Source of the DNA: Alphaproteobacteria bacterium
GTDB lineage: Bacteria; Pseudomonadota; Alphaproteobacteria; Caulobacterales; Parvularculaceae
NCBI GenBank assembly: GCA_016125425.1
Contig: WGLT01000003.1
Coordinates: 62,001-126,000, forward strand
DNA length: 64,000 nt
Reading direction: 5' to 3'
This document shows positions 1 to 64,000 of this stretch, one piece after another (the first letter of the stretch is position 1; the number at the start of each line of letters is the position of its first letter). The notes beneath the pieces are model-generated. The model saw only the letters and a list, made by a program, of their open reading frames with translations, did no database searches and was not told the DNA's origin. A program made the position numbers and the translations under genes.

Positions 1-308
1 ATCTGCTCGAAGCGCACGGCTATGACACTTTGCAGGCCCGCACCGGCCCGGAGGCGCTCGAACTCGCCGAGGCGCATCATCCGGACCTCATACTCATGGA
101 CATTCAATTGCCGGAAATCTCGGGCCTTCAGGTCACGCAGCAAATTAAGAAAAACGAAACACTTTCTAATATTCCGGTAATTGCGGTCACCGCATTTGCG
201 ATGAAAGGCGATGAAGAAAGGATTCGGGCAGGCGGATGCGAAGATTATATCGCCAAGCCGATCTCCGTCGCGGAATTTCTTGAGAAAGTGAAAAGGTATT
301 TGGACTAG
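1..308 (+). CDS. divK: DivK single-domain response regulator (5' end cut)
   Basis: The reading frame is open from the window edge to TAG at 306-308, giving about 101 visible residues of a stand-alone receiver (REC) domain. The phospho-acceptor aspartate sits in [13 protein letters not shown], the conserved Thr in IAVTAFAM and the switch Lys in IAKPIS. DivK is the diffusible cell-cycle regulator phosphorylated by DivJ/PleC-type kinases, which controls CtrA activity and cell polarity in alphaproteobacteria. It is followed 41 bp downstream by pleD, the classic divK-pleD order. The roughly 20 N-terminal residues, with the acidic Mg-binding pair, lie outside the window. Identity rests on domain architecture plus the neighbour; I regard it as near certain. 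Confidence 0.93.
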
Positions 309-349
309 GTTCAATTCGTCGAAACTTGAACCCAGTTTACGGGGGCCCC

Positions 350-1732
350 ATGACGGCGCGCGTCTTGGTCGTCGATGACCTCGAACCGAATGTCAAACTG
401 CTCGAAGCCAAGCTCAGGGCGGAATATTTTGACGTTATCAGCGCACTTTCCGGCCGGGAAGCGATCGAGAAAGCGAAGACCGAACAACCTGACATCATCC
501 TGCTCGATGTGATGATGCCGGGGCTCGATGGCTTTGAAACCTGCCGTATTATCAAGAGCACGCCGGAGACGGCGCACATTCCCGTTGTGATGGTCACGGC
601 GCTGGAACAGCAGGCCGACCGCGTGGCGGGCCTGGAAGCCGGCGCCGATGATTTTCTGACGAAGCCCGTCGAGGACATTGCGTTGTTCGCGCGGGTTCGC
701 AGTCTGACGCGTCTGAAAATGATGACGGACGAGCTGCGGCTGCGCTACGCGACCGGGAAAGGCTTGGGCGTCGTTGAAAATATCGATATCGCCAGCATTC
801 TCGAAAAAGGCGACAAACCGCGCCTTCTTATCATCGACGACCAGCTTGAGCAGGCGGAACGCCTGAAAGGCACGCTCGGCGATGATTTCCTGGTTTCGCT
901 GGAAGGCGATCCCGAAGTCGCGCTGAGCCGCGTACGGACCGCCGATTTTGATCTCGTCATAGTGAACATGGCTCTTGAAGCCATGGATCCCTTGCGCCTG
1001 TGCTCGTCGATCCGTTCGTTTGAAGAAACGCGGCTCACGCCGGTTCTCGTGATCGTGCGTCAGGGAGATACGCGAAAGCTCGTTCGGGCTCTCGATATCG
1101 GCGTGAACGATTATCTGACGCGTCCGGTTGAGAAAAACGAATTGATGGCGCGCGTGAACACGCAGATCAAACGCAAGCGTTTCGTCGAGCATTTGCGCTC
1201 TTCTTTCCAGGCGAGTCTGGAAATGGCGGTCACGGATCAGCTTACCGGCCTTTATAATCGTCGTTATCTCGCCAGCCATCTGGCCGCAATGTTCGATCGC
1301 GCCTTGTGGACGGGTCGGCCTCTGTCGGTGATGATCCTCGATATCGACCACTTCAAGGCGATCAACGACACTTACGGTCATGACGTCGGCGACCGAGTGA
1401 TCCAGAACATCGCCGAACGCATTCGCTCATCCATTCGCGGGATCGATTTGGCGTGCCGGTATGGCGGCGAGGAGTTCCTGATCGCCATGCCGGACACCGA
1501 AAAAGACTTCGCCCGCATTGTCGCCGAACGGCTTCGTCAGGAAATCGCGACGCATAAAGTCACAGTGAATGGCGGACGCGACCAGCTTCAGGTGACCGTG
1601 TCGATCGGTATCGCGTCGACCGCGGACGGCGAAAACGAAGATACGTCGCAGAAACTTATCAAGCGCGCCGATCAGGCGCTCTATGGGGCGAAGTCAGGCG
1701 GGCGCAATCGCGTGATCCTCGACGCCGCCTGA
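350..1732 (+). CDS. pleD: PleD response regulator / diguanylate cyclase
   Basis: The 460-residue protein has REC1, REC2 and GGDEF domains in order. REC1 has the acceptor Asp in LLDVMMPG and Lys in LTKPVED. REC2 is degenerate (IVNMALEA, no acceptor Asp), as in known PleD proteins, where it acts as a dimerisation adaptor. The catalytic motif is RYGGEEF, and an RGID inhibitory site (RxxD) lies just upstream, so product inhibition by c-di-GMP is expected. The function is making c-di-GMP from two GTP after phosphorylation, controlling polar development and the motile-sessile switch. I chose the ATG at 350 (MTARVLVVDD) because it begins exactly at the REC fold and gives a length close to Caulobacter PleD; an in-frame start 24 bp upstream is possible. 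It probably forms an operon with divK. Confidence 0.96.
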   Translation: MTARVLVVDDLEPNVKLLEAKLRAEYFDVISALSGREAIEKAKTEQPDIILLDVMMPGLDGFETCRIIKSTPETAHIPVVMVTALEQQADRVAGLEAGADDFLTKPVEDIALFARVRSLTRLKMMTDELRLRYATGKGLGVVENIDIASILEKGDKPRLLIIDDQLEQAERLKGTLGDDFLVSLEGDPEVALSRVRTADFDLVIVNMALEAMDPLRLCSSIRSFEETRLTPVLVIVRQGDTRKLVRALDIGVNDYLTRPVEKNELMARVNTQIKRKRFVEHLRSSFQASLEMAVTDQLTGLYNRRYLASHLAAMFDRALWTGRPLSVMILDIDHFKAINDTYGHDVGDRVIQNIAERIRSSIRGIDLACRYGGEEFLIAMPDTEKDFARIVAERLRQEIATHKVTVNGGRDQLQVTVSIGIASTADGENEDTSQKLIKRADQALYGAKSGGRNRVILDAA

Positions 1733-1790
1733 GACGCCTTTCATGTTGGCCGCCGGTCATGCGCGCGCATCCGGAACGGGCGGCCGCGGA

Positions 1791-1820
1791 AAACAAAAAA
1801 CCGCCCGGATCGGGCGGTTT
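1791..1820 (-). terminator. Intrinsic terminator of greA-DUF983-rpmG
   Basis: A perfect stem CCGCCCG/CGGGCGG (1801-1807 with 1811-1817, 3-nt loop) is extended by three A:T pairs. Read on the minus strand it is followed by TTTTTTGTTTT, a proper U-tract. It lies 26 bp past the rpmG stop and between convergent pleD and rpmG. On the plus strand only TTT follows, so it should serve mainly the minus-strand operon. Confidence 0.85.
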
Positions 1821-1845
1821 CGACGGTTCAGGGGCAAGGCCGATC

Positions 1846-2013
1846 TTACTTGATCTTGCCTTCCTTGAATTCGACGTGCTTGCGCGCGACCGGGTCGTAT
1901 TTTTTCAGCACGAGTTTCTCCGTCATCGTCCGCGAGTTTTTCTTGGTCACGTAGAAATATCCCGTGCCGGCGGTCGAGTTGAGGCGGATCTTGACGGTCG
2001 TCGGTTTGGCCAT
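1846..2013 (-). CDS. rpmG: 50S ribosomal protein L33
   Basis: This 55-residue gene starts [20 protein letters not shown] and ends EFKEGKIK, with the L33 signature [10 protein letters not shown] and an (L)[12 protein letters not shown] stretch. It contains no cysteine, so it is the zinc-independent (C-minus) type of L33. The protein binds the large ribosomal subunit near the E site. It is the last gene of a probable minus-strand operon greA-DUF983-rpmG that ends in the terminator at 1791-1820, 37 bp after the DUF983 stop. Confidence 0.95.
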
Positions 2014-2050
2014 GGTGTCCTCAGGCGCGCAAAATCAGGAAGGGCGGGAG

Positions 2051-2518
2051 CTAGACGACCCCGGGGCGGCTGTCAAGGACGGCCGGATCCGCCTCTTGCG
2101 CCGGGACTGCGGGCTCGCCGAAGCCGTGCATGCGGTTCGCCCATTGAAGCCCGATCATGGCGCCTTTCGAGACCGGCAGCAGCCAGACCATCGCCAGGAC
2201 CATCACAGGGGCCCAGAAGGCGAATTGCCAGCCGAGCGGCGGGTCGAAAACCTGCTTGGCTGCGAGCGCAAGCGGAATGCAGAGATGGCCGACGATCAGC
2301 ACCGTCAGATAGGGCGGGGCGTCGTCCGCGCGGTGGCCTGAAAGGTCCAGTCCGCAATGCGGGCAGCGATCGCGCGTTCGGGTATAGCCGGAGAAAATCG
2401 CCCCGACGCCGCAGGCCGGGCATTTCTTTCTGGAGCCGCGCTTCATCGCTTGCCCAAGCGGTCGGGAGGCCCCCTTGCGGCCGAATGTCTGCGTCTCGAT
2501 TGCGCCCGGGGCGTTCAC
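2051..2518 (-). CDS. DUF983 family membrane protein
   Basis: This is a small membrane protein of about 155 residues. A cytoplasmic N-terminus carries two CxxC pairs (KKCPACG and RCPHCG) that could form a zinc ribbon, followed by two hydrophobic helices (LTVLIVGHLCIPLALAA and FWAPVMVLAMVWLLPVS). This is the layout of the DUF983 family, whose biochemical role is unknown. I chose the GTG at 2518 because a GGAAAGG-like ribosome site precedes it; the longest frame uses a TTG at 2551 that would overlap greA by 14 bp, and an internal ATG at 2446 is also possible. It lies directly after greA and before rpmG, on the same strand. Confidence 0.8.
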   Translation of the reverse strand: MNAPGAIETQTFGRKGASRPLGQAMKRGSRKKCPACGVGAIFSGYTRTRDRCPHCGLDLSGHRADDAPPYLTVLIVGHLCIPLALAAKQVFDPPLGWQFAFWAPVMVLAMVWLLPVSKGAMIGLQWANRMHGFGEPAVPAQEADPAVLDSRPGVV

Positions 2519-2537
2519 CTGCGGCAGCCTTTCCGCG

Positions 2538-3011
2538 CTATTTGAATTCAACCTTGGCGATCTCGTATGTGCGCGCGCCGCCCGGCGCGGCCACCTCGAT
2601 CGTATCGCCTTTCGATTTCCCGATCATCGCCCGCGCGATGGGAGACGACACCGAAATCCGGCCCGCTTTCACATCGGCCTCGAAGTCGCCGACGATCTGG
2701 AACTTCTTCTTTTCTTCGGTGTCTTCGTCAATGAGCGTCACTGTCGCGCCGAAGACGACCGTTTTGCCGTTCAGCTTCGAGACATCGATAACCTGGGCCC
2801 TGGTATATTTATCCTCCAATTCGAGGATCTGGCCTTCGATCCAGCCCTGGCGCTCCTTGGCCGCGTGATATTCCGCGTTCTCGGACAAATCGCCATGCGC
2901 GCGCGCCTCGGCGATCGCCTGGATCACCGCCGGGCGTTCTTCGTTCTTGAGGCGCCGAATCTCTTCCTCAAGCCGCTGATAGCCAGCCGCGGTCATCGGA
3001 ACCTTTTCCAT
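2538..3011 (-). CDS. greA: Transcription elongation factor GreA
   Basis: The protein has 157 residues, the usual GreA length. It begins with the coiled-coil finger [21 protein letters not shown], with the conserved acidic tip region [13 protein letters not shown], and ends with the FKBP-like globular domain ([22 protein letters not shown]). GreA enters the RNA polymerase secondary channel and stimulates transcript cleavage to rescue backtracked complexes. The start is an ATG at 3011. It is the first gene of a short operon with DUF983 and rpmG, and a 212-bp gap separates it from the upstream carB stop, so it probably has its own promoter there. Confidence 0.97.
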
Positions 3012-3223
3012 GCCTCTCGCCCTTTCATATCGATGAAGCGAAAAAAAGAGCGCGGCCGCACGCGGGAACGGGCGGCCGAGCTTCCTTGCAAGCGCACAAA
3101 ATAGGCCGGGAAGGGTCGCTCTTCAAGCCGGAGAATTCCTTCACGTCGCTTAAGCGCCGCTATAAGCAGAGATGTATATACCTGTAATTTCAGGGAGTTA
3201 TGGGAAAAAACTGTTTCCTTATA

Positions 3224-6523
<3,300 letters not shown>

Positions 6524-6662
6524 GACGGCTCGCAACAAAGCGCGGCGCGGGAACCCGGCGGGCTCGCGCACTCGGCGCGCGGACAGGAAATTATTGGCTA
6601 AAGCGGTCTCATAGGCGAAGTCGGCCGCCGGCGAAAGGGGCGAACGCGTCTCTTGCCGGTTA

Positions 6663-6707
6663 TTGACATGAAACCTTTTGGTTTCGTATAAAGCGAAACC
6701 AAAAGGT
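6663..6707 (+). promoter_or_regulatory. Promoter with perfect operator palindrome for arsR/AHSA1
   Basis: TTGACA (6663-6668) and TATAAA (6687-6692), 18 bp apart, form a strong sigma70-type promoter. A perfect 14-bp inverted repeat, ACCTTTTGGTTTCG (6673-6686) and CGAAACCAAAAGGT (6694-6707), brackets the -10 box, with the 7-bp centre TATAAAG. The right arm supplies the AAGG ribosome site of the ArsR gene, whose ATG is at 6715. Binding by the encoded ArsR-type repressor would block the -10 region; autoregulation is inferred from the geometry. Confidence 0.85.
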
Positions 6708-6714
6708 ATTATGC

Positions 6715-7050
6715 ATGTCCGAAAGCCGCGAGACCATCCAGCCCGTCTTCCGGGCGCTCGCCGATCCCACGCGCCGGGCGATCATCAGGATGCTTGCGCA
6801 CGGTCCGCGTCCGATCGGCGAGATCGCGAGCGCGTTCGCCATGACGCGCCCGGCGATCGCGAAACATCTCGCGATCCTGCGCGACGGCGACCTCATCATC
6901 GTCGAACCGAAAGGCCGTGAACGGATCAATCACTTCAACCCGGCGGCGCTTAAAGCGGCGACGGACTGGCTCTCCTATTTCGATCGCTTCTGGGACGAAA
7001 AACTCGAAGAGCTCAAACGCCTTGCTGAACATAAGAAAGGATCGTCATGA
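6715..7050 (+). CDS. ArsR/SmtB-family winged-helix repressor
   Basis: The protein has 111 residues. It has the ArsR-type winged helix: [16 protein letters not shown] at helix 1-2, the recognition region [15 protein letters not shown], then the wing [15 protein letters not shown]. There are no Cys or His clusters for metal binding, so this is the SdpR-like, non-metal branch that is commonly paired with AHSA1/START genes. The stop overlaps the start of the next gene by 4 bp (ATGA), so the two are translationally coupled. It probably represses its own operon through the palindrome at 6673-6707. The inducer cannot be told from the sequence. Confidence 0.92.
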
Positions 7051-7460
7051 AACTCGTCAAAACGATTTACATCAAAGCGCCGAGAGAACATGTCTGGAAA
7101 TTCCTGACAAAGGCGGACCAGCTTGCTCTCTGGTTTCACCGCGGCCGGCGCGACCTTGCGGAAGGCGGCGACTATATTCTCGAAACGAACAGTTTTGGCC
7201 GCGAGGGAGAGAAACTGGCCTGGGGCAGGGTGCTTGAAATGAAAGAGCCGGAGAAGCTCGTTCACACCTTCACCCACAACTATCTCAAGGGCGTTGAAAC
7301 GACCTGCGCCTGGCTGCTTGAACAGGTCGAGGGCGGCACGATTGTCACGCTGACCCATGAAGGCTTTGAAAAACTTGCGGAAGACGCCTTCGCCATCACG
7401 GCCGAACACGACAAGGGCTGGGACCAGCACTTCGTCCGTTTGCGGCAGGTCGCCGGGTAG
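7047..7460 (+). CDS. SRPBCC/AHSA1-family protein
   Basis: The 137-residue protein has the AHSA1 (START-like) fold. It starts with a beta strand and the IYIKAPREHVWKFLT motif typical of the family; KADQLALWF and the closing GWDQHFVRLRQVAG helix match the usual AHSA1 pattern. Such proteins bind small hydrophobic ligands; the ligand here is unknown. It is coupled to the ArsR gene by an ATGA overlap and shares its promoter. The stop is only 6 bp from the convergent hom stop. A stress- or ligand-responsive ArsR/AHSA1 unit is the best description. Confidence 0.88.
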   Translation: MKLVKTIYIKAPREHVWKFLTKADQLALWFHRGRRDLAEGGDYILETNSFGREGEKLAWGRVLEMKEPEKLVHTFTHNYLKGVETTCAWLLEQVEGGTIVTLTHEGFEKLAEDAFAITAEHDKGWDQHFVRLRQVAG

Positions 7461-7466
7461 AGGCGG

Positions 7467-8432
7467 TCACGGGCGCGCCATAACGGGCGCCGCAAGAAGC
7501 GCGAAAAGGTCTGCGAGAACGGAGTCAGCAGTCGGATCGCGCCCCGCGCCTTTGCCGTCGGTGATGAAGCGCTCGCCGCTCGCGGCGGTGACGATGAGGC
7601 GGTTTTCTTCCAGATGCGGCTCGGAAAGCGGGTCGTCCGGCGGCGTTTTTACAAGGCGAACGGCGGCCTCGACGCCGTCTTTCGTGCGGCGCGCCGACGC
7701 GATCTGCTTGTAGGGCGCGCCGGCCTGCGCCGCGGCCGCGATCGCGCCCTGCGGAACACTGGACAGCCTGTCGCGCGGGATCGCGTCGGGGTCTATCGCG
7801 ATATTGAAGGCGCGCCGCGCGAGGAGCGCGAGTTTTTCGGCTGCGTCGACGCCGTCGATGTCGGCCGAAGGATCGGCTTCGGCGAAGCCGGCCGCCTGCG
7901 CGAGTTTTATCGCCGCCGGCAGATCGAGTCCGCTCCCCAATTTTTCGAGAACGAAATTCGTGGTGCCGTTGAGCACCGCGTCGAGGCGCTCGATCTGGAT
8001 CAGGCGCGCGCGCGTTTCGACGTCTTCAAGCATCGGCGCGCCGCCGCCGACCGCCGCGGAAAAGCGAAGGCGCGCTTTCGTCTTCGCGGCGATGTCGTGG
8101 AGCGCGTCGAAGCGGCGGGAAATGAGCGTTTTGTTGGAGCTGACGACATCGGCCCCGCCGGCGAGCGCTGATTTGACAAACCGCTCGGCGGGGGAGACAC
8201 CGCCAATCGCTTCGACAAGGATGTCGTAGTCGGGCAAGGCCTCAAAATCGGTCGTCACCAGCGGGGCGGGCGCGCCGCGCGCGATCGCCGCTTCGCGATT
8301 GCGGCACAGGATGGCGACAACTTCGAACTGCGCCGGACGGGCCGCGAGCCGTTCATAGACGCCCTCGCCGACAACGCCGAAGCCGGCGAGGGCGACACGC
8401 TTTCGGTCCGAAAATCTGCGATACGCTGTCAT
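7467..8432 (-). CDS. hom: Homoserine dehydrogenase, short form without ACT domain
   Basis: The 321-residue protein has an NAD(P)-binding domain with AGFGVVGEGVYERL, the SSNKTLIS segment, the catalytic core NGTTNFVLEKL, and the signature GFAEADPSADIDGVDAAEKLALL. It reduces aspartate semialdehyde to homoserine. It stops after the catalytic domain, so the C-terminal ACT regulatory domain of the usual proteobacterial enzyme of about 430 residues is missing. The start ATG 8432 overlaps the metX stop by 4 bp (ATGA), and the longer in-frame start lies inside metX. It forms an operon with metX behind a SAM-I riboswitch, implying a methionine-dedicated homoserine supply; a second, feedback-regulated Hom may exist elsewhere. 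Confidence 0.9.
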   Translation of the reverse strand: MTAYRRFSDRKRVALAGFGVVGEGVYERLAARPAQFEVVAILCRNREAAIARGAPAPLVTTDFEALPDYDILVEAIGGVSPAERFVKSALAGGADVVSSNKTLISRRFDALHDIAAKTKARLRFSAAVGGGAPMLEDVETRARLIQIERLDAVLNGTTNFVLEKLGSGLDLPAAIKLAQAAGFAEADPSADIDGVDAAEKLALLARRAFNIAIDPDAIPRDRLSSVPQGAIAAAAQAGAPYKQIASARRTKDGVEAAVRLVKTPPDDPLSEPHLEENRLIVTAASGERFITDGKGAGRDPTADSVLADLFALLAAPVMARP

Positions 8433-9472
8433 ATTTGGGGAGCCTGCAAGAAGCGTTTCAATTCGTCGGCGAAGAGCGGCGTGTCGCACAAAAAGGCGTC
8501 GTGACCGACAAGGCTTTCGATTTCGACATACCGGGCGGCGCCGGCGACGCCGCGCGCCGTCTCCTCCGTGTCCAGCGGCGGGACGAGGCGATCGGTTTTC
8601 GATGCGATGAACAGGCAGTCGGCCGTGATCGTCGAAGGATCGACATTGGCGCGATCGATCGAGTCCGAAAGCGTCAGATAACGCGACGCCGGCATGGCCT
8701 GCGCATAGGCGCGTCCGCGCGCTTCAAGATATTCGCAGATGTCGAACGGATCGCCCGGCGCGCCGCCGCGCGGCGCGCTTTCGAAACGGGCGCGGAATTC
8801 GTCGGCCGTTCTGTAGGTCGTCATCGCAAGCTCGCGCGCGAGGGCGACGCCCTGTTCCGGCCGGCCGCATTCACGCGCGAGGAGAATGATGCGGCGTTGA
8901 ACGCCTCGCAGCGCCGTCGCCATGGGGTCGGGGCGCGAGGACGCCGAGACGACGCAGAGCCGGCTCAAACGATCCGGAAACAGCGAGGCGAATGCGAGCG
9001 CCACATAGCCGCCGTAAGACGCGCCGACAAAAGCCCGAACGGTCCCAATTCCGACGCGGTCAAGCGCAATGGCGAGCGCGCGCGCCTGATCGGCCGGCGT
9101 TATCGCGGGTTCTTTGGGTTCTTCTCCCGGCAGAAAATCGAATCCGAGGAGTTGAACTTCATTCGTGTCGATCGCGCCATTCGGCCTGGCGAGCGCGCGC
9201 CACCAGCCTTGTTCGGCGCCGGCGTCGGCGACATTGCGTCCGGCCGAGACGCCGCCGGCCGCAATAATGACAGGCAGGCCGTTGCGGCCGTAAAGGCGGA
9301 TACGAAAGCGCCGGTCCTGAAGGCGTCCGCCGTTTTCAAGAACAAAGTCCGCGCCGAGATCGATTTCGATATCGCGCCAGCCGGACGTTGTGAGAACGCG
9401 CGACGGCGCTCTTTGACCAGGACGCGGCAGACAGTCGCCAGCCTCCGGTTCGGCGATCTTGAGGGCGGTCAT
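8429..9472 (-). CDS. metX: Homoserine O-acyltransferase, MetX family
   Basis: This 347-residue alpha/beta-hydrolase has the nucleophile elbow VGASYGGYVAL (Ser), the Asp region IASKTDRLVPP and the His in VGHDAFL. It transfers an acyl group from acyl-CoA to homoserine, the first committed step of methionine synthesis. The elbow reads GASYGG rather than the GGSMGG of classical MetX acetyltransferases and resembles the branch found in Xanthomonas-type genomes, in which members may use succinyl-CoA; acetyl versus succinyl specificity is not decidable here. It is the first gene of metX-hom, with a SAM-I riboswitch in its leader at 9572-9696. Confidence 0.87.
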   Translation of the reverse strand: MTALKIAEPEAGDCLPRPGQRAPSRVLTTSGWRDIEIDLGADFVLENGGRLQDRRFRIRLYGRNGLPVIIAAGGVSAGRNVADAGAEQGWWRALARPNGAIDTNEVQLLGFDFLPGEEPKEPAITPADQARALAIALDRVGIGTVRAFVGASYGGYVALAFASLFPDRLSRLCVVSASSRPDPMATALRGVQRRIILLARECGRPEQGVALARELAMTTYRTADEFRARFESAPRGGAPGDPFDICEYLEARGRAYAQAMPASRYLTLSDSIDRANVDPSTITADCLFIASKTDRLVPPLDTEETARGVAGAARYVEIESLVGHDAFLCDTPLFADELKRFLQAPQI

Positions 9473-9571
9473 TTCGGCGCGTCTCCATGCACGGGTCTTT
9501 CACGCGGCCTTGCGGCCGGCTCATCTCGACATTCATGCTGAAGACCCGAGCGGGCGACGGCGTCGCCCTCT

Positions 9572-9696
9572 CTCATCTCCCGAAACGTCCTTTTGGGCGC
9601 TTCGCAGGAATTGGCACCTTTCCGAAGAGCCGGGTCGCGGCGCTCCGATGGTTGCCCCGGCGTCAAAGGGCCTGTCCCTCAGCCGGTCTTGATGAG
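9572..9696 (-). ncRNA. SAM-I (S-box) riboswitch upstream of metX-hom
   Basis: Read on the minus strand, the leader has the S-box core in order. P1 pairs CTCATC (9696-9691) with GATGAG (9577-9572). Then come GAGGGACAGGCCC (the internal loop and P2 strand), a GGCAACC segment, and GGTGCCAATTCCTGC. These are hallmark SAM-I elements with correct spacing. It binds S-adenosylmethionine and should turn the operon off when SAM is high. No poly-U terminator follows at once; a GGGCGAC/GTCGCCC stem at 9552-9568 and a GCGGCC/GGCCGC stem closer to metX may form the expression platform, perhaps at translation or Rho level. Confidence 0.93.
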
Positions 9697-9702
9697 CCCG
9701 GC

Positions 9703-9732
9703 CAGCTAGCGGCCGAAACGGGGAAAAGTCAA
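9703..9732 (-). promoter_or_regulatory. Candidate promoter for the metX-hom leader
   Basis: On the minus strand TTGACT (9732-9727) and a weak TAGCTG (9708-9703) are 18 bp apart. Transcription would start close to 9697, which is where P1 of the riboswitch begins, so the position fits well even though the -10 is poor. Confidence 0.5.
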
Positions 9733-9857
9733 CCAAAATTTGCTGCGGCGCGGCGCAAGACGTATGCGGGAAAGGTCTGATTTCCGCCCGCCCGCTTGTT
9801 GCCGCCGATGCTGTCTCGATCCAAAATTGATCAGTTTACGCTGCTAGGGGAGCTCTT

Positions 9858-10241
9858 ATGTCCAATAAATGGAAAGTCGCCCTGATTTTCGGCGCGATCG
9901 CCTTCGCAATGTCCGGATGTGTGACGACGACGCCGGCCCCGGCGGCGCAGGCGTCATCTGGCGTCGCTCCGGCTGGGTCGGCGGAACCGATGAAACAGGC
10001 GACGTCTGTGGACGACCCCTTGGTCGGCGGCGCGCGAATGGCGAACAAGTATGAGGATCCGACCGCGGTTGGGGGCGATCCGAATGAAGTTATTTGCAAG
10101 ACGTCACCCTCGACCGGCTCTCGAATTCGTCGCGATCGAATCTGCATGACGCGCGCGCAATGGCGTGAGCATGACCAACAAGTTCGGCGCGGCGTGGATG
10201 AATTACAAAAAGACAAGTCTTGGGGCCCTACGCCTCAGTAG
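9858..10241 (+). CDS. Small conserved lipoprotein, function unknown
   Basis: The 127-residue protein opens with a lipoprotein signal peptide (MSNKWKVALIFGAIAFAMSGC), giving the acylated Cys at residue 21. A low-complexity Ala/Pro/Thr linker follows, then a C-terminal motif with two Cys: NEVICKTSP-TGSRIRRDRICMTRAQW. This Cys-TGSR-Cys-MT-W pattern recurs in small secreted alphaproteobacterial proteins of unknown role, and the two cysteines may form a disulphide. A good ribosome site (AGGGGAG) precedes the ATG. It is divergent from metX and convergent with the metallo-beta-lactamase gene. Confidence 0.8.
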   Translation: MSNKWKVALIFGAIAFAMSGCVTTTPAPAAQASSGVAPAGSAEPMKQATSVDDPLVGGARMANKYEDPTAVGGDPNEVICKTSPSTGSRIRRDRICMTRAQWREHDQQVRRGVDELQKDKSWGPTPQ

Positions 10242-10251
10242 CGGCGCTCTA

Positions 10252-10274
10252 CGCGCCTTTGTCCTTAAGGCGCG
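10252..10274. terminator. Terminator-like hairpin between convergent genes
   Basis: A perfect 8-bp stem, CGCGCCTT (10252-10259) with AAGGCGCG (10267-10274), has a 7-nt loop. It lies in the 44-bp space between the lipoprotein stop and the convergent metallo-beta-lactamase stop. No T-run follows on either strand, so it may only mark mRNA ends or act with Rho. Confidence 0.45.
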
Positions 10275-10285
10275 CGGATATGATC

Positions 10286-11005
10286 TCACATCCAGCGCTT
10301 TCCGGTCGGCGGCGCCGAGGGCGCGGCCGAGGCTTTTACGCCGGCATAGCCCGTCACGCTGTCCGCGACGAAAGGGTTCGCCTGCCGCTCGCGCCCAAAG
10401 GTCGACATCGGACCATGGCCGGGCACGAAGCGCATGTCGTCGCCGAGCGGCCAGAGCTTGCCGGTGATAGAAGCGATCAGCGTCTGGTGATCGCCGCGCG
10501 GAAAATCCGTGCGGCCTATTGAGCCGGCGAACAACACATCGCCGACAAAGGCGAGGCGCGCCGCCTCATTGTAGATAATGACATGACCGGGCGTATGGCC
10601 TGGCGTATGCGCAACCTTGAATTCGACGCCGTCGAGATCGAGCGTGTCGCCGTCTTCGAGCCAGCGGTCGGGCGTGCAGTCCTCGCCGTCCTCGATCCCG
10701 AATTTGCGCCATGACTCCCTTATCTGGTTCAGCCAGAAAGTTTCTTCTTTGTGCGGACCTTCTATCGGCGCGCCGGTGCGGCGCTTGATTTCCTCCGCCG
10801 CGCCGGCGTGATCGAGATGGCCATGCGTGAGCCAGATTTTGATGATGTCGGCGTCCATCTTTTTCGCCGCCGCCATGATCTTGTCGGGCTCGCCGCCGGG
10901 ATCGACGACCGCCGCCTTTCCCGACGGCGCGCGGATGAGTGAGCAATTCTGCTGGAACGGCGTGACCGGAACGATCTGGACGGCGAAGGGCGGCGTCTCG
11001 CTCAT
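10286..11005 (-). CDS. Metallo-beta-lactamase-fold hydrolase (glyoxalase II-like)
   Basis: The 239-residue protein carries a full zinc-site set: THGHLDHAG (HxHxDH), AHTPGHTPGH, the bridging Asp in FVGDVLFAG, and a final His in VPGHGPMST. The layout matches the YcbL/hydroxyacylglutathione-hydrolase-like group, which hydrolyses thioesters; the true substrate is not given by sequence. I start at ATG 11005 (MSETPPFAVQIVPV), where the fold begins; the longer frame upstream would overlap the next gene and is not protein-like. It follows the second MBL-fold gene by 5 bp on the same strand, so they are co-transcribed. Confidence 0.88.
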   Translation of the reverse strand: MSETPPFAVQIVPVTPFQQNCSLIRAPSGKAAVVDPGGEPDKIMAAAKKMDADIIKIWLTHGHLDHAGAAEEIKRRTGAPIEGPHKEETFWLNQIRESWRKFGIEDGEDCTPDRWLEDGDTLDLDGVEFKVAHTPGHTPGHVIIYNEAARLAFVGDVLFAGSIGRTDFPRGDHQTLIASITGKLWPLGDDMRFVPGHGPMSTFGRERQANPFVADSVTGYAGVKASAAPSAPPTGKRWM

Positions 11006-11010
11006 GCCGG

Positions 11011-11736
11011 TCAGCTCTTCAGGGACTGGCCGAGCGCGCGCAAAAGCGCCGCGCCGTCGCCCCGCCAGGCGCTGCCATGCATGCAGGCCAGCGTCTTCGG
11101 CGCGGTCGCGGCGAGTCTTGCGATCAAGGCGTCGGTGTCGCGCGTATGCGAGAAATAATCGAGCTGTTTGCGATAAGCCTCGCTGGGACCCAGAATGTCC
11201 GTTTCGACGAGAGGGGCATGCTTGGCGCCAGGCTGCGTAAACAGGTCCCCGCAAAAAAGCGTTTTCGTCAGCTCATCGAATATGAAGCCGCATTCCCATG
11301 CATGCGGCATGTGCGGCGCGTCGATCCAGCGAATACTCCGCCGACCAATCGAAATCGACTCGCCATCGGCCATCGCACGTGGCGCGCGGTCGGCGAGGTC
11401 ATTGATCGACACCATCGCCGCGATCTGGCCGCAGAGCGGGGTTGCTTCAGGCGCAGCCGCCAGCCACTCGTTTAACGAACCGCATTCATCGGCTTCAACA
11501 TGCGAAAACGCGATATGGCGCAAACTTGCGGCGGGCGTCACCGTTTCGACGGCTTCGCGGACAAGCGGAAAGAGGCGACGCGGCCCTGTGTGGAAGAGCA
11601 GCGGTTCATCATCCATGACGAGGTACTGGTTAAAGGAAAAGCCGCCGAGTCCGTCGTCGATCGGGGTCGCTATGCGATAAACGCCGTCGACGATTTCATC
11701 TATTGTCGTGCCGGAGTCGCGGTTGGTGATCGCCAT
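11011..11736 (-). CDS. MBL-fold protein of the flavodiiron/ODP type
   Basis: This 241-residue MBL-fold protein has a ligand set of the flavodiiron (oxygen-binding diiron, ODP) kind rather than the zinc kind: HxExD in FSHVEADECGSL, a His in DAPHMPHAWECG, Asp in FCGDLFTQPG and His in CMHGSAW. The signature implies a non-haem diiron centre that could sense or reduce O2 or NO. There is no C-terminal flavodoxin domain, so it would need an outside electron donor or work as a sensor. The start at ATG 11736 precedes MAITNRDSGTTIDEI. It is co-transcribed with the glyoxalase II-like gene and lies 46 bp from the prs stop. Confidence 0.85.
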   Translation of the reverse strand: MAITNRDSGTTIDEIVDGVYRIATPIDDGLGGFSFNQYLVMDDEPLLFHTGPRRLFPLVREAVETVTPAASLRHIAFSHVEADECGSLNEWLAAAPEATPLCGQIAAMVSINDLADRAPRAMADGESISIGRRSIRWIDAPHMPHAWECGFIFDELTKTLFCGDLFTQPGAKHAPLVETDILGPSEAYRKQLDYFSHTRDTDALIARLAATAPKTLACMHGSAWRGDGAALLRALGQSLKS

Positions 11737-11782
11737 GACACTGCTCCTTCTCGCTTGCCGGATTATCGGCGCAAGGAGTGGG

Positions 11783-12727
11783 CTAGTCAAAAAGACTCGA
11801 CACCGACTCTTCGTTGGAGATGCGCCGGATCGCTTCGGCCAGGAGGTCGGCGACGGACACGGATTCGATCTTGGGGCAAGCCGCGACCGCCGGGCTCGCC
11901 TTGATCGAGTCGGTGACGACGAGCCGCGTCAGGGCTTGCGATTTCGCGATCTTGTCGGCGGCGCCGTTTGACAGGACGCCGTGGGTGACATAGGCGCCCA
12001 CGCTGTTTGCGCCTTGCTTCATCAAAGCCTCGGCGGCGTTTACGAGCGTGCCGCCGGAATCGACGATATCGTCGAAGATGATGCAATCGCGTCCCTTCAC
12101 ATCTCCGATAATGTTCATCACTTCGGACACGCCGGCATGTTCGCGGCGCTTGTCGACGATAGCGAGGGGACGGTCCTCGAGTCGCTTCGCCAGAGAGCGC
12201 GCCCTTACGACGCCCCCGACATCCGGGGAGACAATCATGAGATTGGAGACGTCGCCCTTGTGGATTTCGCGGATGCGGCGCTCAAACACTTTCACCGCAT
12301 AGAGATTGTCGGTCGGAATATCGAAAAAGCCCTGAATCTGACCGGCGTGAAGATCGACAGTGAGCACCCGGTCTGCGCCCGCCGTCGTGATCAGGTTGGC
12401 GACAAGCTTGGCCGAGATCGGCGTTCTCGGCCCGGCTTTTCGATCCTGTCTGGCGTAGCCGAAATAGGGGATGACGGCGGTGATGCGGCTCGCCGAGGCG
12501 CGCGTCAGCGCGTCCATGATGATCAGGAGCTCCATCAGATTGTCGTTCGCGGGCGTCGAGGTCGACTGAATGACGAACACGTCCTCGCCGCGGACATTTT
12601 CCTTGATCTCGACGAAGACTTCGCCGTCTTTGAAGGTCCGGATGTCGGCGGCGGCGATCGGCACGGCGAGTTTGCGGCCAATGGCTTCGCTCAAGGGTCG
12701 GTTCGAATTTCCGGCGATGAGTTTCAT
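11783..12727 (-). CDS. prs: Ribose-phosphate pyrophosphokinase
   Basis: The 314-residue protein has the usual length for class I PRPP synthase. It shows the ATP/Mg region [23 protein letters not shown], the flexible [17 protein letters not shown] loop, [15 protein letters not shown], and the PRPP-binding loop [12 protein letters not shown]. It makes PRPP from ribose 5-phosphate and ATP for nucleotides, His and Trp. An odd 19-bp dyad (12760-12778) lies about 40 bp upstream of its ATG and could be an operator. Confidence 0.97.
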
Positions 12728-12759
12728 GGCTGCCCCTTACCCGACGCGGGGGTTTGTGA

Positions 12760-12778
12760 CGCTTTCTTGAAGAAAGCG
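12760..12778. promoter_or_regulatory. 19-bp dyad upstream of prs
   Basis: CGCTTTCTT (12760-12768), a central G, then AAGAAAGCG (12770-12778): perfect 9-bp arms. It lies in the 88-bp space between the pgeF stop and the prs start, centred 42 bp from the prs ATG. An RNA fold would leave a 7-bp stem with a 5-nt loop but no U-tract, so a protein-binding operator is more likely than a terminator. Confidence 0.55.
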
Positions 12779-12815
12779 CAAGCCTTTGCAGCGCACAATC
12801 CGCGCCCTTTTGGGG

Positions 12816-13592
12816 TCAGGCTTGAAGGGCGATCGCCGAAAGATTTCGCCCATAGTCGGGCTCGCCCGCCCGCCGGCTTGCGCGGTAGCTGAAATAGCGC
12901 GTCGTTTCGCCGAGGGTGCAGCGGCCGGTGTCATCGAGCGCCGCGACGCCGGCTTCCGCGAGGCGCCAGCGACCGAACGCCGCGAGATCGAACTGTTTCT
13001 TTTCGGGAATCGCGCCTGCCGCAAAAAATCGCTCCGCTTCCGGATATTTTGCGACGAACGCAGCGACGAGATCCGTCCCGACTTCGAAATTCGGCTGGCG
13101 AAGACACGGACCGAGCGCGGCCGCAATGCGCGCGCGTCTGGCGCCGAGCGCTTCCATCGCGTCGACAGTCGCCTCGATAACGCCTGCAAGCGCGCCCCGC
13201 CATCCGGCGTGCGCGGCGCCGACGACGCCCGCGTCGACATCTGCGAATAGGAACGGCATGCAGTCGGCGGTCAGAACGCCGAGCGCAAGGCCCGGCCTGT
13301 CCGTCACCATCGCGTCGGCTTCCGGCGGCGTCGTTCGCCATGGCTCGCGGACCGTCACGACCGCGGCGGAATGCGCCTGATAGAGCGTGAGCAGGCGCCC
13401 GGATGCGACGCCGAGCGCGCTCGCGCAGCGGGCGCGATTTTCAGCGACATGCTCCGGCTTGTCAGACGATCCGAGTCCCGCATTCAGGCTGGCGAACAGC
13501 CCCTCCGAAACGCCGCCCTCGCGCCCGAAAAAACCATGGCGCAGGCCCGGCCGATCGAGCGACGGGACGGTGAGACAGGGCGGGGCCGTCAT
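12816..13592 (-). CDS. pgeF: Peptidoglycan editing factor PgeF (YfiH/laccase-domain)
   Basis: This 258-residue protein of the Cu-oxidase_4/YfiH family has the diagnostic YQAHSAAVVTV, VLTADCMPFLFAD (with Cys), the His in GAAHAGWRGALAGV, and GPCLRQPNFEV. Once called polyphenol oxidase, YfiH proteins are now linked to removal of mis-incorporated residues in peptidoglycan precursors and to purine nucleoside phosphorolysis. I use ATG 13592; it overlaps the upstream methyltransferase stop by 4 bp. It is the third gene of the coupled chain lgt, MidA-like methyltransferase, pgeF. Confidence 0.93.
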   Translation of the reverse strand: MTAPPCLTVPSLDRPGLRHGFFGREGGVSEGLFASLNAGLGSSDKPEHVAENRARCASALGVASGRLLTLYQAHSAAVVTVREPWRTTPPEADAMVTDRPGLALGVLTADCMPFLFADVDAGVVGAAHAGWRGALAGVIEATVDAMEALGARRARIAAALGPCLRQPNFEVGTDLVAAFVAKYPEAERFFAAGAIPEKKQFDLAAFGRWRLAEAGVAALDDTGRCTLGETTRYFSYRASRRAGEPDYGRNLSAIALQA

Positions 13593-14701
13593 GGCGCATC
13601 GAAGCCGGGCGGCGCAGGCAGGGCCGGCGAGGACAGACACAGCGCCTTGAAGACTTCCCCCATCTCCTCGGCTGCGGCGATGCGATGCGCGCCGCGGATG
13701 ATTTTTTCGACCTCCTCGGCTGGCTTTCCGGAGGCGAGCCGGGCGATGCGGGCCTGAAGACCGAGACGGTCGAGAAAGACGCCTTGCGGCGTCGGGCCCC
13801 AGGCCGCCGCGCCCGCATCGACGCCCGCGCGCGCCAGCGCGTCGAAATCGACATGGGCGGTGATGTCCGCCTTGCCGGGGGAAGCGAGCACCGGCCAGTA
13901 GGCGTGCCGGCGCACAGCCTGCAGCGTGTCGCCGGCTCCTTCGCCGAGATGGCCGTAGTCGATGATCAAGGCGCGCCCGCCCTGTTCGACAAGAGAAACG
14001 GCGATCTCGCGCGCAAGCGAGGCGGCGCTTTCGCAGAGTTCGAAAACGGCGCCGGTTTCGGCGTTCTCCGGAAGGGCGACCCCGGGCAAGGGCGGGGTCT
14101 TTGCGCGCGTGAAGGCGAGCGCGGTTCCGTCTTCATTGAGACCGATCAGGCGTTCGCGCCAGCCGGTCTCGGTCTTTTCGAACTGCCGCACCGGAAGGCA
14201 GTCGAAGAATTCATTGGCGACCAGCAGAAAGGGCGCGGGCGGAATCTCGGAGAACTCGTCCGCCCAAAGAGGCCGCGCCGACAAATCGCGCAGGCGCCGC
14301 TGCTGCTCATGGCGCAGGCGCCCGCTCGTCTCGACGAGGAAAATCGACGCCGCTTTGAGGAAGGCAGGCCTCAGCTGCGCGGCGCGGAGAATGTCGGCCA
14401 TCAACACGCCGCGCCCCGGACCCAGTTCGATCAGGTTGAACGCTTTCGGTTCGCCCATGTCGATCCAGGATTGCACGAGCCACATGCCGATAAGTTCGCC
14501 GAAGATCTGGCTGATCTCCGGCGCCGTCGTGAAGTCGCCCTCCGCGCCGATCGGCGTCGCCGACATGTAATAGCCGTCATGCGGATGGCCGAGCGCGTCG
14601 GCCATATAATCGGCGACGCTGATCGGCCCGTTCGCCTTGATGAGGGCGATAAGCCTTTCTTCGAGCGGCGTTCTTTCCGCGCTGGCCGGGGCCGCCGTCA
14701 T
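13589..14701 (-). CDS. MidA/NDUFAF7-like SAM-dependent methyltransferase
   Basis: The 370-residue protein has the typical DUF185/NDUFAF7 order: N-terminal ISVADYMADALGHPHDGYYM, then GDFTTAPEISQIFGE, and the SAM-binding glycine loop ELGPGRGVLMADILR. The mitochondrial counterpart dimethylates an arginine of complex I subunit NDUFS2; whether this bacterial protein does the same is inferred. Its start overlaps the lgt stop by 4 bp and its stop overlaps the pgeF start by 4 bp, so the three are translationally coupled, an arrangement common in alphaproteobacteria. Confidence 0.92.
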   Translation of the reverse strand: MTAAPASAERTPLEERLIALIKANGPISVADYMADALGHPHDGYYMSATPIGAEGDFTTAPEISQIFGELIGMWLVQSWIDMGEPKAFNLIELGPGRGVLMADILRAAQLRPAFLKAASIFLVETSGRLRHEQQRRLRDLSARPLWADEFSEIPPAPFLLVANEFFDCLPVRQFEKTETGWRERLIGLNEDGTALAFTRAKTPPLPGVALPENAETGAVFELCESAASLAREIAVSLVEQGGRALIIDYGHLGEGAGDTLQAVRRHAYWPVLASPGKADITAHVDFDALARAGVDAGAAAWGPTPQGVFLDRLGLQARIARLASGKPAEEVEKIIRGAHRIAAAEEMGEVFKALCLSSPALPAPPGFDAP

Positions 14702-15618
14702 GAGGACTGCTCTTTCGTCGCCTGCAAGGCTTTGCGGCGCGCCCGCCAGATCAGCCAGGCGCCGAGAGCGAGCATCGGGAAGGACAGGATCATGCCCATG
14801 GTGAGCCCGAGCGGGAAGTGCGGCATCTGGATGTCCGGCATCCTGAAATTTTCAACGAAGATGCGCGCGCAGGAATAGCCGACGAGAAACAGGCCGATCG
14901 TCGCGCCGGGCTTCTTCATCAGTGCGAAGCGGTGAGTGGCGATGCGAATGAGGAGAAAAAGAACGATCCCTTCGAGCGCGGCTTCGTAGAGCTGGCTGGG
15001 ATGGCGAAGCTCGGTCCAGCCGACGATCGCGCCGTGATCGTTCTTGATCGGAAAACTCATCGCCCAGGGACCGTTCCAGGGCCGGCCATAGAGCTCGCCA
15101 TTGATGAAATTGGCGATGCGTCCGAAAAACAGGCCAATCGGCGCAGCGTTGGCGAAGAGATCGCCGAGGCTGAGCGCGCTGACCTTGTTCTTGCGCGAAT
15201 AAAGCCATCCGGCGAGCGTGACGCCGATGAGCCCGCCATGGAACGACATGCCGCCCTGCCAGAGCATCAAAGCGGGCGGAATCCGGATCCAGCCGAACAG
15301 CGTCTTGATGAGTCCGGGCTCCATGCCTGCGCCGAGGCTCGGCCAGGGGGCGATGAGGATCGCCGGGTCGTAGAAAAGCAGATAGCCGATCCGGCCGCCC
15401 GCGATAACGCCGAGCGCGACCCAGAAAATCACATCGTCGAGCTGGGCTTTGGTGATCGGCGCCCTCCCGGCGGGCCAAAGCCGGCTGTTACGCAACAGGC
15501 GCGTGACATACCACCAGCCGACCGCGAGCCCGCCGATATAGGCGAGCGAATACCAGCGGATCGGCAGAGGTCCGAGGTGAATGGCGACCGGATCGATATT
15601 GGGATAGGGCAGGCTCAT
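14698..15618 (-). CDS. lgt: Prolipoprotein diacylglyceryl transferase
   Basis: The 306-residue multi-pass membrane protein has the Lgt signatures LPIRWYSLAYIGG, WQGGMSFHGGLIG, and GRIANFINGELYGRP, plus the C-terminal RIFVENFR-(M)PD segment. It transfers diacylglycerol from phosphatidylglycerol to the lipobox Cys of prolipoproteins, the first step in lipoprotein maturation, and so serves the several lipoproteins encoded here. It is divergent from the UbiK-factor gene and the first gene of the lgt/methyltransferase/pgeF chain. Confidence 0.97.
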   Translation of the reverse strand: MSLPYPNIDPVAIHLGPLPIRWYSLAYIGGLAVGWWYVTRLLRNSRLWPAGRAPITKAQLDDVIFWVALGVIAGGRIGYLLFYDPAILIAPWPSLGAGMEPGLIKTLFGWIRIPPALMLWQGGMSFHGGLIGVTLAGWLYSRKNKVSALSLGDLFANAAPIGLFFGRIANFINGELYGRPWNGPWAMSFPIKNDHGAIVGWTELRHPSQLYEAALEGIVLFLLIRIATHRFALMKKPGATIGLFLVGYSCARIFVENFRMPDIQMPHFPLGLTMGMILSFPMLALGAWLIWRARRKALQATKEQSS

Positions 15619-15729
15619 ACGCGCGTAACTGAAGGGTGGCGGCGGGATGACGGGGGTTTAACGCGATTTCTTGTCGCTGTCGCCTTTTGCGCCGTCGCGG
15701 ATTACACATTGAGCCGGAGGCAGTCTCTC

Positions 15730-15984
15730 ATGCAGACCCAAAGCCCATTTTTCGACGAACTCGCCAAGATAATGACCGAAGCCGCCGGCGCGGCGGACGG
15801 CGTTCGCCGCGAAGCTGAAACAGTATTCCGCAGTCAGTTGCAGCGGCTCGCCGCCGATTTCGAGTTCGTGACGCGCGAGGAGTTCGAGGCGGTCCGGGAC
15901 ATGGCGCGCGCGGCGCGGGAGGAAAACGAGGCCCTGAAGGCGCGTATCGAGGCGCTGGAGGCCGCGATCGGGAAAACTTCGTAA
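15730..15984 (+). CDS. ubiK: Accessory factor UbiK family protein
   Basis: The 84-residue protein begins MQTQSPFFDELAKIMTEAAG, followed by an amphipathic helix and a C-terminal coiled coil EEFEAVRDMARAAREENEALKARIEALE. This is the UbiK/BMFP (YqiC) pattern: an N-terminal membrane-active helix and a trimeric coiled coil. UbiK assists the soluble Ubi complex in aerobic ubiquinone synthesis. The ATG at 15730 follows a GGAGG-like site. It leads a plus-strand group with the YbjN-domain gene and proC, a frequent alphaproteobacterial neighbourhood. Confidence 0.92.
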   Translation: MQTQSPFFDELAKIMTEAAGAADGVRREAETVFRSQLQRLAADFEFVTREEFEAVRDMARAAREENEALKARIEALEAAIGKTS

Positions 15985-16056
15985 TTCGAATCGTTGCGGG
16001 CCCCGCCCGACTCGCCGCCCCATCCGGGCGTGCGAGACCGAAAAGGGGCCCCCTGC

Positions 16057-16560
16057 ATGTCAATCGAGCTCATCCGAGCGCCTGAACCCGCCGCCGACCC
16101 GCTGGACGCTATCGAGGCGATCGCCGACGCCCTGTCCTTCGACGCCGAGCGAATCGATGATGCGGAGCTTCACCTCGCCATGCCCGGCGCGTGGCGCGAC
16201 GCCGGCGTCTGGTTCACCTGGCGGCCGGAATTGTCGACGCTGCAAATGGGCGCGCCGCTCGATCTCAAGGTGCCCGACACGCGCATCGCGGAGGCGAGCC
16301 GGCTGATCGCTCTCGTCAACGAGCGCCTCTGGATCGGTCATTTCGATCTGTGGTCGGATGACCAGACAATCATCTTCCGCAACGCGATCGTGCTGCCCGA
16401 ATCCGGCGTATTGGAACGCGGGCAGGCCCAGCGCCTGATCAGCGGGGCGGCCGAGGCGATCGACCGCTTCTTCCCGGCCTTCAACTATCTTATCTGGGGC
16501 GGCAAGTCGGCCGAAGAGGCGCTTGAAGCGTCGCTGTTCGAGACGGCCGGCAACGCCTGA
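16057..16560 (+). CDS. YbjN domain-containing protein
   Basis: This 167-residue soluble protein has the YbjN fold (PF10722). The core runs from VWFTWRPELSTLQMGAPLDL through SRLIALVNERLWIGHFDLWSDD, with IIFRNAIVLPE and the helix FFPAFNYLIWGGKSAEEAL near the end. This group resembles secretion-chaperone-like folds; alphaproteobacterial members next to ubiK and proC have no firm function. ATG 16057 is used since the preceding in-frame codons are not protein-like. It is 46 bp before proC on the same strand. Confidence 0.88.
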   Translation: MSIELIRAPEPAADPLDAIEAIADALSFDAERIDDAELHLAMPGAWRDAGVWFTWRPELSTLQMGAPLDLKVPDTRIAEASRLIALVNERLWIGHFDLWSDDQTIIFRNAIVLPESGVLERGQAQRLISGAAEAIDRFFPAFNYLIWGGKSAEEALEASLFETAGNA

Positions 16561-16606
16561 CGCGATTTCCCGCGCATTCCGGCCGAAAGCGTCGTAAAAT
16601 GGCGCG

Positions 16607-17422
16607 ATGATGAAAAAGATTTCCGTCGCGCTCGCGGGCGCCGGCTCCATGGGCGGCGCATTGCTGCGGAGCTGGCTCGCGGGCGGCGTTATCGACGCGC
16701 CGGCTTCGGCCGTATTCGACCCGAATCCGGACAAGGCGCTCTCGAAACTGGCGCGAGAGCACAAATTCGCGATCAATCCGGATCCCGCCGACGTCGCCGT
16801 TGACGCGCTCGTTCTCGCGGTGAAGCCGCAGGCGGCGCCGGGGGCGCTGCCGGACTATGCGCCGATCGCGCGCAGCGCGATCGTCGTTTCTGTGATGGCG
16901 GGACGAAGCCTTGCGTCAATCGGGCGCTTGCTCGCCAATCCGCCGCGGATGGCGCGCGCCATGCCTAATCTGCCGGCGAGCATCGGGGCGGGGGTCACCG
17001 GACTTTACGCGCCGCCGACTCTTAACGCCGCAGGGCGCGACATCGTCGACCGGCTGATGGCGGCGGCGGGCGAGACGGTGTGGCTCGATAATGAGACGGC
17101 CATCGATCTCGTGACCGCCGTGTCGGGAAGCGGCCCCGCCTATTTCTTTTTGCTGACCGAAGCGCTCGCCGAAGCCGGCGCCGCAATGGGCCTCGACAAG
17201 GAGGCGGCGCGAAGGCTCGCGCGCGCGACGGCGGTGGGGGCGGGCGCGCTTCTCGACGCCGATCCGCGCACGGCCGCCGAAATCAGAAAGGCCGTGACGT
17301 CGCCGGGCGGGACGACGGAGGCGGCGCTTTCCGTTCTCGACGGCGACAAGAAGGCGCTGCGCGCCCTGGTGCGAGAGGCGGTCTCCGTCGCCGCCGCGCG
17401 CGCCGCCGTGTTGACGGACTGA
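16607..17422 (+). CDS. proC: Pyrroline-5-carboxylate reductase
   Basis: The 271-residue protein has an N-terminal Rossmann motif VALAGAGSMGGALLRSW, AVKPQAAPGALPDY, the ARAMPNLPASIGAGVTGLY stretch, and the C-terminal P5CR signature in SGSGPAYFFLLTEALAEAG and AEIRKAVTSPGGTTEAAL. It reduces pyrroline-5-carboxylate to proline with NAD(P)H. It starts at ATG 16607, or the second ATG three bases on. It is the last gene of the ubiK-ybjN-proC group and converges with the envZ-like kinase. Confidence 0.96.
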   Translation: MMKKISVALAGAGSMGGALLRSWLAGGVIDAPASAVFDPNPDKALSKLAREHKFAINPDPADVAVDALVLAVKPQAAPGALPDYAPIARSAIVVSVMAGRSLASIGRLLANPPRMARAMPNLPASIGAGVTGLYAPPTLNAAGRDIVDRLMAAAGETVWLDNETAIDLVTAVSGSGPAYFFLLTEALAEAGAAMGLDKEAARRLARATAVGAGALLDADPRTAAEIRKAVTSPGGTTEAALSVLDGDKKALRALVREAVSVAAARAAVLTD

Positions 17423-17446
17423 CGGTCCGCGCAGGCGGGCGAAGCC

Positions 17447-18760
17447 TCACGCCGGCAGGCGGATAATCGCTCTCAGCCCGCCTTGCGGCGCCTTGTCGAG
17501 GACCACATCCCCGCCATGGCTGCGCGCCACGTCGCGAACGACCGAAAGGCCGAGGCCGACTCCGCTTCGGTTGAGATTGCGCGCTTCGTCGAGCCGTGTG
17601 AACGGCTTGAACGCCTCGGCGTATTTTTCTTCCGGAATGCCCGGACCGTCGTCGTCGACAATAATTTCGACATTGGCGCCGTCGCGCCTCGTCGAGAGCC
17701 GCACATTGTCGGCGTAGCTGAGGCTGTTGGCGACGAGATTATTGATCGCGCGTTTCAGGGCGCTGCGCCGCGCGGCGATGGAAAGTCCGTCCTCGTCGAG
17801 GTCGAGCGCGATCGTCCGGCCGCTGCGCGCGGTCTCCTCGACGATCTCCTTCAAAAGCGCGCCGACATCGATCGCGCCCGGGTCCTCGCCCGACGCGATG
17901 TCGCGGGCGAAGTTCAGATAGGCCTCGACCATATGCTCCATTTCCTCGACATCGGCGCGCAGCGCTTCGGTGTCGGGGGTCGAAGGCTGGATTGCGAGGG
18001 CGAGCTTGAGCCGCGTCAACGGGGTGCGAAGATCGTGGCTGACGCCGGCGAGCAGGGCGGTCCGCTGGTGGATATGGCGCTTGATGCGCTCGCGCATGGC
18101 GATGAAGGCGAGGCCGGCTTTCCGGACCTCGGTCGCGCCCGAGGGACGGAAGTCCGGCGCGTCGCGTCCGCGTCCGAACGCTTCGGCGGCGTTGGCGAGC
18201 TTCAGGATCGACCGCACCTGATTTCGAAGAAAGATGATCGCAATCCAGCCGAGCAGGACGGTCGTTCCGACCAGCCACAAAACAAATATCGGTCCGGTCG
18301 TCGCGAATACGCGATCCCGCCGCGGCAGAAAGACGAGATAGCCGTCGGGAAGCTGCACGCGAATCTCGACATAGGCGGGCCAGCTTTCCGTATCGAACCA
18401 GTAATCGGTCTTCAGCCGCTCGCCGAGCTGGCGGTCGAGCGTGTTGTTGTAGAGCGCGAAGATCGAGCGCTTGTCCTTCTGCGGGATCGCCTTGCCCGGC
18501 TCGAACCGCACATTGATGTCCATATCCTTGAGCGCGTCGTCTTCGATCTTCGCGCGCTGATCGGGATCCTTGGTCTCCTCGAAAAGGCGGGTCACCAACG
18601 CGATCTGACCGGCGACATTCGCCGACAGGTTCGCGCTGACGAGATCCCAGTGGCGATTGAAAAAGACATAGGTGATGAAGCTCTGCATCAGGAAGATCGG
18701 CAGGATGACGATGACGAGCACCCGCGCGTAGAGACTCTTCGGAAGATACCGCTTCAACAT
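17447..18760 (-). CDS. EnvZ-like sensor histidine kinase
   Basis: The 437-residue protein has an N-terminal helix (YARVLVIVILPIFLMQSFITYVFF), a periplasmic sensor of roughly 130 residues, a second helix (GPIFVLWLVGTTVLLGWIAIIFL), HAMP, then HisKA with the phospho-acceptor in AGVSHDLRTPLTRLKLAL and HATPase_c (NNLVANSLSYA, DDDGPGIP, GVGLGLSVV). It resembles the EnvZ branch of osmosensing kinases; the signal is not shown by sequence. It follows its partner response regulator by 7 bp on the same strand, so the two form a two-component operon. Confidence 0.94.
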   Translation of the reverse strand: MLKRYLPKSLYARVLVIVILPIFLMQSFITYVFFNRHWDLVSANLSANVAGQIALVTRLFEETKDPDQRAKIEDDALKDMDINVRFEPGKAIPQKDKRSIFALYNNTLDRQLGERLKTDYWFDTESWPAYVEIRVQLPDGYLVFLPRRDRVFATTGPIFVLWLVGTTVLLGWIAIIFLRNQVRSILKLANAAEAFGRGRDAPDFRPSGATEVRKAGLAFIAMRERIKRHIHQRTALLAGVSHDLRTPLTRLKLALAIQPSTPDTEALRADVEEMEHMVEAYLNFARDIASGEDPGAIDVGALLKEIVEETARSGRTIALDLDEDGLSIAARRSALKRAINNLVANSLSYADNVRLSTRRDGANVEIIVDDDGPGIPEEKYAEAFKPFTRLDEARNLNRSGVGLGLSVVRDVARSHGGDVVLDKAPQGGLRAIIRLPA

Positions 18761-18767
18761 GGCGGCG

Positions 18768-19466
18768 CTAATCCGGCATGAGGGCGTACCCGACGCCGCG
18801 CACCGTCTGGAGATAAATCGGCGTGCGGGGATCGTCCTCGATCTTCTTTCTTAGCCGCGTGACCTGAACGTCGACCGAGCGCTCCATCACCGCGGACGTC
18901 TGTTCGGCGAGCGCGAAGCGCGATATCGGCTCGCCGGGCTTCTGGGCGAGGGCGCGAAGCAGGGCGAGTTCGCCGGAGGTGAGCTTGATCAATTGTCCGT
19001 CGCGGCGCAGTTCGCCGCGCGCAGGCGAAAAGGAGCAGGCGCCGAAGGTCAGCGTCTGACGCTCGCGCTGCGCGGGACGCGCGCGCCGGAGCAGTCCGGC
19101 GACACGCAGCAGGAGTTCGCGCGGTTCGAAGGGTTTGGAGAGATAATCGTCCGCGCCGCGCTCCAGCCCTTCGATGCGGTCTTCGGGCAGTCCCCGCGCG
19201 GTCAAAAGCAGGATCGGCACATTCGACATCGCCCGGACCTTCTCCGTGAGGTCGAAGCCGGATTCGCCGGGCATCATCACATCGAGAATGAGCAGGTCGA
19301 AATCGACCGAGCCGAGCAGGGCCCGCGCTTCGGCGGCGTTCGAGGCGACCGAGGCGCGATATCCGTTCTCGGCGAGGAAGCGCTTCAGGAGCGTGCGGAT
19401 GCGATCGTCGTCGTCGACGATAAGGATATGCGCCGGTTCTTCGCCGATGCGTTGTGGGTCCGCCAT
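18768..19466 (-). CDS. OmpR-family response regulator
   Basis: The 232-residue protein has an N-terminal REC domain (acidic pair in LIVDDDDRIR, acceptor Asp in LLILDVMMPGESG, Lys in YLSKPFEPREL) and a C-terminal OmpR winged helix (LTSGELALLRALAQKPGEPISR, RSVDVQVTRLRKKIEDDP, YLQTVRGVGYAL). ATG 19466 is chosen because it begins just before the REC fold; the longer frame adds 67 residues of shadow sequence overlapping pgsA. It pairs with the EnvZ-like kinase 7 bp downstream. Targets are unknown. Confidence 0.95.
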   Translation of the reverse strand: MADPQRIGEEPAHILIVDDDDRIRTLLKRFLAENGYRASVASNAAEARALLGSVDFDLLILDVMMPGESGFDLTEKVRAMSNVPILLLTARGLPEDRIEGLERGADDYLSKPFEPRELLLRVAGLLRRARPAQRERQTLTFGACSFSPARGELRRDGQLIKLTSGELALLRALAQKPGEPISRFALAEQTSAVMERSVDVQVTRLRKKIEDDPRTPIYLQTVRGVGYALMPD

Positions 19467-19480
19467 GCCTTCTCCGCCCG

Positions 19481-20035
19481 CTAGCCGCGTTCGTCTCCGA
19501 GAACGCGCGCGGCCCGGGCAGCATAATCCGCGCCGGTCCACAAGGTAAGGAGCGTCGCCGCCCAGAGAAGCCCCGAGCCGAGCGGACGCAGCTGGTCCGA
19601 CACGAATCCGTTCGGGGCCGACAGAAGGAGCGCGCCCGCCGCAGCGAGTTGCGCGAAGGTTTTCCATTTGGCGAGCCGCGTGACCGGCAGCGCGCCGCCC
19701 CGCACAGCGACGGCTTCGCGCAGCCCCGTGACGAGGATCTCCCGGAGAATGATGATCAAGGTCGCGACGACGCCATAGCCCTCGATGAGGCCGTTCCGCG
19801 TCAGCAGAAGAAGCGCCGCGACGATCAACAGCTTGTCCGCGAGCGGATCAAGCGCCGCGCCAAGCGCCGACGCTTCATTCCGCCGGCGCGCGACAAAGCC
19901 GTCGAAGTAGTCGGTCAGCGCGGCGATCGCGAAGATGACGAACGCCGCCTTCATGTTCCAGGAGACATCGGCGAGGAACAGCGCGACGAAGGGGACGATG
20001 AGCAGAATCCGCCCGAGGGTGAGAAGATTGGCCAT
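19481..20035 (-). CDS. pgsA: CDP-diacylglycerol-glycerol-3-phosphate 3-phosphatidyltransferase
   Basis: The 184-residue multi-pass membrane enzyme has the CDP-alcohol phosphotransferase motif D-G-x2-A-R-x8-G-x3-D-x3-D, visible in DYFDGFVARRRNEASALGAALDPLADK. It makes phosphatidylglycerol phosphate, the committed step to PG and cardiolipin, and PG is the donor used by Lgt. It starts at ATG 20035 (MANLLTLGRILLIVPFVA). It lies 31 bp after the DUF2330 gene and 14 bp before the response regulator, all on the minus strand. Confidence 0.95.
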   Translation of the reverse strand: MANLLTLGRILLIVPFVALFLADVSWNMKAAFVIFAIAALTDYFDGFVARRRNEASALGAALDPLADKLLIVAALLLLTRNGLIEGYGVVATLIIILREILVTGLREAVAVRGGALPVTRLAKWKTFAQLAAAGALLLSAPNGFVSDQLRPLGSGLLWAATLLTLWTGADYAARAARVLGDERG

Positions 20036-20066
20036 CAGGCGATTGTACCGCGGTTCGCCCGGCCCG

Positions 20067-21425
20067 CTATCCCTTCTTCTCGTCATTCCCCCAAAGACGC
20101 TTCCACCAGGATTTCTTCTCCGGCGTCTCGAAGGACTGGCCGCCTTCTTTCATCCTGTCGCGGATTTCGTCGATGTCCCGGCCGGTGAGATTGGCGAGCG
20201 TCTGCGCCTCTTGTTCGTATCGGCCGGGAAGAGAAGCGCGGTATTCATCCGCCGCCGCGCAGCGCGCCTCGCCCTTATAGGGATGACGGAGCACATAGCG
20301 TCCCTGAAAATTCGTCCTGTCGCCCGTTTCCTTGAACAGAAGGTCTTCGGGGAAATGCTCCGCGTCATAGCTGACATGCAGGCGCGTCACAAAGACATCG
20401 CCGCCCTGTCCGCCGCGATAGGCGCCCGCGCCGCCGTCGAGCCAGTAGGCGCCGAGCGCCTTCAATTCGTCATTCGACAAGGGGTCGGCCGCGCAGGGAT
20501 CGCACCAGCCCATGTCCCAGGCGTATTCGAGAAAGACGCCGCGCTCATTCTCGCGCCGCACGGCCTGCCTGAACATGTCTTTGTAGAAATCGCCGAACGC
20601 CTCTTTCACGTAAAGCGGCACGTCCATGCCGGTCGGCAGCTTGATCGTGCGGTAATTCGTCGTTTCGATGCGCCCCTTGCGGGAAAGGCCGAATATGAAA
20701 AGCTCCTGCTTGCCGTCCGCATTGACGGTTCCAAGCCGGATCGGCAGCAGAAATTTTCGCGAGTCGAAGGCGATTTGAAGCGGGCGGAGATATTTGAGGC
20801 CGGTCTTGGCCTGTTCCTCGAGATTGACCTTGGCGACGAAAAATTTCGTGTTCTGCTTGATATAGCTTTCAAGCGTTCCTTCCGCGCCCGACGGCAATTT
20901 GTAGCCGTTCTGTTCGAGCCATGTCGCAAGACCGTCCGATTGCGTGGCTGAGAGAATGACGATGTCATATTCGCCGACGGTGTATTGCGCCTCGATTTTA
21001 ACGCCAAGGGCGTCGGCTTCCTTTTTCGCGGCTGTTACGACGACCGGCGACGGCGCCGCGGCGGCCATTCTGTCCTCATATGCGACGCGGCAGGGATCGG
21101 GATCGTAATATTCGACAAGCCGCGGCGCGGTGTAGGCGTCGAGATGATCGAGCAGGGCGCTGTCGGCGACATGCACCTGATCTTTCTCGAGGACGACCGG
21201 CGTCGGCACGACAATCGCGAATTCCTTGAGATCGCCCTGATAGTCGTTCGACATCGTCATCACGGTATGGTCGCCGTCGCGCATGATCGCGACCTTCGAA
21301 GCCTTGTTGAAAAGTTTGGTGTCCGCCTTGGCGACATAGAAACCGCAAAAGGCGGCGGCGCCGCCGGCGACGGAAATCACAGCCGTCGCGGCGGCGGCGG
21401 CGAGCAGCGTTTTTCGGAACTTCAT
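20067..21425 (-). CDS. DUF2330 secreted protein
   Basis: The 452-residue protein has a Sec signal peptide (KFRKTLLAAAAATAVISVAGGAAAF) and begins its mature part with CGFYVAKAD, the usual start of DUF2330. The family core follows: KVAIMRDGDHTVMTMSNDYQ, FAIVVPTPVVLEKDQVHV and LRPLQIAFDSRKFLLPIRLG. A C-terminal stretch with paired cysteines (WCDPCAADP) precedes a basic tail. The function is unknown. The next upstream gene on the same strand, 17 bp away, encodes an RnfD-like membrane protein, a pairing that suggests a shared redox or membrane role. I chose ATG 21425 at the signal peptide. Confidence 0.88.
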   Translation of the reverse strand: MKFRKTLLAAAAATAVISVAGGAAAFCGFYVAKADTKLFNKASKVAIMRDGDHTVMTMSNDYQGDLKEFAIVVPTPVVLEKDQVHVADSALLDHLDAYTAPRLVEYYDPDPCRVAYEDRMAAAAPSPVVVTAAKKEADALGVKIEAQYTVGEYDIVILSATQSDGLATWLEQNGYKLPSGAEGTLESYIKQNTKFFVAKVNLEEQAKTGLKYLRPLQIAFDSRKFLLPIRLGTVNADGKQELFIFGLSRKGRIETTNYRTIKLPTGMDVPLYVKEAFGDFYKDMFRQAVRRENERGVFLEYAWDMGWCDPCAADPLSNDELKALGAYWLDGGAGAYRGGQGGDVFVTRLHVSYDAEHFPEDLLFKETGDRTNFQGRYVLRHPYKGEARCAAADEYRASLPGRYEQEAQTLANLTGRDIDEIRDRMKEGGQSFETPEKKSWWKRLWGNDEKKG

Positions 21426-21442
21426 ATCTTTCTCCGGCATCG

Positions 21443-22357
21443 CTATTCGGCGGGAATGAAGGCGGAGCGGGGCGTTTTCGTCCGGCTGATCGGCGGCAAT
21501 TCAAGGCGCGGCGGTTCATCGTCCCACCGATAGGCGGGCGTTCGGTCGAAAAGCTCGATCAGCGGGCGCAGGAGACACATCACGGCGAGCGCGTAGAACG
21601 GGCCGTCGGAAATGTGGAGGCAGTAGACGAGCGCATAGGCGATGAGCGCGGTCGCGGCGGAAAACGCCATGCGGAAGGCCGGGCCGTCCGGCGTCGTTTT
21701 CGGGTCGGACAGCATGAAGAAAGCGAAAAGGACGAGCGCGCCGTTTTGAAGATGCAGCAGCGGGATCGCCGGCGGATCGCCAAGGTAAAGCGCGCGGCCG
21801 AAGACGAGCAGCGCGTAAGTCCCGAGAAAGACGAGCGGGACGTCGAGGCGCGCGGCGCGCATTGTGACGACGGCGCCGGCGCCGGCGATGAAAATCGCGA
21901 ACCACAGCGCCGTTCCCCATTGGCCCGGCGTCGTCCAGGCCGAATGCGTGAGCAGGATCAATGCGACGATGCCGATATTGGCGGGGTTGAAAATATGCTT
22001 GCCGCCCAAGCGCAGCGCGAATTTCGAGCCGATGGCGATCGACGCCGCGATGATCAGCGGAAGGAGGCCGTCGGCCCGCAAGAGAAGCGACAGCGACAGC
22101 GCGGTGACGGCAGGGCTTTTCCAGTCGAAACGGACGGCGTTGAGCGCCGAGCCGAGAAACTGCGCGGCGAGCGCGGTCGCGACAAGCGCCGCGATTTGCG
22201 CGGGCGTGATTTCAAATTCGCGGGTGAATAGGCCCAGAGCCAGAATCGCGCTCTGCGCGCCCATTTGCAGATAGCGCGGGTCGCGCCGCTTGAGCGATGA
22301 AAGGCTGATCACGCGAACTCTCCCGCGCGGCCGGCGCTTCAGCCAAGGCTCCGGCAT
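21443..22357 (-). CDS. RnfD/NqrB-like membrane protein (orphan)
   Basis: The roughly 304-residue protein has a cytoplasmic N-terminus (SLKRRDPRYLQMGAQSAIL) and about nine hydrophobic helices. The KRRDPR entry, FNPANIGIVALI, and the late FFMLSDPKTTPDGPAFRMAFS segment match the RnfD/NqrB family. In true RnfD a Thr near the SGAT motif carries covalent FMN; here the nearest stretch is FSAATAL, so flavinylation is uncertain. No other Rnf/Nqr subunit or ApbE is in the window. It lies 17 bp upstream of the DUF2330 gene. I take ATG 22357 (MPEPWLKRRPRG); the much longer open frame upstream is antisense shadow of the MFS gene. Confidence 0.78.
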   Translation of the reverse strand: MPEPWLKRRPRGRVRVISLSSLKRRDPRYLQMGAQSAILALGLFTREFEITPAQIAALVATALAAQFLGSALNAVRFDWKSPAVTALSLSLLLRADGLLPLIIAASIAIGSKFALRLGGKHIFNPANIGIVALILLTHSAWTTPGQWGTALWFAIFIAGAGAVVTMRAARLDVPLVFLGTYALLVFGRALYLGDPPAIPLLHLQNGALVLFAFFMLSDPKTTPDGPAFRMAFSAATALIAYALVYCLHISDGPFYALAVMCLLRPLIELFDRTPAYRWDDEPPRLELPPISRTKTPRSAFIPAE

Positions 22358-22434
22358 TCGCCCCGCCGAGAAGAGAACGCCCGATCGCGGCGGAATTTCG
22401 GCGCCCTCTTGGCCATTGCAGGACGGCGCTCGGA

Positions 22435-23769
22435 CTAGCCGTTTCCTCCGGCTTGCTTTTGGGTTTCTGCAAACTGCGGTTCGAGCCGCCCCGGCGCGGA
22501 CGTTGCGGGAAGGGCGGCTTGCGCGGCCGCGCCCTCGAAGGAATCGGCCCTGGAGAGAACCGGAAAAAACCGCCAGTAAGCGCCCGCCGTCGCAACCGCC
22601 ATAACGCCGCCGAGAATGACAGCGCCGACAGGCCCGAGAAAGCGCGCGGCAAGGCCGGACTCGAATTCGCCGAGTTCGTTCGACGCCGAGATAAAGATGA
22701 AGGCGACTGACGAAACGCGCCCGCGCATGCCGTCTGGCGTCGCGATGGTGACGAGCGACTGGCGCACATAGACGGAAATCATGTCGGCGGCGCCGGAAAT
22801 CGCGAGCGCAAGAAGCGACAGCCAGAAAATGGCCGACCAGGCGAAGACGAGCATCGCAACGCCGTAAGTCGCAACGGCGATCAAGAGCGTCGGTCCGACG
22901 CGTCGCGACAGCGGGCGCGCAGCGAGCAGGAACGCGACGACCGCCGCGCCGATCGCCGGCGCCGCGCGCAACAGGCCGAGCCCGTCCGCGCCGGTATGTA
23001 GAATGTCGCGCGCGAAAACCGGCAACAGGGCTGTCGCGCCGCCGAACAGAACGACGATGAGATCGAGCGAGATGGCGCCGAAGACGATGCGGTTGTCGCG
23101 CACATAGCGCAGACCTTCGATCACCATGGCGATCCCTCTCGCATTTCTGACGGGCGCCTGTTTCGGCGTTTGCGCGGTCGCGATGGCGATGATCGATATG
23201 ACGATCATGATTACGGCTGCGCCGTAGACGACGAAAGGTCCCCGGATATAAAGAACGCCGCCAAGCGCCGGCCCCACTATGGCGGCCGCGTTGAAACCGA
23301 GAGAGTTCCACGCGATCGCCTGCGGAAGCTCCGTTTTGGGCACCAGAGTCGGATAAAGCGAGTTGCTCGCCGCCGGCGTGAAGGCGTTAACCGCGCCGAA
23401 AATCGTCGCGACGACGAAAATCGACGGAATGGCGACGGCCGAAGACAGCGTCGAGGCGCCGATAAGCGCCAGCGTTGCGAGCGCCCTGACGGCGTTGCTC
23501 ACGATAAGGATCATTTTGCGATCGAGCCTGTCGGCGGCCTGCCCGCCGACAAGAGACAGAAAGAGCACAGGCAGAAACTGCGCGAGCCCGACAAATCCCA
23601 GAAGCAGCGAGGACTCTTCGATTGAGCGCGTGGCGCGCGCCAGATCGTAGATCTGCCAGCCGATTGCGACCGCCGTCATCTGCCGCGACGAGGAGATGAG
23701 CTGCCGCATGACCCAGTAATGCAGATAGGAGCGATGCCGAAAGACGGCTGTTGAAGGCAGGGAGATCAT
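22435..23769 (-). CDS. MFS transporter, EntS-like
   Basis: The 444-residue protein shows about 12 transmembrane helices in two bundles. It has the MFS motif A region LVGGQAADRLDRKMILIVSN and the family-typical ISLPSTAVFRHRSYLHYWVMRQL start, which is like EntS/DHA3 exporters. The substrate is unknown. It starts at ATG 23769. The gene upstream (efp) is 578 bp away, so this transporter probably has its own promoter in the gap at 23,770-24,347. The RnfD-like gene follows 77 bp downstream on the same strand. Confidence 0.87.
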   Translation of the reverse strand: MISLPSTAVFRHRSYLHYWVMRQLISSSRQMTAVAIGWQIYDLARATRSIEESSLLLGFVGLAQFLPVLFLSLVGGQAADRLDRKMILIVSNAVRALATLALIGASTLSSAVAIPSIFVVATIFGAVNAFTPAASNSLYPTLVPKTELPQAIAWNSLGFNAAAIVGPALGGVLYIRGPFVVYGAAVIMIVISIIAIATAQTPKQAPVRNARGIAMVIEGLRYVRDNRIVFGAISLDLIVVLFGGATALLPVFARDILHTGADGLGLLRAAPAIGAAVVAFLLAARPLSRRVGPTLLIAVATYGVAMLVFAWSAIFWLSLLALAISGAADMISVYVRQSLVTIATPDGMRGRVSSVAFIFISASNELGEFESGLAARFLGPVGAVILGGVMAVATAGAYWRFFPVLSRADSFEGAAAQAALPATSAPGRLEPQFAETQKQAGGNG

Positions 23770-24347
23770 GGCGGCCGGACGGATGCGAGGGGCCGCTCCG
23801 TTTAACGCAGGCCGGGCTGTCGCGAAAGGCGCGCCGCGACCGCGCAAGGGCGGGCGTCAAGAAATCCCCCTGTCAGGGTCGAAAGAACCGACAAGGCGGG
23901 TTGCGCCGTCGCGCCGGACGGGCCGCGCCTTCGGCGGCGCCGGCCGAGCCGTCATCCGGGCCGGAGCGCGGCTTGAAAATGCGCGGGGCGCGCGGACGGG
24001 CGCTGCTTGCGCGCAATGCGGAACGGGGACAGGCCCCCGCTTTCCTTCTCCCGCCAATTGCATGCGCGGGCGCGAATACATCTTGCGCGCCCTTCCATCG
24101 ACGGCGCGGGCGCCCATCTCTTTCGGTCCGAATTGGAGAGGCGTCCGTGAACGGAGGAGTAAGGCGTTTTGATTTCAGACGCGCGCAGGATGTGCGGTCC
24201 GCGCGCGGGTCAATCGTCGGATGTGAAATTGCGCAATACTCCGGAATGCGAATTGCGCAAAATCGGCCGCAATCGAAGGAAAAATGCGGGGCGTTCAGAT
24301 TCGGGCTTTTCGGGATTGCGCAATTCGCCCGTTACGGCGCCTCGGCG
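23770..24347. other. Gene-free gap with three TTGCGCAA palindromes
   Basis: This 578-bp stretch lies between efp (3' end) and the MFS gene (5' end), both on the minus strand. I find no protein-like reading frame; those present are short and shadow-like. The right part holds three perfect 8-bp palindromes TTGCGCAA at 24229-24236, 24253-24260 and 24316-24323. The first and third extend to the 10-mer ATTGCGCAAT, and site starts are 24 and 63 bp apart. They may be operators for the MFS gene, though they lie 460-560 bp from its start. No clear terminator is seen after efp. Confidence 0.5.
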
Positions 24348-24914
24348 TCAGTCTTTCGCGCGCTCGACATATTCGCGTTCGGCGATCTTGACGACAACGC
24401 GTTCGCCTTCGCTCATATAGGGCGGCACCATGATGCGCACGCCGTTCTCGAGAATCGCCGGCTTGTAGGAGCCCGACGCCGTCTGGCCTTTGACCGTCGG
24501 CTCCGTCTCCTTGATCGCCATGACGACGGTTTCCGGCAGCGTCACGCCGATCGGCCGGCCCTCATGACTTTCGATCTCGACCGTCATGTTCGGTTCGAGA
24601 AAATCGATCTGCTCGCCGATCATCTCTTTCCGGATCGGGATCTGTTCGAAGGTCTCGGCGTCCATGAAGATCAGCGCGTCGCCTTCGTCGTAGAGATACT
24701 GGTAGTTCTTCTGCTCGAGGCGGACGCGTTCGACCATTTCGGTCGCCGAGAAGCGCTCGTTATATTTGGTCCCGGAAGCGATGTCCTGCATCTCGACCTG
24801 GTTGAAGGCGCGCAGGTTTCCGGGCGTCCGGTGCTCGATCTTCGTCACGACGACGAGCTTGTCCTTGTAATTGAGGACCATGCCGGGGCGGATGGCGTTG
24901 CCAGCGATTTTCAT
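24348..24914 (-). CDS. efp: Elongation factor P
   Basis: The 188-residue protein has the three-domain EF-P layout, with a KOW-like N-terminal domain (IAGNAIRPGMVLNYKDKLVVV), two OB domains, and family signatures VTLPETVVMAIKETEP and RIMVPPYMSEGERVVV. It rescues ribosomes stalled at polyproline. The loop tip that usually bears a modified Lys or Arg reads RTPGNLRAF, so Asn33 sits where E. coli has Lys34. No epmA, epmB or earP is nearby, so a different or absent modification is implied. It starts at ATG 24914. Confidence 0.95.
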   Translation of the reverse strand: MKIAGNAIRPGMVLNYKDKLVVVTKIEHRTPGNLRAFNQVEMQDIASGTKYNERFSATEMVERVRLEQKNYQYLYDEGDALIFMDAETFEQIPIRKEMIGEQIDFLEPNMTVEIESHEGRPIGVTLPETVVMAIKETEPTVKGQTASGSYKPAILENGVRIMVPPYMSEGERVVVKIAEREYVERAKD

Positions 24915-25015
24915 GGGCGGACTCTGAAGGTTTCGAGGAATTCGGGCGGGTCTATAGCGAAGCTGCGCGCGCTTGGCGAGGGGCGGGGGGCGGGTTCGGC
25001 GTCCGGCGGCGGCTT

Positions 25016-25270
25016 TCAATCGCTCAAAGAGGATTTGATGGCCGCAAGCTCCGCCTTCGCATCGGGGTAGTCTTCATATGCGCGTCCCGTTCGTCGATAC
25101 CAATAGCGGCTGTTCGTTTCGTCGCCTTCGATCTTGTGAAGGACAGCGTGAATCCAGCAGGCGGCCTCGCCGGATTCGTCCTGTTGTACGATTTTGTGCG
25201 CGCCGTCCCATTCGCCCGCAAGGGCGAGATCGACCGCGCGCATCAGGTCGATTCGGCCCGGCGCGCCCAT
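25016..25270 (-). CDS. Small conserved protein downstream of carA
   Basis: This 84-residue soluble protein has the pattern ALAGEWDGAHKIVQ, WIHAVLHKIEGDETNSRYWYRRTGR and a terminal acidic helix. This is a small conserved alphaproteobacterial family, with the DxxNSRYWYRR block as its hallmark; the function is not known. Its ATG shares a base with the carA stop (TGATG), so it is translated right after CarA. There is a 101-bp gap before efp on the same strand. I have high confidence in the coding call and none in function. Confidence 0.85.
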   Translation of the reverse strand: MGAPGRIDLMRAVDLALAGEWDGAHKIVQQDESGEAACWIHAVLHKIEGDETNSRYWYRRTGRAYEDYPDAKAELAAIKSSLSD

Positions 25271-26442
25271 CAGGCGGCGGGCTCCAGACTGTCGACGAAT
25301 TTTTTGAAGAGACCGAAGCTGTCCTGCGGGCCGGGGGAGGCTTCCGGGTGATGCTGGACCGAAAACGCCGGCGCGTCTTTGAAGCGAATGCCGCTATTCG
25401 TGCCGTCGAAAAGCGAAACGAATGTCGGCTCGATATTCGCGGGCAGGGAGTTTTGGTCGACCGTAAAGCCGTGATTCATCGAAACGATCTCGACCTTGCC
25501 GCTTTCAAGGTCTTTGACCGGATGATTCGCGCCATGATGGCCTTGCGCCATCTTGCGCGTTTTCGCGCCCGCGGCGAGGGCGAGCATTTGATGTCCGAGG
25601 CAGACGCCGAATGTCGGAATTTTTTGTTCGATCAGTTTACGGATCACCGGGATGGCGTATTCGCCCGTCGCCGCCGGGTCGCCCGGTCCGTTGGAGAGAA
25701 CGACGCCATCCGGCTTTTTCGCGATGATGTCCTCGAAGCTCGCCGTGGCGGGCATGACAGTGACGCGCGCGCCGTTCTCGGCGAGCAGGCGAAGGATGTT
25801 GCGCTTCACCCCATAGTCGATGACGACGACATGCGGGCCTTTCCCCGTGGCGCGGCCATAGCCCTTGCCCCAGCGCCACATGGTTTCCTCGCTCGCATAG
25901 GATTGCAGCGTGGTCACCTCGCGGGCGAGATCGCGCCCTTCAAGGCCAGCCCAGTCCGCCGCGCGCTTGCGGAGCGCTTCGATATCGAACTCCCCGGCGG
26001 GGTTATGCGCGATGACGGCGTGCGGCATGCCTTTTTCCCGAATGCGCGCGGTCAGCATGCGCGTGTCGACGCCGCAAAGGCCGACAATGCCGCGCCGCTT
26101 CATCCAGGTCGAAAGGTCGAGCTGCGCGCGATAGTTGGAGGGACTCGTGACGGGCGCGCGGAACACGGCGCCGCGCGCGGCGGTCGCCGCGGCCGGGGAG
26201 GCGTTTTCGATGTCCTCGGCGTTAACGCCGACATTGCCGATATGCGGAAAGGTGAAGGTGATGATCTGGCCGGCGTAAGAAGGGTCGGTCAGGATCTCCT
26301 CATAGCCGGTCATCGCCGTATTGAAGCAGACCTCTCCGACCGCTTCGCCCGGCGCGCCGAGGCCGAATCCCGTTAAAACAAGGCCGTCCGCGAGCGCGAG
26401 GACGGCCGTCGGCGGTTGAGCGGGAGCTTGACTTAATCTCAT
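25270..26442 (-). CDS. carA: Carbamoyl-phosphate synthase small subunit
   Basis: The 390-residue protein has the CarA N-terminal domain (GEVCFNTAMTGYEEILTDPSYAGQIITFTFPHIGN) followed by a class I glutamine amidotransferase with the nucleophile Cys in FGVCLGHQML and the His-Glu pair in QHHPEASPGP. It hydrolyses glutamine and channels ammonia to CarB. I choose ATG 26442 (MRLSQAPAQ) near the point where similarity begins; a longer frame exists upstream. It is divergent from yqeY, with a 222-bp shared upstream region. Confidence 0.96.
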   Translation of the reverse strand: MRLSQAPAQPPTAVLALADGLVLTGFGLGAPGEAVGEVCFNTAMTGYEEILTDPSYAGQIITFTFPHIGNVGVNAEDIENASPAAATAARGAVFRAPVTSPSNYRAQLDLSTWMKRRGIVGLCGVDTRMLTARIREKGMPHAVIAHNPAGEFDIEALRKRAADWAGLEGRDLAREVTTLQSYASEETMWRWGKGYGRATGKGPHVVVIDYGVKRNILRLLAENGARVTVMPATASFEDIIAKKPDGVVLSNGPGDPAATGEYAIPVIRKLIEQKIPTFGVCLGHQMLALAAGAKTRKMAQGHHGANHPVKDLESGKVEIVSMNHGFTVDQNSLPANIEPTFVSLFDGTNSGIRFKDAPAFSVQHHPEASPGPQDSFGLFKKFVDSLEPAA

Positions 26443-26664
26443 CTCTGCATATCTCTTTCGCGCTCGCAAAAACCAGGAGCAAGAGGGCTGGCGCCGGCAG
26501 GGGTTTGAAGCGGCGCGCAAATTGCCGGGAAGCTAGGCTAAGGGCGGCGCCCGGTCAACAACGGAAACGATAGAAGTTTTCGAGCAGAATCAAGGTATTA
26601 GCTAGAGTTTGGACGGATTGGCGCCGCTATCGGGCGCGCCTTCTGTCCCATTCGGAGAATCGCC

Positions 26665-27123
26665 ATGCTGCGAGAGCAAATCGACAGCGCCCTGAAAGGC
26701 GCCATGAAGGCCCGGGACGACAAGCTGAGGATTTCGACCCTGCGGCTCATCAACGCCGCCATCAAGGACCGGGATATCGCCGCCCGGGCGGAAGACCGGT
26801 GCAACGGCGTTTCGGATGAGGAGATTCTCGCCATTCTCGGCAAGATGGTGAAACAGCGCGAGGATTCCTCCGCCGCTTATGAAGCCGGCTGTCGCCCGGA
26901 TCTCGCCGAGCAGGAGCGGGCCGAGATCGCGATCATCCGGGAGTTCATGCCCCGCCAGCTTTCCGACGAGGAAATCGAGAGCGCCGTATCCGAAGTCATC
27001 CACGAACTCGGCGCATCGGGTCTCAAGGACATGGGCCGGAGCATGGCGGCGCTCAAGGAGCGCTATGCCGGCGCGATGGATTTCGGCCGCGCCGGCGCCC
27101 TGATGAAAAAGGCCCTCGCCTGA
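26665..27123 (+). CDS. yqeY: GatB/YqeY domain protein
   Basis: The 152-residue protein is a stand-alone YqeY domain: a helical N-terminal half (LREQIDSALKGAMKARDDKLRISTLRLINAAI) and a C-terminal half with FMPRQLSDEEIESAV and ASGLKDMGRSMAALKERYAG. The domain resembles the tail of GatB, which presents tRNA to the amidotransferase; the free protein may act in tRNA-dependent amidation or RNA binding, but this is not settled. It precedes dnaG and rpoD, which is the usual alphaproteobacterial order. A nested stem structure follows directly after its stop (27124-27197). Confidence 0.93.
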   Translation: MLREQIDSALKGAMKARDDKLRISTLRLINAAIKDRDIAARAEDRCNGVSDEEILAILGKMVKQREDSSAAYEAGCRPDLAEQERAEIAIIREFMPRQLSDEEIESAVSEVIHELGASGLKDMGRSMAALKERYAGAMDFGRAGALMKKALA

Positions 27124-27197
27124 AGGCCGAGCGCGGTTGGCCGGAATCGCCTCAGGCTGTGGGGAAATTCGCCGTGCGCTCCGGCCCCGCTCGGCCT
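27124..27197 (+). other. Nested two-stem inverted repeat between yqeY and dnaG
   Basis: An outer perfect 10-bp stem pairs AGGCCGAGCG (27124-27133) with CGCTCGGCCT (27188-27197). Inside it a perfect 7-bp stem pairs GGCCGGA (27139-27145) with TCCGGCC (27180-27186), enclosing 34 nt. The structure starts on the base after the yqeY stop and ends 39 bp before the dnaG start. No U-tract follows, so it is not a standard terminator; a structured leader or processing site in the yqeY-dnaG mRNA is possible. Confidence 0.6.
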
Positions 27198-27236
27198 AAT
27201 CCTGCACGCTCGACGGTGATTTCCGGAATTTGATCC

Positions 27237-29207
27237 ATGCCCCGATTCACGCCGGAATTTCTTGAGGAGCTAAAGTCGCGCCTTCGGCCCTCCGACGTGA
27301 TCGGACGCTATGTCAAACTAAAAAAACGCGGAAACACCTGGTGGGGGCTGTCGCCCTTCAACAATGAGAAGACGCCTTCCTTTACGGTCAGCGATCAGCG
27401 CGGGACCTATCACTGCTTTTCATCGCAGAACCACGGCGACGTCATAAAGTTCCTGACGGACACGCAGGGCTTGTCCTTTCATGAGGCTGTCGAACGGCTC
27501 GCCGCGGAAGCCGGAATGGATTTGCCGAAGGGCGATCCGGGCGAGGAGGCGCGCGCGCAAAAGCGTAAAGGTCTTTACGAAGCTTGCGGAGCGGCGGCCC
27601 ACTTCTATTCGGCGATTTTGCGGCGGGCGGAGGGGCGCGCCGGCGCCGATTACCTGCGCGCGCGCGGCGTCACGGCCGAGCAGATCGAGGCTTTTGCGCT
27701 CGGCTACGCGCCGGATTCAAGAACGGCGCTCAAAGATTATCTGATCAATAAGGGGTACCGGGAGGAAACGCTGGTCGAAGCGGGCCTGCTCATCAAGCCC
27801 GATGACGGCGGACCCGCATTTGATCGTTTTCGCGGGCGCGTCATGTTTCCGATCCGCGGAGCGAAGGATGAAATCATCGCATTCGGCGGGCGGGCGCTCG
27901 ATCCGAACGCGCGCGCCAAATACCTGAACTCGCCGGAAACGCCGGTCTTTCACAAGGGCGACGTGCTCTACAATTACGGCTCGGCGCGCCGGGCCGCCGA
28001 CGAAGACAAGGCCCCGCTGATCGTGTGCGAGGGATATATGGACGTTATCGCGCTGTGGGGCGCGGGCGTCCGCCGGGCGGTCGCCCCGCTCGGCACGGCG
28101 CTGGGCGAGCGTCAGCTCGTTTTGCTCTGGCGCATATGCGACGAGCCCGTGCTGTGTTTTGACGGGGACAAGGCGGGGCTGTCGGCGGCGTTCCGGTCGA
28201 TCGATCGCGCGCTCCCCATGCTCCGGCCCGGCAAGTCGCTCAGTTTTGCGTTTCTTCCGGGCGGTCAGGATCCGGACGATCTCATTCGCGCCGGCGGCGC
28301 GGGCGCCTTCAAGGCGGTGCTTGACGGCGCATTGCCCCTCGCCGACGTGCTGTGGCGGCGCGAAACGGAGAACAAGCGTCTCGACACGCCCGAGCGGCGC
28401 GCGGCGTTGCGCTCGGATTTGAGAAGCCTGGTCAAGGCGATCGCCGATAAGGATGTGCGCAACGCCTATGGCGCGGAGCTGGCGCGGCGACTCGACGAAG
28501 CCTTCGCGCCGCCGGCGCGCGCCTTCCGGGCGGACCGGGCGGACCGGGCGGGCCCGCCCAATCCCTTCGCCGGCCGGCGCGCCCGAAGGGCGGGCGGCTT
28601 TGGCCAGCCCGCATGGGCAAGCCCGCCGCGGCCGAGCCCGGCCCTGAAACGCCAGCCGGCCGTGACCGCCTGGCGGCGTGAAGCCACGCTGGTCCTCGGA
28701 CTGGTGAACCACCCGGCGCTCGCCGAGCGGCAGGAAAGCGCGCTTTTGTCTCTTTCGCTCGAGAGCCCCGATCTGCAGGCGCTTCTCGACGAGGCGCTGG
28801 CCCTGATTTCGGCCGATCCGGGCCTTGACAGTCCGGGACTCAAACGTCATCTCCAGACATCCAAGGCGGCGGGAACATTGGAGCGCGTCCTAAGCGACGA
28901 TACGCTCAAAAGGCAGAGATTCCTCCGGCCCGAGGCTGAGTTTGAGGAGATCGAGCGGGGCTGGACGGACGCCCTGCGGCATCATTTGGCCGCAACCGAC
29001 GCCAGCCGCGAAATTGCCGACTCCGCCTCCCAGGCCTTCATCCTTGGAGACGATGTCTGGAAAGCGGCGGCGGCGGCGCGAAACGAACTGATGGGATCAG
29101 GCGACGACAGAGAGAATGACGCCGGCGAGGGCGACGCCCCGAGCCGGCTGCTCGAGGAATGCCTAGAGACGCTGCGCAAGAATGTCGAGAGCCGGAAAAG
29201 ACGCTGA
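27237..29207 (+). CDS. dnaG: DNA primase
   Basis: The 656-residue protein has an N-terminal CHC2-like domain, TOPRIM catalytic core (LIVCEGYMDVIALWGAGV, then PVLCFDGDKAGLSAAFRSIDRALP and GQDPDDLI), and a C-terminal helicase-binding region after a Pro/Ala/Arg-rich linker. It makes RNA primers at the replication fork. Three of the four zinc ligands are replaced: Ser39, Asn42 and Ser63 stand where C, H and C are usual, leaving only Cys60 (YHCFSS). Loss of these ligands is seen in other alphaproteobacterial primases. It lies between yqeY and rpoD, 41 bp before rpoD. Confidence 0.96.
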   Translation: MPRFTPEFLEELKSRLRPSDVIGRYVKLKKRGNTWWGLSPFNNEKTPSFTVSDQRGTYHCFSSQNHGDVIKFLTDTQGLSFHEAVERLAAEAGMDLPKGDPGEEARAQKRKGLYEACGAAAHFYSAILRRAEGRAGADYLRARGVTAEQIEAFALGYAPDSRTALKDYLINKGYREETLVEAGLLIKPDDGGPAFDRFRGRVMFPIRGAKDEIIAFGGRALDPNARAKYLNSPETPVFHKGDVLYNYGSARRAADEDKAPLIVCEGYMDVIALWGAGVRRAVAPLGTALGERQLVLLWRICDEPVLCFDGDKAGLSAAFRSIDRALPMLRPGKSLSFAFLPGGQDPDDLIRAGGAGAFKAVLDGALPLADVLWRRETENKRLDTPERRAALRSDLRSLVKAIADKDVRNAYGAELARRLDEAFAPPARAFRADRADRAGPPNPFAGRRARRAGGFGQPAWASPPRPSPALKRQPAVTAWRREATLVLGLVNHPALAERQESALLSLSLESPDLQALLDEALALISADPGLDSPGLKRHLQTSKAAGTLERVLSDDTLKRQRFLRPEAEFEEIERGWTDALRHHLAATDASREIADSASQAFILGDDVWKAAAAARNELMGSGDDRENDAGEGDAPSRLLEECLETLRKNVESRKRR

Positions 29208-29248
29208 CCTGCGGGCGGGCGCGCATTGAACGAACAGGATTGTAGAGA

Positions 29249-31231
29249 ATGACGAAAAAGGCGGCGAAAGAAGCGCCCGAAGGCGAACAGCAGCAAGACG
29301 GTCCGATCCTCGACCTGACGGATGCGGAAGTCAAAAAGCTGATCAAGACCGCCAAAGCGCGCGGCTACGTCACTTACGACGAACTCAATCAGATTCTTCC
29401 GTCAGAGGAATTCTCGACCGATCAGATCGAAGACGTGATGGCGCAGCTTTCCGAGATGGGCATCAATGTCGTCGAGCATGACGAAGAAGACGAAGATCAG
29501 TCGGCCGCAGAATCGGACAGCGACGACGAGACTGAGGACAGCGGCGTCGGAAAGGCCGTCGCCAAGAAAGACGAGAAGACGGGAGTCGCGACGAACACGT
29601 CTGCGTCGGCGGACCGGACGGACGATCCCGTGCGCATGTATCTGCGCGAAATGGGAACCGTCGAACTGCTGTCGCGCGAAGGCGAGATCGCGATCGCGAA
29701 GCGGATCGAGGCCGGCCGGGAGACCATGATCAAGGCTCTGTGCGAGTCTTCTCTCACATTCGAGGCCATTACCGTCTGGCGCGACGAACTCAATGAAGGC
29801 CGCGTGCTTTTGCGCGATATCATCGACCTTGACGCCACTTATGGCGGCGGTCCCGAGGCGCGCCCCGACATGACGCAGCCGGAAGTGGCCGAACGCGTTC
29901 AGAAGGAAGAAGCCGAGAAAGCGGAAAACGGCGACGACGACGAGGACGAATTCGACGAAGGCGCGATTTCGCTTTCTGCGATGGAGGCTGAGCTCCGCGA
30001 CGGCGTGATGGCGACCTTCGACGAGATTTCGGCGGACTACAAGAAATTGCGCCGCCTTCAGGACATCATGATCGAGGAACAGCTGAAAGGCGAGGATCTT
30101 TCGGCTTCGCAAACCCGCCGGTTCAAGAAACTGCAAAAGGACATCGTCGAACGCGTCCGCTCCGTTCGTCTGAACAATCAGCGCATCGAAGCGCTGGTCG
30201 AGCAGCTTTACGACATCAATCGGCGCCTGATGGCGCTCGAGGGCAAGCTTGTGCGGCTCGCGGATTCGCATGGCGTCAATCGCCGCGACTTCCTCAATGA
30301 ATATCTGGGCGCCGAGCTTGATCCCGACTGGTTCGACCGCATCCGCGCCAAGAAAGGCAAGGGCTGGCAGAGTTTCGTCACGAAAGCCGAACCGCAGATT
30401 AATGCGATCCGCGAGGAAATCGGCAAATTGTCGACGGAAACGGGCCTTACGATCGCCGATTTCCGGCGTATCGTTCAGACGGTGCAGAAGGGCGAACGCG
30501 AAGCGCGCATCGCCAAGAAGGAAATGGTCGAAGCGAATCTGCGCCTCGTCATTTCGATTGCGAAAAAATACACCAATCGCGGCCTGCAATTCCTTGACCT
30601 CATCCAGGAAGGCAATATCGGTCTGATGAAAGCGGTCGATAAGTTCGAATATCGCCGCGGCTACAAATTCTCGACCTATGCGACCTGGTGGATCAGGCAG
30701 GCGATCACCCGCTCGATCGCCGACCAGGCGCGAACGATCCGCATACCCGTGCATATGATCGAGACGATCAACAAGATCGTGCGCACGTCGCGGCAAATGC
30801 TGCATGAGATCGGGCGCGAGCCGACGCCGGAGGAGCTTGCGGAAAAGCTCTCCATGCCGCTCGAAAAGGTCCGTAAAGTGATGAAAATCGCCAAGGAGCC
30901 GATCTCCCTCGAAACGCCGATCGGCGACGAGGAAGACTCCCATCTGGGCGATTTCATCGAGGACAAGAATACGGTCCTGCCGATCGATGCGGCGATCCAG
31001 TCAAATCTCCGCGAAACGACGACGCGCGTCCTGGCGTCTCTTACGCCGCGCGAAGAACGCGTTTTGCGTATGCGGTTCGGCATCGGCATGAACACCGACC
31101 ACACGCTTGAAGAGGTCGGCCAGCAATTCTCGGTGACGCGCGAACGCATCCGCCAGATCGAGGCGAAGGCGCTCCGCAAGCTGAAGCATCCGAGCCGGTC
31201 GCGAAAGCTCAGGAGCTTCCTCGACAACTAA
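29249..31231 (+). CDS. rpoD: RNA polymerase sigma factor RpoD (sigma70)
   Basis: The 660-residue protein has region 1.1 ([23 protein letters not shown]), an acidic linker, the non-conserved region with NCR-type sequence, region 2 ([46 protein letters not shown] for -10 binding), region 3 and region 4 ([27 protein letters not shown] for -35 binding). It is the housekeeping sigma factor. The gene follows dnaG closely in the primase-sigma cluster. Confidence 0.97.
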
Positions 31232-31287
31232 GGCGGGGAGCGCGCGCGAATCAGGCGACAAGCAGGCATGATTTGAGGAGCTGCGCT

Positions 31288-31590
31288 ATGGCCGCGCTTG
31301 TGGGCTCGAAAGCCAATCCGTCGAAATTCGACTGTTACAATGATCTCGCCGAGGATGAGCCTTACTTCGTCATCCGGGCCGACGATCCTTTGTCGGATTC
31401 GCTCGTTGAACTTCACGCCTATATCGGCGCCGGTCAGGCCGGGGCGGCTCACAACAAGCTTGCCGAGATTATGGCGCTCACCGCCGAGCGTCCGCCGCGG
31501 CCTTCGGATTCGCCGAAATATCGAGAGACTTTCGCCATATCGCAGGCGATGGAAGCATGGCGGCGGAACGCGTGCACGCGGCGCGGGTGA
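31288..31590 (+). CDS. Small conserved hypothetical protein
   Basis: This 100-residue protein has the pattern [27 protein letters not shown], and ends [11 protein letters not shown]. Similar short proteins occur in alphaproteobacterial genomes and phages, where DEPxFVLxARDP and AxAMxxWRR are recurring blocks; no function is known. The start at ATG 31288 is set by the GAGGAG ribosome site 8 nt before it; the longer frame would begin at a TTG inside that site. It lies 56 bp after rpoD. Confidence 0.72.
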
Positions 31591-31727
31591 ATGGTCATCG
31601 CCAGTCGACGACGGACAGGCTCAAAGCAAAGCGTCTGCTCGCCGGCCTTGGCGCGGTTAGGCCCAATCGCTAAGGTCGGCGCGAGTTTCAATGGCGTGAA
31701 GCCGCCAAATCCATAAGGAGAGTTACG

Positions 31728-32024
31728 ATGGCCGTTGATGGCAAGTGGAACGTCACGATCAAGACGCCGATGGGCGAGCAGAAAGCGGTGCTGACGCTCA
31801 AGCAGGAAGGCGACGCGTTGTCGGGCGAGATGTCGGGCGCGATGGGCGCGGTGCCGGTCGAGAACGGGCGTGTCGAAGGCGACCGTTTGAAGTGGAGCAC
31901 GAAGGTGACTTCTCCGATGCCGATCACGCTTGAATTCGACGGCGCGCTCAGCGGCGCGGATATCGCCGGCAATGTGAAACTGGGCGCCTTCGGGACGTCG
32001 ACCTTTTCGGGAACGGCCGCCTGA
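31728..32024 (+). CDS. Small beta-rich hypothetical protein
   Basis: The 98-residue protein has no signal peptide. It alternates short strands (GKWNVTIKTPMGEQKAVLTLKQ, DALSGEMSGAMG, DRLKWSTKV, ITLEFDGAL, NVKLGAFGTSTFSG), which suggests a small beta-barrel or lipocalin-like fold. The AAGGAG ribosome site lies 8 nt before the ATG. Function is unknown. The 137-bp space on its left contains no feature I can support. Confidence 0.75.
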   Translation: MAVDGKWNVTIKTPMGEQKAVLTLKQEGDALSGEMSGAMGAVPVENGRVEGDRLKWSTKVTSPMPITLEFDGALSGADIAGNVKLGAFGTSTFSGTAA

Positions 32025-32098
32025 GGGTGATCTGCCTTTGCGGACGCCTTCTATGATTCTGCATGTCGCGGCTCACGGGCTGATCCGGTCCGTGCACG

Positions 32099-32770
32099 AT
32101 GCGTGACGCGACAACCATCCGGCGCGCGCAGGCGGCGGCCGCCGTCATTTTCATCCTGTTGGCGGCCGTCTGGGTCGGCGCGGGATGGGCGGCGAGCGCG
32201 TTGGGGCGGAACTATTCAGGCGATTGGGACAGCGTAGCGGACACCTATAGGGTCGAGCTCGAGCCGCGCAGTTACGCAAATCCGGGTGGCCCGATCGCGC
32301 AGAGTCCGGGCGCCCAACGCGTCCGGCTCGAGTATTTTCTGAACAGGCCTGTTTATCTCGTGACCGGATCGCAGGGCGAAGCGCTTTTCGATGCGCAGAC
32401 AGGCGACAGGCTTTCGCCGATCAACGAGCGCATGGCGCGCGAAGTCGCGCGCCTGGCGTTTTCGGGAAAGGGCGAAATCGAAGACGCCGCGCTGCTGACG
32501 ACGTCGCCCAAAGAGTTCGCCGGCGCAAGCCCGGTATGGCGCGTCACGTTTGCGGATCATCTGAGAACGAGATTTTACATCTCTCCGCAGTCAGGCGCGG
32601 TGACGGCCCGCCGGGACCGGCATTGGAAGACTTATCGCGCGCTGAGAGCGTTGCATCCCGAAGGGGACAATGCGTCTTACCGAGGACCGGTTTTTATGGG
32701 CGCGGTCATCGCAGCCATGTTGCTCGCGGTCTTGCGCGTTTACGAAATGCTCGCGCGCGCGCGGCCTTGA
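32099..32770 (+). CDS. PepSY-like single-pass membrane protein
   Basis: The 223-residue protein starts with a transmembrane helix (AQAAAAVIFILLAAVWVGAGWAASAL), has two PepSY-like segments (RPVYLVTGSQGEALFDAQTGDRLSPIN and PVWRVTFADHLRTRFYISPQSGAVTARRDRHW) and ends with a second helix (GPVFMGAVIAAMLLAVLRVYEML). This looks like a minimal form of the PepSY-TM family, with fewer helices than the usual PepSY-associated TM proteins. Function is unknown; a periplasmic sensing or peptidase-inhibitor-like role is only a guess. Confidence 0.75.
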   Translation: MRDATTIRRAQAAAAVIFILLAAVWVGAGWAASALGRNYSGDWDSVADTYRVELEPRSYANPGGPIAQSPGAQRVRLEYFLNRPVYLVTGSQGEALFDAQTGDRLSPINERMAREVARLAFSGKGEIEDAALLTTSPKEFAGASPVWRVTFADHLRTRFYISPQSGAVTARRDRHWKTYRALRALHPEGDNASYRGPVFMGAVIAAMLLAVLRVYEMLARARP

Positions 32771-32825
32771 AACTGAAAGATCCGCGCAAAGGGGGGCGTT
32801 CAAGTCGCCTCGTTTCGGCGATCAT

Positions 32826-33164
32826 TCAGAAAGCGAGATAGACCGGCTCCGGTCCCGCCGCGAGCTGCTTCTTCGCGTCCGCCGTCTTTTTCTCGGCATC
32901 CGCGTTTTGCCTGTCCGGGCAACCATTCGAAAGCGGCGTCGATTGTTGGGCGGGTTTGGGGTCCTGATCCGTTTGCGAATCCAAGCGCAGCACGATGCGG
33001 CTCAGGAGTAATAGAATGGAGGTCGCGTCCGCGCCACGCGCCTTCGCGCCCGGCGCATTCGACGCGCTGTCGGCAAGCCGGAATGACGGCGTCAGACTCG
33101 GCGAAGCCAGAGCCGGCGTCGTCGCCAGCGCCGCAACCGCTGCTATGATCGCCAGTCGAGACAT
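32826..33164 (-). CDS. Small exported hypothetical protein
   Basis: This 112-residue protein begins with a Sec-type signal peptide (MSRLAIIAAVAALATTPALA, cleavage after ALA). The mature part has a Ser/Ala-rich segment, a hydrophobic ATSILLLLSRIVLRL stretch, then a Lys-rich tail ending GPEPVYLAF. No domain is recognised. The start at ATG 33164 is chosen because the signal peptide begins there. It lies between the PepSY-like gene (convergent) and ald (same strand, upstream), 63 bp after the ald stop. The coding call is moderately secure. Confidence 0.62.
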   Translation of the reverse strand: MSRLAIIAAVAALATTPALASPSLTPSFRLADSASNAPGAKARGADATSILLLLSRIVLRLDSQTDQDPKPAQQSTPLSNGCPDRQNADAEKKTADAKKQLAAGPEPVYLAF

Positions 33165-33227
33165 TTCACGCTCTCCCAACAGATTATGCCTCTGAGCCGG
33201 GTCCGAACGCAAGGCGCGGCTCGCGCC

Positions 33228-34343
33228 TCAGGCCCTTAGCGCTTCCTCGGCCGGGACGTAGGCGAGGCCGAGCGCGTCGGCCACCGCCTTATGAGTCACC
33301 TTGCCGCGATGCACGTTAAGACCATGCCGTAAGTGCTTGTTTTCCCTAAGCGCTTCAAGGCCCTTATCGGCGAGGGCGAGGCCGAAGGCGAGGGTGGCGT
33401 TGTTGAGGGCGTGGGACGAGGTGAGCGGCACGGCGCCCGGCATGTTGGCCACGCAATAGTGAACGACGCCTTCCACGACATAGGTCGGATCGGCATGAGT
33501 CGTCGGGCGGGAGGTCTCGAAGCACCCGCCCTGATCGATCGATACGTCGACCAGAACGGCGCCGTCCTTCATGCCTTTCAGCATTTCACGCGTCACGAGC
33601 TTCGGCGCGCTGGCGCCGGGGATCAGCACGGCGCCCACCACGACGTCCGCCGCATCCGTCTCTTCATCGAGCGCTTCGAATGTCGAGTAGCGCGTCTTTA
33701 CGCGCCCTCCGAAAATGTCGTCGATCTCGGCGAGCCTGCGCGCGTTCCTGTCGAGAATGGTGACGTCGGCGCCAAGTCCGGCGGCCATGCGCGCCGCGTG
33801 CGTCCCGACGACGCCGCCGCCGATGACAAGAACTTTAGCGGGAAGAACGCCCGGTACGCCGCCCATCAGGAGGCCGCGTCCGCCCTGAGGCGCCGTGAGC
33901 GCATGCGCTGCGGCCTGAATGGAAAGCCGGCCGGCGACCTCGCTCATCGGCGCGAGCAGGGGCAGACCGCCGAAGTCATCCGTGACCGTCTCATAGGCGA
34001 CCCCAGTGACGCCGGATTTGAGAAGGCCGCGGGCTTGTTCGGGATCGGGCGCCAGATGGAGATAGGTGTAAAGGATCTGGCCTTCTCTGAGCCTCGCATA
34101 TTCGACGGGCTGCGGCTCTTTCACTTTCACGATCATTTCGGCTTCTGCGAAGACCGTGGCCGCGTCCGGGACGATCCTCGCGCCGGCTGCTTGGTAGTCG
34201 GCGTCGCTCGCGCGAATGCCCGCGCCTGCCCCCGTCTCCACAATGACTTCATGGCCGTGGGCCGTATATTCTCGAACGCTGCCCGGGACGAGGCCCACTC
34301 GAAACTCGTTGTTCTTGATCTCCTTGGGCACCCCAACGCGCAT
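33228..34343 (-). CDS. ald: Alanine dehydrogenase
   Basis: The 371-residue protein matches the Ald length. It has the N-terminal [21 protein letters not shown], the substrate-site YTYLHLAPD and [11 protein letters not shown], the NAD loop [30 protein letters not shown], and [19 protein letters not shown]. It oxidatively deaminates L-alanine to pyruvate and ammonia with NAD, or runs in reverse. An AAGGAG site precedes ATG 34343. It is divergent from the MerR-type gene. Confidence 0.96.
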
Positions 34344-34454
34344 TGTCCGCTCCTTCTGGAATTTTGCGCGACGCCTAGCAGATTATTGCGCGAGGTGAAA
34401 ATGAAATTCGGCGCGGCCGATCCGGGCGGCGGCCGCGCGAAATGGGGTTGCTCC

Positions 34455-34467
34455 TGACCTTACGTCA
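34455..34467. promoter_or_regulatory. Dyad upstream of the MerR-type gene
   Basis: TGACCTTACGTCA, arms TGAC/GTCA, is centred about 24 bp before ATG 34485 of the MerR-type regulator. It resembles the spacer-located dyads of MerR-family promoters such as ACCTTACGTAAGGT-type sites, and may be an autoregulatory site. The assignment is inference only. Confidence 0.35.
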
Positions 34468-34484
34468 ACTGCTATGGGGGCGCT

Positions 34485-35262
34485 ATGAGCAGGGAAATGT
34501 CGATTGGCGAAGTCGCCGGGCGGACCGGGCTCAGCAAGCGGGCGCTGCGCCTCTATGAGGAGGAGGGCTTGCTTAAACCCGCCCGGAACAAGGCGGGCCG
34601 GCGCATTTACGGCGCTGAAGAGATGCTCGCGCTTGCTCAGGTGACGCTGCTTAAGAAAGCCGGTTTTACGCTGGCGCAGATGCGCCCTGATGAATGGCGG
34701 GGCCGCAGACGCGCCTCGGCTCGTCGCCGCCCAACTGGACATTCTGAAGTCACAGCGCCGCCAGCTCGACACCGCGATCGCCCTTCTCGAACACGCGCGA
34801 CGAAAACTTCGCGAAGGCGAAGACATCGGCGCCGGCGCGCTCTGCGAAATTATCAAGTCTGGAGACCGCGCGGTATGGGAGGAGCGATGGAAGAAGGTCA
34901 TCGACCGCTACTACTCGCCCAAACAGCAGGCGGAGTGGCGGGAAAGGAAGTTAAAGGCGGTCGAAGCGGCGGGCTTCGATCAGGACGCTTACACGAAAGC
35001 ATGGAAAGACCTGACCGCCCGCATCGAGGCTGCGATGCCGCTCAGTCCCCGCTGCGACGAAGCGCAAGCCTTCGTCGCGGAATGGAACAAGCTTTTGGAG
35101 CCGTTCCTTTGCGTTGCGACCCCCGCCATGCAGGACGCCGCCAATGGCATGTGGTCGCGCATCGAGGAATGGGAGCATGAAGTGGACACGCCGGTTTCCG
35201 CGAGCGCCTTAAAGTTTATCGCGCAGGCGTCGGCGGCAGGGCGGGCAAACGTCCGGTCTTAG
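34485..35262 (+). pseudogene. MerR/TipA-type regulator, one-nucleotide frameshift
   Basis: The N-terminal MerR DNA-binding domain (SIGEVAGRTGLSKRALRLYEEEGLLKPARN, RRIYGAEEMLALAQVTLLKKAGFTLAQMR) runs in one frame from ATG 34485. The rest of the gene lies in the +1 frame from about 34688 to TAG/TGA at 35262: LMNGGAADAPRLVAAQLDILK, then a TipAS-like effector domain (RYYSPKQQAEWRERK, WKDLTARIEAAMPLSP, WNKLLEPFLCVATPAM). Removing one C from the CCC at 34685-34687 restores a single protein of about 258 residues. It is either a true frameshift mutation, a sequencing error or, less likely, programmed slippage. The 3' end overlaps the convergent phaC by 4 bp. Confidence 0.8.
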
Positions 35263-37190
35263 GCCTTCACCTTCACATAACTTCCGGGCGCGTCTTCGAG
35301 CGGCTTCAGGGCGCCGTCGCCCGGACGCCGGGCGGGCACGCGGCCTTTGCTGGTCTTGTTGAGCCAGCTCATCCAATAGGGCCACCAAGAGCCCGGGTGG
35401 CGTTCGGCTCCGGCTTTCCATTCTTCGACCGTCGCGGGAAGCGCTTCATTCGTCGAATGATGATATTTTTTCTTCGACGGATGGTTGATGACTCCTGCGA
35501 TATGCCCCGAACCCGCGAGCATATAGGTCACCGGGCCGCCGAACAGCTTCGCAGTTCTGTAAACGGAGTTAAAGGGCGCGATATGGTCCGTCTCGCCGGC
35601 CTGCATGAATATCGGAATGTCGATTTCGTGAAGGTTCAGGCGCTCGCCGCCGATCACCATTTCGCCCTTTGCGAGCCTGTTGTGCTGGTAGAATTCGCGC
35701 AAATAGAAGAGATGGACGTTCTTCGGCATCCGGGTCGCATCCGAATTCCAGAAGAGAATGTCGAATTTCGCGGGATCCTTGCCCTTCATGTAGTTGTCGA
35801 TGACGAAGGACCAGATAAGATCGTTCGATCGTAGCATGTTGAAGGTCGTCGCCATCGCGCGGCCTTCCAGCACGCCGCCTGCGGCGTCCATCTGCTTTTC
35901 GATCGCGTCAAGTTGCGCGTCGTCGACGAAGAGCAAGAGATCGCCTGACTCCTTGAAGTCAGCCTGCGCTGTGAAGAACGTTGCGGATTTTATGCGCTTG
36001 TCGCCTTTCCTGGCCATATAGGCCAGAGCCGTCGCGAGCATGGTGCCGCCGATGCAATATCCGATCGCATCGACGTTTTCCTCGCCAGTCGCCTGCTTGA
36101 CGGCGTCGAGCGCCTCGAAAAGTCCTTGGCGGATATAATCTTCGAACGTCTTGTCTTTGAGCTCCGGTCCGGGATTGACCCAGGAAACGACAAAGACCGT
36201 TCTTCCTTGTTCGATCATCCAGCGAATGAATGAATTCTGCGGTTGCAGGTCCAGAATGTAAAATTTGTTGATCCAGGGAGGAAAGATTAGCAATGGGCGC
36301 TTCGCCACCTCCTCAGTCATCGGATCATACTGGATAAGCTGCATGATCTCGTTTTGATAAATGACTTTCCCGGGTGTCGTGGCGACATTGACGCCAAGTT
36401 TGAAATATTCGAGGTCCGCTTGTCTGATGGCGAGTTCGCCATGGCCGCGATCAAGGTCATCAAGCAGGTTTTTCATCCCTTTGAGGAAGTTCTCGCCCTT
36501 GGTCTCAATGGCGGTTTCCACGACCTCGGGATTAAGCACCGGGAAATTTGTCGGGGCGATCGCATCGAGAAACTGCTGGGTATAGAACTCGGCCTTTTTC
36601 CGGGCGTGCTCGTCCATGCCTTCGAGTTGGCTCACTGTAGAACGCAGCCATTTCGCATATGTCAGATAGGACTGCTTGACGAAATCAAGCAGCTGGTTTT
36701 CCCGCCATGCGGGATGCGAGAAACGCCGGTCGCCGGGGTCGGGTTCGATCGCCGGAGGGACATCCTCGCCCGCCATCCGACGAGACATAGACGCCATCAG
36801 CTTGGCGTAGTCCCCCCAGAGGTTGATCTGCCTCTGCATCACCGTACCGGGGTCGGCGGCGAGGCTGTTCATCATTTCCTGGAACGACTCGCGAATGTTC
36901 AGCGGGTCCGCCGAAATCGTGGGGGCTCTTTTCATCGTTTCGGCGTTTTTCGTGAAGAACTCGCGGACGACTTCTTGGCTTTTTCCCGTCACGTCCGCCA
37001 AGTATTCGGACAAAGCGTCAAAATCCTCAAAAAGGCTTTTGGACGGCGAGCCGCCTTCCGCTGCCGCCCCGGGCGGCGGTGCCGCCTTCAGGGCCTTGGC
37101 GGCTTTCGGCTTGGTGGGGTCTTTCGGCGTCCGCTTGCGGGCGGCGGACTTCTTTTTTCCGCGGGCGGGCGTCTGTTCAGCTTGCGTCAT
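35259..37190 (-). CDS. phaC: Class I poly(3-hydroxyalkanoate) synthase
   Basis: The 643-residue protein has a Lys/Ala/Pro-rich N-terminal extension of about 45 residues, the PhaC N-terminal domain (WRENQLLDFVKQSYL) and the catalytic alpha/beta-hydrolase domain. The lipase-like box GYCIGG places the nucleophile at Cys379; the Asp is in AGETDHIAPF and the His in GSGHIAGV. It polymerises hydroxyacyl-CoA into PHA storage granules. The length and box are typical of class I. phaA, phaB and phasins are not in the window. Confidence 0.96.
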   Translation of the reverse strand: MTQAEQTPARGKKKSAARKRTPKDPTKPKAAKALKAAPPPGAAAEGGSPSKSLFEDFDALSEYLADVTGKSQEVVREFFTKNAETMKRAPTISADPLNIRESFQEMMNSLAADPGTVMQRQINLWGDYAKLMASMSRRMAGEDVPPAIEPDPGDRRFSHPAWRENQLLDFVKQSYLTYAKWLRSTVSQLEGMDEHARKKAEFYTQQFLDAIAPTNFPVLNPEVVETAIETKGENFLKGMKNLLDDLDRGHGELAIRQADLEYFKLGVNVATTPGKVIYQNEIMQLIQYDPMTEEVAKRPLLIFPPWINKFYILDLQPQNSFIRWMIEQGRTVFVVSWVNPGPELKDKTFEDYIRQGLFEALDAVKQATGEENVDAIGYCIGGTMLATALAYMARKGDKRIKSATFFTAQADFKESGDLLLFVDDAQLDAIEKQMDAAGGVLEGRAMATTFNMLRSNDLIWSFVIDNYMKGKDPAKFDILFWNSDATRMPKNVHLFYLREFYQHNRLAKGEMVIGGERLNLHEIDIPIFMQAGETDHIAPFNSVYRTAKLFGGPVTYMLAGSGHIAGVINHPSKKKYHHSTNEALPATVEEWKAGAERHPGSWWPYWMSWLNKTSKGRVPARRPGDGALKPLEDAPGSYVKVKA

Positions 37191-37231
37191 CGGGGCGGAT
37201 GGGGGTTATTGGCCATGGGCGAGTTATATAG

Positions 37232-37732
37232 ATGGCGATTATGACGGGCGCAAAATCCGCGGCGTTTGTTGTCTGTGCGGCGGCGGTTCTGGCCGGGTCG
37301 GGCTGCGCGAACCTTAAACGTTTCGCTCCGGCCGGCCTCGTGAAATATGAGCAGATCGCAAGCAAAAAGCCTCAGAACCCGGTCATTAAGGCGCGAATAG
37401 CCGAGACGGCGAAATCGGGCGACGGCGGGTTTCCGGACCTTTCGAAAGAGCCGAAGGCGGCCCCCAAACCCATGCCTGCGGCTGAACGGGCGGAGATAAC
37501 CGCGGCGCTGCGCGCGCGGCGCGACGCAGTGGAGGCCGACATAGCCGAGGCGCGGGCCGCCGCTGCGGCGGAAGGCGAAACCATCGTCGCATTGCCTGGC
37601 GGCGCGCAAGGCGACCAGGGCTCGCTCAAGGAGGCGCGCGATGCGCTTGACGAAGCGGTCAAAAAGGATGAGGCGGCTGCGCGGAAGGAGCGCGGCATGA
37701 AGCCACGTTCGCCGGACTCAGATGGCAGGTAG
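37232..37732 (+). CDS. Lipoprotein with helical acidic C-terminus
   Basis: This 166-residue protein has a lipoprotein signal (SAAFVVCAAAVLAGSGC) with lipobox AGSGC, so it should be lipidated at about Cys25. The remainder is Ala/Glu/Arg-rich and strongly helical (RARRDAVEADIAEARAAAAAEG, SLKEARDALDEAVKKDEAAARKE), which may form a coiled coil. No family is recognised. It lies 17 bp upstream of glpX and may be co-transcribed with it. Divergent from phaC. Confidence 0.78.
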   Translation: MAIMTGAKSAAFVVCAAAVLAGSGCANLKRFAPAGLVKYEQIASKKPQNPVIKARIAETAKSGDGGFPDLSKEPKAAPKPMPAAERAEITAALRARRDAVEADIAEARAAAAAEGETIVALPGGAQGDQGSLKEARDALDEAVKKDEAAARKERGMKPRSPDSDGR

Positions 37733-37749
37733 ATTCAGGAATTACGGAA

Positions 37750-38709
37750 ATGTCGACGGAAGACGCCTATCTTGACCGCGTTTTGACAATGGAAGTCGGC
37801 CGCTGCACTGAGGCGGCCGCTGTCGCCGCGTCGACCATGATCGGCCGCGGGGACAAGGACGGCGCCGACCAGGCTGCGGTCTCTGCGCTGCGCGAAGCGT
37901 TCAACAAGCTTGAGATCGACGGAACGGTCGTGATCGGCGAGGGCGAACGCGATGAAGCGCCGATGCTCTATATTGGAGAAAAGGTTGGCTCCGGCCGGGG
38001 ACCGAAAGTCGACATCGCGCTTGATCCTCTCGAAGGCACGACGCTGACCGCAAAAGCGATGGCGAATGCGCTCGCCGTCGTTGCGATGGCGCAGGGCGGA
38101 ACGCTATTGAACGCGCCCGACACCTACATGGATAAAATCGCAATCGGGCCGGGTTATCCGAAGGGCGTCGTCGATCTTGACGCTCCGATTGAGGAAAACA
38201 TCGCCAGCTTGGCCAAGGCGAAAGGGGTCGATCCAAGCGAAATCACGCTTTGTATCCTCGATCGCCCGCGCCATGACTCGATCATAGCGGGCGCGCGCAA
38301 AATGGGCGCGCGGATCTTTCTCATTCCGGACGGGGATGTCGCCGGCGTGTTTCATACCACTGAACCCGCAACAGGCATCGACATGTATGTCGGTCGGGGC
38401 GGAGCGCCGGAGGGCGTCCTCGCTGCGGCCGCGTTACGCTGTGTCGGCGGACAAATGCAGGCGCGGCTGCACTTCCGAAATGACGACGAGCGCGCGCGGG
38501 CGGCCCGACTCGGCATTACCGACCTTGACCGCAAATATGATCTCAAGGACCTCGCCTCCGGCGATGTCATATTTGCGGCGACGGGGGTGACGAACGGATC
38601 AATGCTGGACGGCGTCCGCTGGGAGCCGAATTTTGTGCACACGCACACCGTGGTCATGCGCTCCAAAACCGGAACAGTTCGCTATATCCGCGCGCGCACG
38701 CTGCGTTAG
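37750..38709 (+). CDS. glpX: Class II fructose-1,6-bisphosphatase
   Basis: The 319-residue protein has the GlpX signatures AAVAASTMIGRGDKDGADQAAV, VVIGEGERDEAPMLYIGE, and the metal-binding DPLEGTTLTAKAMANALAVVAM. It removes the 1-phosphate of fructose-1,6-bisphosphate in gluconeogenesis, and some family members also act on sedoheptulose-1,7-bisphosphate. No Calvin-cycle genes are nearby, so a gluconeogenic role is more likely. It follows a lipoprotein gene on the same strand. Confidence 0.96.
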   Translation: MSTEDAYLDRVLTMEVGRCTEAAAVAASTMIGRGDKDGADQAAVSALREAFNKLEIDGTVVIGEGERDEAPMLYIGEKVGSGRGPKVDIALDPLEGTTLTAKAMANALAVVAMAQGGTLLNAPDTYMDKIAIGPGYPKGVVDLDAPIEENIASLAKAKGVDPSEITLCILDRPRHDSIIAGARKMGARIFLIPDGDVAGVFHTTEPATGIDMYVGRGGAPEGVLAAAALRCVGGQMQARLHFRNDDERARAARLGITDLDRKYDLKDLASGDVIFAATGVTNGSMLDGVRWEPNFVHTHTVVMRSKTGTVRYIRARTLR

Positions 38710-38791
38710 ACTCAGATTTGGTAAATGCGGCGTTATCCAATCCTTCTAAAATTTTAATCGATTTGCAGCGGTTTTGCGGTTCTGTGAGGCG

Positions 38792-39163
38792 ATGAGCAAA
38801 TCACGGCCTCCCACCGACATGTCCGGCGTATTCGATCTGGCTCACCTCGAGCGCTACGTCTGCGGCGATGACGCGCTGCGGAATGAGCTGTTGTCAATTT
38901 TCGAAGAACAGGCGGCGCTGTGGATGGCGCGTTTCTCGATCGGCGACGACGACGAATGCTGGCATGACGCCGCGCATGCGCTGAAGGGGGCGGCGCGGGC
39001 TGTGGGCGCCTGGGATATCGGCGAGGCGTGCGAGGCGGCCGAAAAACTTGTCGGAGGCGTTCCGGAGAAAATCGCCAAACGGCGCCGCGCGCTCGGCGAG
39101 CTATCGGAACTGGTTGCGGTCGCGGTCGCCGAGGCCGGCCGCTTGCGCGGCCTGGTTGCTTGA
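38792..39163 (+). CDS. Hpt-domain phosphotransfer protein
   Basis: The 123-residue protein has a stand-alone Hpt domain. The phospho-accepting His lies in AAHALKGAARAVGAWDIGEAC, with the usual helix before it (LRNELLSIFEEQAALWMARF) and after it (CEAAEKLVGG). Such proteins shuttle phosphate between hybrid kinases and response regulators such as DivK or other REC proteins; the partner is not given by sequence. Start ATG 38792 (MSKSRPP) is preferred; a second Met is at codon 10. The space on the left is 82 bp. Confidence 0.84.
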   Translation: MSKSRPPTDMSGVFDLAHLERYVCGDDALRNELLSIFEEQAALWMARFSIGDDDECWHDAAHALKGAARAVGAWDIGEACEAAEKLVGGVPEKIAKRRRALGELSELVAVAVAEAGRLRGLVA

Positions 39164-39234
39164 TCCCGATCAGAGAAACTCTGCTGCGCTTTGTCCCATG
39201 TGTGACCTCGGCAATCGGGAAGAGGTAGCGGGCG

Positions 39235-39711
39235 ATGCGCGATTATGCTGATCTGATAACTTGGGTTGTCGTCGCCGATGGCGAGAAAGCGCTTGTCTTT
39301 CGCAATGTCGACATCGATGAGCGGCCGAATCTTCAAGTCATCAGCGAAACAGAAATCGAGAATCCTCCGACACGGGAGCAGGGAGCGGCCCGGCCGGGGC
39401 GCATGTCTGCGAGCGGCGAGCGTCGGGCTGCGGTGGAAGACACAGACTGGCATCGCTTGGAGAAGGAGCGGTTCGCTCGCGATTTCACGTTGAGGCTAAA
39501 CAAAGCCGCGCTCCGCAACAGCTTTGACCGAATTGCGATCTTCGCCCCGCCGCAGGTTCTCGGCGATATGCGCAATGAATACCACGCCGAACTCAAAAAA
39601 CGCATCGTCGCCGAAGTCGCCAGCGACATCACCAAACACCCGATCCCCGAAATAGAGCGGCACGCTGCGAAAGTTCTCGCTCCCGAACCTTCGCCGCCTC
39701 CTAGCGTTTGA
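39235..39711 (+). CDS. Host-attachment family protein (eRF1-like fold)
   Basis: The 158-residue protein matches the 'protein required for attachment to host cells' family, whose members have a baeRF/eRF1-like core: ITWVVVADGEKALVFRN at the N-terminus and NSFDRIAIFAPPQVLGDMRNEYH in the middle, with a basic ITKHPIPEIERH ending. The name comes from Agrobacterium studies; the molecular role is uncertain and the protein has no signal peptide. Its 3' end overlaps the convergent VWA gene by 11 bp. Confidence 0.86.
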   Translation: MRDYADLITWVVVADGEKALVFRNVDIDERPNLQVISETEIENPPTREQGAARPGRMSASGERRAAVEDTDWHRLEKERFARDFTLRLNKAALRNSFDRIAIFAPPQVLGDMRNEYHAELKKRIVAEVASDITKHPIPEIERHAAKVLAPEPSPPPSV

Positions 39712-40876
39712 GTTCGCCCATCGCCAGGTCGAGCCCTTCAAGCGTAAGGGGATACATTCGGTTCGACATAAGCTCGCGCATCATTTGGATGGACGGGGCG
39801 TATTCCCAATGCTTTTGGGGAACCGGATTGAGCCACACTGCGCGTTCATAAACGTCGGTGACGCGCTTCATCCAAATCGCGCCCGGCTCCGGATTGAAAT
39901 ATTCGATCGATCCGCCGGCGATCGTAATCTCATAGGGGCTCATCGACGCGTCGCCCACAAATATGACTTTGTAATCGTGCGGAAATTTGTGGAGCACGTC
40001 ATATGTCGGAATTTTCTCGGTCCAGCGTCGGCGATTGTCCTTCCATACATAGTCATAGAGGCAGTTGTGAAAATAAAAATATTCGAGGTGCTTGAATTCG
40101 GCGCGTGCGGCTGAAAAGAGCTGCTCGCAAATGCGGATAAATGGGTCCATGGACCCGCCCGCATCGAAGAATATCAGAACCTTGATCGTATTGCGCCGTT
40201 CGGGCCGTAGCTTGATGTCGAGATATCCGGCGCGAGCGGTCGCCTCAATTGTTTGATCGAGATCGAATTCCTCGGGAACGCCCCTGCGGGCGAAACGGCG
40301 AAGGCGCCTCAACGCCATTTTCATGTTGCGGGTGCCGAGTTCTACGGAGTCATCGAGGTTCTTGTATTCGCGTCTTTCCCAAATCTTGACGGCGCGCCCC
40401 TGGCGTTCGCCGGCGCTCCCTATGCGCACGCCCTCCGGATTGTATCCGCCGGATCCGAAGGGCGATGTCCCTCCGGCGCCGATCCATTTGGATCCGCCCT
40501 CGTGACGTTCCTTTTGTTCTTCCAGACGCTTCTTTAGCGTCTCCATGAGTTTGTCCCAGCCGCCGAGCGCTTCGATCTGCGCTTTTTCTTCCTCGCTCAG
40601 GAATCTCTGAGTGAGCAGGCGCAGCCATTCTTCGGGGATTTCCGCTTGAAGCTCGTCCTTGACCGTATCCAGTCCCTTGAAGACCCGACCAAACACGCGG
40701 TCGAATTTGTCGTAGTGTTTCTCATCTTTGACGAGCGAAGCGCGCGAAAGATAATAAAAATCCTCCACGCGTCGATTTGCCAGGTCGGCGTCGAGCGCCT
40801 CGATGAGCGCCAGATATTCGCGCAAGCTCACTGGCACGCCTGCGGACTTCAGCTCATGAAAGAATTTTGCGAACAT
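39701..40876 (-). CDS. CoxE-type VWA protein
   Basis: The 391-residue protein has an N-terminal helical domain and a C-terminal VWA domain. The MIDAS region reads FFDAGGSMDPF, with Gly in place of the first Ser of DxSxS, as in this subfamily. The block VWLNPVPQKHWEY and the terminal SNRMYPLTLEGLD are typical. Such proteins usually work with a MoxR-type AAA ATPase in metal or cofactor insertion; no MoxR gene lies beside it here. A J-domain gene follows upstream on the same strand at 71 bp. Confidence 0.88.
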   Translation of the reverse strand: MFAKFFHELKSAGVPVSLREYLALIEALDADLANRRVEDFYYLSRASLVKDEKHYDKFDRVFGRVFKGLDTVKDELQAEIPEEWLRLLTQRFLSEEEKAQIEALGGWDKLMETLKKRLEEQKERHEGGSKWIGAGGTSPFGSGGYNPEGVRIGSAGERQGRAVKIWERREYKNLDDSVELGTRNMKMALRRLRRFARRGVPEEFDLDQTIEATARAGYLDIKLRPERRNTIKVLIFFDAGGSMDPFIRICEQLFSAARAEFKHLEYFYFHNCLYDYVWKDNRRRWTEKIPTYDVLHKFPHDYKVIFVGDASMSPYEITIAGGSIEYFNPEPGAIWMKRVTDVYERAVWLNPVPQKHWEYAPSIQMMRELMSNRMYPLTLEGLDLAMGELKR

Positions 40877-40946
40877 CGCTGAATGATAGCGCCTTCAAGG
40901 GCGCGCAGCGAGGGTCCCGCGCAGAGGCCGAGCAGGCGCGCGTCAA

Positions 40947-41351
40947 CTAGGCGGCGTCATCGGCATTGTTTGCGGACGATTTCATCTCGCGCACGATCGC
41001 CGGATAGGCATGATTGATTTTTCGAGCAGCGAGTGCGACGGAGCGCTCGCGCTCCTCATCGGGAGCGCCCTCGCTTAACGGGTCAGGATGCAGCGTGCGC
41101 AGGCGCGCTTTGTATGCGCGCCGAATTTCCTCTTCTGTTGCGCCTCGAGGAGCCTGGAGAACTTCATATGGGTCGAGAAGGCGGCGGGAAGCCGGGGAAG
41201 GGGGCGTCGGCGAATTTTCGACGGAGGGTTCGCTCGCCGCCTGCGCTGCAGCGTCGGGCTCCTCGCCGTTCGTCGGATGCGACGAGTCCGACGGATGAGC
41301 CTCGTCCTCATTTTCGATAATGGAGACGACGCTCGTTTTCGAGACGATCAT
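40947..41351 (-). CDS. J-domain protein (probably the 3' part of a frameshifted gene)
   Basis: The 134-residue reading frame starts at ATG 41351 (MIVSKTSVVSIIENED), continues through an acidic Pro/Ser-rich linker, and ends in a J domain: DPYEVLQAPRGATEEEIRRAYKARLRTLHPDPLSEG. It has the HPD motif needed to stimulate a DnaK-type ATPase. The ATG lies inside an upstream frame (41308-41535, other phase) that ends in a conserved ERLIDLLNDDRAFIPIN block, so the native protein is probably that block joined to MIVSKTSVVS. One extra base near 41,352-41,362 explains the split. If it is a true start, the gene overlaps the upstream frame by 44 bp. Confidence 0.75.
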   Translation of the reverse strand: MIVSKTSVVSIIENEDEAHPSDSSHPTNGEEPDAAAQAASEPSVENSPTPPSPASRRLLDPYEVLQAPRGATEEEIRRAYKARLRTLHPDPLSEGAPDEERERSVALAARKINHAYPAIVREMKSSANNADDAA

Positions 41352-41535
41352 GGTTGCGCCGTCCGTCCTTATTGATGGGGATGAATGCGCGGTCGTCGTT
41401 CAGCAGATCGATCAGCCGCTCGTTCACAGTCAAAAAAACAAAGGCGTCAAACGGTTCGTGGCCGGCCAGCGTAATTGTCACGCGGGCGGCCCGCTTAAAT
41501 CGCGAGAGGCGGATTTCTCGAACATCGGGGCGCAA
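41308..41535 (-). pseudogene. N-terminal fragment fused out of frame to the J-domain gene
   Basis: The frame contains RVTITLAGHEPFDAFVFLTVNERLIDLLNDDRAFIPI, which is protein-like and resembles a small N-terminal domain found ahead of J domains in alphaproteobacteria. It then turns into an Arg-rich non-protein tail (DGRRNHDRLENERR). Shifting by one base at the GGACGGACGG repeat near 41,357-41,366 joins it to TMIVSKTSVVSI of the J-domain frame. The start here is a TTG at 41535; an ATG at 41525 lies in the J-domain phase but meets a stop after 15 codons, so the 5' end may also be imperfect. Confidence 0.6.
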
Positions 41536-41582
41536 TTCCAGGGGGCGGGTCCCCTAAAGGCTGCAAACTGGGCCCTCGACGG

Positions 41583-41813
41583 TTAAGAAGGGGTTTCGGG
41601 GCGGTCTGGCGCGGCTTTAGGCTCCCTTTCGGCCCATTGAATGAGCCAGCGAGCGGGAAATATCCACGCGATTCCAGCCGTTATGTAGTAAGGCAGCTGG
41701 AGGAGCGTCGTATGCGGGAGCGCCGCGCCCAGCGCTCCGGCCGCCCCAGCATATGCGACGAGCCCGGGAACCAGGATGATAAGCGCAATCAGCTTTTTTT
41801 GTCGGGGCTCCAT
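41583..41813 (-). CDS. DUF2842 domain protein
   Basis: The 76-residue protein has two hydrophobic helices (KLIALIILVPGLVAYAGAAGALGAAL and LPYYITAGIAWIFPARWLIQW) with the DUF2842 pattern LPHTTLLQLPYYITAGIAWIFP. The family is small, found in alphaproteobacteria and commonly next to ctaA/cox15, as here. A role linked to cytochrome oxidase or haem A is inferred only from position. It is divergent from ctaA with 69 bp between starts. Confidence 0.88.
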   Translation of the reverse strand: MEPRQKKLIALIILVPGLVAYAGAAGALGAALPHTTLLQLPYYITAGIAWIFPARWLIQWAEREPKAAPDRPETPS

Positions 41814-41882
41814 GGGCGCCGGTTTTCCGAAAGGACGAGCCGCGACGTGCTGTCGCGCGCAAGTCGAGGCGACGTTCGTTAA

Positions 41883-42959
41883 ATGACAGCGATGGCCACT
41901 AACATTACAGCTCCGGCGGCGCCAGCCATGAGTGCGCGCCCGGTTGCGATTTGGCTTTTTGCGATGTGTCTGCTCGTCGCCCTGATGGTGACGGTGGGCG
42001 GCGCGACGCGGCTGACGGAATCAGGTCTCTCAATCACCGAATGGAAACCAGTCACGGGGGTGGTCCCGCCTTTGAACGAAAGGGACTGGCAAGCGGAATT
42101 CGCCAAATATCAGCAAATCCCCCAATACAGCGTTCTCAATCCCGGGATGACTCTGGCCGGGTTCAAGGCGATTTATTGGTGGGAGTGGAGCCACCGCCTG
42201 CTGGGGCGCCTCATCGGTTTCGCTTTTCTGCTGCCGTTGATCTATTTCGTTGCGACACGCCGAATCGGCCGCGCGCTCGCTGGCAGGCTTTTCATCGTTT
42301 TCCTCCTTGGAGGCGCGCAAGGCGCTCTGGGGTGGTACATGGTCAAGAGCGGCCTGACGGATCGTATTGAAGTCAGCCAGTATCGGTTGGCGGCGCATTT
42401 GTCGCTCGCCGTTCTTCTCTACGCCGTGATGTTTTGGATTGCGCTCGACCTATGGGAGCCTCGCGACAAGGCGCGGCGCCATCCGCTATTCTGGGGCGCA
42501 GCGGCGCTGAGTCTCGGCGTCTATTTGCAGATGATGCTCGGCGCGTTCGTCGCCGGCTTGCGGGCGGGCAGAAGCTTTAACACCTGGCCGCTCATGGATG
42601 GCCAGTTTGTCCCGCCCGGCTATCTGAACGGCCCGCCCGGTTTGCGAAATTTTTTCGAGAACATCGCCGCCGTTCAGTTTGATCATCGCATCGGGGCTTA
42701 TTTGATCGGGGCAGGCGCTGTCTGGCTGTTTTGGGCTGCGCGTCACACGCCCCACGCGCCGCGCGTGCGAGCTCTAATGATCGCGGTCGCGCTGCAGGTG
42801 GGGCTCGGAATATGGACGCTGCTCGCGGTGACGCCCGTCGGGCTAGGCCTGGCGCACCAGCTTGGCGCGCTCATTGTTTTTTCGTGCGCGCTCTATGCAG
42901 CTCACGGCTTTTTCGGCGCGGGAATGTTGACGCCGAGGTCGGCGTCTTCGTCAGCATGA
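41883..42959 (+). CDS. ctaA: Haem A synthase (COX15/CtaA)
   Basis: The 358-residue protein has about eight transmembrane helices with the COX15 signatures VGGATRLTESGLSITEWKPVTGVVPPL and the haem-ligating His residues in YWWEWSHRLLGR, YRLAAHLSLA, VQFDHRIGAYL and LAHQLGAL. It oxidises haem O to haem A for cytochrome c oxidase. The 3' end overlaps the convergent lipoprotein gene by 58 bp, an unusually long antisense overlap. Start ATG 41883, with MATNIT at 41892 as an alternative. Confidence 0.95.
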   Translation: MTAMATNITAPAAPAMSARPVAIWLFAMCLLVALMVTVGGATRLTESGLSITEWKPVTGVVPPLNERDWQAEFAKYQQIPQYSVLNPGMTLAGFKAIYWWEWSHRLLGRLIGFAFLLPLIYFVATRRIGRALAGRLFIVFLLGGAQGALGWYMVKSGLTDRIEVSQYRLAAHLSLAVLLYAVMFWIALDLWEPRDKARRHPLFWGAAALSLGVYLQMMLGAFVAGLRAGRSFNTWPLMDGQFVPPGYLNGPPGLRNFFENIAAVQFDHRIGAYLIGAGAVWLFWAARHTPHAPRVRALMIAVALQVGLGIWTLLAVTPVGLGLAHQLGALIVFSCALYAAHGFFGAGMLTPRSASSSA

Positions 42960-44044
42960 GGATTGAGCGCGCGTCTGTCGGCCGCGTCGCCGAATTGCGC
43001 CTTGAGCACGTCGAGCACAGAATTCAGCGGCACCAGACGCACTGCGGGTTTGTCGCCGTCCGTGCCGAGAGCGACCACGCCGTCGCGGTACACGCCTCCG
43101 AAATTTCCCGATCCGACCCCGATCGCCGTCGCCTTGGTGACGCCCTCGACGTCGAATGAGGCCTTGATGGTCACCACGCCGAGCGGTTTGCCGTCGTCAT
43201 GATCGTAGACATAGATCGCGCCTTTTTCGCCGTCGAGCGTCAGGACCTCTCCGCAGCATTCCTCAGTCGGACCGCCCTCGACCAGTCCATGTAACGCAAT
43301 ACCGATTCCAGCGGGCTCGCTCACGGGCGTGCGAGCGAAGGGCGAGCCGCCTGCGATCCCTGTCTTGTCAACGTGGACAATGACGCCGCCGGGCGCGGTT
43401 GCAAAGAAAGACGTATCGAGGTCATCAGCCTCGCAGGAGATGACGCCGCCGCCAAAGGCGGCCGACTTCTGGCTGCCGACCGTCGCAACGCCCCCGCTGA
43501 TTGCTATCGGCCGGGTCGACCAGCCATTGCCGCGCATGATGTGAAGCAAGAGGCCTTTGCCCGATCCATCGCCGCCGAGACAGAAGCCGCGCGCCTCCGG
43601 CCCCATCGCAATCGCGTTCGACATGACGGGCGTCAACTGTCGGGTGGCGTTGTCGATCGCGTATATGCGGATTGAAGGCTGTTTGCCGCCGATCTCGACG
43701 GCGGCGTAGCCTTGCGCGTCGGAGCCGTAGCCAGTGTAAGCGACAGAAACGCCTTTTGCGTTCAGCCCGTCGATACGGGCGACTTCCTCGCCGTCTTCAA
43801 TGTTGAGGGCGACAAGCGCCCTATCCGTCGCGACGAGGGCCAGGCCGTTAAAGGGAACTTTCGGGTGGGTCCAGAATGCGATGCCATTGATGGTCGAATG
43901 GAACGTTCCGAGCTCGTCCGCCGCCGTAACCTGCGCGGTTACAGGGGGCGGTTCGGCGGTCGCGGCGGGCGGCGCCTTCTTTTCACACGCTGGAAGCGCG
44001 GCGAAAGCCGCGAGAACAAGCAGCGCTGCGCTGTGACGCACCAT
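42902..44044 (-). CDS. Lipoprotein with phytase-like beta-propeller features
   Basis: The 380-residue protein has a lipoprotein signal (HSAALLVLAAFAALPAC) followed by a Pro/Ala linker. The body is rich in short strands with repeats of the propeller kind: GLALVATDRALVALNIEDGEEVARIDGLNAKGV, SIRIYAIDNATRQLTPVM, GAIYVYDHDDGKPLGVVTI, and RDGVVALGTDGDKPAVRLVPLNSVLDVL. This is the order of bacterial beta-propeller phytases, but I cannot confirm the calcium-binding acidic set, so a non-enzymatic propeller is possible. It converges on ctaA with 58 bp overlap and diverges from rplM. Confidence 0.78.
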   Translation of the reverse strand: MVRHSAALLVLAAFAALPACEKKAPPAATAEPPPVTAQVTAADELGTFHSTINGIAFWTHPKVPFNGLALVATDRALVALNIEDGEEVARIDGLNAKGVSVAYTGYGSDAQGYAAVEIGGKQPSIRIYAIDNATRQLTPVMSNAIAMGPEARGFCLGGDGSGKGLLLHIMRGNGWSTRPIAISGGVATVGSQKSAAFGGGVISCEADDLDTSFFATAPGGVIVHVDKTGIAGGSPFARTPVSEPAGIGIALHGLVEGGPTEECCGEVLTLDGEKGAIYVYDHDDGKPLGVVTIKASFDVEGVTKATAIGVGSGNFGGVYRDGVVALGTDGDKPAVRLVPLNSVLDVLKAQFGDAADRRALNPHADEDADLGVNIPAPKKP

Positions 44045-44123
44045 AGTCGGCCTTTCTGTTCAGGTTTGCGGCTTCTAGCCCAAGCGGGCCGGCAGGCACA
44101 GTGCCTCATAGCCGCATCATTAG

Positions 44124-44139
44124 TGGTATTATAATACCA
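44124..44139. promoter_or_regulatory. 16-bp perfect palindrome with paired TATAAT boxes
   Basis: TGGTATTATAATACCA is a perfect palindrome located 79 bp before the lipoprotein start and 128 bp before the rplM start, between these divergent genes. TATAAT occurs on both strands inside it (44130-44135 on plus), so the site could hold a -10 element in either direction. Half-sites TGGTA/TACCA resemble those of GntR- or LacI-type operators, though with a longer centre. A separate weak promoter TTGACG-17-TACAGG at 44182-44210 may serve rplM. Confidence 0.6.
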
Positions 44140-44267
44140 TACATCTAATCTACTGTTTTTATGGAATTGTTTCGAATGGCCTTGACGGTTCCCTAAAGTC
44201 CGCGTACAGGCCGCGCTCCCCTCGCGGTCGCTGCGGCCCGGGACGGATTAACAATGGAAATCGCGTC

Positions 44268-44735
44268 ATGAAAACCTATTCCGCAAAGCCGGCGGAGGTC
44301 GAAAAGAAGTGGGTGCTGATCGACGCTGACGGGCTCGTCGTCGGCCGGCTTGCCTCGCTCATCGCCATGCGCCTTCGCGGCAAGCATAAGCCAAGCTACA
44401 CGCCGCATATCGATTGCGGCGACAATGTTGTCGTCGTCAACGCAGACAAGGTCGTCTTCACCGGCCGCAAGCTGCAGCAGAAGAAGTTCTACTGGCATAC
44501 CGGCCACCCCGGCGGCGTCAAGGAACGCACGATGGAGAAGCTGCTCGGCGGCGCCCATCCCGAGCGCGTCGTGACGAAAGCGGTTGAGCGGATGATGCCA
44601 AAGGATTCGCCGCTCGCGCGCAAGCAAATGACGAATTTGAAGGTCTATGCGGGCGCAGAGCATCCGCACGCAGCGCAATCGCCGGAGCCGCTTGATGTCG
44701 GCGCGATGAATGCGAAAAATAAACGGGACAAGTAA
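44268..44735 (+). CDS. rplM: 50S ribosomal protein L13
   Basis: The 155-residue protein starts [30 protein letters not shown] and carries the L13 signature [28 protein letters not shown]-type region ([15 protein letters not shown]) and [24 protein letters not shown]. It binds 23S rRNA early in subunit assembly. It is followed by rpsI 3 bp on, the usual rplM-rpsI operon, ending in the terminator at 45251-45276. Confidence 0.98.
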
Positions 44736-44738
44736 ATC

Positions 44739-45224
44739 ATGAGCACGACGAGCCTCGAAGATCTGAAGGAAGTCGCCGCTGAAGCTGGCGTGATCGCGCC
44801 GGAAGAAGCGCCGCTCCCTGAACCGAAGATCGATGCGCAGGGCCGCGCCTATGCGACGGGCAAGCGCAAAACCGCTGTCGCGCGCGTCTGGATCAAGCCG
44901 GGCCATGGCCGCATCACGATCAATAACAAGGATCACAAGGAGTATTTCGGCCGAGCCGTTTTGCAGATGATCATCAAACAGCCGCTCGATGCGGCCGCCA
45001 GAAACGACCAGTTTGACGTCATTTGCACTGTGACGGGATCGGGGCCGTCCGGACAGGCGGGCGCGGTTCGTCACGGCATCGCGCGCGCGCTGACGTTTTA
45101 TGAACCGGGGTTGAGATCTGTGCTTAAGTCCGGGGGTTTTCTGACGCGCGACAGCAGGGTCGTCGAGCGGAAGAAATATGGTCGCAAAAAGGCGCGCCGG
45201 TCGTTCCAGTTCTCGAAGCGCTGA
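44739..45224 (+). CDS. rpsI: 30S ribosomal protein S9
   Basis: The 161-residue protein has a variable acidic N-terminal extension of about 35 residues, then the S9 core: [69 protein letters not shown]. The basic C-terminal tail reaches the P-site tRNA. It starts 3 bp after rplM and ends 27 bp before a strong terminator. Confidence 0.98.
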
Positions 45225-45250
45225 ACGCGCTCCAACCAAGAACAATATGA

Positions 45251-45276
45251 AAAGCGCCCCTTTCGGGGCGTTTTTC
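45251..45276 (+). terminator. Intrinsic terminator after rpsI
   Basis: Stem CGCCCC (45255-45260) with GGGGCG (45265-45270), a TTTC loop, then TTTTT; the stem is extended by a G:T and A:T pairs. It lies 26 bp after the rpsI stop. Confidence 0.92.
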
Positions 45277-45301
45277 AGTTTATGGAGGAATGCGCCGGCG
45301 T

Positions 45302-45502
45302 TTACTCGCTGGACTTGGTTTTCGATTGAGTCCGAGCGAGCGGCGCGATCCGCGCCGGAGCCTTGGTTAGAGCCTCGACGATTTCAGCCTCTTCTTCGCT
45401 CCTCAGGCGACGAAAAAGCTTGTCGGCGCGCGCGCTGCGCGTCCGCGGCGTCGAACCGAGACGCAAGAAAAGTTCATGAGTGGACGTATCTATCCGGCTC
45501 AC
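45302..45502 (-). CDS. Possible small protein, unknown
   Basis: This 66-residue frame starts at GTG 45502, preceded by a G-rich site (GGCGGGGG), and reads MHELFLRLGSTPRTRSARADKLFRRLRSEEEAEIVEALTK in its core. The composition (charged helix, acidic run) is protein-like. An AT-rich patch (TAATTATTA) upstream could hold a promoter. No homologue is recognised; it fills the space between rpsI and nat. It may not be a gene. Confidence 0.35.
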   Translation of the reverse strand: MSRIDTSTHELFLRLGSTPRTRSARADKLFRRLRSEEEAEIVEALTKAPARIAPLARTQSKTKSSE

Positions 45503-45563
45503 CGACGGCCCCCGCCTTAATAATTAGTTAGGGAAAGAGTGAGTCGGATTGGTTAACAAGCGG

Positions 45564-46382
45564 TTAACGGGTTTGGCCGCCTGTGGCTTCCCAGGCCTCG
45601 TGGCGCGCTAGGACGGCCGGCCAAAGCTTTTCGGCCTCTGGCTCGCAAAGGCCGAAGATATCGCGGAGCGTCACGAGGAATTCGTCGGCCGATCCAATCA
45701 TGCGTTTGTTCGCGCCCATTTCGCTGAGCGTCGTCAGAACGCGGCCTCGCAGGATCAAATGCGCATTCCGGCTGCGCTTCTGGACGACAAGATTCTCGAC
45801 GAAGGGCGAGGCGGGGTCGGTCTGGAGCTGAACGCATTTTCGCGCCAGCAGACTCTCGTCGGCCGCATGCTCCTGGAAGTCGAATGAAAACGGTTCTCCA
45901 TACGCCTGCTCGGAGAAGCGCCAGTAGCCATCGCCGACATCACGAAGACGGACAACATAGGGGGCGTCATTGCGGTCGGTCTCAGCGACCGGAAAAGGGC
46001 CTAAAAGACCGCCCCCGAATCCGACATCGACCAGGTACGGCCGATCCAGTTTGACCAAGAGACAAAGGTGGTTGCCGATCTGCCCGTCCCCGGCTTTCTC
46101 GCGCATTACGCCGCCGGCGATCCGGGTGACGTCGAAGCCGATCTCTTTCAGGACCCAGCCAAAAACGCCGTTCATCTCGTAACACCAGCCCCCACGCCGT
46201 TTGCGTACGATTTTGTCGAAGGCGGCCTCGATATCAGTCGTCAGGGGCCTGCCCAATTGGACGTCCAGGTTCTCAAAGGGTACTGTTTCGAGATGGGCGC
46301 GGCAGAGCCTGGATAATGTCGCGCCATCCGCGCGCGCTTCGCCTTCGAACCCGACTCGATCGAGATATTCGCCTGCCAGCAT
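45564..46382 (-). CDS. nat: Arylamine N-acetyltransferase
   Basis: The 272-residue protein has the NAT catalytic triad: Cys in RGGWCYEMNGVF, His in GNHLCLLVKL, Asp in YLVDVGFGGGLLGP. The family starts typically with EYLDRVGFEG and VPFENLDVQLGRPL. It transfers acetyl from acetyl-CoA to arylamines or hydrazines; the natural substrate in this organism is unknown. It is divergent from the MprF-like gene with 153 bp between starts and lies 61 bp upstream of the small possible ORF. Confidence 0.94.
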   Translation of the reverse strand: MLAGEYLDRVGFEGEARADGATLSRLCRAHLETVPFENLDVQLGRPLTTDIEAAFDKIVRKRRGGWCYEMNGVFGWVLKEIGFDVTRIAGGVMREKAGDGQIGNHLCLLVKLDRPYLVDVGFGGGLLGPFPVAETDRNDAPYVVRLRDVGDGYWRFSEQAYGEPFSFDFQEHAADESLLARKCVQLQTDPASPFVENLVVQKRSRNAHLILRGRVLTTLSEMGANKRMIGSADEFLVTLRDIFGLCEPEAEKLWPAVLARHEAWEATGGQTR

Positions 46383-46535
46383 GACCGCCGCTCCGATTAT
46401 CGCAATTGGGCTAGCACGAGGGCCATAAATGCGCCATGTGCGAGACGACGGTCCGGGCTATAGTTCGAAAGTCGGGTTTGACTGACGACGCAGCGCAGCG
46501 TCGGACGAAGAAAAGAAATCAGGCGAGCGTCAGTG

Positions 46536-48206
46536 ATGAAACAGGATCGGGTGCGCGGACCGAGGGTGATCCTCGTCGACATGCTCGATTATGTTGCTCC
46601 GACCTTCTTTTCGACGGTCGCGTTTTTAACGGGCGCGGTGATGTTGGGCGCCGCCGCAGCGCCGGAATTCTTCCAGAGCAGAGCGCTATCGCGTTTGATC
46701 GCGCCGCTCCCGGTCGTCGAATTGTCCCACTTCTTCGCTTCGGTGATCGGAACTCTGCTTTTGCTGGTCGCCGCGGGCCTGCGCCAACGGCTGGATTCTG
46801 CGTGGCTCGTGTCGGTCGTTCTGCTTGGAGCCGGCGCCGTTTTTTCCCTGCTTTCTGGGGCGCATTACGAGCGTTCCGTCGGTATGGCTGTGGTTATGGT
46901 TTTGCTTTCGCTGTCACGGCACGCTTTTTACAGGCAGTCGGCCTTGCGGGACATGGTGCTGGCGCCGGTATGGATTGGGGCGGTCGGCCTTGTGGTCGCC
47001 GGGGTCGCTTGGCTCGGATTTTTCTCCTTCGAGAACGTTCAATACCGCGACGATCTGTGGTGGCGCTTTGCGGCTGACGCCGAAGCCTCAAGATTTTTGC
47101 GGGGATTGGTCACTACAGGCGTCGTTATTGTCATATTCATCGCTTGGCGGATGCTCCGCCTCCGTCGCCGGCCTTCTTCGTCGCTCCGCACAGAGGACAT
47201 GAACGACCGAATCGCCTCGATCATCGCCGAGGGCGACAGCGTAACGCCCGACGCCAATCTGGCGTTTTTGCCGGACAAACGCTTTCTTATCAGCGAAAGC
47301 GGGCGCAGTTTCATCATGTACGGCATTCAGGGGCGCAACTGGATCGCTATGGGCGCGCCTGTCGGTCTTGCGTCCGAGGCGGCCGAGCTCGCTTGGACGT
47401 TCAAAACGCTCGCTGACAGTTACGGCGGCAACGTCGTCTTCTATGCGATTAGCGAGCGGTTTCTTCCAATCGCGCTCGATCTTGGACTAAGCGTTCAAAA
47501 AGTGGGTGAAACCGCAATTATCCCTCTCGAAACATTTTCGCTCGAAGGCGGCAAACGAACACGGCTTCGACAGGCGCGTCGAGGCCTTGAAAAGGAAGGT
47601 TGTTCGTTCGCCGTCATTCCTCCGGAAGAAGTCGCACGGCGCCTAAGCGAAATGAAGGTCGTGTCGGACGAGTGGCTTGCCAGCCATCATGGCGAAGAAA
47701 AGCAATTCACGCTTGGACGGTTTGACGAGGCGTATTTAAGCCGGTTTCCCGCAGCCGTCATTCGGCGAGGCGAACGAATTGTAGCGTTTGCGAATTTGTG
47801 GACGAGCCCGAATTCGCGGGCTTTGGCTGTCGACCTGATGCGTTACGGCGACGACGCGCCACAATCTGTCATGGTTGGTTTGTTCGTCGAACTCATCTTG
47901 TGGGCCAAGGCGAATGATTATGTAACGCTCGATCTCGGCATGGCGCCGCTGGCGGGGTTGGATCGGCGACGCATGGCGCCCATGATGAGCCGGCTTGGAG
48001 CATTTTTGTTCGAACACGGAGAACGCATTTACGGTTTTGAGGGGCTGCGGCAATTCAAGGAAAAATTTCAACCGTCGTGGAAGCCGCTCTACCTCGCCGC
48101 CCCCAGCAAGCTAGATGTCGCGTTTGCGCTCGGCGGTGTTGCACTGCTTACCAGCGGCGGAATTCGCGGAATTTTTCGCGGCCGTCAGTCGCGCCAGACC
48201 GGCTGA
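46536..48206 (+). CDS. MprF/LPG-synthase-type lysyltransferase, short N-terminus
   Basis: The protein of about 556 residues has an N-terminal membrane part with roughly six helices (MLDYVAPTFFSTVAFLTGAVML, VIGTLLLLVAAGLR, SVVLLGAGAVFSLL and so on) and a C-terminal DUF2156 domain (AFLPDKRFLISESGRSFIMYGIQGRNWIAMGAPVG; RFPAAVIRRGERIVAFANLW; VTLDLGMAPLAGL). The fold is the GNAT-type domain that transfers aminoacyl groups from aminoacyl-tRNA to phosphatidylglycerol. The full MprF has a longer flippase part of about eight further helices, absent here. Start GTG 46533 or ATG 46536. Confidence 0.88.
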   Translation: MKQDRVRGPRVILVDMLDYVAPTFFSTVAFLTGAVMLGAAAAPEFFQSRALSRLIAPLPVVELSHFFASVIGTLLLLVAAGLRQRLDSAWLVSVVLLGAGAVFSLLSGAHYERSVGMAVVMVLLSLSRHAFYRQSALRDMVLAPVWIGAVGLVVAGVAWLGFFSFENVQYRDDLWWRFAADAEASRFLRGLVTTGVVIVIFIAWRMLRLRRRPSSSLRTEDMNDRIASIIAEGDSVTPDANLAFLPDKRFLISESGRSFIMYGIQGRNWIAMGAPVGLASEAAELAWTFKTLADSYGGNVVFYAISERFLPIALDLGLSVQKVGETAIIPLETFSLEGGKRTRLRQARRGLEKEGCSFAVIPPEEVARRLSEMKVVSDEWLASHHGEEKQFTLGRFDEAYLSRFPAAVIRRGERIVAFANLWTSPNSRALAVDLMRYGDDAPQSVMVGLFVELILWAKANDYVTLDLGMAPLAGLDRRRMAPMMSRLGAFLFEHGERIYGFEGLRQFKEKFQPSWKPLYLAAPSKLDVAFALGGVALLTSGGIRGIFRGRQSRQTG

Positions 48207-48437
48207 TCGTCTCAGAATTAGGGCCGTTGCGGACAGCCTGGGCCCGTTAGAAGGTGCAAGCTGCGAGGGGAGTAAAGTCGATGGCGCGAGAAGATTAGCG
48301 CGCATGCCGGACAGCCGGCGCGGGCTGCGACGCCAGCGTGACATTTTGGAAAATTACAAGTCTTCACATGCATTTAACCGAGCGGCAAAGCGGTGCGCGC
48401 ATGATCGAAAGCGGCGTCGAGCAAAGGAGTTGAAACG

Positions 48438-49160
48438 ATGCTCAGCACCGCGCGTGTCGCGCTGCCTGCGAATGTGGAATCGCGTTTGAAAACTTCGTCG
48501 GCATTTGTCGACAATGTTATGGAGTTTGCGCGAGAGGACCTGATTGGCTTCAGGAGACCCCTCGCAGCCACATTTGCGCTGTCAGCCCCGCCAGTTTTGG
48601 CTCTTGTTTTTCACGCTCTGGGCTGGCTCGCCATGGCCAAAGTCGCAGGGGCGTATCTGATCGTTGCAAGCCTCGGGCTCGTCCTCGTCGGTCGACAGCT
48701 GTGGCCGGGGCTTGTTGAGGAATTCCAGTCTCGCGCCGCCGCCAAACGAAAGGCCGTCGCGGACCTCAAATGCGGATTCGGCGAAGCCGCCTTCCTGAAT
48801 CTCGATCGGTCGCCCCGATTTATCGAGCACGAGCACGGCGTGCTCGCATTCGCCGACGCCGGAGATTTTCGGACGCTTTTCTTTTCGATCGTCAATGAAG
48901 AGTCCGACCCGCGCTGGCAGCTTTATCGGGACGGAGAAATGGACCGCCGGGTCTGGCGTTGGCTGAGGCTGCCGATCTCCCGCGAGGTCGTGAAGTTTTC
49001 GACGGAAGGCTCGAAACTGCCAAAAATCGGCGATTCGCGCACGATCGACTCGATTGACGCCTGGGAGGCGATCAACACTGCCTTGGGCGAGCCTGCGGAC
49101 GGGGCGATCATCCACCGCCCGTTCGCCGAAGTCGTGGACATGGTCGAGCGGATGCTCTGA
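48438..49160 (+). CDS. Hypothetical membrane protein with cytosolic domain
   Basis: The 240-residue protein has one or two helices near the N-terminus (AATFALSAPPVLALVFHALGW, MAKVAGAYLIVASLGLVLVGRQL), then a soluble domain of about 140 residues with KADL-type charged helices and a patterned core (LFFSIVNEESDPRWQLYRDGEMDRRVWRWLRLP; DSIDAWEAINTALGEPADG). The AAGGAG ribosome site is well placed before ATG 48438. It lies upstream of lipA by 69 bp, and the 231 bp on its left hold no feature I can support. Function unknown. Confidence 0.8.
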   Translation: MLSTARVALPANVESRLKTSSAFVDNVMEFAREDLIGFRRPLAATFALSAPPVLALVFHALGWLAMAKVAGAYLIVASLGLVLVGRQLWPGLVEEFQSRAAAKRKAVADLKCGFGEAAFLNLDRSPRFIEHEHGVLAFADAGDFRTLFFSIVNEESDPRWQLYRDGEMDRRVWRWLRLPISREVVKFSTEGSKLPKIGDSRTIDSIDAWEAINTALGEPADGAIIHRPFAEVVDMVERML

Positions 49161-49229
49161 CCGCGGCGGGCCCTCCCGCGCGCAGGGTCGGCCTTTGAAA
49201 AGCCCGAAGGCGCTGCTACATGAGCGCCC

Positions 49230-50177
49230 ATGGCGACGCTGATCGACACCCTCGGAAAGACGGATGTGCGGCACCCCGAAAAGGCGGGCCGCGCCGACTC
49301 ACCCATACAGAGAAAACCGGACTGGATACGGGTGCGCGCGCCCGTATCTTCGGGATATTCCGAAACGCGGGCGATTGTGCGCGCCAGGAACCTTCATACG
49401 GTCTGCGAAGAGGCGGCGTGTCCTAATATCGGCGAATGCTGGTCGAAAAAACACGCGACCATGATGATCATGGGCGACACGTGCACGCGCGCCTGCGCAT
49501 TCTGCAATGTGAAAACCGGACTTCCGGCGGCGCTCGATCCTGAGGAGCCGGCGCATGTAGCCGAAGCCGTCGCCGAGATGGGCCTTTCTCACGTTGTGAT
49601 CACTTCAGTCGATCGCGACGACCTCGATGACGGCGGCGCCAGGCATTTTGCGAACGTGGTCGGCGCGGTCCGCACGCGCTCTCCGCATACGACAATCGAG
49701 ATCCTGACGCCGGATTTTCTGCGAAAGCCGGGGGCGGCGGAAATCGTGATCGACTCCAGGCCCGACGTCTTCAACCACAATCTTGAGACCGTGCCGCGCC
49801 TCTATCTCTCGATCCGGCCCGGCGCCCGCTATTTTCATTCGCTGCGCCTTCTTGAAAAGGTGAAAGAGCGGGACCCGTCGATGTTCACCAAGTCCGGGAT
49901 TATGGTCGGGCTCGGCGAAACCCGCGAAGAAGTCATGCAGGTGATGGACGACATGCGTTCGGCCGGCATCGACTTCATCACGATCGGCCAGTATTTGCAG
50001 CCGACCAGGAAGCACGCTCCGATAGATCGTTTCGTGTCGCCGGACGAATTCAAATCTTATGAAGCGATTGCGCGCGCCAAAGGATTTCTCATGGTTTCCG
50101 CCTCGCCCCTGACGCGCTCGTCCCATCACGCGGGCGAAGATTTCACGCGGCTCAGAGCGGCGCGCGAGGCGCGCTAA
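49230..50177 (+). CDS. lipA: Lipoyl synthase
   Basis: The 315-residue radical-SAM protein has two [4Fe-4S] sites: the auxiliary cluster in [17 protein letters not shown] and the radical-SAM CxxxCxxC in [14 protein letters not shown]. The C-terminal part has [17 protein letters not shown]. It inserts two sulfur atoms into octanoyl groups on lipoyl domains. It starts at ATG 49230 and is followed directly (0 bp) by a PfpI-family gene and then a coq10-like gene, all on the plus strand. Confidence 0.97.
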
Positions 50178-50786
50178 ATGGACGTCGGCATCCTGATTTT
50201 TGACGGGGTGGAAGAGCTTGATTTCGTCGGGCCGTATGAAGTCTTCGCCATGTCCAATGAAGTCTTCACCCGCCACAACAAGGCGCCTCCGGAAAACATC
50301 AAGATCATTGCGCCCGATCTTGATCCGGTGACTTGCGCAAAGAGGATGCAAGTTCTTCCTGATGCAGCGGTCCGCGACGTCAATAGGCTCGATGCTCTGC
50401 TCGTACCGGGCGGGCGCGGAACGAGGGCTCTCGTCCAGAATAGCGCGGTGCTTGCATGGATATCCTCAATAGCCGCCGACGCCGAATGGACGACGAGTGT
50501 TTGCACGGGCGCGTTTCTGCTTGCGGCTGCGGGTGTTTCGTCCGGAAAACGGGTTACGACGCACTGGCGCGCCGTGAACGAGATGCGCGGCTACAACTGG
50601 CCGGTTGAGATTGTTCCGGGCCAGCGCTTCGTTGCTGACGGGAAAGTCGTTTCGGCCGCCGGAGTTTCGGCCGGAATTGACATGGCTCTCTGGCTCGTCG
50701 GCCAATGGCACGGGCCCGACCACGCCCGGGCCACGCAAAAGGCGATGGAATATTTCCCCCAACCGCCCTACGGCGAGGACGCGTGA
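50178..50786 (+). CDS. DJ-1/PfpI family protein (isonitrile hydratase-like)
   Basis: The 202-residue protein has a class I glutamine amidotransferase-like fold with the nucleophile Cys in WTTSVCTGAFLLAAAGVSSGKRVTTHW, and MDVGILIFDGVEELDFVGPYEVF at the start. The His after the Cys block (TTHWR) fits the isonitrile hydratase/AraC-GATase branch; true activity is unknown. Its ATG follows the lipA stop directly and its stop overlaps the coq10-like start by 4 bp, so it lies inside the lipA operon. Confidence 0.9.
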   Translation: MDVGILIFDGVEELDFVGPYEVFAMSNEVFTRHNKAPPENIKIIAPDLDPVTCAKRMQVLPDAAVRDVNRLDALLVPGGRGTRALVQNSAVLAWISSIAADAEWTTSVCTGAFLLAAAGVSSGKRVTTHWRAVNEMRGYNWPVEIVPGQRFVADGKVVSAAGVSAGIDMALWLVGQWHGPDHARATQKAMEYFPQPPYGEDA

Positions 50787-51232
50787 CCTCGCGCCGCACC
50801 CGGACAATCGTTCCATATTCGGCCGAAGAGATGTTCGATCTCGTGGCCGATGTGCGGCGCTATCCGGAATTCATTCCCCATTGCGTAGCGCTTCGCGTGC
50901 TGGAATCGGACGTCGACGACGGACAGGGAAGCATGATCGCCGAAATGGTCGTCGCCTACGCGGCGTTTCGGGAAAAATTCAAATCCCGCGTGCTTCTAGA
51001 CAAGCGGCAACGCCGCGTCGAAGCGGATTATGTCGAAGGCCCCTTCAAGCAGCTATACACGTTGTGGCGATTTGCCGATATGGAAGATGGCTGCGAGGTC
51101 GATTTTATAATCGACTTCGAATTCAAGAATGCGATTTTACAAACGGCGGCGTCTGTTATGTTCGAGCGCGCTTTCGGGCGTATGGCGGACGCCTTCGTAT
51201 CGCGCGCGCACCAGATATATGGCGGGCTCTAA
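50783..51232 (+). CDS. COQ10/RatA-type SRPBCC protein
   Basis: The 149-residue START-fold protein has the COQ10 hallmark SAEEMFDLVADVRRYPEFIPHC, with a VDFIIDFEFKN core and helix AFGRMADAFVSRA near the end. COQ10-type proteins bind ubiquinone or its precursors and aid electron-transfer quinone function; RatA toxin names come from the same family. The start GTG 50783 shares bases with the previous stop (GTGA). It is convergent with the methyltransferase gene by 4 bp. Confidence 0.92.
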   Translation: MTSRRTRTIVPYSAEEMFDLVADVRRYPEFIPHCVALRVLESDVDDGQGSMIAEMVVAYAAFREKFKSRVLLDKRQRRVEADYVEGPFKQLYTLWRFADMEDGCEVDFIIDFEFKNAILQTAASVMFERAFGRMADAFVSRAHQIYGGL

Positions 51233-51945
51233 ACAGCTTTCGTGGCGATATAGAGCACGTCGCCGCGGTTGAGAGCGTAGCGCACTTCTTCGTCTGGCGG
51301 CAGACGAAAAGCTTCCACCTCAAGACCTGCCTCGCGGATGCGGTCCGGAAAGTCGCGGCCGTAGTAGCGAACATGCAGATGGTCCGCGTAATGGGCGAAG
51401 CGCTCCGCCCGCGTAGAAACCGACTTATTCTCATAAGTTTCGTCGCGCGACCAATTTTGAGGAACAGTGAGAAGCGCAAAGCCGTCGGGTTTCAAGATGC
51501 GGGCGATCTCGCGCAAGGCCGCGCGGTCATCGGGCGCGTGCTCGAGGACGTGATTGGCGATAACGACATCGTAGCTCGCTTCGGGGAGGTCGATTTTCTG
51601 GACATCGAGAGTATGCTTCGCCTTACCCGGGGCGATGTCGGCCGTGTCGTAACTCGCGAGCGCGCCAAATTTCTCTACAAAATATTTCTCCGGGGCGAAG
51701 TGCAGTATCGAGCGCCCATCGGCGAGATCGACGCCACGCTGTTCGAGAAAAAGATGGATGAGGCGGTGCCGCTCGCGGCTGCGACAGCGCGGGCAACGCG
51801 CATCGGGCCGCGAAGGCTGTCCGGCCGGCGAGAAGGTCCCGCGAAAGCCGCAAATCGGGCATTGGCGGGGAAGGGCGGGCGCGCCGCCGCGTGCTTGCGG
51901 TCGTAAACGATCGGCGAGACGGTCGAAAACATCGCGCAAATTCAT
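51229..51945 (-). CDS. Class I SAM-dependent methyltransferase with zinc knuckle
   Basis: The 238-residue protein has an N-terminal CxxC pair (QCPICGFRG and RCPRCRSRERHRL), then a class I methyltransferase domain with ILHFAPEKYF and SYDVVIANHVLEHAPDDRAAL. The N-terminal zinc ribbon resembles those of sugar or lipid methyltransferases. The substrate is unknown. It overlaps the cinA stop by 4 bp (ATGA) and is the last gene of the ispDF/cinA/methyltransferase chain, convergent with coq10. Confidence 0.86.
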   Translation of the reverse strand: MNLRDVFDRLADRLRPQARGGAPALPRQCPICGFRGTFSPAGQPSRPDARCPRCRSRERHRLIHLFLEQRGVDLADGRSILHFAPEKYFVEKFGALASYDTADIAPGKAKHTLDVQKIDLPEASYDVVIANHVLEHAPDDRAALREIARILKPDGFALLTVPQNWSRDETYENKSVSTRAERFAHYADHLHVRYYGRDFPDRIREAGLEVEAFRLPPDEEVRYALNRGDVLYIATKAV

Positions 51946-52439
51946 TGTCCTGAAATCGCTTCGAGGATTAGGGACAGCGCTTTCTCGGTGGCCTGCATGC
52001 GGATATCGTCTCGCCCGCCCTTGAAGAGGCGTTTTTCGACGCGCGTTTCCGCGCCCTCAATGGCCAAGCCGAACCACACGAGACCGACCGGTTTTTCCGC
52101 CGTGCCGCCGTCGGGACCGGCGATACCCGTGATAGAAACTGCAATCTTCGCAGGAGAATGGATGAGCGCGCCCTTGGCCATGGCGCAGGCCGTTTCTTCG
52201 CTCACTGCGCCATGCGCCGCGAGGATTGCGGGCGCGACGCCGAGCATCTCGATCTTTGCGCCATTGGAATAGGTGATGAAGCCGCGATCGAAGACAGCGG
52301 ACGAGCCCGGAATATCGGTGAGCGCTGCGCCGACCATGCCGCCGGTGCAGGACTCGGCGGTCGCGATTATCGTTCTCGCAATCGCGCCTTTTTCGATGAT
52401 CGAGCGAGCGAGTTCTCGAACCCGGCTTGTTTGCCCCAA
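51942..52439 (-). CDS. pncC: CinA-C/PncC-type nicotinamide-nucleotide amidase
   Basis: The 165-residue protein is a stand-alone CinA C-terminal domain: IIATAESCTGGMVGAALTDIPGSSAVFDRGFITYSNGAK, and VSITGIAGPDGGTAEKPVGLVWF. It deamidates nicotinamide mononucleotide, recycling pyridine nucleotides. The start is TTG 52439, supported by a GGAGG site 7 nt upstream; its first base abuts the ispDF stop. It overlaps the next gene by 4 bp. Confidence 0.92.
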   Translation of the reverse strand: MGQTSRVRELARSIIEKGAIARTIIATAESCTGGMVGAALTDIPGSSAVFDRGFITYSNGAKIEMLGVAPAILAAHGAVSEETACAMAKGALIHSPAKIAVSITGIAGPDGGTAEKPVGLVWFGLAIEGAETRVEKRLFKGGRDDIRMQATEKALSLILEAISGQ

Positions 52440-53630
52440 TCATTCCTCCATGGGCAATCGTATCGTCGCCGTGGCCAGCGCCGCCAATCCTTCTTGGCGC
52501 CCGGTGAAACCGAGCTGCTCAGTCGTCGTCGCTTTGACCGAGATGCGCTCAGGCGAAAGCTGCATAATCTCGCCGAGAGTCTCGCGCATGGCCTTCCGAT
52601 GTGGGCCGATGCGCGGCGCTTCGCAAACAAGCGTCACGTCGCAATGGGTGATCGCGCCGCCGCGTTCGCGCACGAGAGCGCACGCCTTTTCGAGAAAGAC
52701 GCGCGAGGGCGCGCCTTTCCATTGCGGATCGGAAGGCGGAAAATGATCGCCAATATCGCCCGCGCCGATCGCGCCGAGAATGGCGTCGGTCAGCGCGTGC
52801 ATGCCGGCGTCGGCGTCCGAATGGCCTTTGAGCTTCGCCTTATGCGCAATTTCAACCCCGCACAGGATGACCGCGTCGCCCGGTTCGAAAGCGTGGACGT
52901 CATAGCCGTGGCCGGTGCGATATTCCTGCATGGTCGCCTTCCGTCCGAGGAGCGTTTCGGCCATTCCGAAATCCTCTGCTTGCGTAATCTTCATATTGTC
53001 CGGCGAGCCGGCCACAAGCGAGACCTTCATGCCCGACGCCTCGGCGACCGCGGCGTCGTCGGTGAGAACTTTCCCGGCGGCGGCGCGGTGCGCAGCGAGG
53101 ATCTCGTTATAGCGAAAGCCTTGCGGCGTCTGCGCCCGCCATAGCCGCTCGCGGGATACCGTGCCTTCAATGCAGGGGCGGTCTGCGCCGTCAGCGCGTT
53201 TGATGGTGTCGAACACGGGCAGGGCGGCGATCGCGCCTTCAGCCGCGCTGAGGCCCGCTATCACCCGCGAGATCGTCGCGCTATCGACAAAGGGACGCGC
53301 CGCATCGTGAATCAGGACCAACGCCGCATCTTGGTCTTTGAGGCTCTCAAGGCCGAGCCGGACCGAATCCTGCCGCTCAGCGCCGCCATATACCGGGGGG
53401 AGGAGCTTCGGGTGTGCGGCGGCGTCCGCCATCGCTTCGGCGTAGAGCTCTTCATCGTCGGGGTGGATAATCACCCGAACGGCGTCAATCTCGGGATGAT
53501 CGAGAAATGCCGATGCCGAGCGCGAGAGCACGCTGCGCCCCGCGAGAGTGCGATATTGCTTCGGCCCGCCGCCGCCCGCGCGCGCGCCTCTGCCGGCGGC
53601 GACGATGATGGCGATCCTGCGAGAACCCAT
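52440..53630 (-). CDS. ispDF: Bifunctional IspDF
   Basis: The 396-residue fused enzyme has an N-terminal IspD (AIIVAAGRGARAGGGGPKQYRTL, AERQDSVRLGLESL) and, from about residue 236, a C-terminal IspF (YRTGHGYDVHAFEPGDAVILCGVEIAHKAKLKGHSDADAGMHALTDA, GAGDIGDHFPPSDPQW). It catalyses MEP cytidylation and MEcPP ring closure in non-mevalonate isoprenoid synthesis. IspDF fusion is common in alphaproteobacteria. Divergent from dusB by 86 bp. Confidence 0.96.
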   Translation of the reverse strand: MGSRRIAIIVAAGRGARAGGGGPKQYRTLAGRSVLSRSASAFLDHPEIDAVRVIIHPDDEELYAEAMADAAAHPKLLPPVYGGAERQDSVRLGLESLKDQDAALVLIHDAARPFVDSATISRVIAGLSAAEGAIAALPVFDTIKRADGADRPCIEGTVSRERLWRAQTPQGFRYNEILAAHRAAAGKVLTDDAAVAEASGMKVSLVAGSPDNMKITQAEDFGMAETLLGRKATMQEYRTGHGYDVHAFEPGDAVILCGVEIAHKAKLKGHSDADAGMHALTDAILGAIGAGDIGDHFPPSDPQWKGAPSRVFLEKACALVRERGGAITHCDVTLVCEAPRIGPHRKAMRETLGEIMQLSPERISVKATTTEQLGFTGRQEGLAALATATIRLPMEE

Positions 53631-53716
53631 GACTACCCCGAAAGCCTGCTTTGCTCTTTTCAGTCAGCGGTTTAGCCCGTATCGAAACGGCGCGCACCCG
53701 GTTTCAGGCGGAGTTT

Positions 53717-54736
53717 ATGGCGGTTTTCAGAATTGGCGGGATGGAGGCGAAGAACGCCGTTGCGCTCGCACCGATGTCGGGCGTAAGCGATCTGCCGTTC
53801 CGTCGGATCGCTGCGGAGCTGGGCGCCGGATTGGTCGTATCCGAGATGGTGGCCAGCGCGGAGCTCGCGCGCGCCAGGCCAGACGTCCTTCGCCGCGCGC
53901 AGGGAGATTCCGCCGTGCGGCCCTTCATCGTTCAACTCGCCGGCCATGACCCCCATTGGATGGCGGAAGGCGCGCGCCTCGCGGAGGCCGGTGGCGCCGA
54001 TATCATCGACATCAATATGGGCTGCCCCTCGAGGCAGGTCACAGGCCAATCCTGCGGATCAGCGCTTATGCGCAATCTCGATCTGGCGCTCCGCCTCATC
54101 GAAGCGACGGTGGCAGCGACGACGAAGCCCGTCACGCTCAAAATGCGGCTTGGTTGGGATCGCGCCCGCCTCAATGCGGCCGAGCTCGGCGCCCGCGCCG
54201 AAGCGGCGGGCGTTCGGATGCTCGCCGTTCACGGGCGCACGCGGAACGATTTTTATACGGGCGTTGCGGATTGGCGGGCCGTTCGCGCCGTAAAAGATGC
54301 GGTTTCGATTCCTGTCATCGTCAACGGCGATATAGTCGATCTCGCAACGGCCCGGCGCGCGCTCGCGGCCTCGGGCGCTGACGGGGTGATGATCGGCCGG
54401 GCGGCGATCGGAAGGCCTTGGATTCCCGGCGCGGTCGCCCGGGCGCTGGCGTTTGGGGCGGACGCTATAACCGAACCGGATCTGGAGACACAGGCGTCAA
54501 TCGCGCGGCGACATTACCGCGCGATTATTGAGCACTATGGACAGGCTCTGGGCGTCCGCGTGGCCCGCAAGCACCTGGCCGCTTACGTCGACTCGGCGCC
54601 CGTGGACATTGCGCCCGAACTTCGGCGGGCGTTTCGGGCGTCGCTCTGCCGAATCGCCTCTCCCGACCGCGCCGAGCAGGCATTGAGCGCTCTCTATGCG
54701 GGTCAACACGCCGAAGCTTTCGCGCTGGCGGCGTGA
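53717..54736 (+). CDS. dusB: tRNA-dihydrouridine synthase DusB/NifR3
   Basis: The 339-residue protein has ALAPMSGVSDLPFRRIAAELG at the N-terminus, the FMN/tRNA motif DINMGCPSRQVTGQSCGSALM with the catalytic Cys, HGRTRNDFYTG and VIVNGDI. It reduces uridine to dihydrouridine in tRNA. In many alphaproteobacteria nifR3 is the first gene of the ntrBC operon; here it is followed directly by ntrY. ATG 53717 is used because homology begins there; the longer frame starts 66 bp upstream. Confidence 0.95.
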   Translation: MAVFRIGGMEAKNAVALAPMSGVSDLPFRRIAAELGAGLVVSEMVASAELARARPDVLRRAQGDSAVRPFIVQLAGHDPHWMAEGARLAEAGGADIIDINMGCPSRQVTGQSCGSALMRNLDLALRLIEATVAATTKPVTLKMRLGWDRARLNAAELGARAEAAGVRMLAVHGRTRNDFYTGVADWRAVRAVKDAVSIPVIVNGDIVDLATARRALAASGADGVMIGRAAIGRPWIPGAVARALAFGADAITEPDLETQASIARRHYRAIIEHYGQALGVRVARKHLAAYVDSAPVDIAPELRRAFRASLCRIASPDRAEQALSALYAGQHAEAFALAA

Positions 54737-54778
54737 TAGGATCACCTGCGGCCTTTCTGCAACATTCATGTTGATTTT

Positions 54779-54796
54779 GTGCAACAACAATTGCAC
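54779..54796. promoter_or_regulatory. Inverted repeat upstream of ntrY
   Basis: GTGCAA (54779-54784) and TTGCAC (54791-54796) are a perfect 6-bp repeat separated by CAACAA. It lies in the 135-bp gap between dusB and ntrY, about 76 bp before the ntrY ATG. The half-sites recall TGCA-type NtrC sites, but the spacing does not fit the consensus. Any promoter for ntrYX should lie here. Confidence 0.4.
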
Positions 54797-54871
54797 GATC
54801 CGGCGTGGTTCGTCGTTTGCATCGGGCTGGCGCTAGCCTGATGGGATGCGCGGGCTGGTCCGGCAGGGGGG

Positions 54872-57208
54872 ATGTCGGCGTTCGGGCGAGGCCAGGCGAG
54901 ATCGGTGGTAAAGGGCGAAGAGGCAGATTCCCGGTCAAAAGCAGCGCCGTCGAAAAAGGCGCGATCGCCTTGGCGGACATTGCCGGGGTGGGCGACTTCG
55001 AACACTTTCGCGGCGGCGGCTCTCAGCGGGGCGGCGGCGATCGCATTCCTGACAACCTGGGTCCTCCTTTCGCCGGCGGTCGAACACATCAATCGCGGTC
55101 TCCTGACAGGCATGGTGATCGCCAATGGCGTGATCGCCGCGACCTTCATAGCCGTCGTGGGATTGCGGTTGTGGCATGTGTGGTCGGACCGTCGGCATGA
55201 ACTCGCCGGATCGCAAACGCATCTTGATCTCGCGAGAATGTTCGCGTTCGTCGCCGTTGTGCCGTCGATCATCGCGTTCCTTTTTGCATTCTCCATTCTG
55301 CGCACGAGTCTGGACGATGTTTTCAGCGCACGGATCGATAAATATGTGACGACGGCGCGCGAATTCGCGAACACATATTTCCAGGACGAAGCGAATGACG
55401 CCGGCGTAAATTTGAAACAGATCGCCCTGGATATCGTTCAAGATCAGCTTGTCGGTCTTAGTCCGGACATGTCTCCCATTCGTTACAGGCAGCGGCTCGA
55501 AGAGCAGGCCTATGCGCGCAACCTCGCTGCGCTGGTCGTTCTCGACGGAAAAAGACGCATCATTGCGCGCGTCGAGCTCGTGAAGGCGGCTTACGATCTT
55601 CCGCCAGCTGCGATTTTTGACAAGGTCGACGAAGCAGTTGCGGGCGGGGCGCCGCGTTCCGAATGGGGCAATTTCGACCTCAACGATGAGGAAAAGATCG
55701 ATCTCTACCGCGGACTTTTGAAAATCGATTCATATGACGGCGGCTATCTCGTCAGCTACAAGATCGTGCCCCCGGCGATCAGCCAGCGTCTGCGGGCCGT
55801 GCGCAATATGCGCGATCAGTGGAACTCGGTGAAACAGGGGCGTTCGCGCATCGAGCGCGTATTCCTGACCGGTTACATCGTTCTTGCGATTATTATTCTG
55901 TGCGGCGCGGTTTGGTTGGCCCTTTGGGCCGCTACGCGCATCGTTAATCCGATCAGGCGGCTTGTCGGAATGGCTGACCGCGTTTCTGCCGGCGATCTCG
56001 GAGCGCGCGTCGAAGTCTATAAGGGCGACGGCGAACTCGGCGCGCTGGCTCGCTCGATGAATCACATGACCGCGCAGCTTCAGACGCAGCGTGACGACCT
56101 CGTCGAGACGAACAAGCAGTTCGATCGACGACGGCGATTTACCGAAGCGGTGCTGTCCGGCGTTTCCGCAGGCGTCATCGGCGTCAATTCCGAAGGGCGC
56201 ATAACGATCGCGAACCGTTTTGCGGCTGAGCTTCTCGGGCTTGACGCCGGGCGGCTCGTCGGCTCGCAGATCGCGGCTGTCATACCGGAGCTTCAGGGCG
56301 CCTTCTCCGAAGCCGCGCAGAACGGCCACGCGGACTATGCTGACCAAATTGAAATCGAACGGGCTGGCGGCGCCCGGACGGTGAATGTCCGGATCGTGAG
56401 CGACGAAGTCGACGGCGAACGCAGCTTTGTCATCACATTCGACGACATCACTCAGCTTATATCCGCTCAACGCAATGCGGCTTGGGGCGATGTCGCACGC
56501 CGCATCGCCCACGAAATCAAAAATCCGCTGACGCCGATCCAGCTTTCAGCCGAAAGGCTGCGCCGGAAATATCTCAAGGAGATACAGACTACGCCTGAGA
56601 TTTTCGACAAGTGCACGGAAACCATCATCCGGCATGTCGGCGACATCGGGCGAATGGTGGACGAGTTTTCATCTTTCGCCCGAATGCCGAAGCCGGTGAT
56701 GGCGCGCGAAGACCTGCGGGAACTGGTCAAGGCGGCGATCTTTCCGCAGCGTGTCGCATTGCCGGACGTGGATTTCAAACTTGAGGCGCCTTCCGAGCCG
56801 GTTTGGGTGGAATGCGACGGGCGTCTGATCATTCAGGCGCTCTCCAACCTGATCAAGAATGCCGGCGAATCGATCGGCGCGCGTATCGCGAATGGCGATG
56901 GCGTCAAGGGCGCCGTGGCGCTCGCCATTTCCATGAAAAACAGCGAGGCGCGCGTTGACGTGATCGACAATGGGGTCGGCCTGCCTAAGGCCGAGCGACA
57001 CCGATTGACTGAGCCTTACATGACCACTCGAGCGAAAGGCACCGGCCTCGGTCTGGCGATCGTTCAAAAGGTCATTGAAGATCATGGCGGGGCGTTGAAA
57101 TTCGAAGATGACGCAACGCTTGGCCCCAATGGCGCGAGAGTGAGCATCATTTTGCCAAAATTGAAGACCGTAGCCGGGGCGGCGCCGGCGCGGGCCGCAG
57201 CGGAGTAG
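54872..57208 (+). CDS. ntrY: NtrY sensor histidine kinase
   Basis: The 778-residue protein has about four transmembrane helices in the N-terminal third, a periplasmic stretch with VVLDGKRRIIARVEL, a HAMP after IILCGAVWLALWAATRI, PAS (AVLSGVSAGVIGVNSEGRITIANRFA), HisKA with the phospho-His in ARRIAHEIKNPLTPIQLSAERL, and HATPase (IQALSNLIKNAGESIG, VIDNGVGLP, GTGLGLAIVQKV). NtrYX controls nitrogen metabolism, respiration and envelope genes in alphaproteobacteria. It is followed 27 bp on by ntrX. Confidence 0.96.
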   Translation: MSAFGRGQARSVVKGEEADSRSKAAPSKKARSPWRTLPGWATSNTFAAAALSGAAAIAFLTTWVLLSPAVEHINRGLLTGMVIANGVIAATFIAVVGLRLWHVWSDRRHELAGSQTHLDLARMFAFVAVVPSIIAFLFAFSILRTSLDDVFSARIDKYVTTAREFANTYFQDEANDAGVNLKQIALDIVQDQLVGLSPDMSPIRYRQRLEEQAYARNLAALVVLDGKRRIIARVELVKAAYDLPPAAIFDKVDEAVAGGAPRSEWGNFDLNDEEKIDLYRGLLKIDSYDGGYLVSYKIVPPAISQRLRAVRNMRDQWNSVKQGRSRIERVFLTGYIVLAIIILCGAVWLALWAATRIVNPIRRLVGMADRVSAGDLGARVEVYKGDGELGALARSMNHMTAQLQTQRDDLVETNKQFDRRRRFTEAVLSGVSAGVIGVNSEGRITIANRFAAELLGLDAGRLVGSQIAAVIPELQGAFSEAAQNGHADYADQIEIERAGGARTVNVRIVSDEVDGERSFVITFDDITQLISAQRNAAWGDVARRIAHEIKNPLTPIQLSAERLRRKYLKEIQTTPEIFDKCTETIIRHVGDIGRMVDEFSSFARMPKPVMAREDLRELVKAAIFPQRVALPDVDFKLEAPSEPVWVECDGRLIIQALSNLIKNAGESIGARIANGDGVKGAVALAISMKNSEARVDVIDNGVGLPKAERHRLTEPYMTTRAKGTGLGLAIVQKVIEDHGGALKFEDDATLGPNGARVSIILPKLKTVAGAAPARAAAE

Positions 57209-57235
57209 AGCGTCAGAAGGAAGGATCCAAGGCGT

Positions 57236-58624
57236 ATGAGCGTAGACATATTGGTTGTCGACGACGAAGCCGACATTCGCGACCTCGTAACAGGCATCCT
57301 CGAAGATGAGGGATTCAGCCCCAGGGCGGCCGCGAATTCAGATGACGCCTTCGCGGCTGTTCGCGACCGACTTCCAGCCCTTGTGATCCTTGATGTCTGG
57401 CTGCAGGGCTCGACCCTGGACGGTATTGAAATTCTGGAAGAGCTGAAAAAGGTTCATCCGGATCTGCCCGTCGTGATTATTTCAGGCCATGGAACGATTG
57501 AAACAGCGGTCGCCGCGATAAAGAAGGGCGCCTATGACTTCGTCGAAAAACCCTTCAATGCGGATCGGCTGATCCTCGCGGTCAATCGCGCGCTCGAAGC
57601 CGAACGGCTGCGGCGCGAAAACTCCGATTTGCGACAGCGTGCGCATGATTGGGGACTGATCGGGAGTTCGACGACGATCAATGCGCTGCGGGGCGTTATC
57701 GACCGGGTTGCAGGATCGCGTTCGCGCGTGCTCATTTCCGGCCCGCCCGGTTCAGGCAAGGAAGTCATTGCGCGGCTATTGCACGCGAAGTCTCCGCGCG
57801 CGGACCAGCCCTTCATCATCGTCAGTTCGGCGGCGATCGCCCCGGAACGCATGGAAGAAGAGCTTTTCGGCGTAGAGGGCGAAAACGGTGCTCCAAAACA
57901 GATCGGTTTGATGGAGCGTGCGCATGGCGGCACGCTCATGTTCGATGAAATTGGCGACTTGCCGCTGGAGACGCAGGGCAAAATTCTCCGCGTTCTCGTC
58001 GATCAACGGTTCAAGCGCGTCAACGGCGACGGCGCCGTTTCGGTCGATGTTCGAATTGTCACGACGACCTCGCGCGATCTGCTCGCCGAAGCGGGCGAAG
58101 GGCGCTTCCGGGAGGATCTGTACCATCGCCTGAATGTGGTGCCGATCCAGGCGCCTTCACTGGCCGAGCGCCGCGACGATATTCCCGCGTTATGCGCCTA
58201 TTTCGTGGATCGGATCTCACGCGCGTCCGGTCTGCCCAAGCGCGCCTTTACGACCGAAGCGCTGGCGGCTCTCCAAGCCTATAATTGGCCCGGCAATGTG
58301 CGCCAGTTGCGCAATGTGATCGAGCGCACCCTGATTTTGATGGGGCGGGATGCGGCGTCGGACATCTCAAGCGAGCACCTGCCTTCCGAGATTATCGACG
58401 CCGGCCTTTCGATCCCGGCCGGCGAGGGGCTGGAGCAAATCATCGCGCTTCCTTTGCGGGATGCGCGCGAACGATTCGAGCGTGAATATCTGATCGCGCA
58501 GATCAACCGGTTTGGAGGCAACATTTCCCGGACCGCGGCATTTATCGGCATGGAGCGCTCGGCGCTCCATCGCAAGCTTAAGGCCCTTGGCGTCAACGGA
58601 CAGGCCCGGGTCGAGAGCGCATAG
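57236..58624 (+). CDS. ntrX: NtrX response regulator (sigma54-activator fold, no GAFTGA)
   Basis: The 462-residue protein has REC (LVVDDEADIRDLVTGIL, acceptor Asp in LVILDVWLQGST, Lys in FVEKPFN), an AAA+ domain with Walker A ISGPPGSGKEVIA and Walker B GTLMFDEIGDLP, and a C-terminal Fis-type helix-turn-helix (GGNISRTAAFIGMERSALHRKLKAL). The sigma54-binding loop GAFTGA is absent (ELFGVEGENGAPKQIG at that position), as in other alphaproteobacterial NtrX, so it should act with other sigma factors. Part of the ntrYX operon. Confidence 0.96.
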   Translation: MSVDILVVDDEADIRDLVTGILEDEGFSPRAAANSDDAFAAVRDRLPALVILDVWLQGSTLDGIEILEELKKVHPDLPVVIISGHGTIETAVAAIKKGAYDFVEKPFNADRLILAVNRALEAERLRRENSDLRQRAHDWGLIGSSTTINALRGVIDRVAGSRSRVLISGPPGSGKEVIARLLHAKSPRADQPFIIVSSAAIAPERMEEELFGVEGENGAPKQIGLMERAHGGTLMFDEIGDLPLETQGKILRVLVDQRFKRVNGDGAVSVDVRIVTTTSRDLLAEAGEGRFREDLYHRLNVVPIQAPSLAERRDDIPALCAYFVDRISRASGLPKRAFTTEALAALQAYNWPGNVRQLRNVIERTLILMGRDAASDISSEHLPSEIIDAGLSIPAGEGLEQIIALPLRDARERFEREYLIAQINRFGGNISRTAAFIGMERSALHRKLKALGVNGQARVESA

Positions 58625-58662
58625 CCGTTCAAGCGACCCTGAATTTTCAATTGGTTAACCCG

Positions 58663-58705
58663 GCGCACGCTCTTATAAGCGTGCGCTTGGATGCGCGAAA
58701 CGCGC
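58663..58705. repeat. Two hairpins between ntrX and trkA
   Basis: A perfect 9-bp stem pairs GCGCACGCT (58663-58671) with AGCGTGCGC (58678-58686), with loop CTTATA. A second stem pairs GCGCG (58693-58697) with CGCGC (58701-58705). Both lie in the 101-bp gap between the ntrX stop and the trkA start. A T-tract is missing, so this may be a Rho-type or attenuating structure or an mRNA stability element. Confidence 0.5.
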
Positions 58706-58725
58706 GCTAAAATAGGTGGCATGGC

Positions 58726-60099
58726 ATGCGGGTCATCGTTTGCGGCGCCGGCCGCGTCGGCTACGGCATAGCGCGGCGCCTTGCGCGAGAGGACAATGAC
58801 GTCACCGTCATCGACCAATCGAAGGACCTGATTAGGCTTATCACTGAACGGCTCGACGTACGGGGCGTCGTGGGAAACGGGTCTTATCCGGACGTCCTTG
58901 CGGAGGCCGGCGCGCGGGAAGCCGATATGATTATCGCCGTGACCTTCTCCGACGAAGTGAACATGGTCGCATGCCAAATCGCGCACACGGTCTTTAACGT
59001 ACCGACGAAGATCGCCCGTATCCGGGCCCAAGGCTATCTCGATCCGAAATATACGGACCTCTTCAGCCGCAGCCATATCCCTATCGACGTCATTATCTCG
59101 CCGGAGCGCGAGGTGTCAGAGACCATCATGCAGCGTATGTCGACGCCCGGCGCTTTTGAGGTCAAATCCTTCGTCGAAGACAAGGTCTGGGCGGTCGGCG
59201 TGCGACTCCGCGAGGATTGTCCCATCGTGAACACGCCTCTTCGCCAGGTCGCCGAACTCTTTCCCGACCTCAAAATCACGATTGTTTCGATCGCGCGAGA
59301 AGGGCGCATGTGGCGCGCGCATGCTGACGATCAACTGGCGGTCGGCGACGATATCTACTTCATCGCCGATCGAAACGATGTGGGGCGTGCGCTCGAGATC
59401 ATGGGCGAGGCTGAACGCCAAGCCCGGCGCATCATCATCATCGGGGGCGGCAATATCGGTCTGCACGTCGCCAGCGGGCTGGAAAAGCTCGGAACAACCA
59501 AGATCCGCCTTATCGAGGCGGATCACGCACGGGCCGAGGCGATCGCCGAACAACTTGAGCGCACAGTCGTCCTGCAGGGGGACGGCCTCGATCGCGGTCT
59601 TCTGCGCGAGGCTGGCGTCGAAGACGCTGAATCGGTTGTCGCCGTGACCGATAACGATCAGGTCAACATCCTGGCGTCTGTCGTCGCCAAGCGGGAGGGC
59701 GCGCGTCGTGCTATGGCGCTAATCAATGACACAGACTATGGGCCGTTGTCGGAGGCGGTCGGGGTCGATCGCTATATAGATCCCCGAGCGACCACCATTT
59801 CGACCATTCTCCAGCATGTGCGGCGCGGACGCATTAAAGGCGTCTATTCGCTGTCCGATGGAGCGGCGGAACTGGTTGATGCGGTCGCCCTCGAAACTTC
59901 CCCGCTCGTAAATAAGCCTCTGCGGGAGGCTCATTTGCCTGAGGGCGTTATGATCGGCGCCGTCTATCGGGACGGCAAGGTGTCTATGCCGACGGGCAAT
60001 ACAGTCATCAAGGCGGGCGATCGGATCGTTCTCATGAGCATGCGCGCCAACGTCAAGGATGTCGAAACGATGTTCCGCGTGAGCCTGGAATACTTCTAG
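58726..60099 (+). CDS. trkA: Trk-system potassium uptake regulatory protein TrkA
   Basis: The 457-residue protein has two RCK units. The first starts VIVCGAGRVGYGIARRLAREDNDVTVID and the second IIIIGGGNIGLHVASGLEKLGTTKIRLIEADHARAEAIA. Each is followed by a TrkA-C domain (DDQLAVGDDIYFIADR; NTVIKAGDRIVLMSM). It binds NAD(H)/ATP and gates the Trk/Ktr potassium channel subunit, which is not in this window. It belongs to the alphaproteobacterial ntrYX-trkA-dat-hfq-hflX array. Confidence 0.95.
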   Translation: MRVIVCGAGRVGYGIARRLAREDNDVTVIDQSKDLIRLITERLDVRGVVGNGSYPDVLAEAGAREADMIIAVTFSDEVNMVACQIAHTVFNVPTKIARIRAQGYLDPKYTDLFSRSHIPIDVIISPEREVSETIMQRMSTPGAFEVKSFVEDKVWAVGVRLREDCPIVNTPLRQVAELFPDLKITIVSIAREGRMWRAHADDQLAVGDDIYFIADRNDVGRALEIMGEAERQARRIIIIGGGNIGLHVASGLEKLGTTKIRLIEADHARAEAIAEQLERTVVLQGDGLDRGLLREAGVEDAESVVAVTDNDQVNILASVVAKREGARRAMALINDTDYGPLSEAVGVDRYIDPRATTISTILQHVRRGRIKGVYSLSDGAAELVDAVALETSPLVNKPLREAHLPEGVMIGAVYRDGKVSMPTGNTVIKAGDRIVLMSMRANVKDVETMFRVSLEYF

Positions 60100-60534
60100 G
60101 GCGCTTTGCACGCGGGATTTCCTCGCAGAAACGAAGACGAGGCGCATGCGAGGAAGAGGAGCGCAGCCCGTTCGTTCGTGCGCATGGTCATGCGAATTGG
60201 GGCCGCCTGTAAGCGTCTCATCAGCGCGCAATAGCGTTGTTTGAATGCGGCGCCTTGCCGGTAAAAGCGCAGACTCATCTTGCAGAGTCCGGATTTACAG
60301 TGCATCGATTAACACTGTGACGTGAAATCGGGGAGAATTTTCCTGCGAGTCGCCTCGTTCCGCAGGCCCGTGGATTGAGCTGGAAAACGCAGGACCGGTT
60401 AGAAGAAGGCGAAGCAGGAACGCACGACGATAGGGCGCACGTTGGACAAATGGGCATAACTCAAGTTCTTATTGCGCATTTTGACGCCCCCAAGCCGTCA
60501 ATCGGTTCGGCCTTCTGGAGGTCAAGATATTTCA
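60100..60534. other. 435-bp gap with inverted repeats, no gene
   Basis: This stretch between trkA and dat holds no protein-like frame. It has a perfect 9-bp inverted repeat TTCCTCGCA (60119-60127) with TGCGAGGAA (60147-60155), 20 bp after the trkA stop and without a T-tract, which may be the trkA transcript end. A second repeat, ACAGTG (60297-60302) with CACTGT (60313-60318) and a 10-bp spacer, has the geometry of an operator. A dat promoter should lie in the right half; no strong -35/-10 pair stands out. Confidence 0.45.
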
Positions 60535-61389
60535 ATGCCTAGGATCGCCTATGTGAATGGTCGCTACACGTCCGCGGCGGAGGCGTGCGTCCATATTGAA
60601 GACCGCGGCTACCAGTTCGGAGACGGCGTTTACGAAGTGTGTTTAGTCGTCGACGGCGCCTATTGGGACGAAGAGGGGCATCTGGCCAGACTTGATCGCT
60701 CATTGAAGGCGCTGTCGATAGCGCGCCCGATGAGCGAGCGAGCGCTGAAGACGGTGATGGCCGCTTTGGTCCGAAAAAACAGGCTAAAAACGGCGCTGGT
60801 TTACATCCAGGTCACGCGCGGGGTCGCATCGCGCAATCATCCATTTCCGGAGAAAAAAGTGGCGCCGTCGCTCGTCATGACGGCGCGTGCTTTCAACCTT
60901 GAGAAGAGCGAGCAGCAAGCGGCGGCCGGCGTCGACGTGATCACCGCGCCGGATATCCGGTGGGGACGGGTCGACATCAAGACGATCAATCTTTTGCCGA
61001 ACGTGCTCGCCAAGCAGGAGGCGCAGAAGGCCGGGGCCGCCGAGGCTTGGCTTGTAAAAGGCGACACCGTGACGGAGGGCGCGTCCTCAAACGCTTGGAT
61101 CGTGACCCGCGACGGCGAACTCGTCACGCACCCGCTCAGCAATGAAATTCTCGGCGGCATCACGCGCCAGGCGGTCATTGAGTGCGCCGAAGCGCTGCAG
61201 ATGCGGATCGTCGAACGGGCATTCACCACGGAAGAGGCGGTGAATGCTGCCGAAGCTTTCCTCACCTCGGCGACCGGGTTGGTGATGCCTGTTGTTCGGA
61301 TCGACGGAAAGCCGATCGGAGAGGGCAAACCAGGCCCCGTTTCAAGACGCCTTCGCAATGCCTATATCGATCGGTGGGCGGTCAGATGA
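60535..61389 (+). CDS. dat: D-amino-acid aminotransferase
   Basis: The 284-residue fold-type IV PLP enzyme has GRYTSAAEACVHIEDRGYQFGDGVYEV, the PLP Lys in RVDIKTINLLPNVLAKQEA, and the phosphate-binding segment EGASSNAWIV. It interconverts D-amino acids and keto acids (for example D-alanine and D-glutamate) and so may feed peptidoglycan synthesis. ATG 60535, preceded by a GGAGGT site, is chosen because similarity begins there. It lies between trkA and hfq. Confidence 0.92.
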   Translation: MPRIAYVNGRYTSAAEACVHIEDRGYQFGDGVYEVCLVVDGAYWDEEGHLARLDRSLKALSIARPMSERALKTVMAALVRKNRLKTALVYIQVTRGVASRNHPFPEKKVAPSLVMTARAFNLEKSEQQAAAGVDVITAPDIRWGRVDIKTINLLPNVLAKQEAQKAGAAEAWLVKGDTVTEGASSNAWIVTRDGELVTHPLSNEILGGITRQAVIECAEALQMRIVERAFTTEEAVNAAEAFLTSATGLVMPVVRIDGKPIGEGKPGPVSRRLRNAYIDRWAVR

Positions 61390-61393
61390 AGTG

Positions 61394-61410
61394 AACCGCT
61401 GAAAGCGGTT
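61394..61410 (+). terminator. Hairpin after dat
   Basis: A perfect 7-bp stem pairs AACCGCT (61394-61400) with AGCGGTT (61404-61410), GAA loop, beginning 5 bp after the dat stop and before the hfq leader. No long T-tract follows, so it may be only a weak terminator or a 3'-end stabiliser. Confidence 0.45.
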
Positions 61411-61481
61411 GCTATTGCGCCTCACGCGCGGCAGTATTGTGCAACGCAAAAATTATAAGCAATGTCTGAGGCTGGATCCAA

Positions 61482-61721
61482 ATGACTGAGAAAAAACAAA
61501 ACCTTCAGGATACTTTCCTCAACCATGTTCGAAAAAATAAGACGCCGGTCACGATCTTTCTGGTGAATGGCGTCAAGTTGCAGGGCGTTGTCACTTGGTT
61601 CGATAACTTTTGTGTTCTCCTCAAGCGCGACGGACAGGTGCAACTTGTCTACAAGCACGCGGTGTCGACAGTGATGCCCTCGCAGCCGGTCACGCTCTGG
61701 GATAACGAAGAAGCTGAGTAA
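61482..61721 (+). CDS. hfq: RNA chaperone Hfq
   Basis: The 79-residue protein has both Sm motifs: [39 protein letters not shown] and the Sm2 part [14 protein letters not shown], with the proximal-face YKH and the N-terminal Gln. It promotes sRNA-mRNA pairing. The C-terminal tail is short, as in alphaproteobacteria. It lies directly before hflX, 7 bp apart. Confidence 0.97.
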
Positions 61722-61728
61722 AAACCAC

Positions 61729-63093
61729 TTGGAGCTGAACGTTTCCGATCTCTCGAGAGCGGTTGTCGTCCATCCTGACGTGATGAGGGGCACGGAGGCG
61801 CGAAGCCCGCAGGCCCGGCTTGAAGAAGCTGTCGGTCTGGCGGCCGCCATCGATCTTGAAGTCGCGGCAGCGTTGATCGCCCCTGTTCACAGGCCGACAC
61901 CCTCGACTTTTCTGGGCGCTGGAAAGGTCGAAGAAATCAGGGAGCTGCTTGAGGGCGCAGAACCGCGGCCGGGACTGGTAATCGTCGATCATTCGCTCAC
62001 GCCGGTGCAGCACAGAAATCTCGAAAAGGCGTGGAATGCGAAAGTTCTCGATCGGACCGCTTTGATACTGGAAATTTTTGGGGCGCGCGCCCGTTCTGCA
62101 GAGGGGCGGCTTCAGGTCGATCTCGCCCACCTGTCCTATCAGCGCTCCCGGCTCGTCCGATCCTGGACGCACCTTGAACGCCAGCGGGGCGGCGCCGGTT
62201 TTCTCGGCGGACCCGGCGAACGGCAGATCGAAGCTGACCGTCGCGCGCTCGCGAACAAAATCGACCGCATCAAGGACAAACTAGAGGATGTCCGTCGTAC
62301 CCGCAGCCTGCAAAGGGCGAAACGGAAACGCACGCCGTATCCCGTGGTCGCGCTTGTCGGCTACACCAACGCCGGAAAATCAACGCTATTCAATCGCATG
62401 ACGGCGTCGAACACCGACGCAAAAGATCTGCTGTTCGCCACATTGGATCCCACGATGCGGGCCGTGGATCTGGATTCGGGCCAGCGGGTCATTCTTTCCG
62501 ACACGGTCGGTTTCATATCCGACCTTCCCACCCATCTTGTGGCTGCTTTCCGCGCGACCTTGGAAGAGGTGCTTGAAGCCGACCTTATCATTCATGTGCG
62601 CGACATCTCCCATCCTGACGCCGAGGCGCAGCGCCAGGACGTTATCGGCGTTCTCGGCGCTCTCGGCGTGTCGGCCGATGATGAGCGGCCTTTTGTCGAA
62701 GCGTTGAACAAGATTGATCTCCTGTCGCCCGAAGAACAAACGAGGCTCGCTGTTTCGGGGCGGCTCTCTCAAGAAATGACGCATCCCAATATCGATGAAC
62801 CGGCGCGCATCGCCATCTCAGCTCTGACAGGCGCCGGCGTCGGCGAACTGGAGCGCCTTATCGATCGCCTGACAACCGCCGACAGAAGCGCTTACATCGT
62901 CGAAATATCCGCCTCGGACGGAGCCGCAAGAGCATGGCTTCATGCTACGGGGACAGTGGAGTCGGAGCGCGAACTCGGCGATGTGGCGCGACTGTCCGTG
63001 CGTTTGTCGGATAAGTCTAAGGGCCAGTTCGCCAAGGCGTTTCCCTCTGCGCGTTTTGCAAATCCTGAAGAGGCGCTGCGATGGCGGGCGTGA
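61729..63093 (+). CDS. hflX: GTPase HflX
   Basis: The 454-residue protein has an N-terminal HflX domain (LGAGKVEEIRELLEG, VIVDHSLTPVQHRNLEKAW, VLDRTALILEIFGARARSAEGRLQVDLAHL), a GGPGERQIEADRRAL linker, and a G domain with G1 VGYTNAGKSTLFNRMT, G3 DTVGF and G4 NKID. It binds ribosomes and splits 70S or hibernating 100S particles under stress. The start appears to be TTG 61729 (MELNVSDL), with no good ribosome site; translation may be coupled to hfq, whose stop is 7 bp away. The 3' end overlaps the next gene by 13 bp. Confidence 0.95.
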   Translation: MELNVSDLSRAVVVHPDVMRGTEARSPQARLEEAVGLAAAIDLEVAAALIAPVHRPTPSTFLGAGKVEEIRELLEGAEPRPGLVIVDHSLTPVQHRNLEKAWNAKVLDRTALILEIFGARARSAEGRLQVDLAHLSYQRSRLVRSWTHLERQRGGAGFLGGPGERQIEADRRALANKIDRIKDKLEDVRRTRSLQRAKRKRTPYPVVALVGYTNAGKSTLFNRMTASNTDAKDLLFATLDPTMRAVDLDSGQRVILSDTVGFISDLPTHLVAAFRATLEEVLEADLIIHVRDISHPDAEAQRQDVIGVLGALGVSADDERPFVEALNKIDLLSPEEQTRLAVSGRLSQEMTHPNIDEPARIAISALTGAGVGELERLIDRLTTADRSAYIVEISASDGAARAWLHATGTVESERELGDVARLSVRLSDKSKGQFAKAFPSARFANPEEALRWRA

Positions 63094-63893
63094 GCATTGA
63101 TCCCGATCGCGTCGAAGCGCTGATTGCAGAGATCGCCGAGACCGAAATCGCGGCGCGCTTCGGCAAATTGTCCGCAGAAGACATTCACGAAAAGTCCGGA
63201 CCGGCGGACCTCGTCACTGAGGCCGACGAAGCTGCGGAGCGAGCCTTGAAGAAAGCCCTGCTCGGCGTAAGGCCGGATGCGACCTTCATCGGCGAAGAGA
63301 CCGCGGCGAAGAACCCCTCGATTGTCGAAGCCCTGGGGGAAAAGGGGGCTTTTTGGATCGTGGATCCGCTTGACGGCACGCGAAACTTCGTCACCGGCGC
63401 GAAAGAGTTCGGCACGATTGTCGCCTTTGTCGAAGGAGGTGAGACGCGCATGGGCTGGATCTATGCCGTGCCGGAAAAATCGAGCGGGGTTGCGGTTCGC
63501 GGTGCTGGAGCGCGCTGGCGCGGCGCGCCGATTGAGCCGAAAGCCGAGCCTGAGGGCAACCTGATCGCTTTGCGGTCGCTTGGATGGGCCCCGCCGTCGC
63601 GCCGCGAACAACTTCGCGCGCTTTTGAAACAGCGCTTCGATTCGCGTCCCGGCTATTGCTCCGCCTACGCCTATCTGTCGCTGGCGCGGGGACTTGTGGA
63701 CTTCAAGCTTTCGAGCCGCATCCACCCGTGGGATCACGCCGCCGGCGCGCTGCTTGTGCGTGAGGCGGGCGGTAAAATCGCCTTTCTTGATAGCGGCGAA
63801 GACTATCCGCCTATGCCGTCGGTCGACCGTTTGTTGCTGGCGACCGCGCCGGGCCGTGACTGGTCTGCGATCGCCGCCAGTCTGTCTGGCTGA
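63081..63893 (+). CDS. Inositol monophosphatase-family phosphatase
   Basis: The 270-residue protein has the IMPase metal sites GEET (in TFIGEETAAK), WIVDPLDGTRNFVTG and the C-terminal WDHAAGALLVREAGG. Family members include inositol monophosphatase, histidinol-phosphatase HisN and 3'-phosphoadenosine-5'-phosphatase; the YAYLSLARGLVDF segment cannot settle which. It overlaps hflX by 13 bp and so is translationally coupled to it. Confidence 0.9.
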   Translation: MAGVSIDPDRVEALIAEIAETEIAARFGKLSAEDIHEKSGPADLVTEADEAAERALKKALLGVRPDATFIGEETAAKNPSIVEALGEKGAFWIVDPLDGTRNFVTGAKEFGTIVAFVEGGETRMGWIYAVPEKSSGVAVRGAGARWRGAPIEPKAEPEGNLIALRSLGWAPPSRREQLRALLKQRFDSRPGYCSAYAYLSLARGLVDFKLSSRIHPWDHAAGALLVREAGGKIAFLDSGEDYPPMPSVDRLLLATAPGRDWSAIAASLSG

Positions 63894-63961
63894 CAAGCCC
63901 GCTTGCCGGGTCGAGACTGCGCAGGCACAAAGGCGCTGAGCGGCAGGCGGAAGGACGCGGC

Positions 63962-64000
63962 TTGACAAGGGGTTTTCAGGACAAGGTCTGTGTGGTTACG
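63962..64000 (+). CDS. Start of a probable short-chain dehydrogenase (3' end cut)
   Basis: Thirteen codons are visible from a TTG at 63962: LTRGFQDKVCVVT, matching the KVxxVTGxSxGIG opening of short-chain dehydrogenases. An AAGGA site lies about 8 nt upstream. The rest lies beyond the window, so the identity is tentative. Confidence 0.5.
   Translation, partial: MTRGFQDKVCVVT

Follow-up and report, generated by a model that had tools for sequence, protein, structure and literature searches.

The leader upstream of metX-hom raises two questions: which class of S-adenosylmethionine (SAM) sensor it carries, and by what kind of expression platform ligand binding could reach the downstream genes. 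We addressed both on the minus strand of the window, by which we mean the whole 64-kb stretch of Parvularculaceae DNA analyzed here. A first-pass annotation had proposed a SAM-I riboswitch before metX-hom on the basis of short motifs between 9732 and 9572, and all of these motifs were found where it had placed them and in the right order on the minus strand, i.e., P1 (CTCATC, 9696-9691, with GATGAG, 9577-9572) and, successively, the core motifs GAGGGACAGGCCC, GGCAACC and GGTGCCAATTCCTGC. The Rfam search that it had recommended confirmed the assignment. The SAM model RF00162 (SAM-I, S-box) matched 9698-9570 over its complete length (model positions 1-108) with 78.4 bits and an E-value of 9.3e-17, compared with a gathering score of 44.4 bits, and this was the sole above-threshold Rfam match across the 64 kb. 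Folded by itself without constraints, the aptamer formed the four-helix SAM-I junction P1-P4, with a z-score of −2.77 and none of 200 shuffles equally stable. SAM-II (RF00521) gave no match in the window at its gathering score, nor at E ≤ 0.001 in the genome that the window comes from. With a full-length, above-threshold aptamer, a conserved core and a methionine gene downstream, this segment is a genuine and ordinary member of the SAM-I class, as shown by the covariance-model score. The features of the locus are listed in Table 1.

Table 1. Features of the metX-hom leader and the genes that follow it, in window coordinates.
Feature	Coordinates	Strand	Basis or remark
-35 element TTGACT	9727-9732	-	79/79 leaders have TTGAC 34-38 nt ahead of P1
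-10 region GCTAGCTG	9703-9710	-	position only; predicted start about 9696-9698
SAM-I aptamer P1-P4	9570-9698	-	RF00162, 78.4 bits; fold
P1 5′ strand GGCUCAUC	9691-9698	-	partner is the P1 3′ strand when ligand is bound; 9518-9525 proposed as partner without ligand
P1 3′ strand GAUGAG	9572-9577	-	Rfam match; fold
P5 hairpin after the aptamer, core GGGCGAC/GUCGCCC (9552-9568)	9548-9572	-	fold; equivalent hairpins in relatives
Anti-SD/anti-P1 segment GGGUCUUC	9540-9547	-	GGUCU invariant in 27/27; alternative pairings
Duplicate of the P1 3′ strand, GAUGAGCC, fully complementary to GGCUCAUC	9518-9525	-	fold, sequence
SD arm (GGAG, 9486-9483)	9481-9493	-	OFF fold pairs it with 9534-9545
metX, homoserine O-succinyltransferase type, 347 aa	8429-9472	-	NF006449, 309.4 bits (cut-off 296)
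hom, homoserine dehydrogenase	7467-8489	-	NF004976 and PF00742; likely start ATG 8432

The first-pass annotation had also placed a promoter at the 5′ edge of P1, pairing TTGACT (9732-9727) with TAGCTG (9708-9703) across an 18-nt spacer. Comparison with 78 leaders of named metX relatives revealed TTGAC 34-38 nt upstream of P1 in all 79 leaders, window included, which are related by descent and so do not count as 79 independent events; among mononucleotide shuffles, 5.8% contained TTGAC at any position of the 60 nt. The −10-like hexamer is a poor match to TATAAT, and a generic sigma-70 scan found no promoter. The GCTA in the −10 region fits a Caulobacter-type −10. The conservation and fixed spacing of TTGAC support a putative conserved promoter element at the 5′ edge of the aptamer, in agreement with the annotation, and transcription would accordingly begin with the first bases of P1.

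The aptamer ends 97 nt before metX, and the likely ATG of hom overlaps the stop codon of metX (ATGA), as read from the sequence. The genome carries a second SAM-I aptamer (L002, 1501-1743; 67.3 bits), which is located upstream of metB and separate from metX-hom; the product encoded after it passes the cystathionine gamma-synthase cut-off (538.7 versus 504.55). Among the 28 named loci counted as Parvularculaceae, metB directly follows metX in 27, the exception being Amphiplicatus (L091), which has metX-hom as in the window and whose metB-like gene stands apart with its own SAM-I (L171, 139-374), again as in the window genome. In 23 of the remaining 27 loci, hom follows metX at a distance of 1.2-2.1 kb; in the other four, it was not found within the examined stretch. 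The two metB aptamers, from the own genome and Amphiplicatus, carry CAUCGAG and CCAACUCC at positions where the metX aptamer of the window has CAUCAAG and CCAAUUCC; given the differences in these segments, a recent duplication is not evident.

The annotation had left the expression platform open, noting GC stems that were not followed by a poly-U terminator, and the scan of the leader likewise detected no terminator-like site. In the minimum free energy (MFE) structure of the full window leader, the SD arm pairs with 9534-9545, a region overlapping the anti-SD segment. GGUCU is invariant in all 27 aligned Parvularculaceae platforms, window included, while GGTCT is present in the platforms of 45 of the 79 leaders and GGTC in those of 59. 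The metB leader of the own genome forms an 11-bp SD stem; no SD stem appeared in the MFE structure of the full-length Amphiplicatus metB leader. The window's own SD is modest (GGAG, 10 nt from the AUG), which counts against a switch model. By comparison, the platform looks like SD sequestration with an alternative fold that would displace P1, rather than like a terminator, which offers a candidate answer to the question that the annotation had left open. Control acting mainly on transcription, through Rho-dependent termination or a non-canonical terminator formed by the GC stems after P1, is improbable in our estimate: a stable hairpin does stand directly after P1, and a weak transcriptional effect has been reported for the Xanthomonas relative (PMC7270179), but the leader contains no terminator-like site, and what recurs among the leaders is the GGUCU segment complementary to the SD region before the AUG. 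We also considered a leader peptide encoded upstream from a conserved GUGAAU and rejected it, as in the sequences read the frame is not maintained and GCG often stands in place of the GUG.

SD sequestration is our preferred reading, in which the SAM-I riboswitch probably lowers the translation of metX, and that of hom via the ATGA overlap, when SAM is high; we infer both the response to SAM and the translational level of control. Most likely, the ribosome-binding site of metX would be hidden when methionine is plentiful. Transcription would begin at the edge of P1. Once SAM is bound, P1 would be kept closed, which would leave the anti-SD GGUCUUC free to pair with the SD arm that precedes the metX AUG (OFF). 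If SAM is absent while the platform emerges, the anti-SD would pair with the P1 3′ strand and extend hairpin P5, the released P1 5′ strand GGCUCAUC would be recaptured by the downstream duplicate GAUGAGCC, and the partner of the SD arm would then already be occupied (ON).

Folding of truncated transcripts provided evidence for this exchange. In the window, the predicted probability of P1 fell from 0.99 for the aptamer alone to 0.00 at platform nt 55-80, and came back to 0.67-0.84 from platform nt 95, once the SD arm was present. In a window transcript stopping before the SD arm, two alternative duplexes form, GGAGAU on the 3′ side of P1 with GUCUUC and GGCUCAUC with the duplicate GAUGAGCC at 9525-9518, the fold having a z-score of −3.63. 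The same calculations were made for 33 leaders less than 80% identical in their platforms, a set with shared ancestry in which the tests are not independent. P1 probability was 0.89-0.99 for the aptamers alone and below 0.05 in 32 of the 33 leaders when the last 20 nt of the platform were removed, a loss seen in 19.9% of 1,980 dinucleotide shuffles. Taken leader by leader, 28 of the 33 were matched by at most 5% of their own 60 shuffles; the other five, which count against the model, were the window (7%), L126 (23%), L131 (13%), L089 (12%) and L067 (7%). The duplex between the aptamer 5′ strand and the platform reached p < 0.05 in 13 of the 33 leaders (window, p = 0.008), and the 20 leaders that missed this level weigh against the model. 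In Asticcacaulis, the leaders use the aptamer 5′ strand instead, pairing CUGGUC..CGAUGA with UCAUCGAGACCAG. Recapture of the P1 5′ strand was also seen in the truncated folds of two leaders from outside Alphaproteobacteria. In those of the two metB leaders, from the window genome and from Amphiplicatus, GCUCAUCGAG is recaptured by a downstream segment containing CUCGAUG; the unremarkable energies of these folds and their partly non-canonical aptamer count against the model. No association was found between CAUCGAG in the aptamer and CGAUG in the platform (p = 1), which also counts against it.

Consensus folding with RNAalifold was performed on two MAFFT alignments of platforms, which did not contain the P1 5′ strand. 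The GAU of the P1 3′ strand paired with the anti-SD in both alignments, through pairs that are invariant or nearly so, and covariation was thin, with pair-keeping changes on both sides at only two pairs per alignment. The SD stem was not recovered from the Parvularculaceae platforms, whose SD arms were misaligned, and we therefore relied on per-sequence folding with shuffles.

The full-length leader of the window behaves differently from its truncated transcripts, the only ones in which the alternative fold was seen. Without SAM, the full-length leader is predicted to be OFF, with a probability of 0.81 for pairing of the anti-SD with the SD zone and an unpaired probability of 0.24 for the SD. 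Against the model, the SD was slightly more open rather than less with P1 held (0.30), and reached 0.33 with P1 forbidden. As the equilibrium of the full-length leader is OFF with or without SAM, switching would need co-transcriptional kinetic trapping. Over the 33 leaders, the mean unpaired probability of the SD was 0.30 when free, 0.23 with P1 held and 0.32 without P1. In Asticcacaulis, the SD was more open in the free leader (0.50-0.65) than with P1 held (0.10-0.37) in seven of eight leaders, the exception being L131 (0.45 versus 0.44). The OFF equilibrium would also be expected of a decayed or constitutively OFF leader that has no working switch; we regard this as very improbable, because different genera share the aptamer, the platform motif and the promoter spacing, and because, over the 33 leaders, truncated transcripts lose P1 far more often than shuffles do. 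Comparison and folding energies support the alternative folds as predicted structures, and the co-transcriptional order would be as described above.

The SAM-I examples characterized so far, as described in PMC7270179, have an intrinsic terminator; the window leader differs from them in having none and in its host, a member of Caulobacterales. The closest known system is the translational SAM-I_Xcc of the Xanthomonas campestris metA-metB-hom operon (Tang et al., 2020, PMC7270179), which has in common with the window the SAM-I class, a homoserine O-succinyltransferase gene in first position, hom within the unit, the absence of an intrinsic terminator and SD sequestration, which is predicted in our case. 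The two differ in their platform motifs, since the window has the GGUCU(U) anti-SD and the GAUGAG duplicate, whereas the Xanthomonas-like leader L161 has the recapture segment CUCGAUGG and no GGUCU, and also in the position of metB, which is inside the operon in Xanthomonas but outside the metX operon, with its own SAM-I, in the window genome. In X. campestris, uncharged initiator tRNA is reported to be sensed besides SAM, and by analogy the platform of the window might do the same. Gene family and operon type are shared, the anti-SD sequesters the SD in both, and the OFF equilibrium of the window even without SAM is the very situation that prompted the search for an extra factor in Xanthomonas (PMC7270179). 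The anti-SD sequence of Caulobacterales, however, is not that of L161, and we consider such tRNA sensing unlikely.

The first-pass annotation had regarded an S-box as less expected in alphaproteobacteria. This expectation holds for the class, where SAM-I was found in eight of 385 sampled genomes (seven over the cut-off), two of the eight being Caulobacterales, but not for the order Caulobacterales, in which 113 of 398 sampled genomes contain it (111 over the cut-off). Within Parvularculaceae, it occurs in 31 of 62 genomes and is limited to two of nine genera; 31 of the 34 matches lie just before metX, two are the metB copies (G000, G001) and one is at a contig end. In other families of the order, metX was located downstream of SAM-I in all five loci read. 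Passages in Barrick and Breaker (PMC2258182) place SAM-I in some alphaproteobacteria, describe the class as almost devoid of it and report no species with both SAM-I and SAM-II. A 2013 survey scanned RF00162 in 255 genomes including four Caulobacterales, and it may already list SAM-I there (PMC3766115). Our literature search returned no paper combining riboswitch, Brevundimonas and S-adenosylmethionine.

The association was also examined starting from metX. Homologs of the window metX were found in two of 289 genomes of the class sample at 1e-40, one being the window genome itself and the second likewise from Caulobacterales, and in 13 of 398 of the phylum sample at 1e-30, comprising four Caulobacterales (own included) and nine from other classes, with SAM-I upstream of metX in all nine of the latter loci. 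The named metX relatives are Parvularculaceae (Amphiplicatus, Marinicaulis), Brevundimonas, Asticcacaulis and Robiginitomaculum-like bacteria, plus one record titled Sphingomonadaceae. From a total of 359 relatives, the best 80 named loci were inspected for the SAM-I core by motif, and it was present upstream in 78; Rfam confirmed SAM-I in 18 of the 20 loci scanned among these 80. The two loci missed by both approaches, L072 and L080, have short upstream flanks (191 and 235 nt).

Several SAM-I aptamers were observed in other settings. One Caulobacteraceae genome has an additional copy (L172, G222:C4; aptamer near 97-208) that is not followed by metX, and the next ORF downstream is TonB-dependent receptor-like by eye. 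The loci L146, L147 and L148, from other alphaproteobacterial families, contain compact SAM-I aptamers of 83 nt. L146 is without metX, its next long ORF being OsmC-like by eye and not a methionine gene, and L149, likewise from outside Caulobacterales, has neither metX nor an ORF of at least 180 aa within 700 nt.

In other genera of Parvularculaceae, related metX genes are preceded by SAM-II (SAM_alpha, RF00521), which senses the same ligand and is structurally unrelated to the SAM-I of the window. It was detected in 14 of the 62 genomes (six over the cut-off), and comparison of coordinates placed it just upstream of a metX homolog in 11 of the 14. One of the family's 31 SAM-I genomes, the metagenome-assembled genome G045, also has SAM-II over the cut-off, located there before an ORF that is aspartokinase-like by eye; in 80 scanned SAM-I genomes of other families (of 82), SAM-II gave no match over the cut-off and one weak match.

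A MetX tree was built from 43 selected rows, leaving out L157 (internal stop), L040 (SAM-II-linked), L160, L162, the majority of the Brevundimonas loci and some of those from Marinicaulis. The 11 SAM-II-linked rows, of which five have matches over the cut-off, five below it and one (L168) a very weak match (21.5 bits, E 0.46), grouped in a single clade (100/99) that contained none of the 29 SAM-I-linked rows. L164 was flagged as a long branch. In AU tests, neither monophyly of the SAM-I-linked rows relative to SAM-II plus outgroup (p = 0.126) nor a Parvularculaceae MetX clade of 13 SAM-I-linked or cut rows and 11 SAM-II-linked rows (p = 0.224) was rejected. With SAM-I monophyly not rejected and no support for a particular order of its deepest forks, this tree is compatible with a SAM-I/SAM-II change in either direction. 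An in-place exchange of the two classes within Parvularculaceae is possible, given that the family clade was not rejected. One locus of the mostly SAM-I genus g6, L042 (G029), has a metX of the other clade linked to a SAM-II match below the cut-off, a pattern suggestive of either a swap of the entire unit or incorrect binning.

Taken together, these observations may describe a conserved translational SAM-I platform with a two-sided strand exchange, in which the anti-SD would capture the P1 3′ strand and the duplicate the P1 5′ strand, with SAM-I and SAM-II exchanged once before related metX genes in Parvularculaceae, as a single change on the MetX tree, and a logic possibly common to the whole metX SAM-I family. 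As a whole, we put forward this combined picture tentatively, at somewhat less than even chances. SAM-I in some alphaproteobacteria and the translational SAM-I_Xcc are already known, and the platform and its evolutionary setting are of moderate interest. In Caulobacterales, SAM-I is mostly seen on a metX-metB-hom type of unit that is common to other proteobacteria. With related metX genes under either of two unrelated SAM sensors, a single family would offer the chance to test directly whether one class of riboswitch has taken the place of another.
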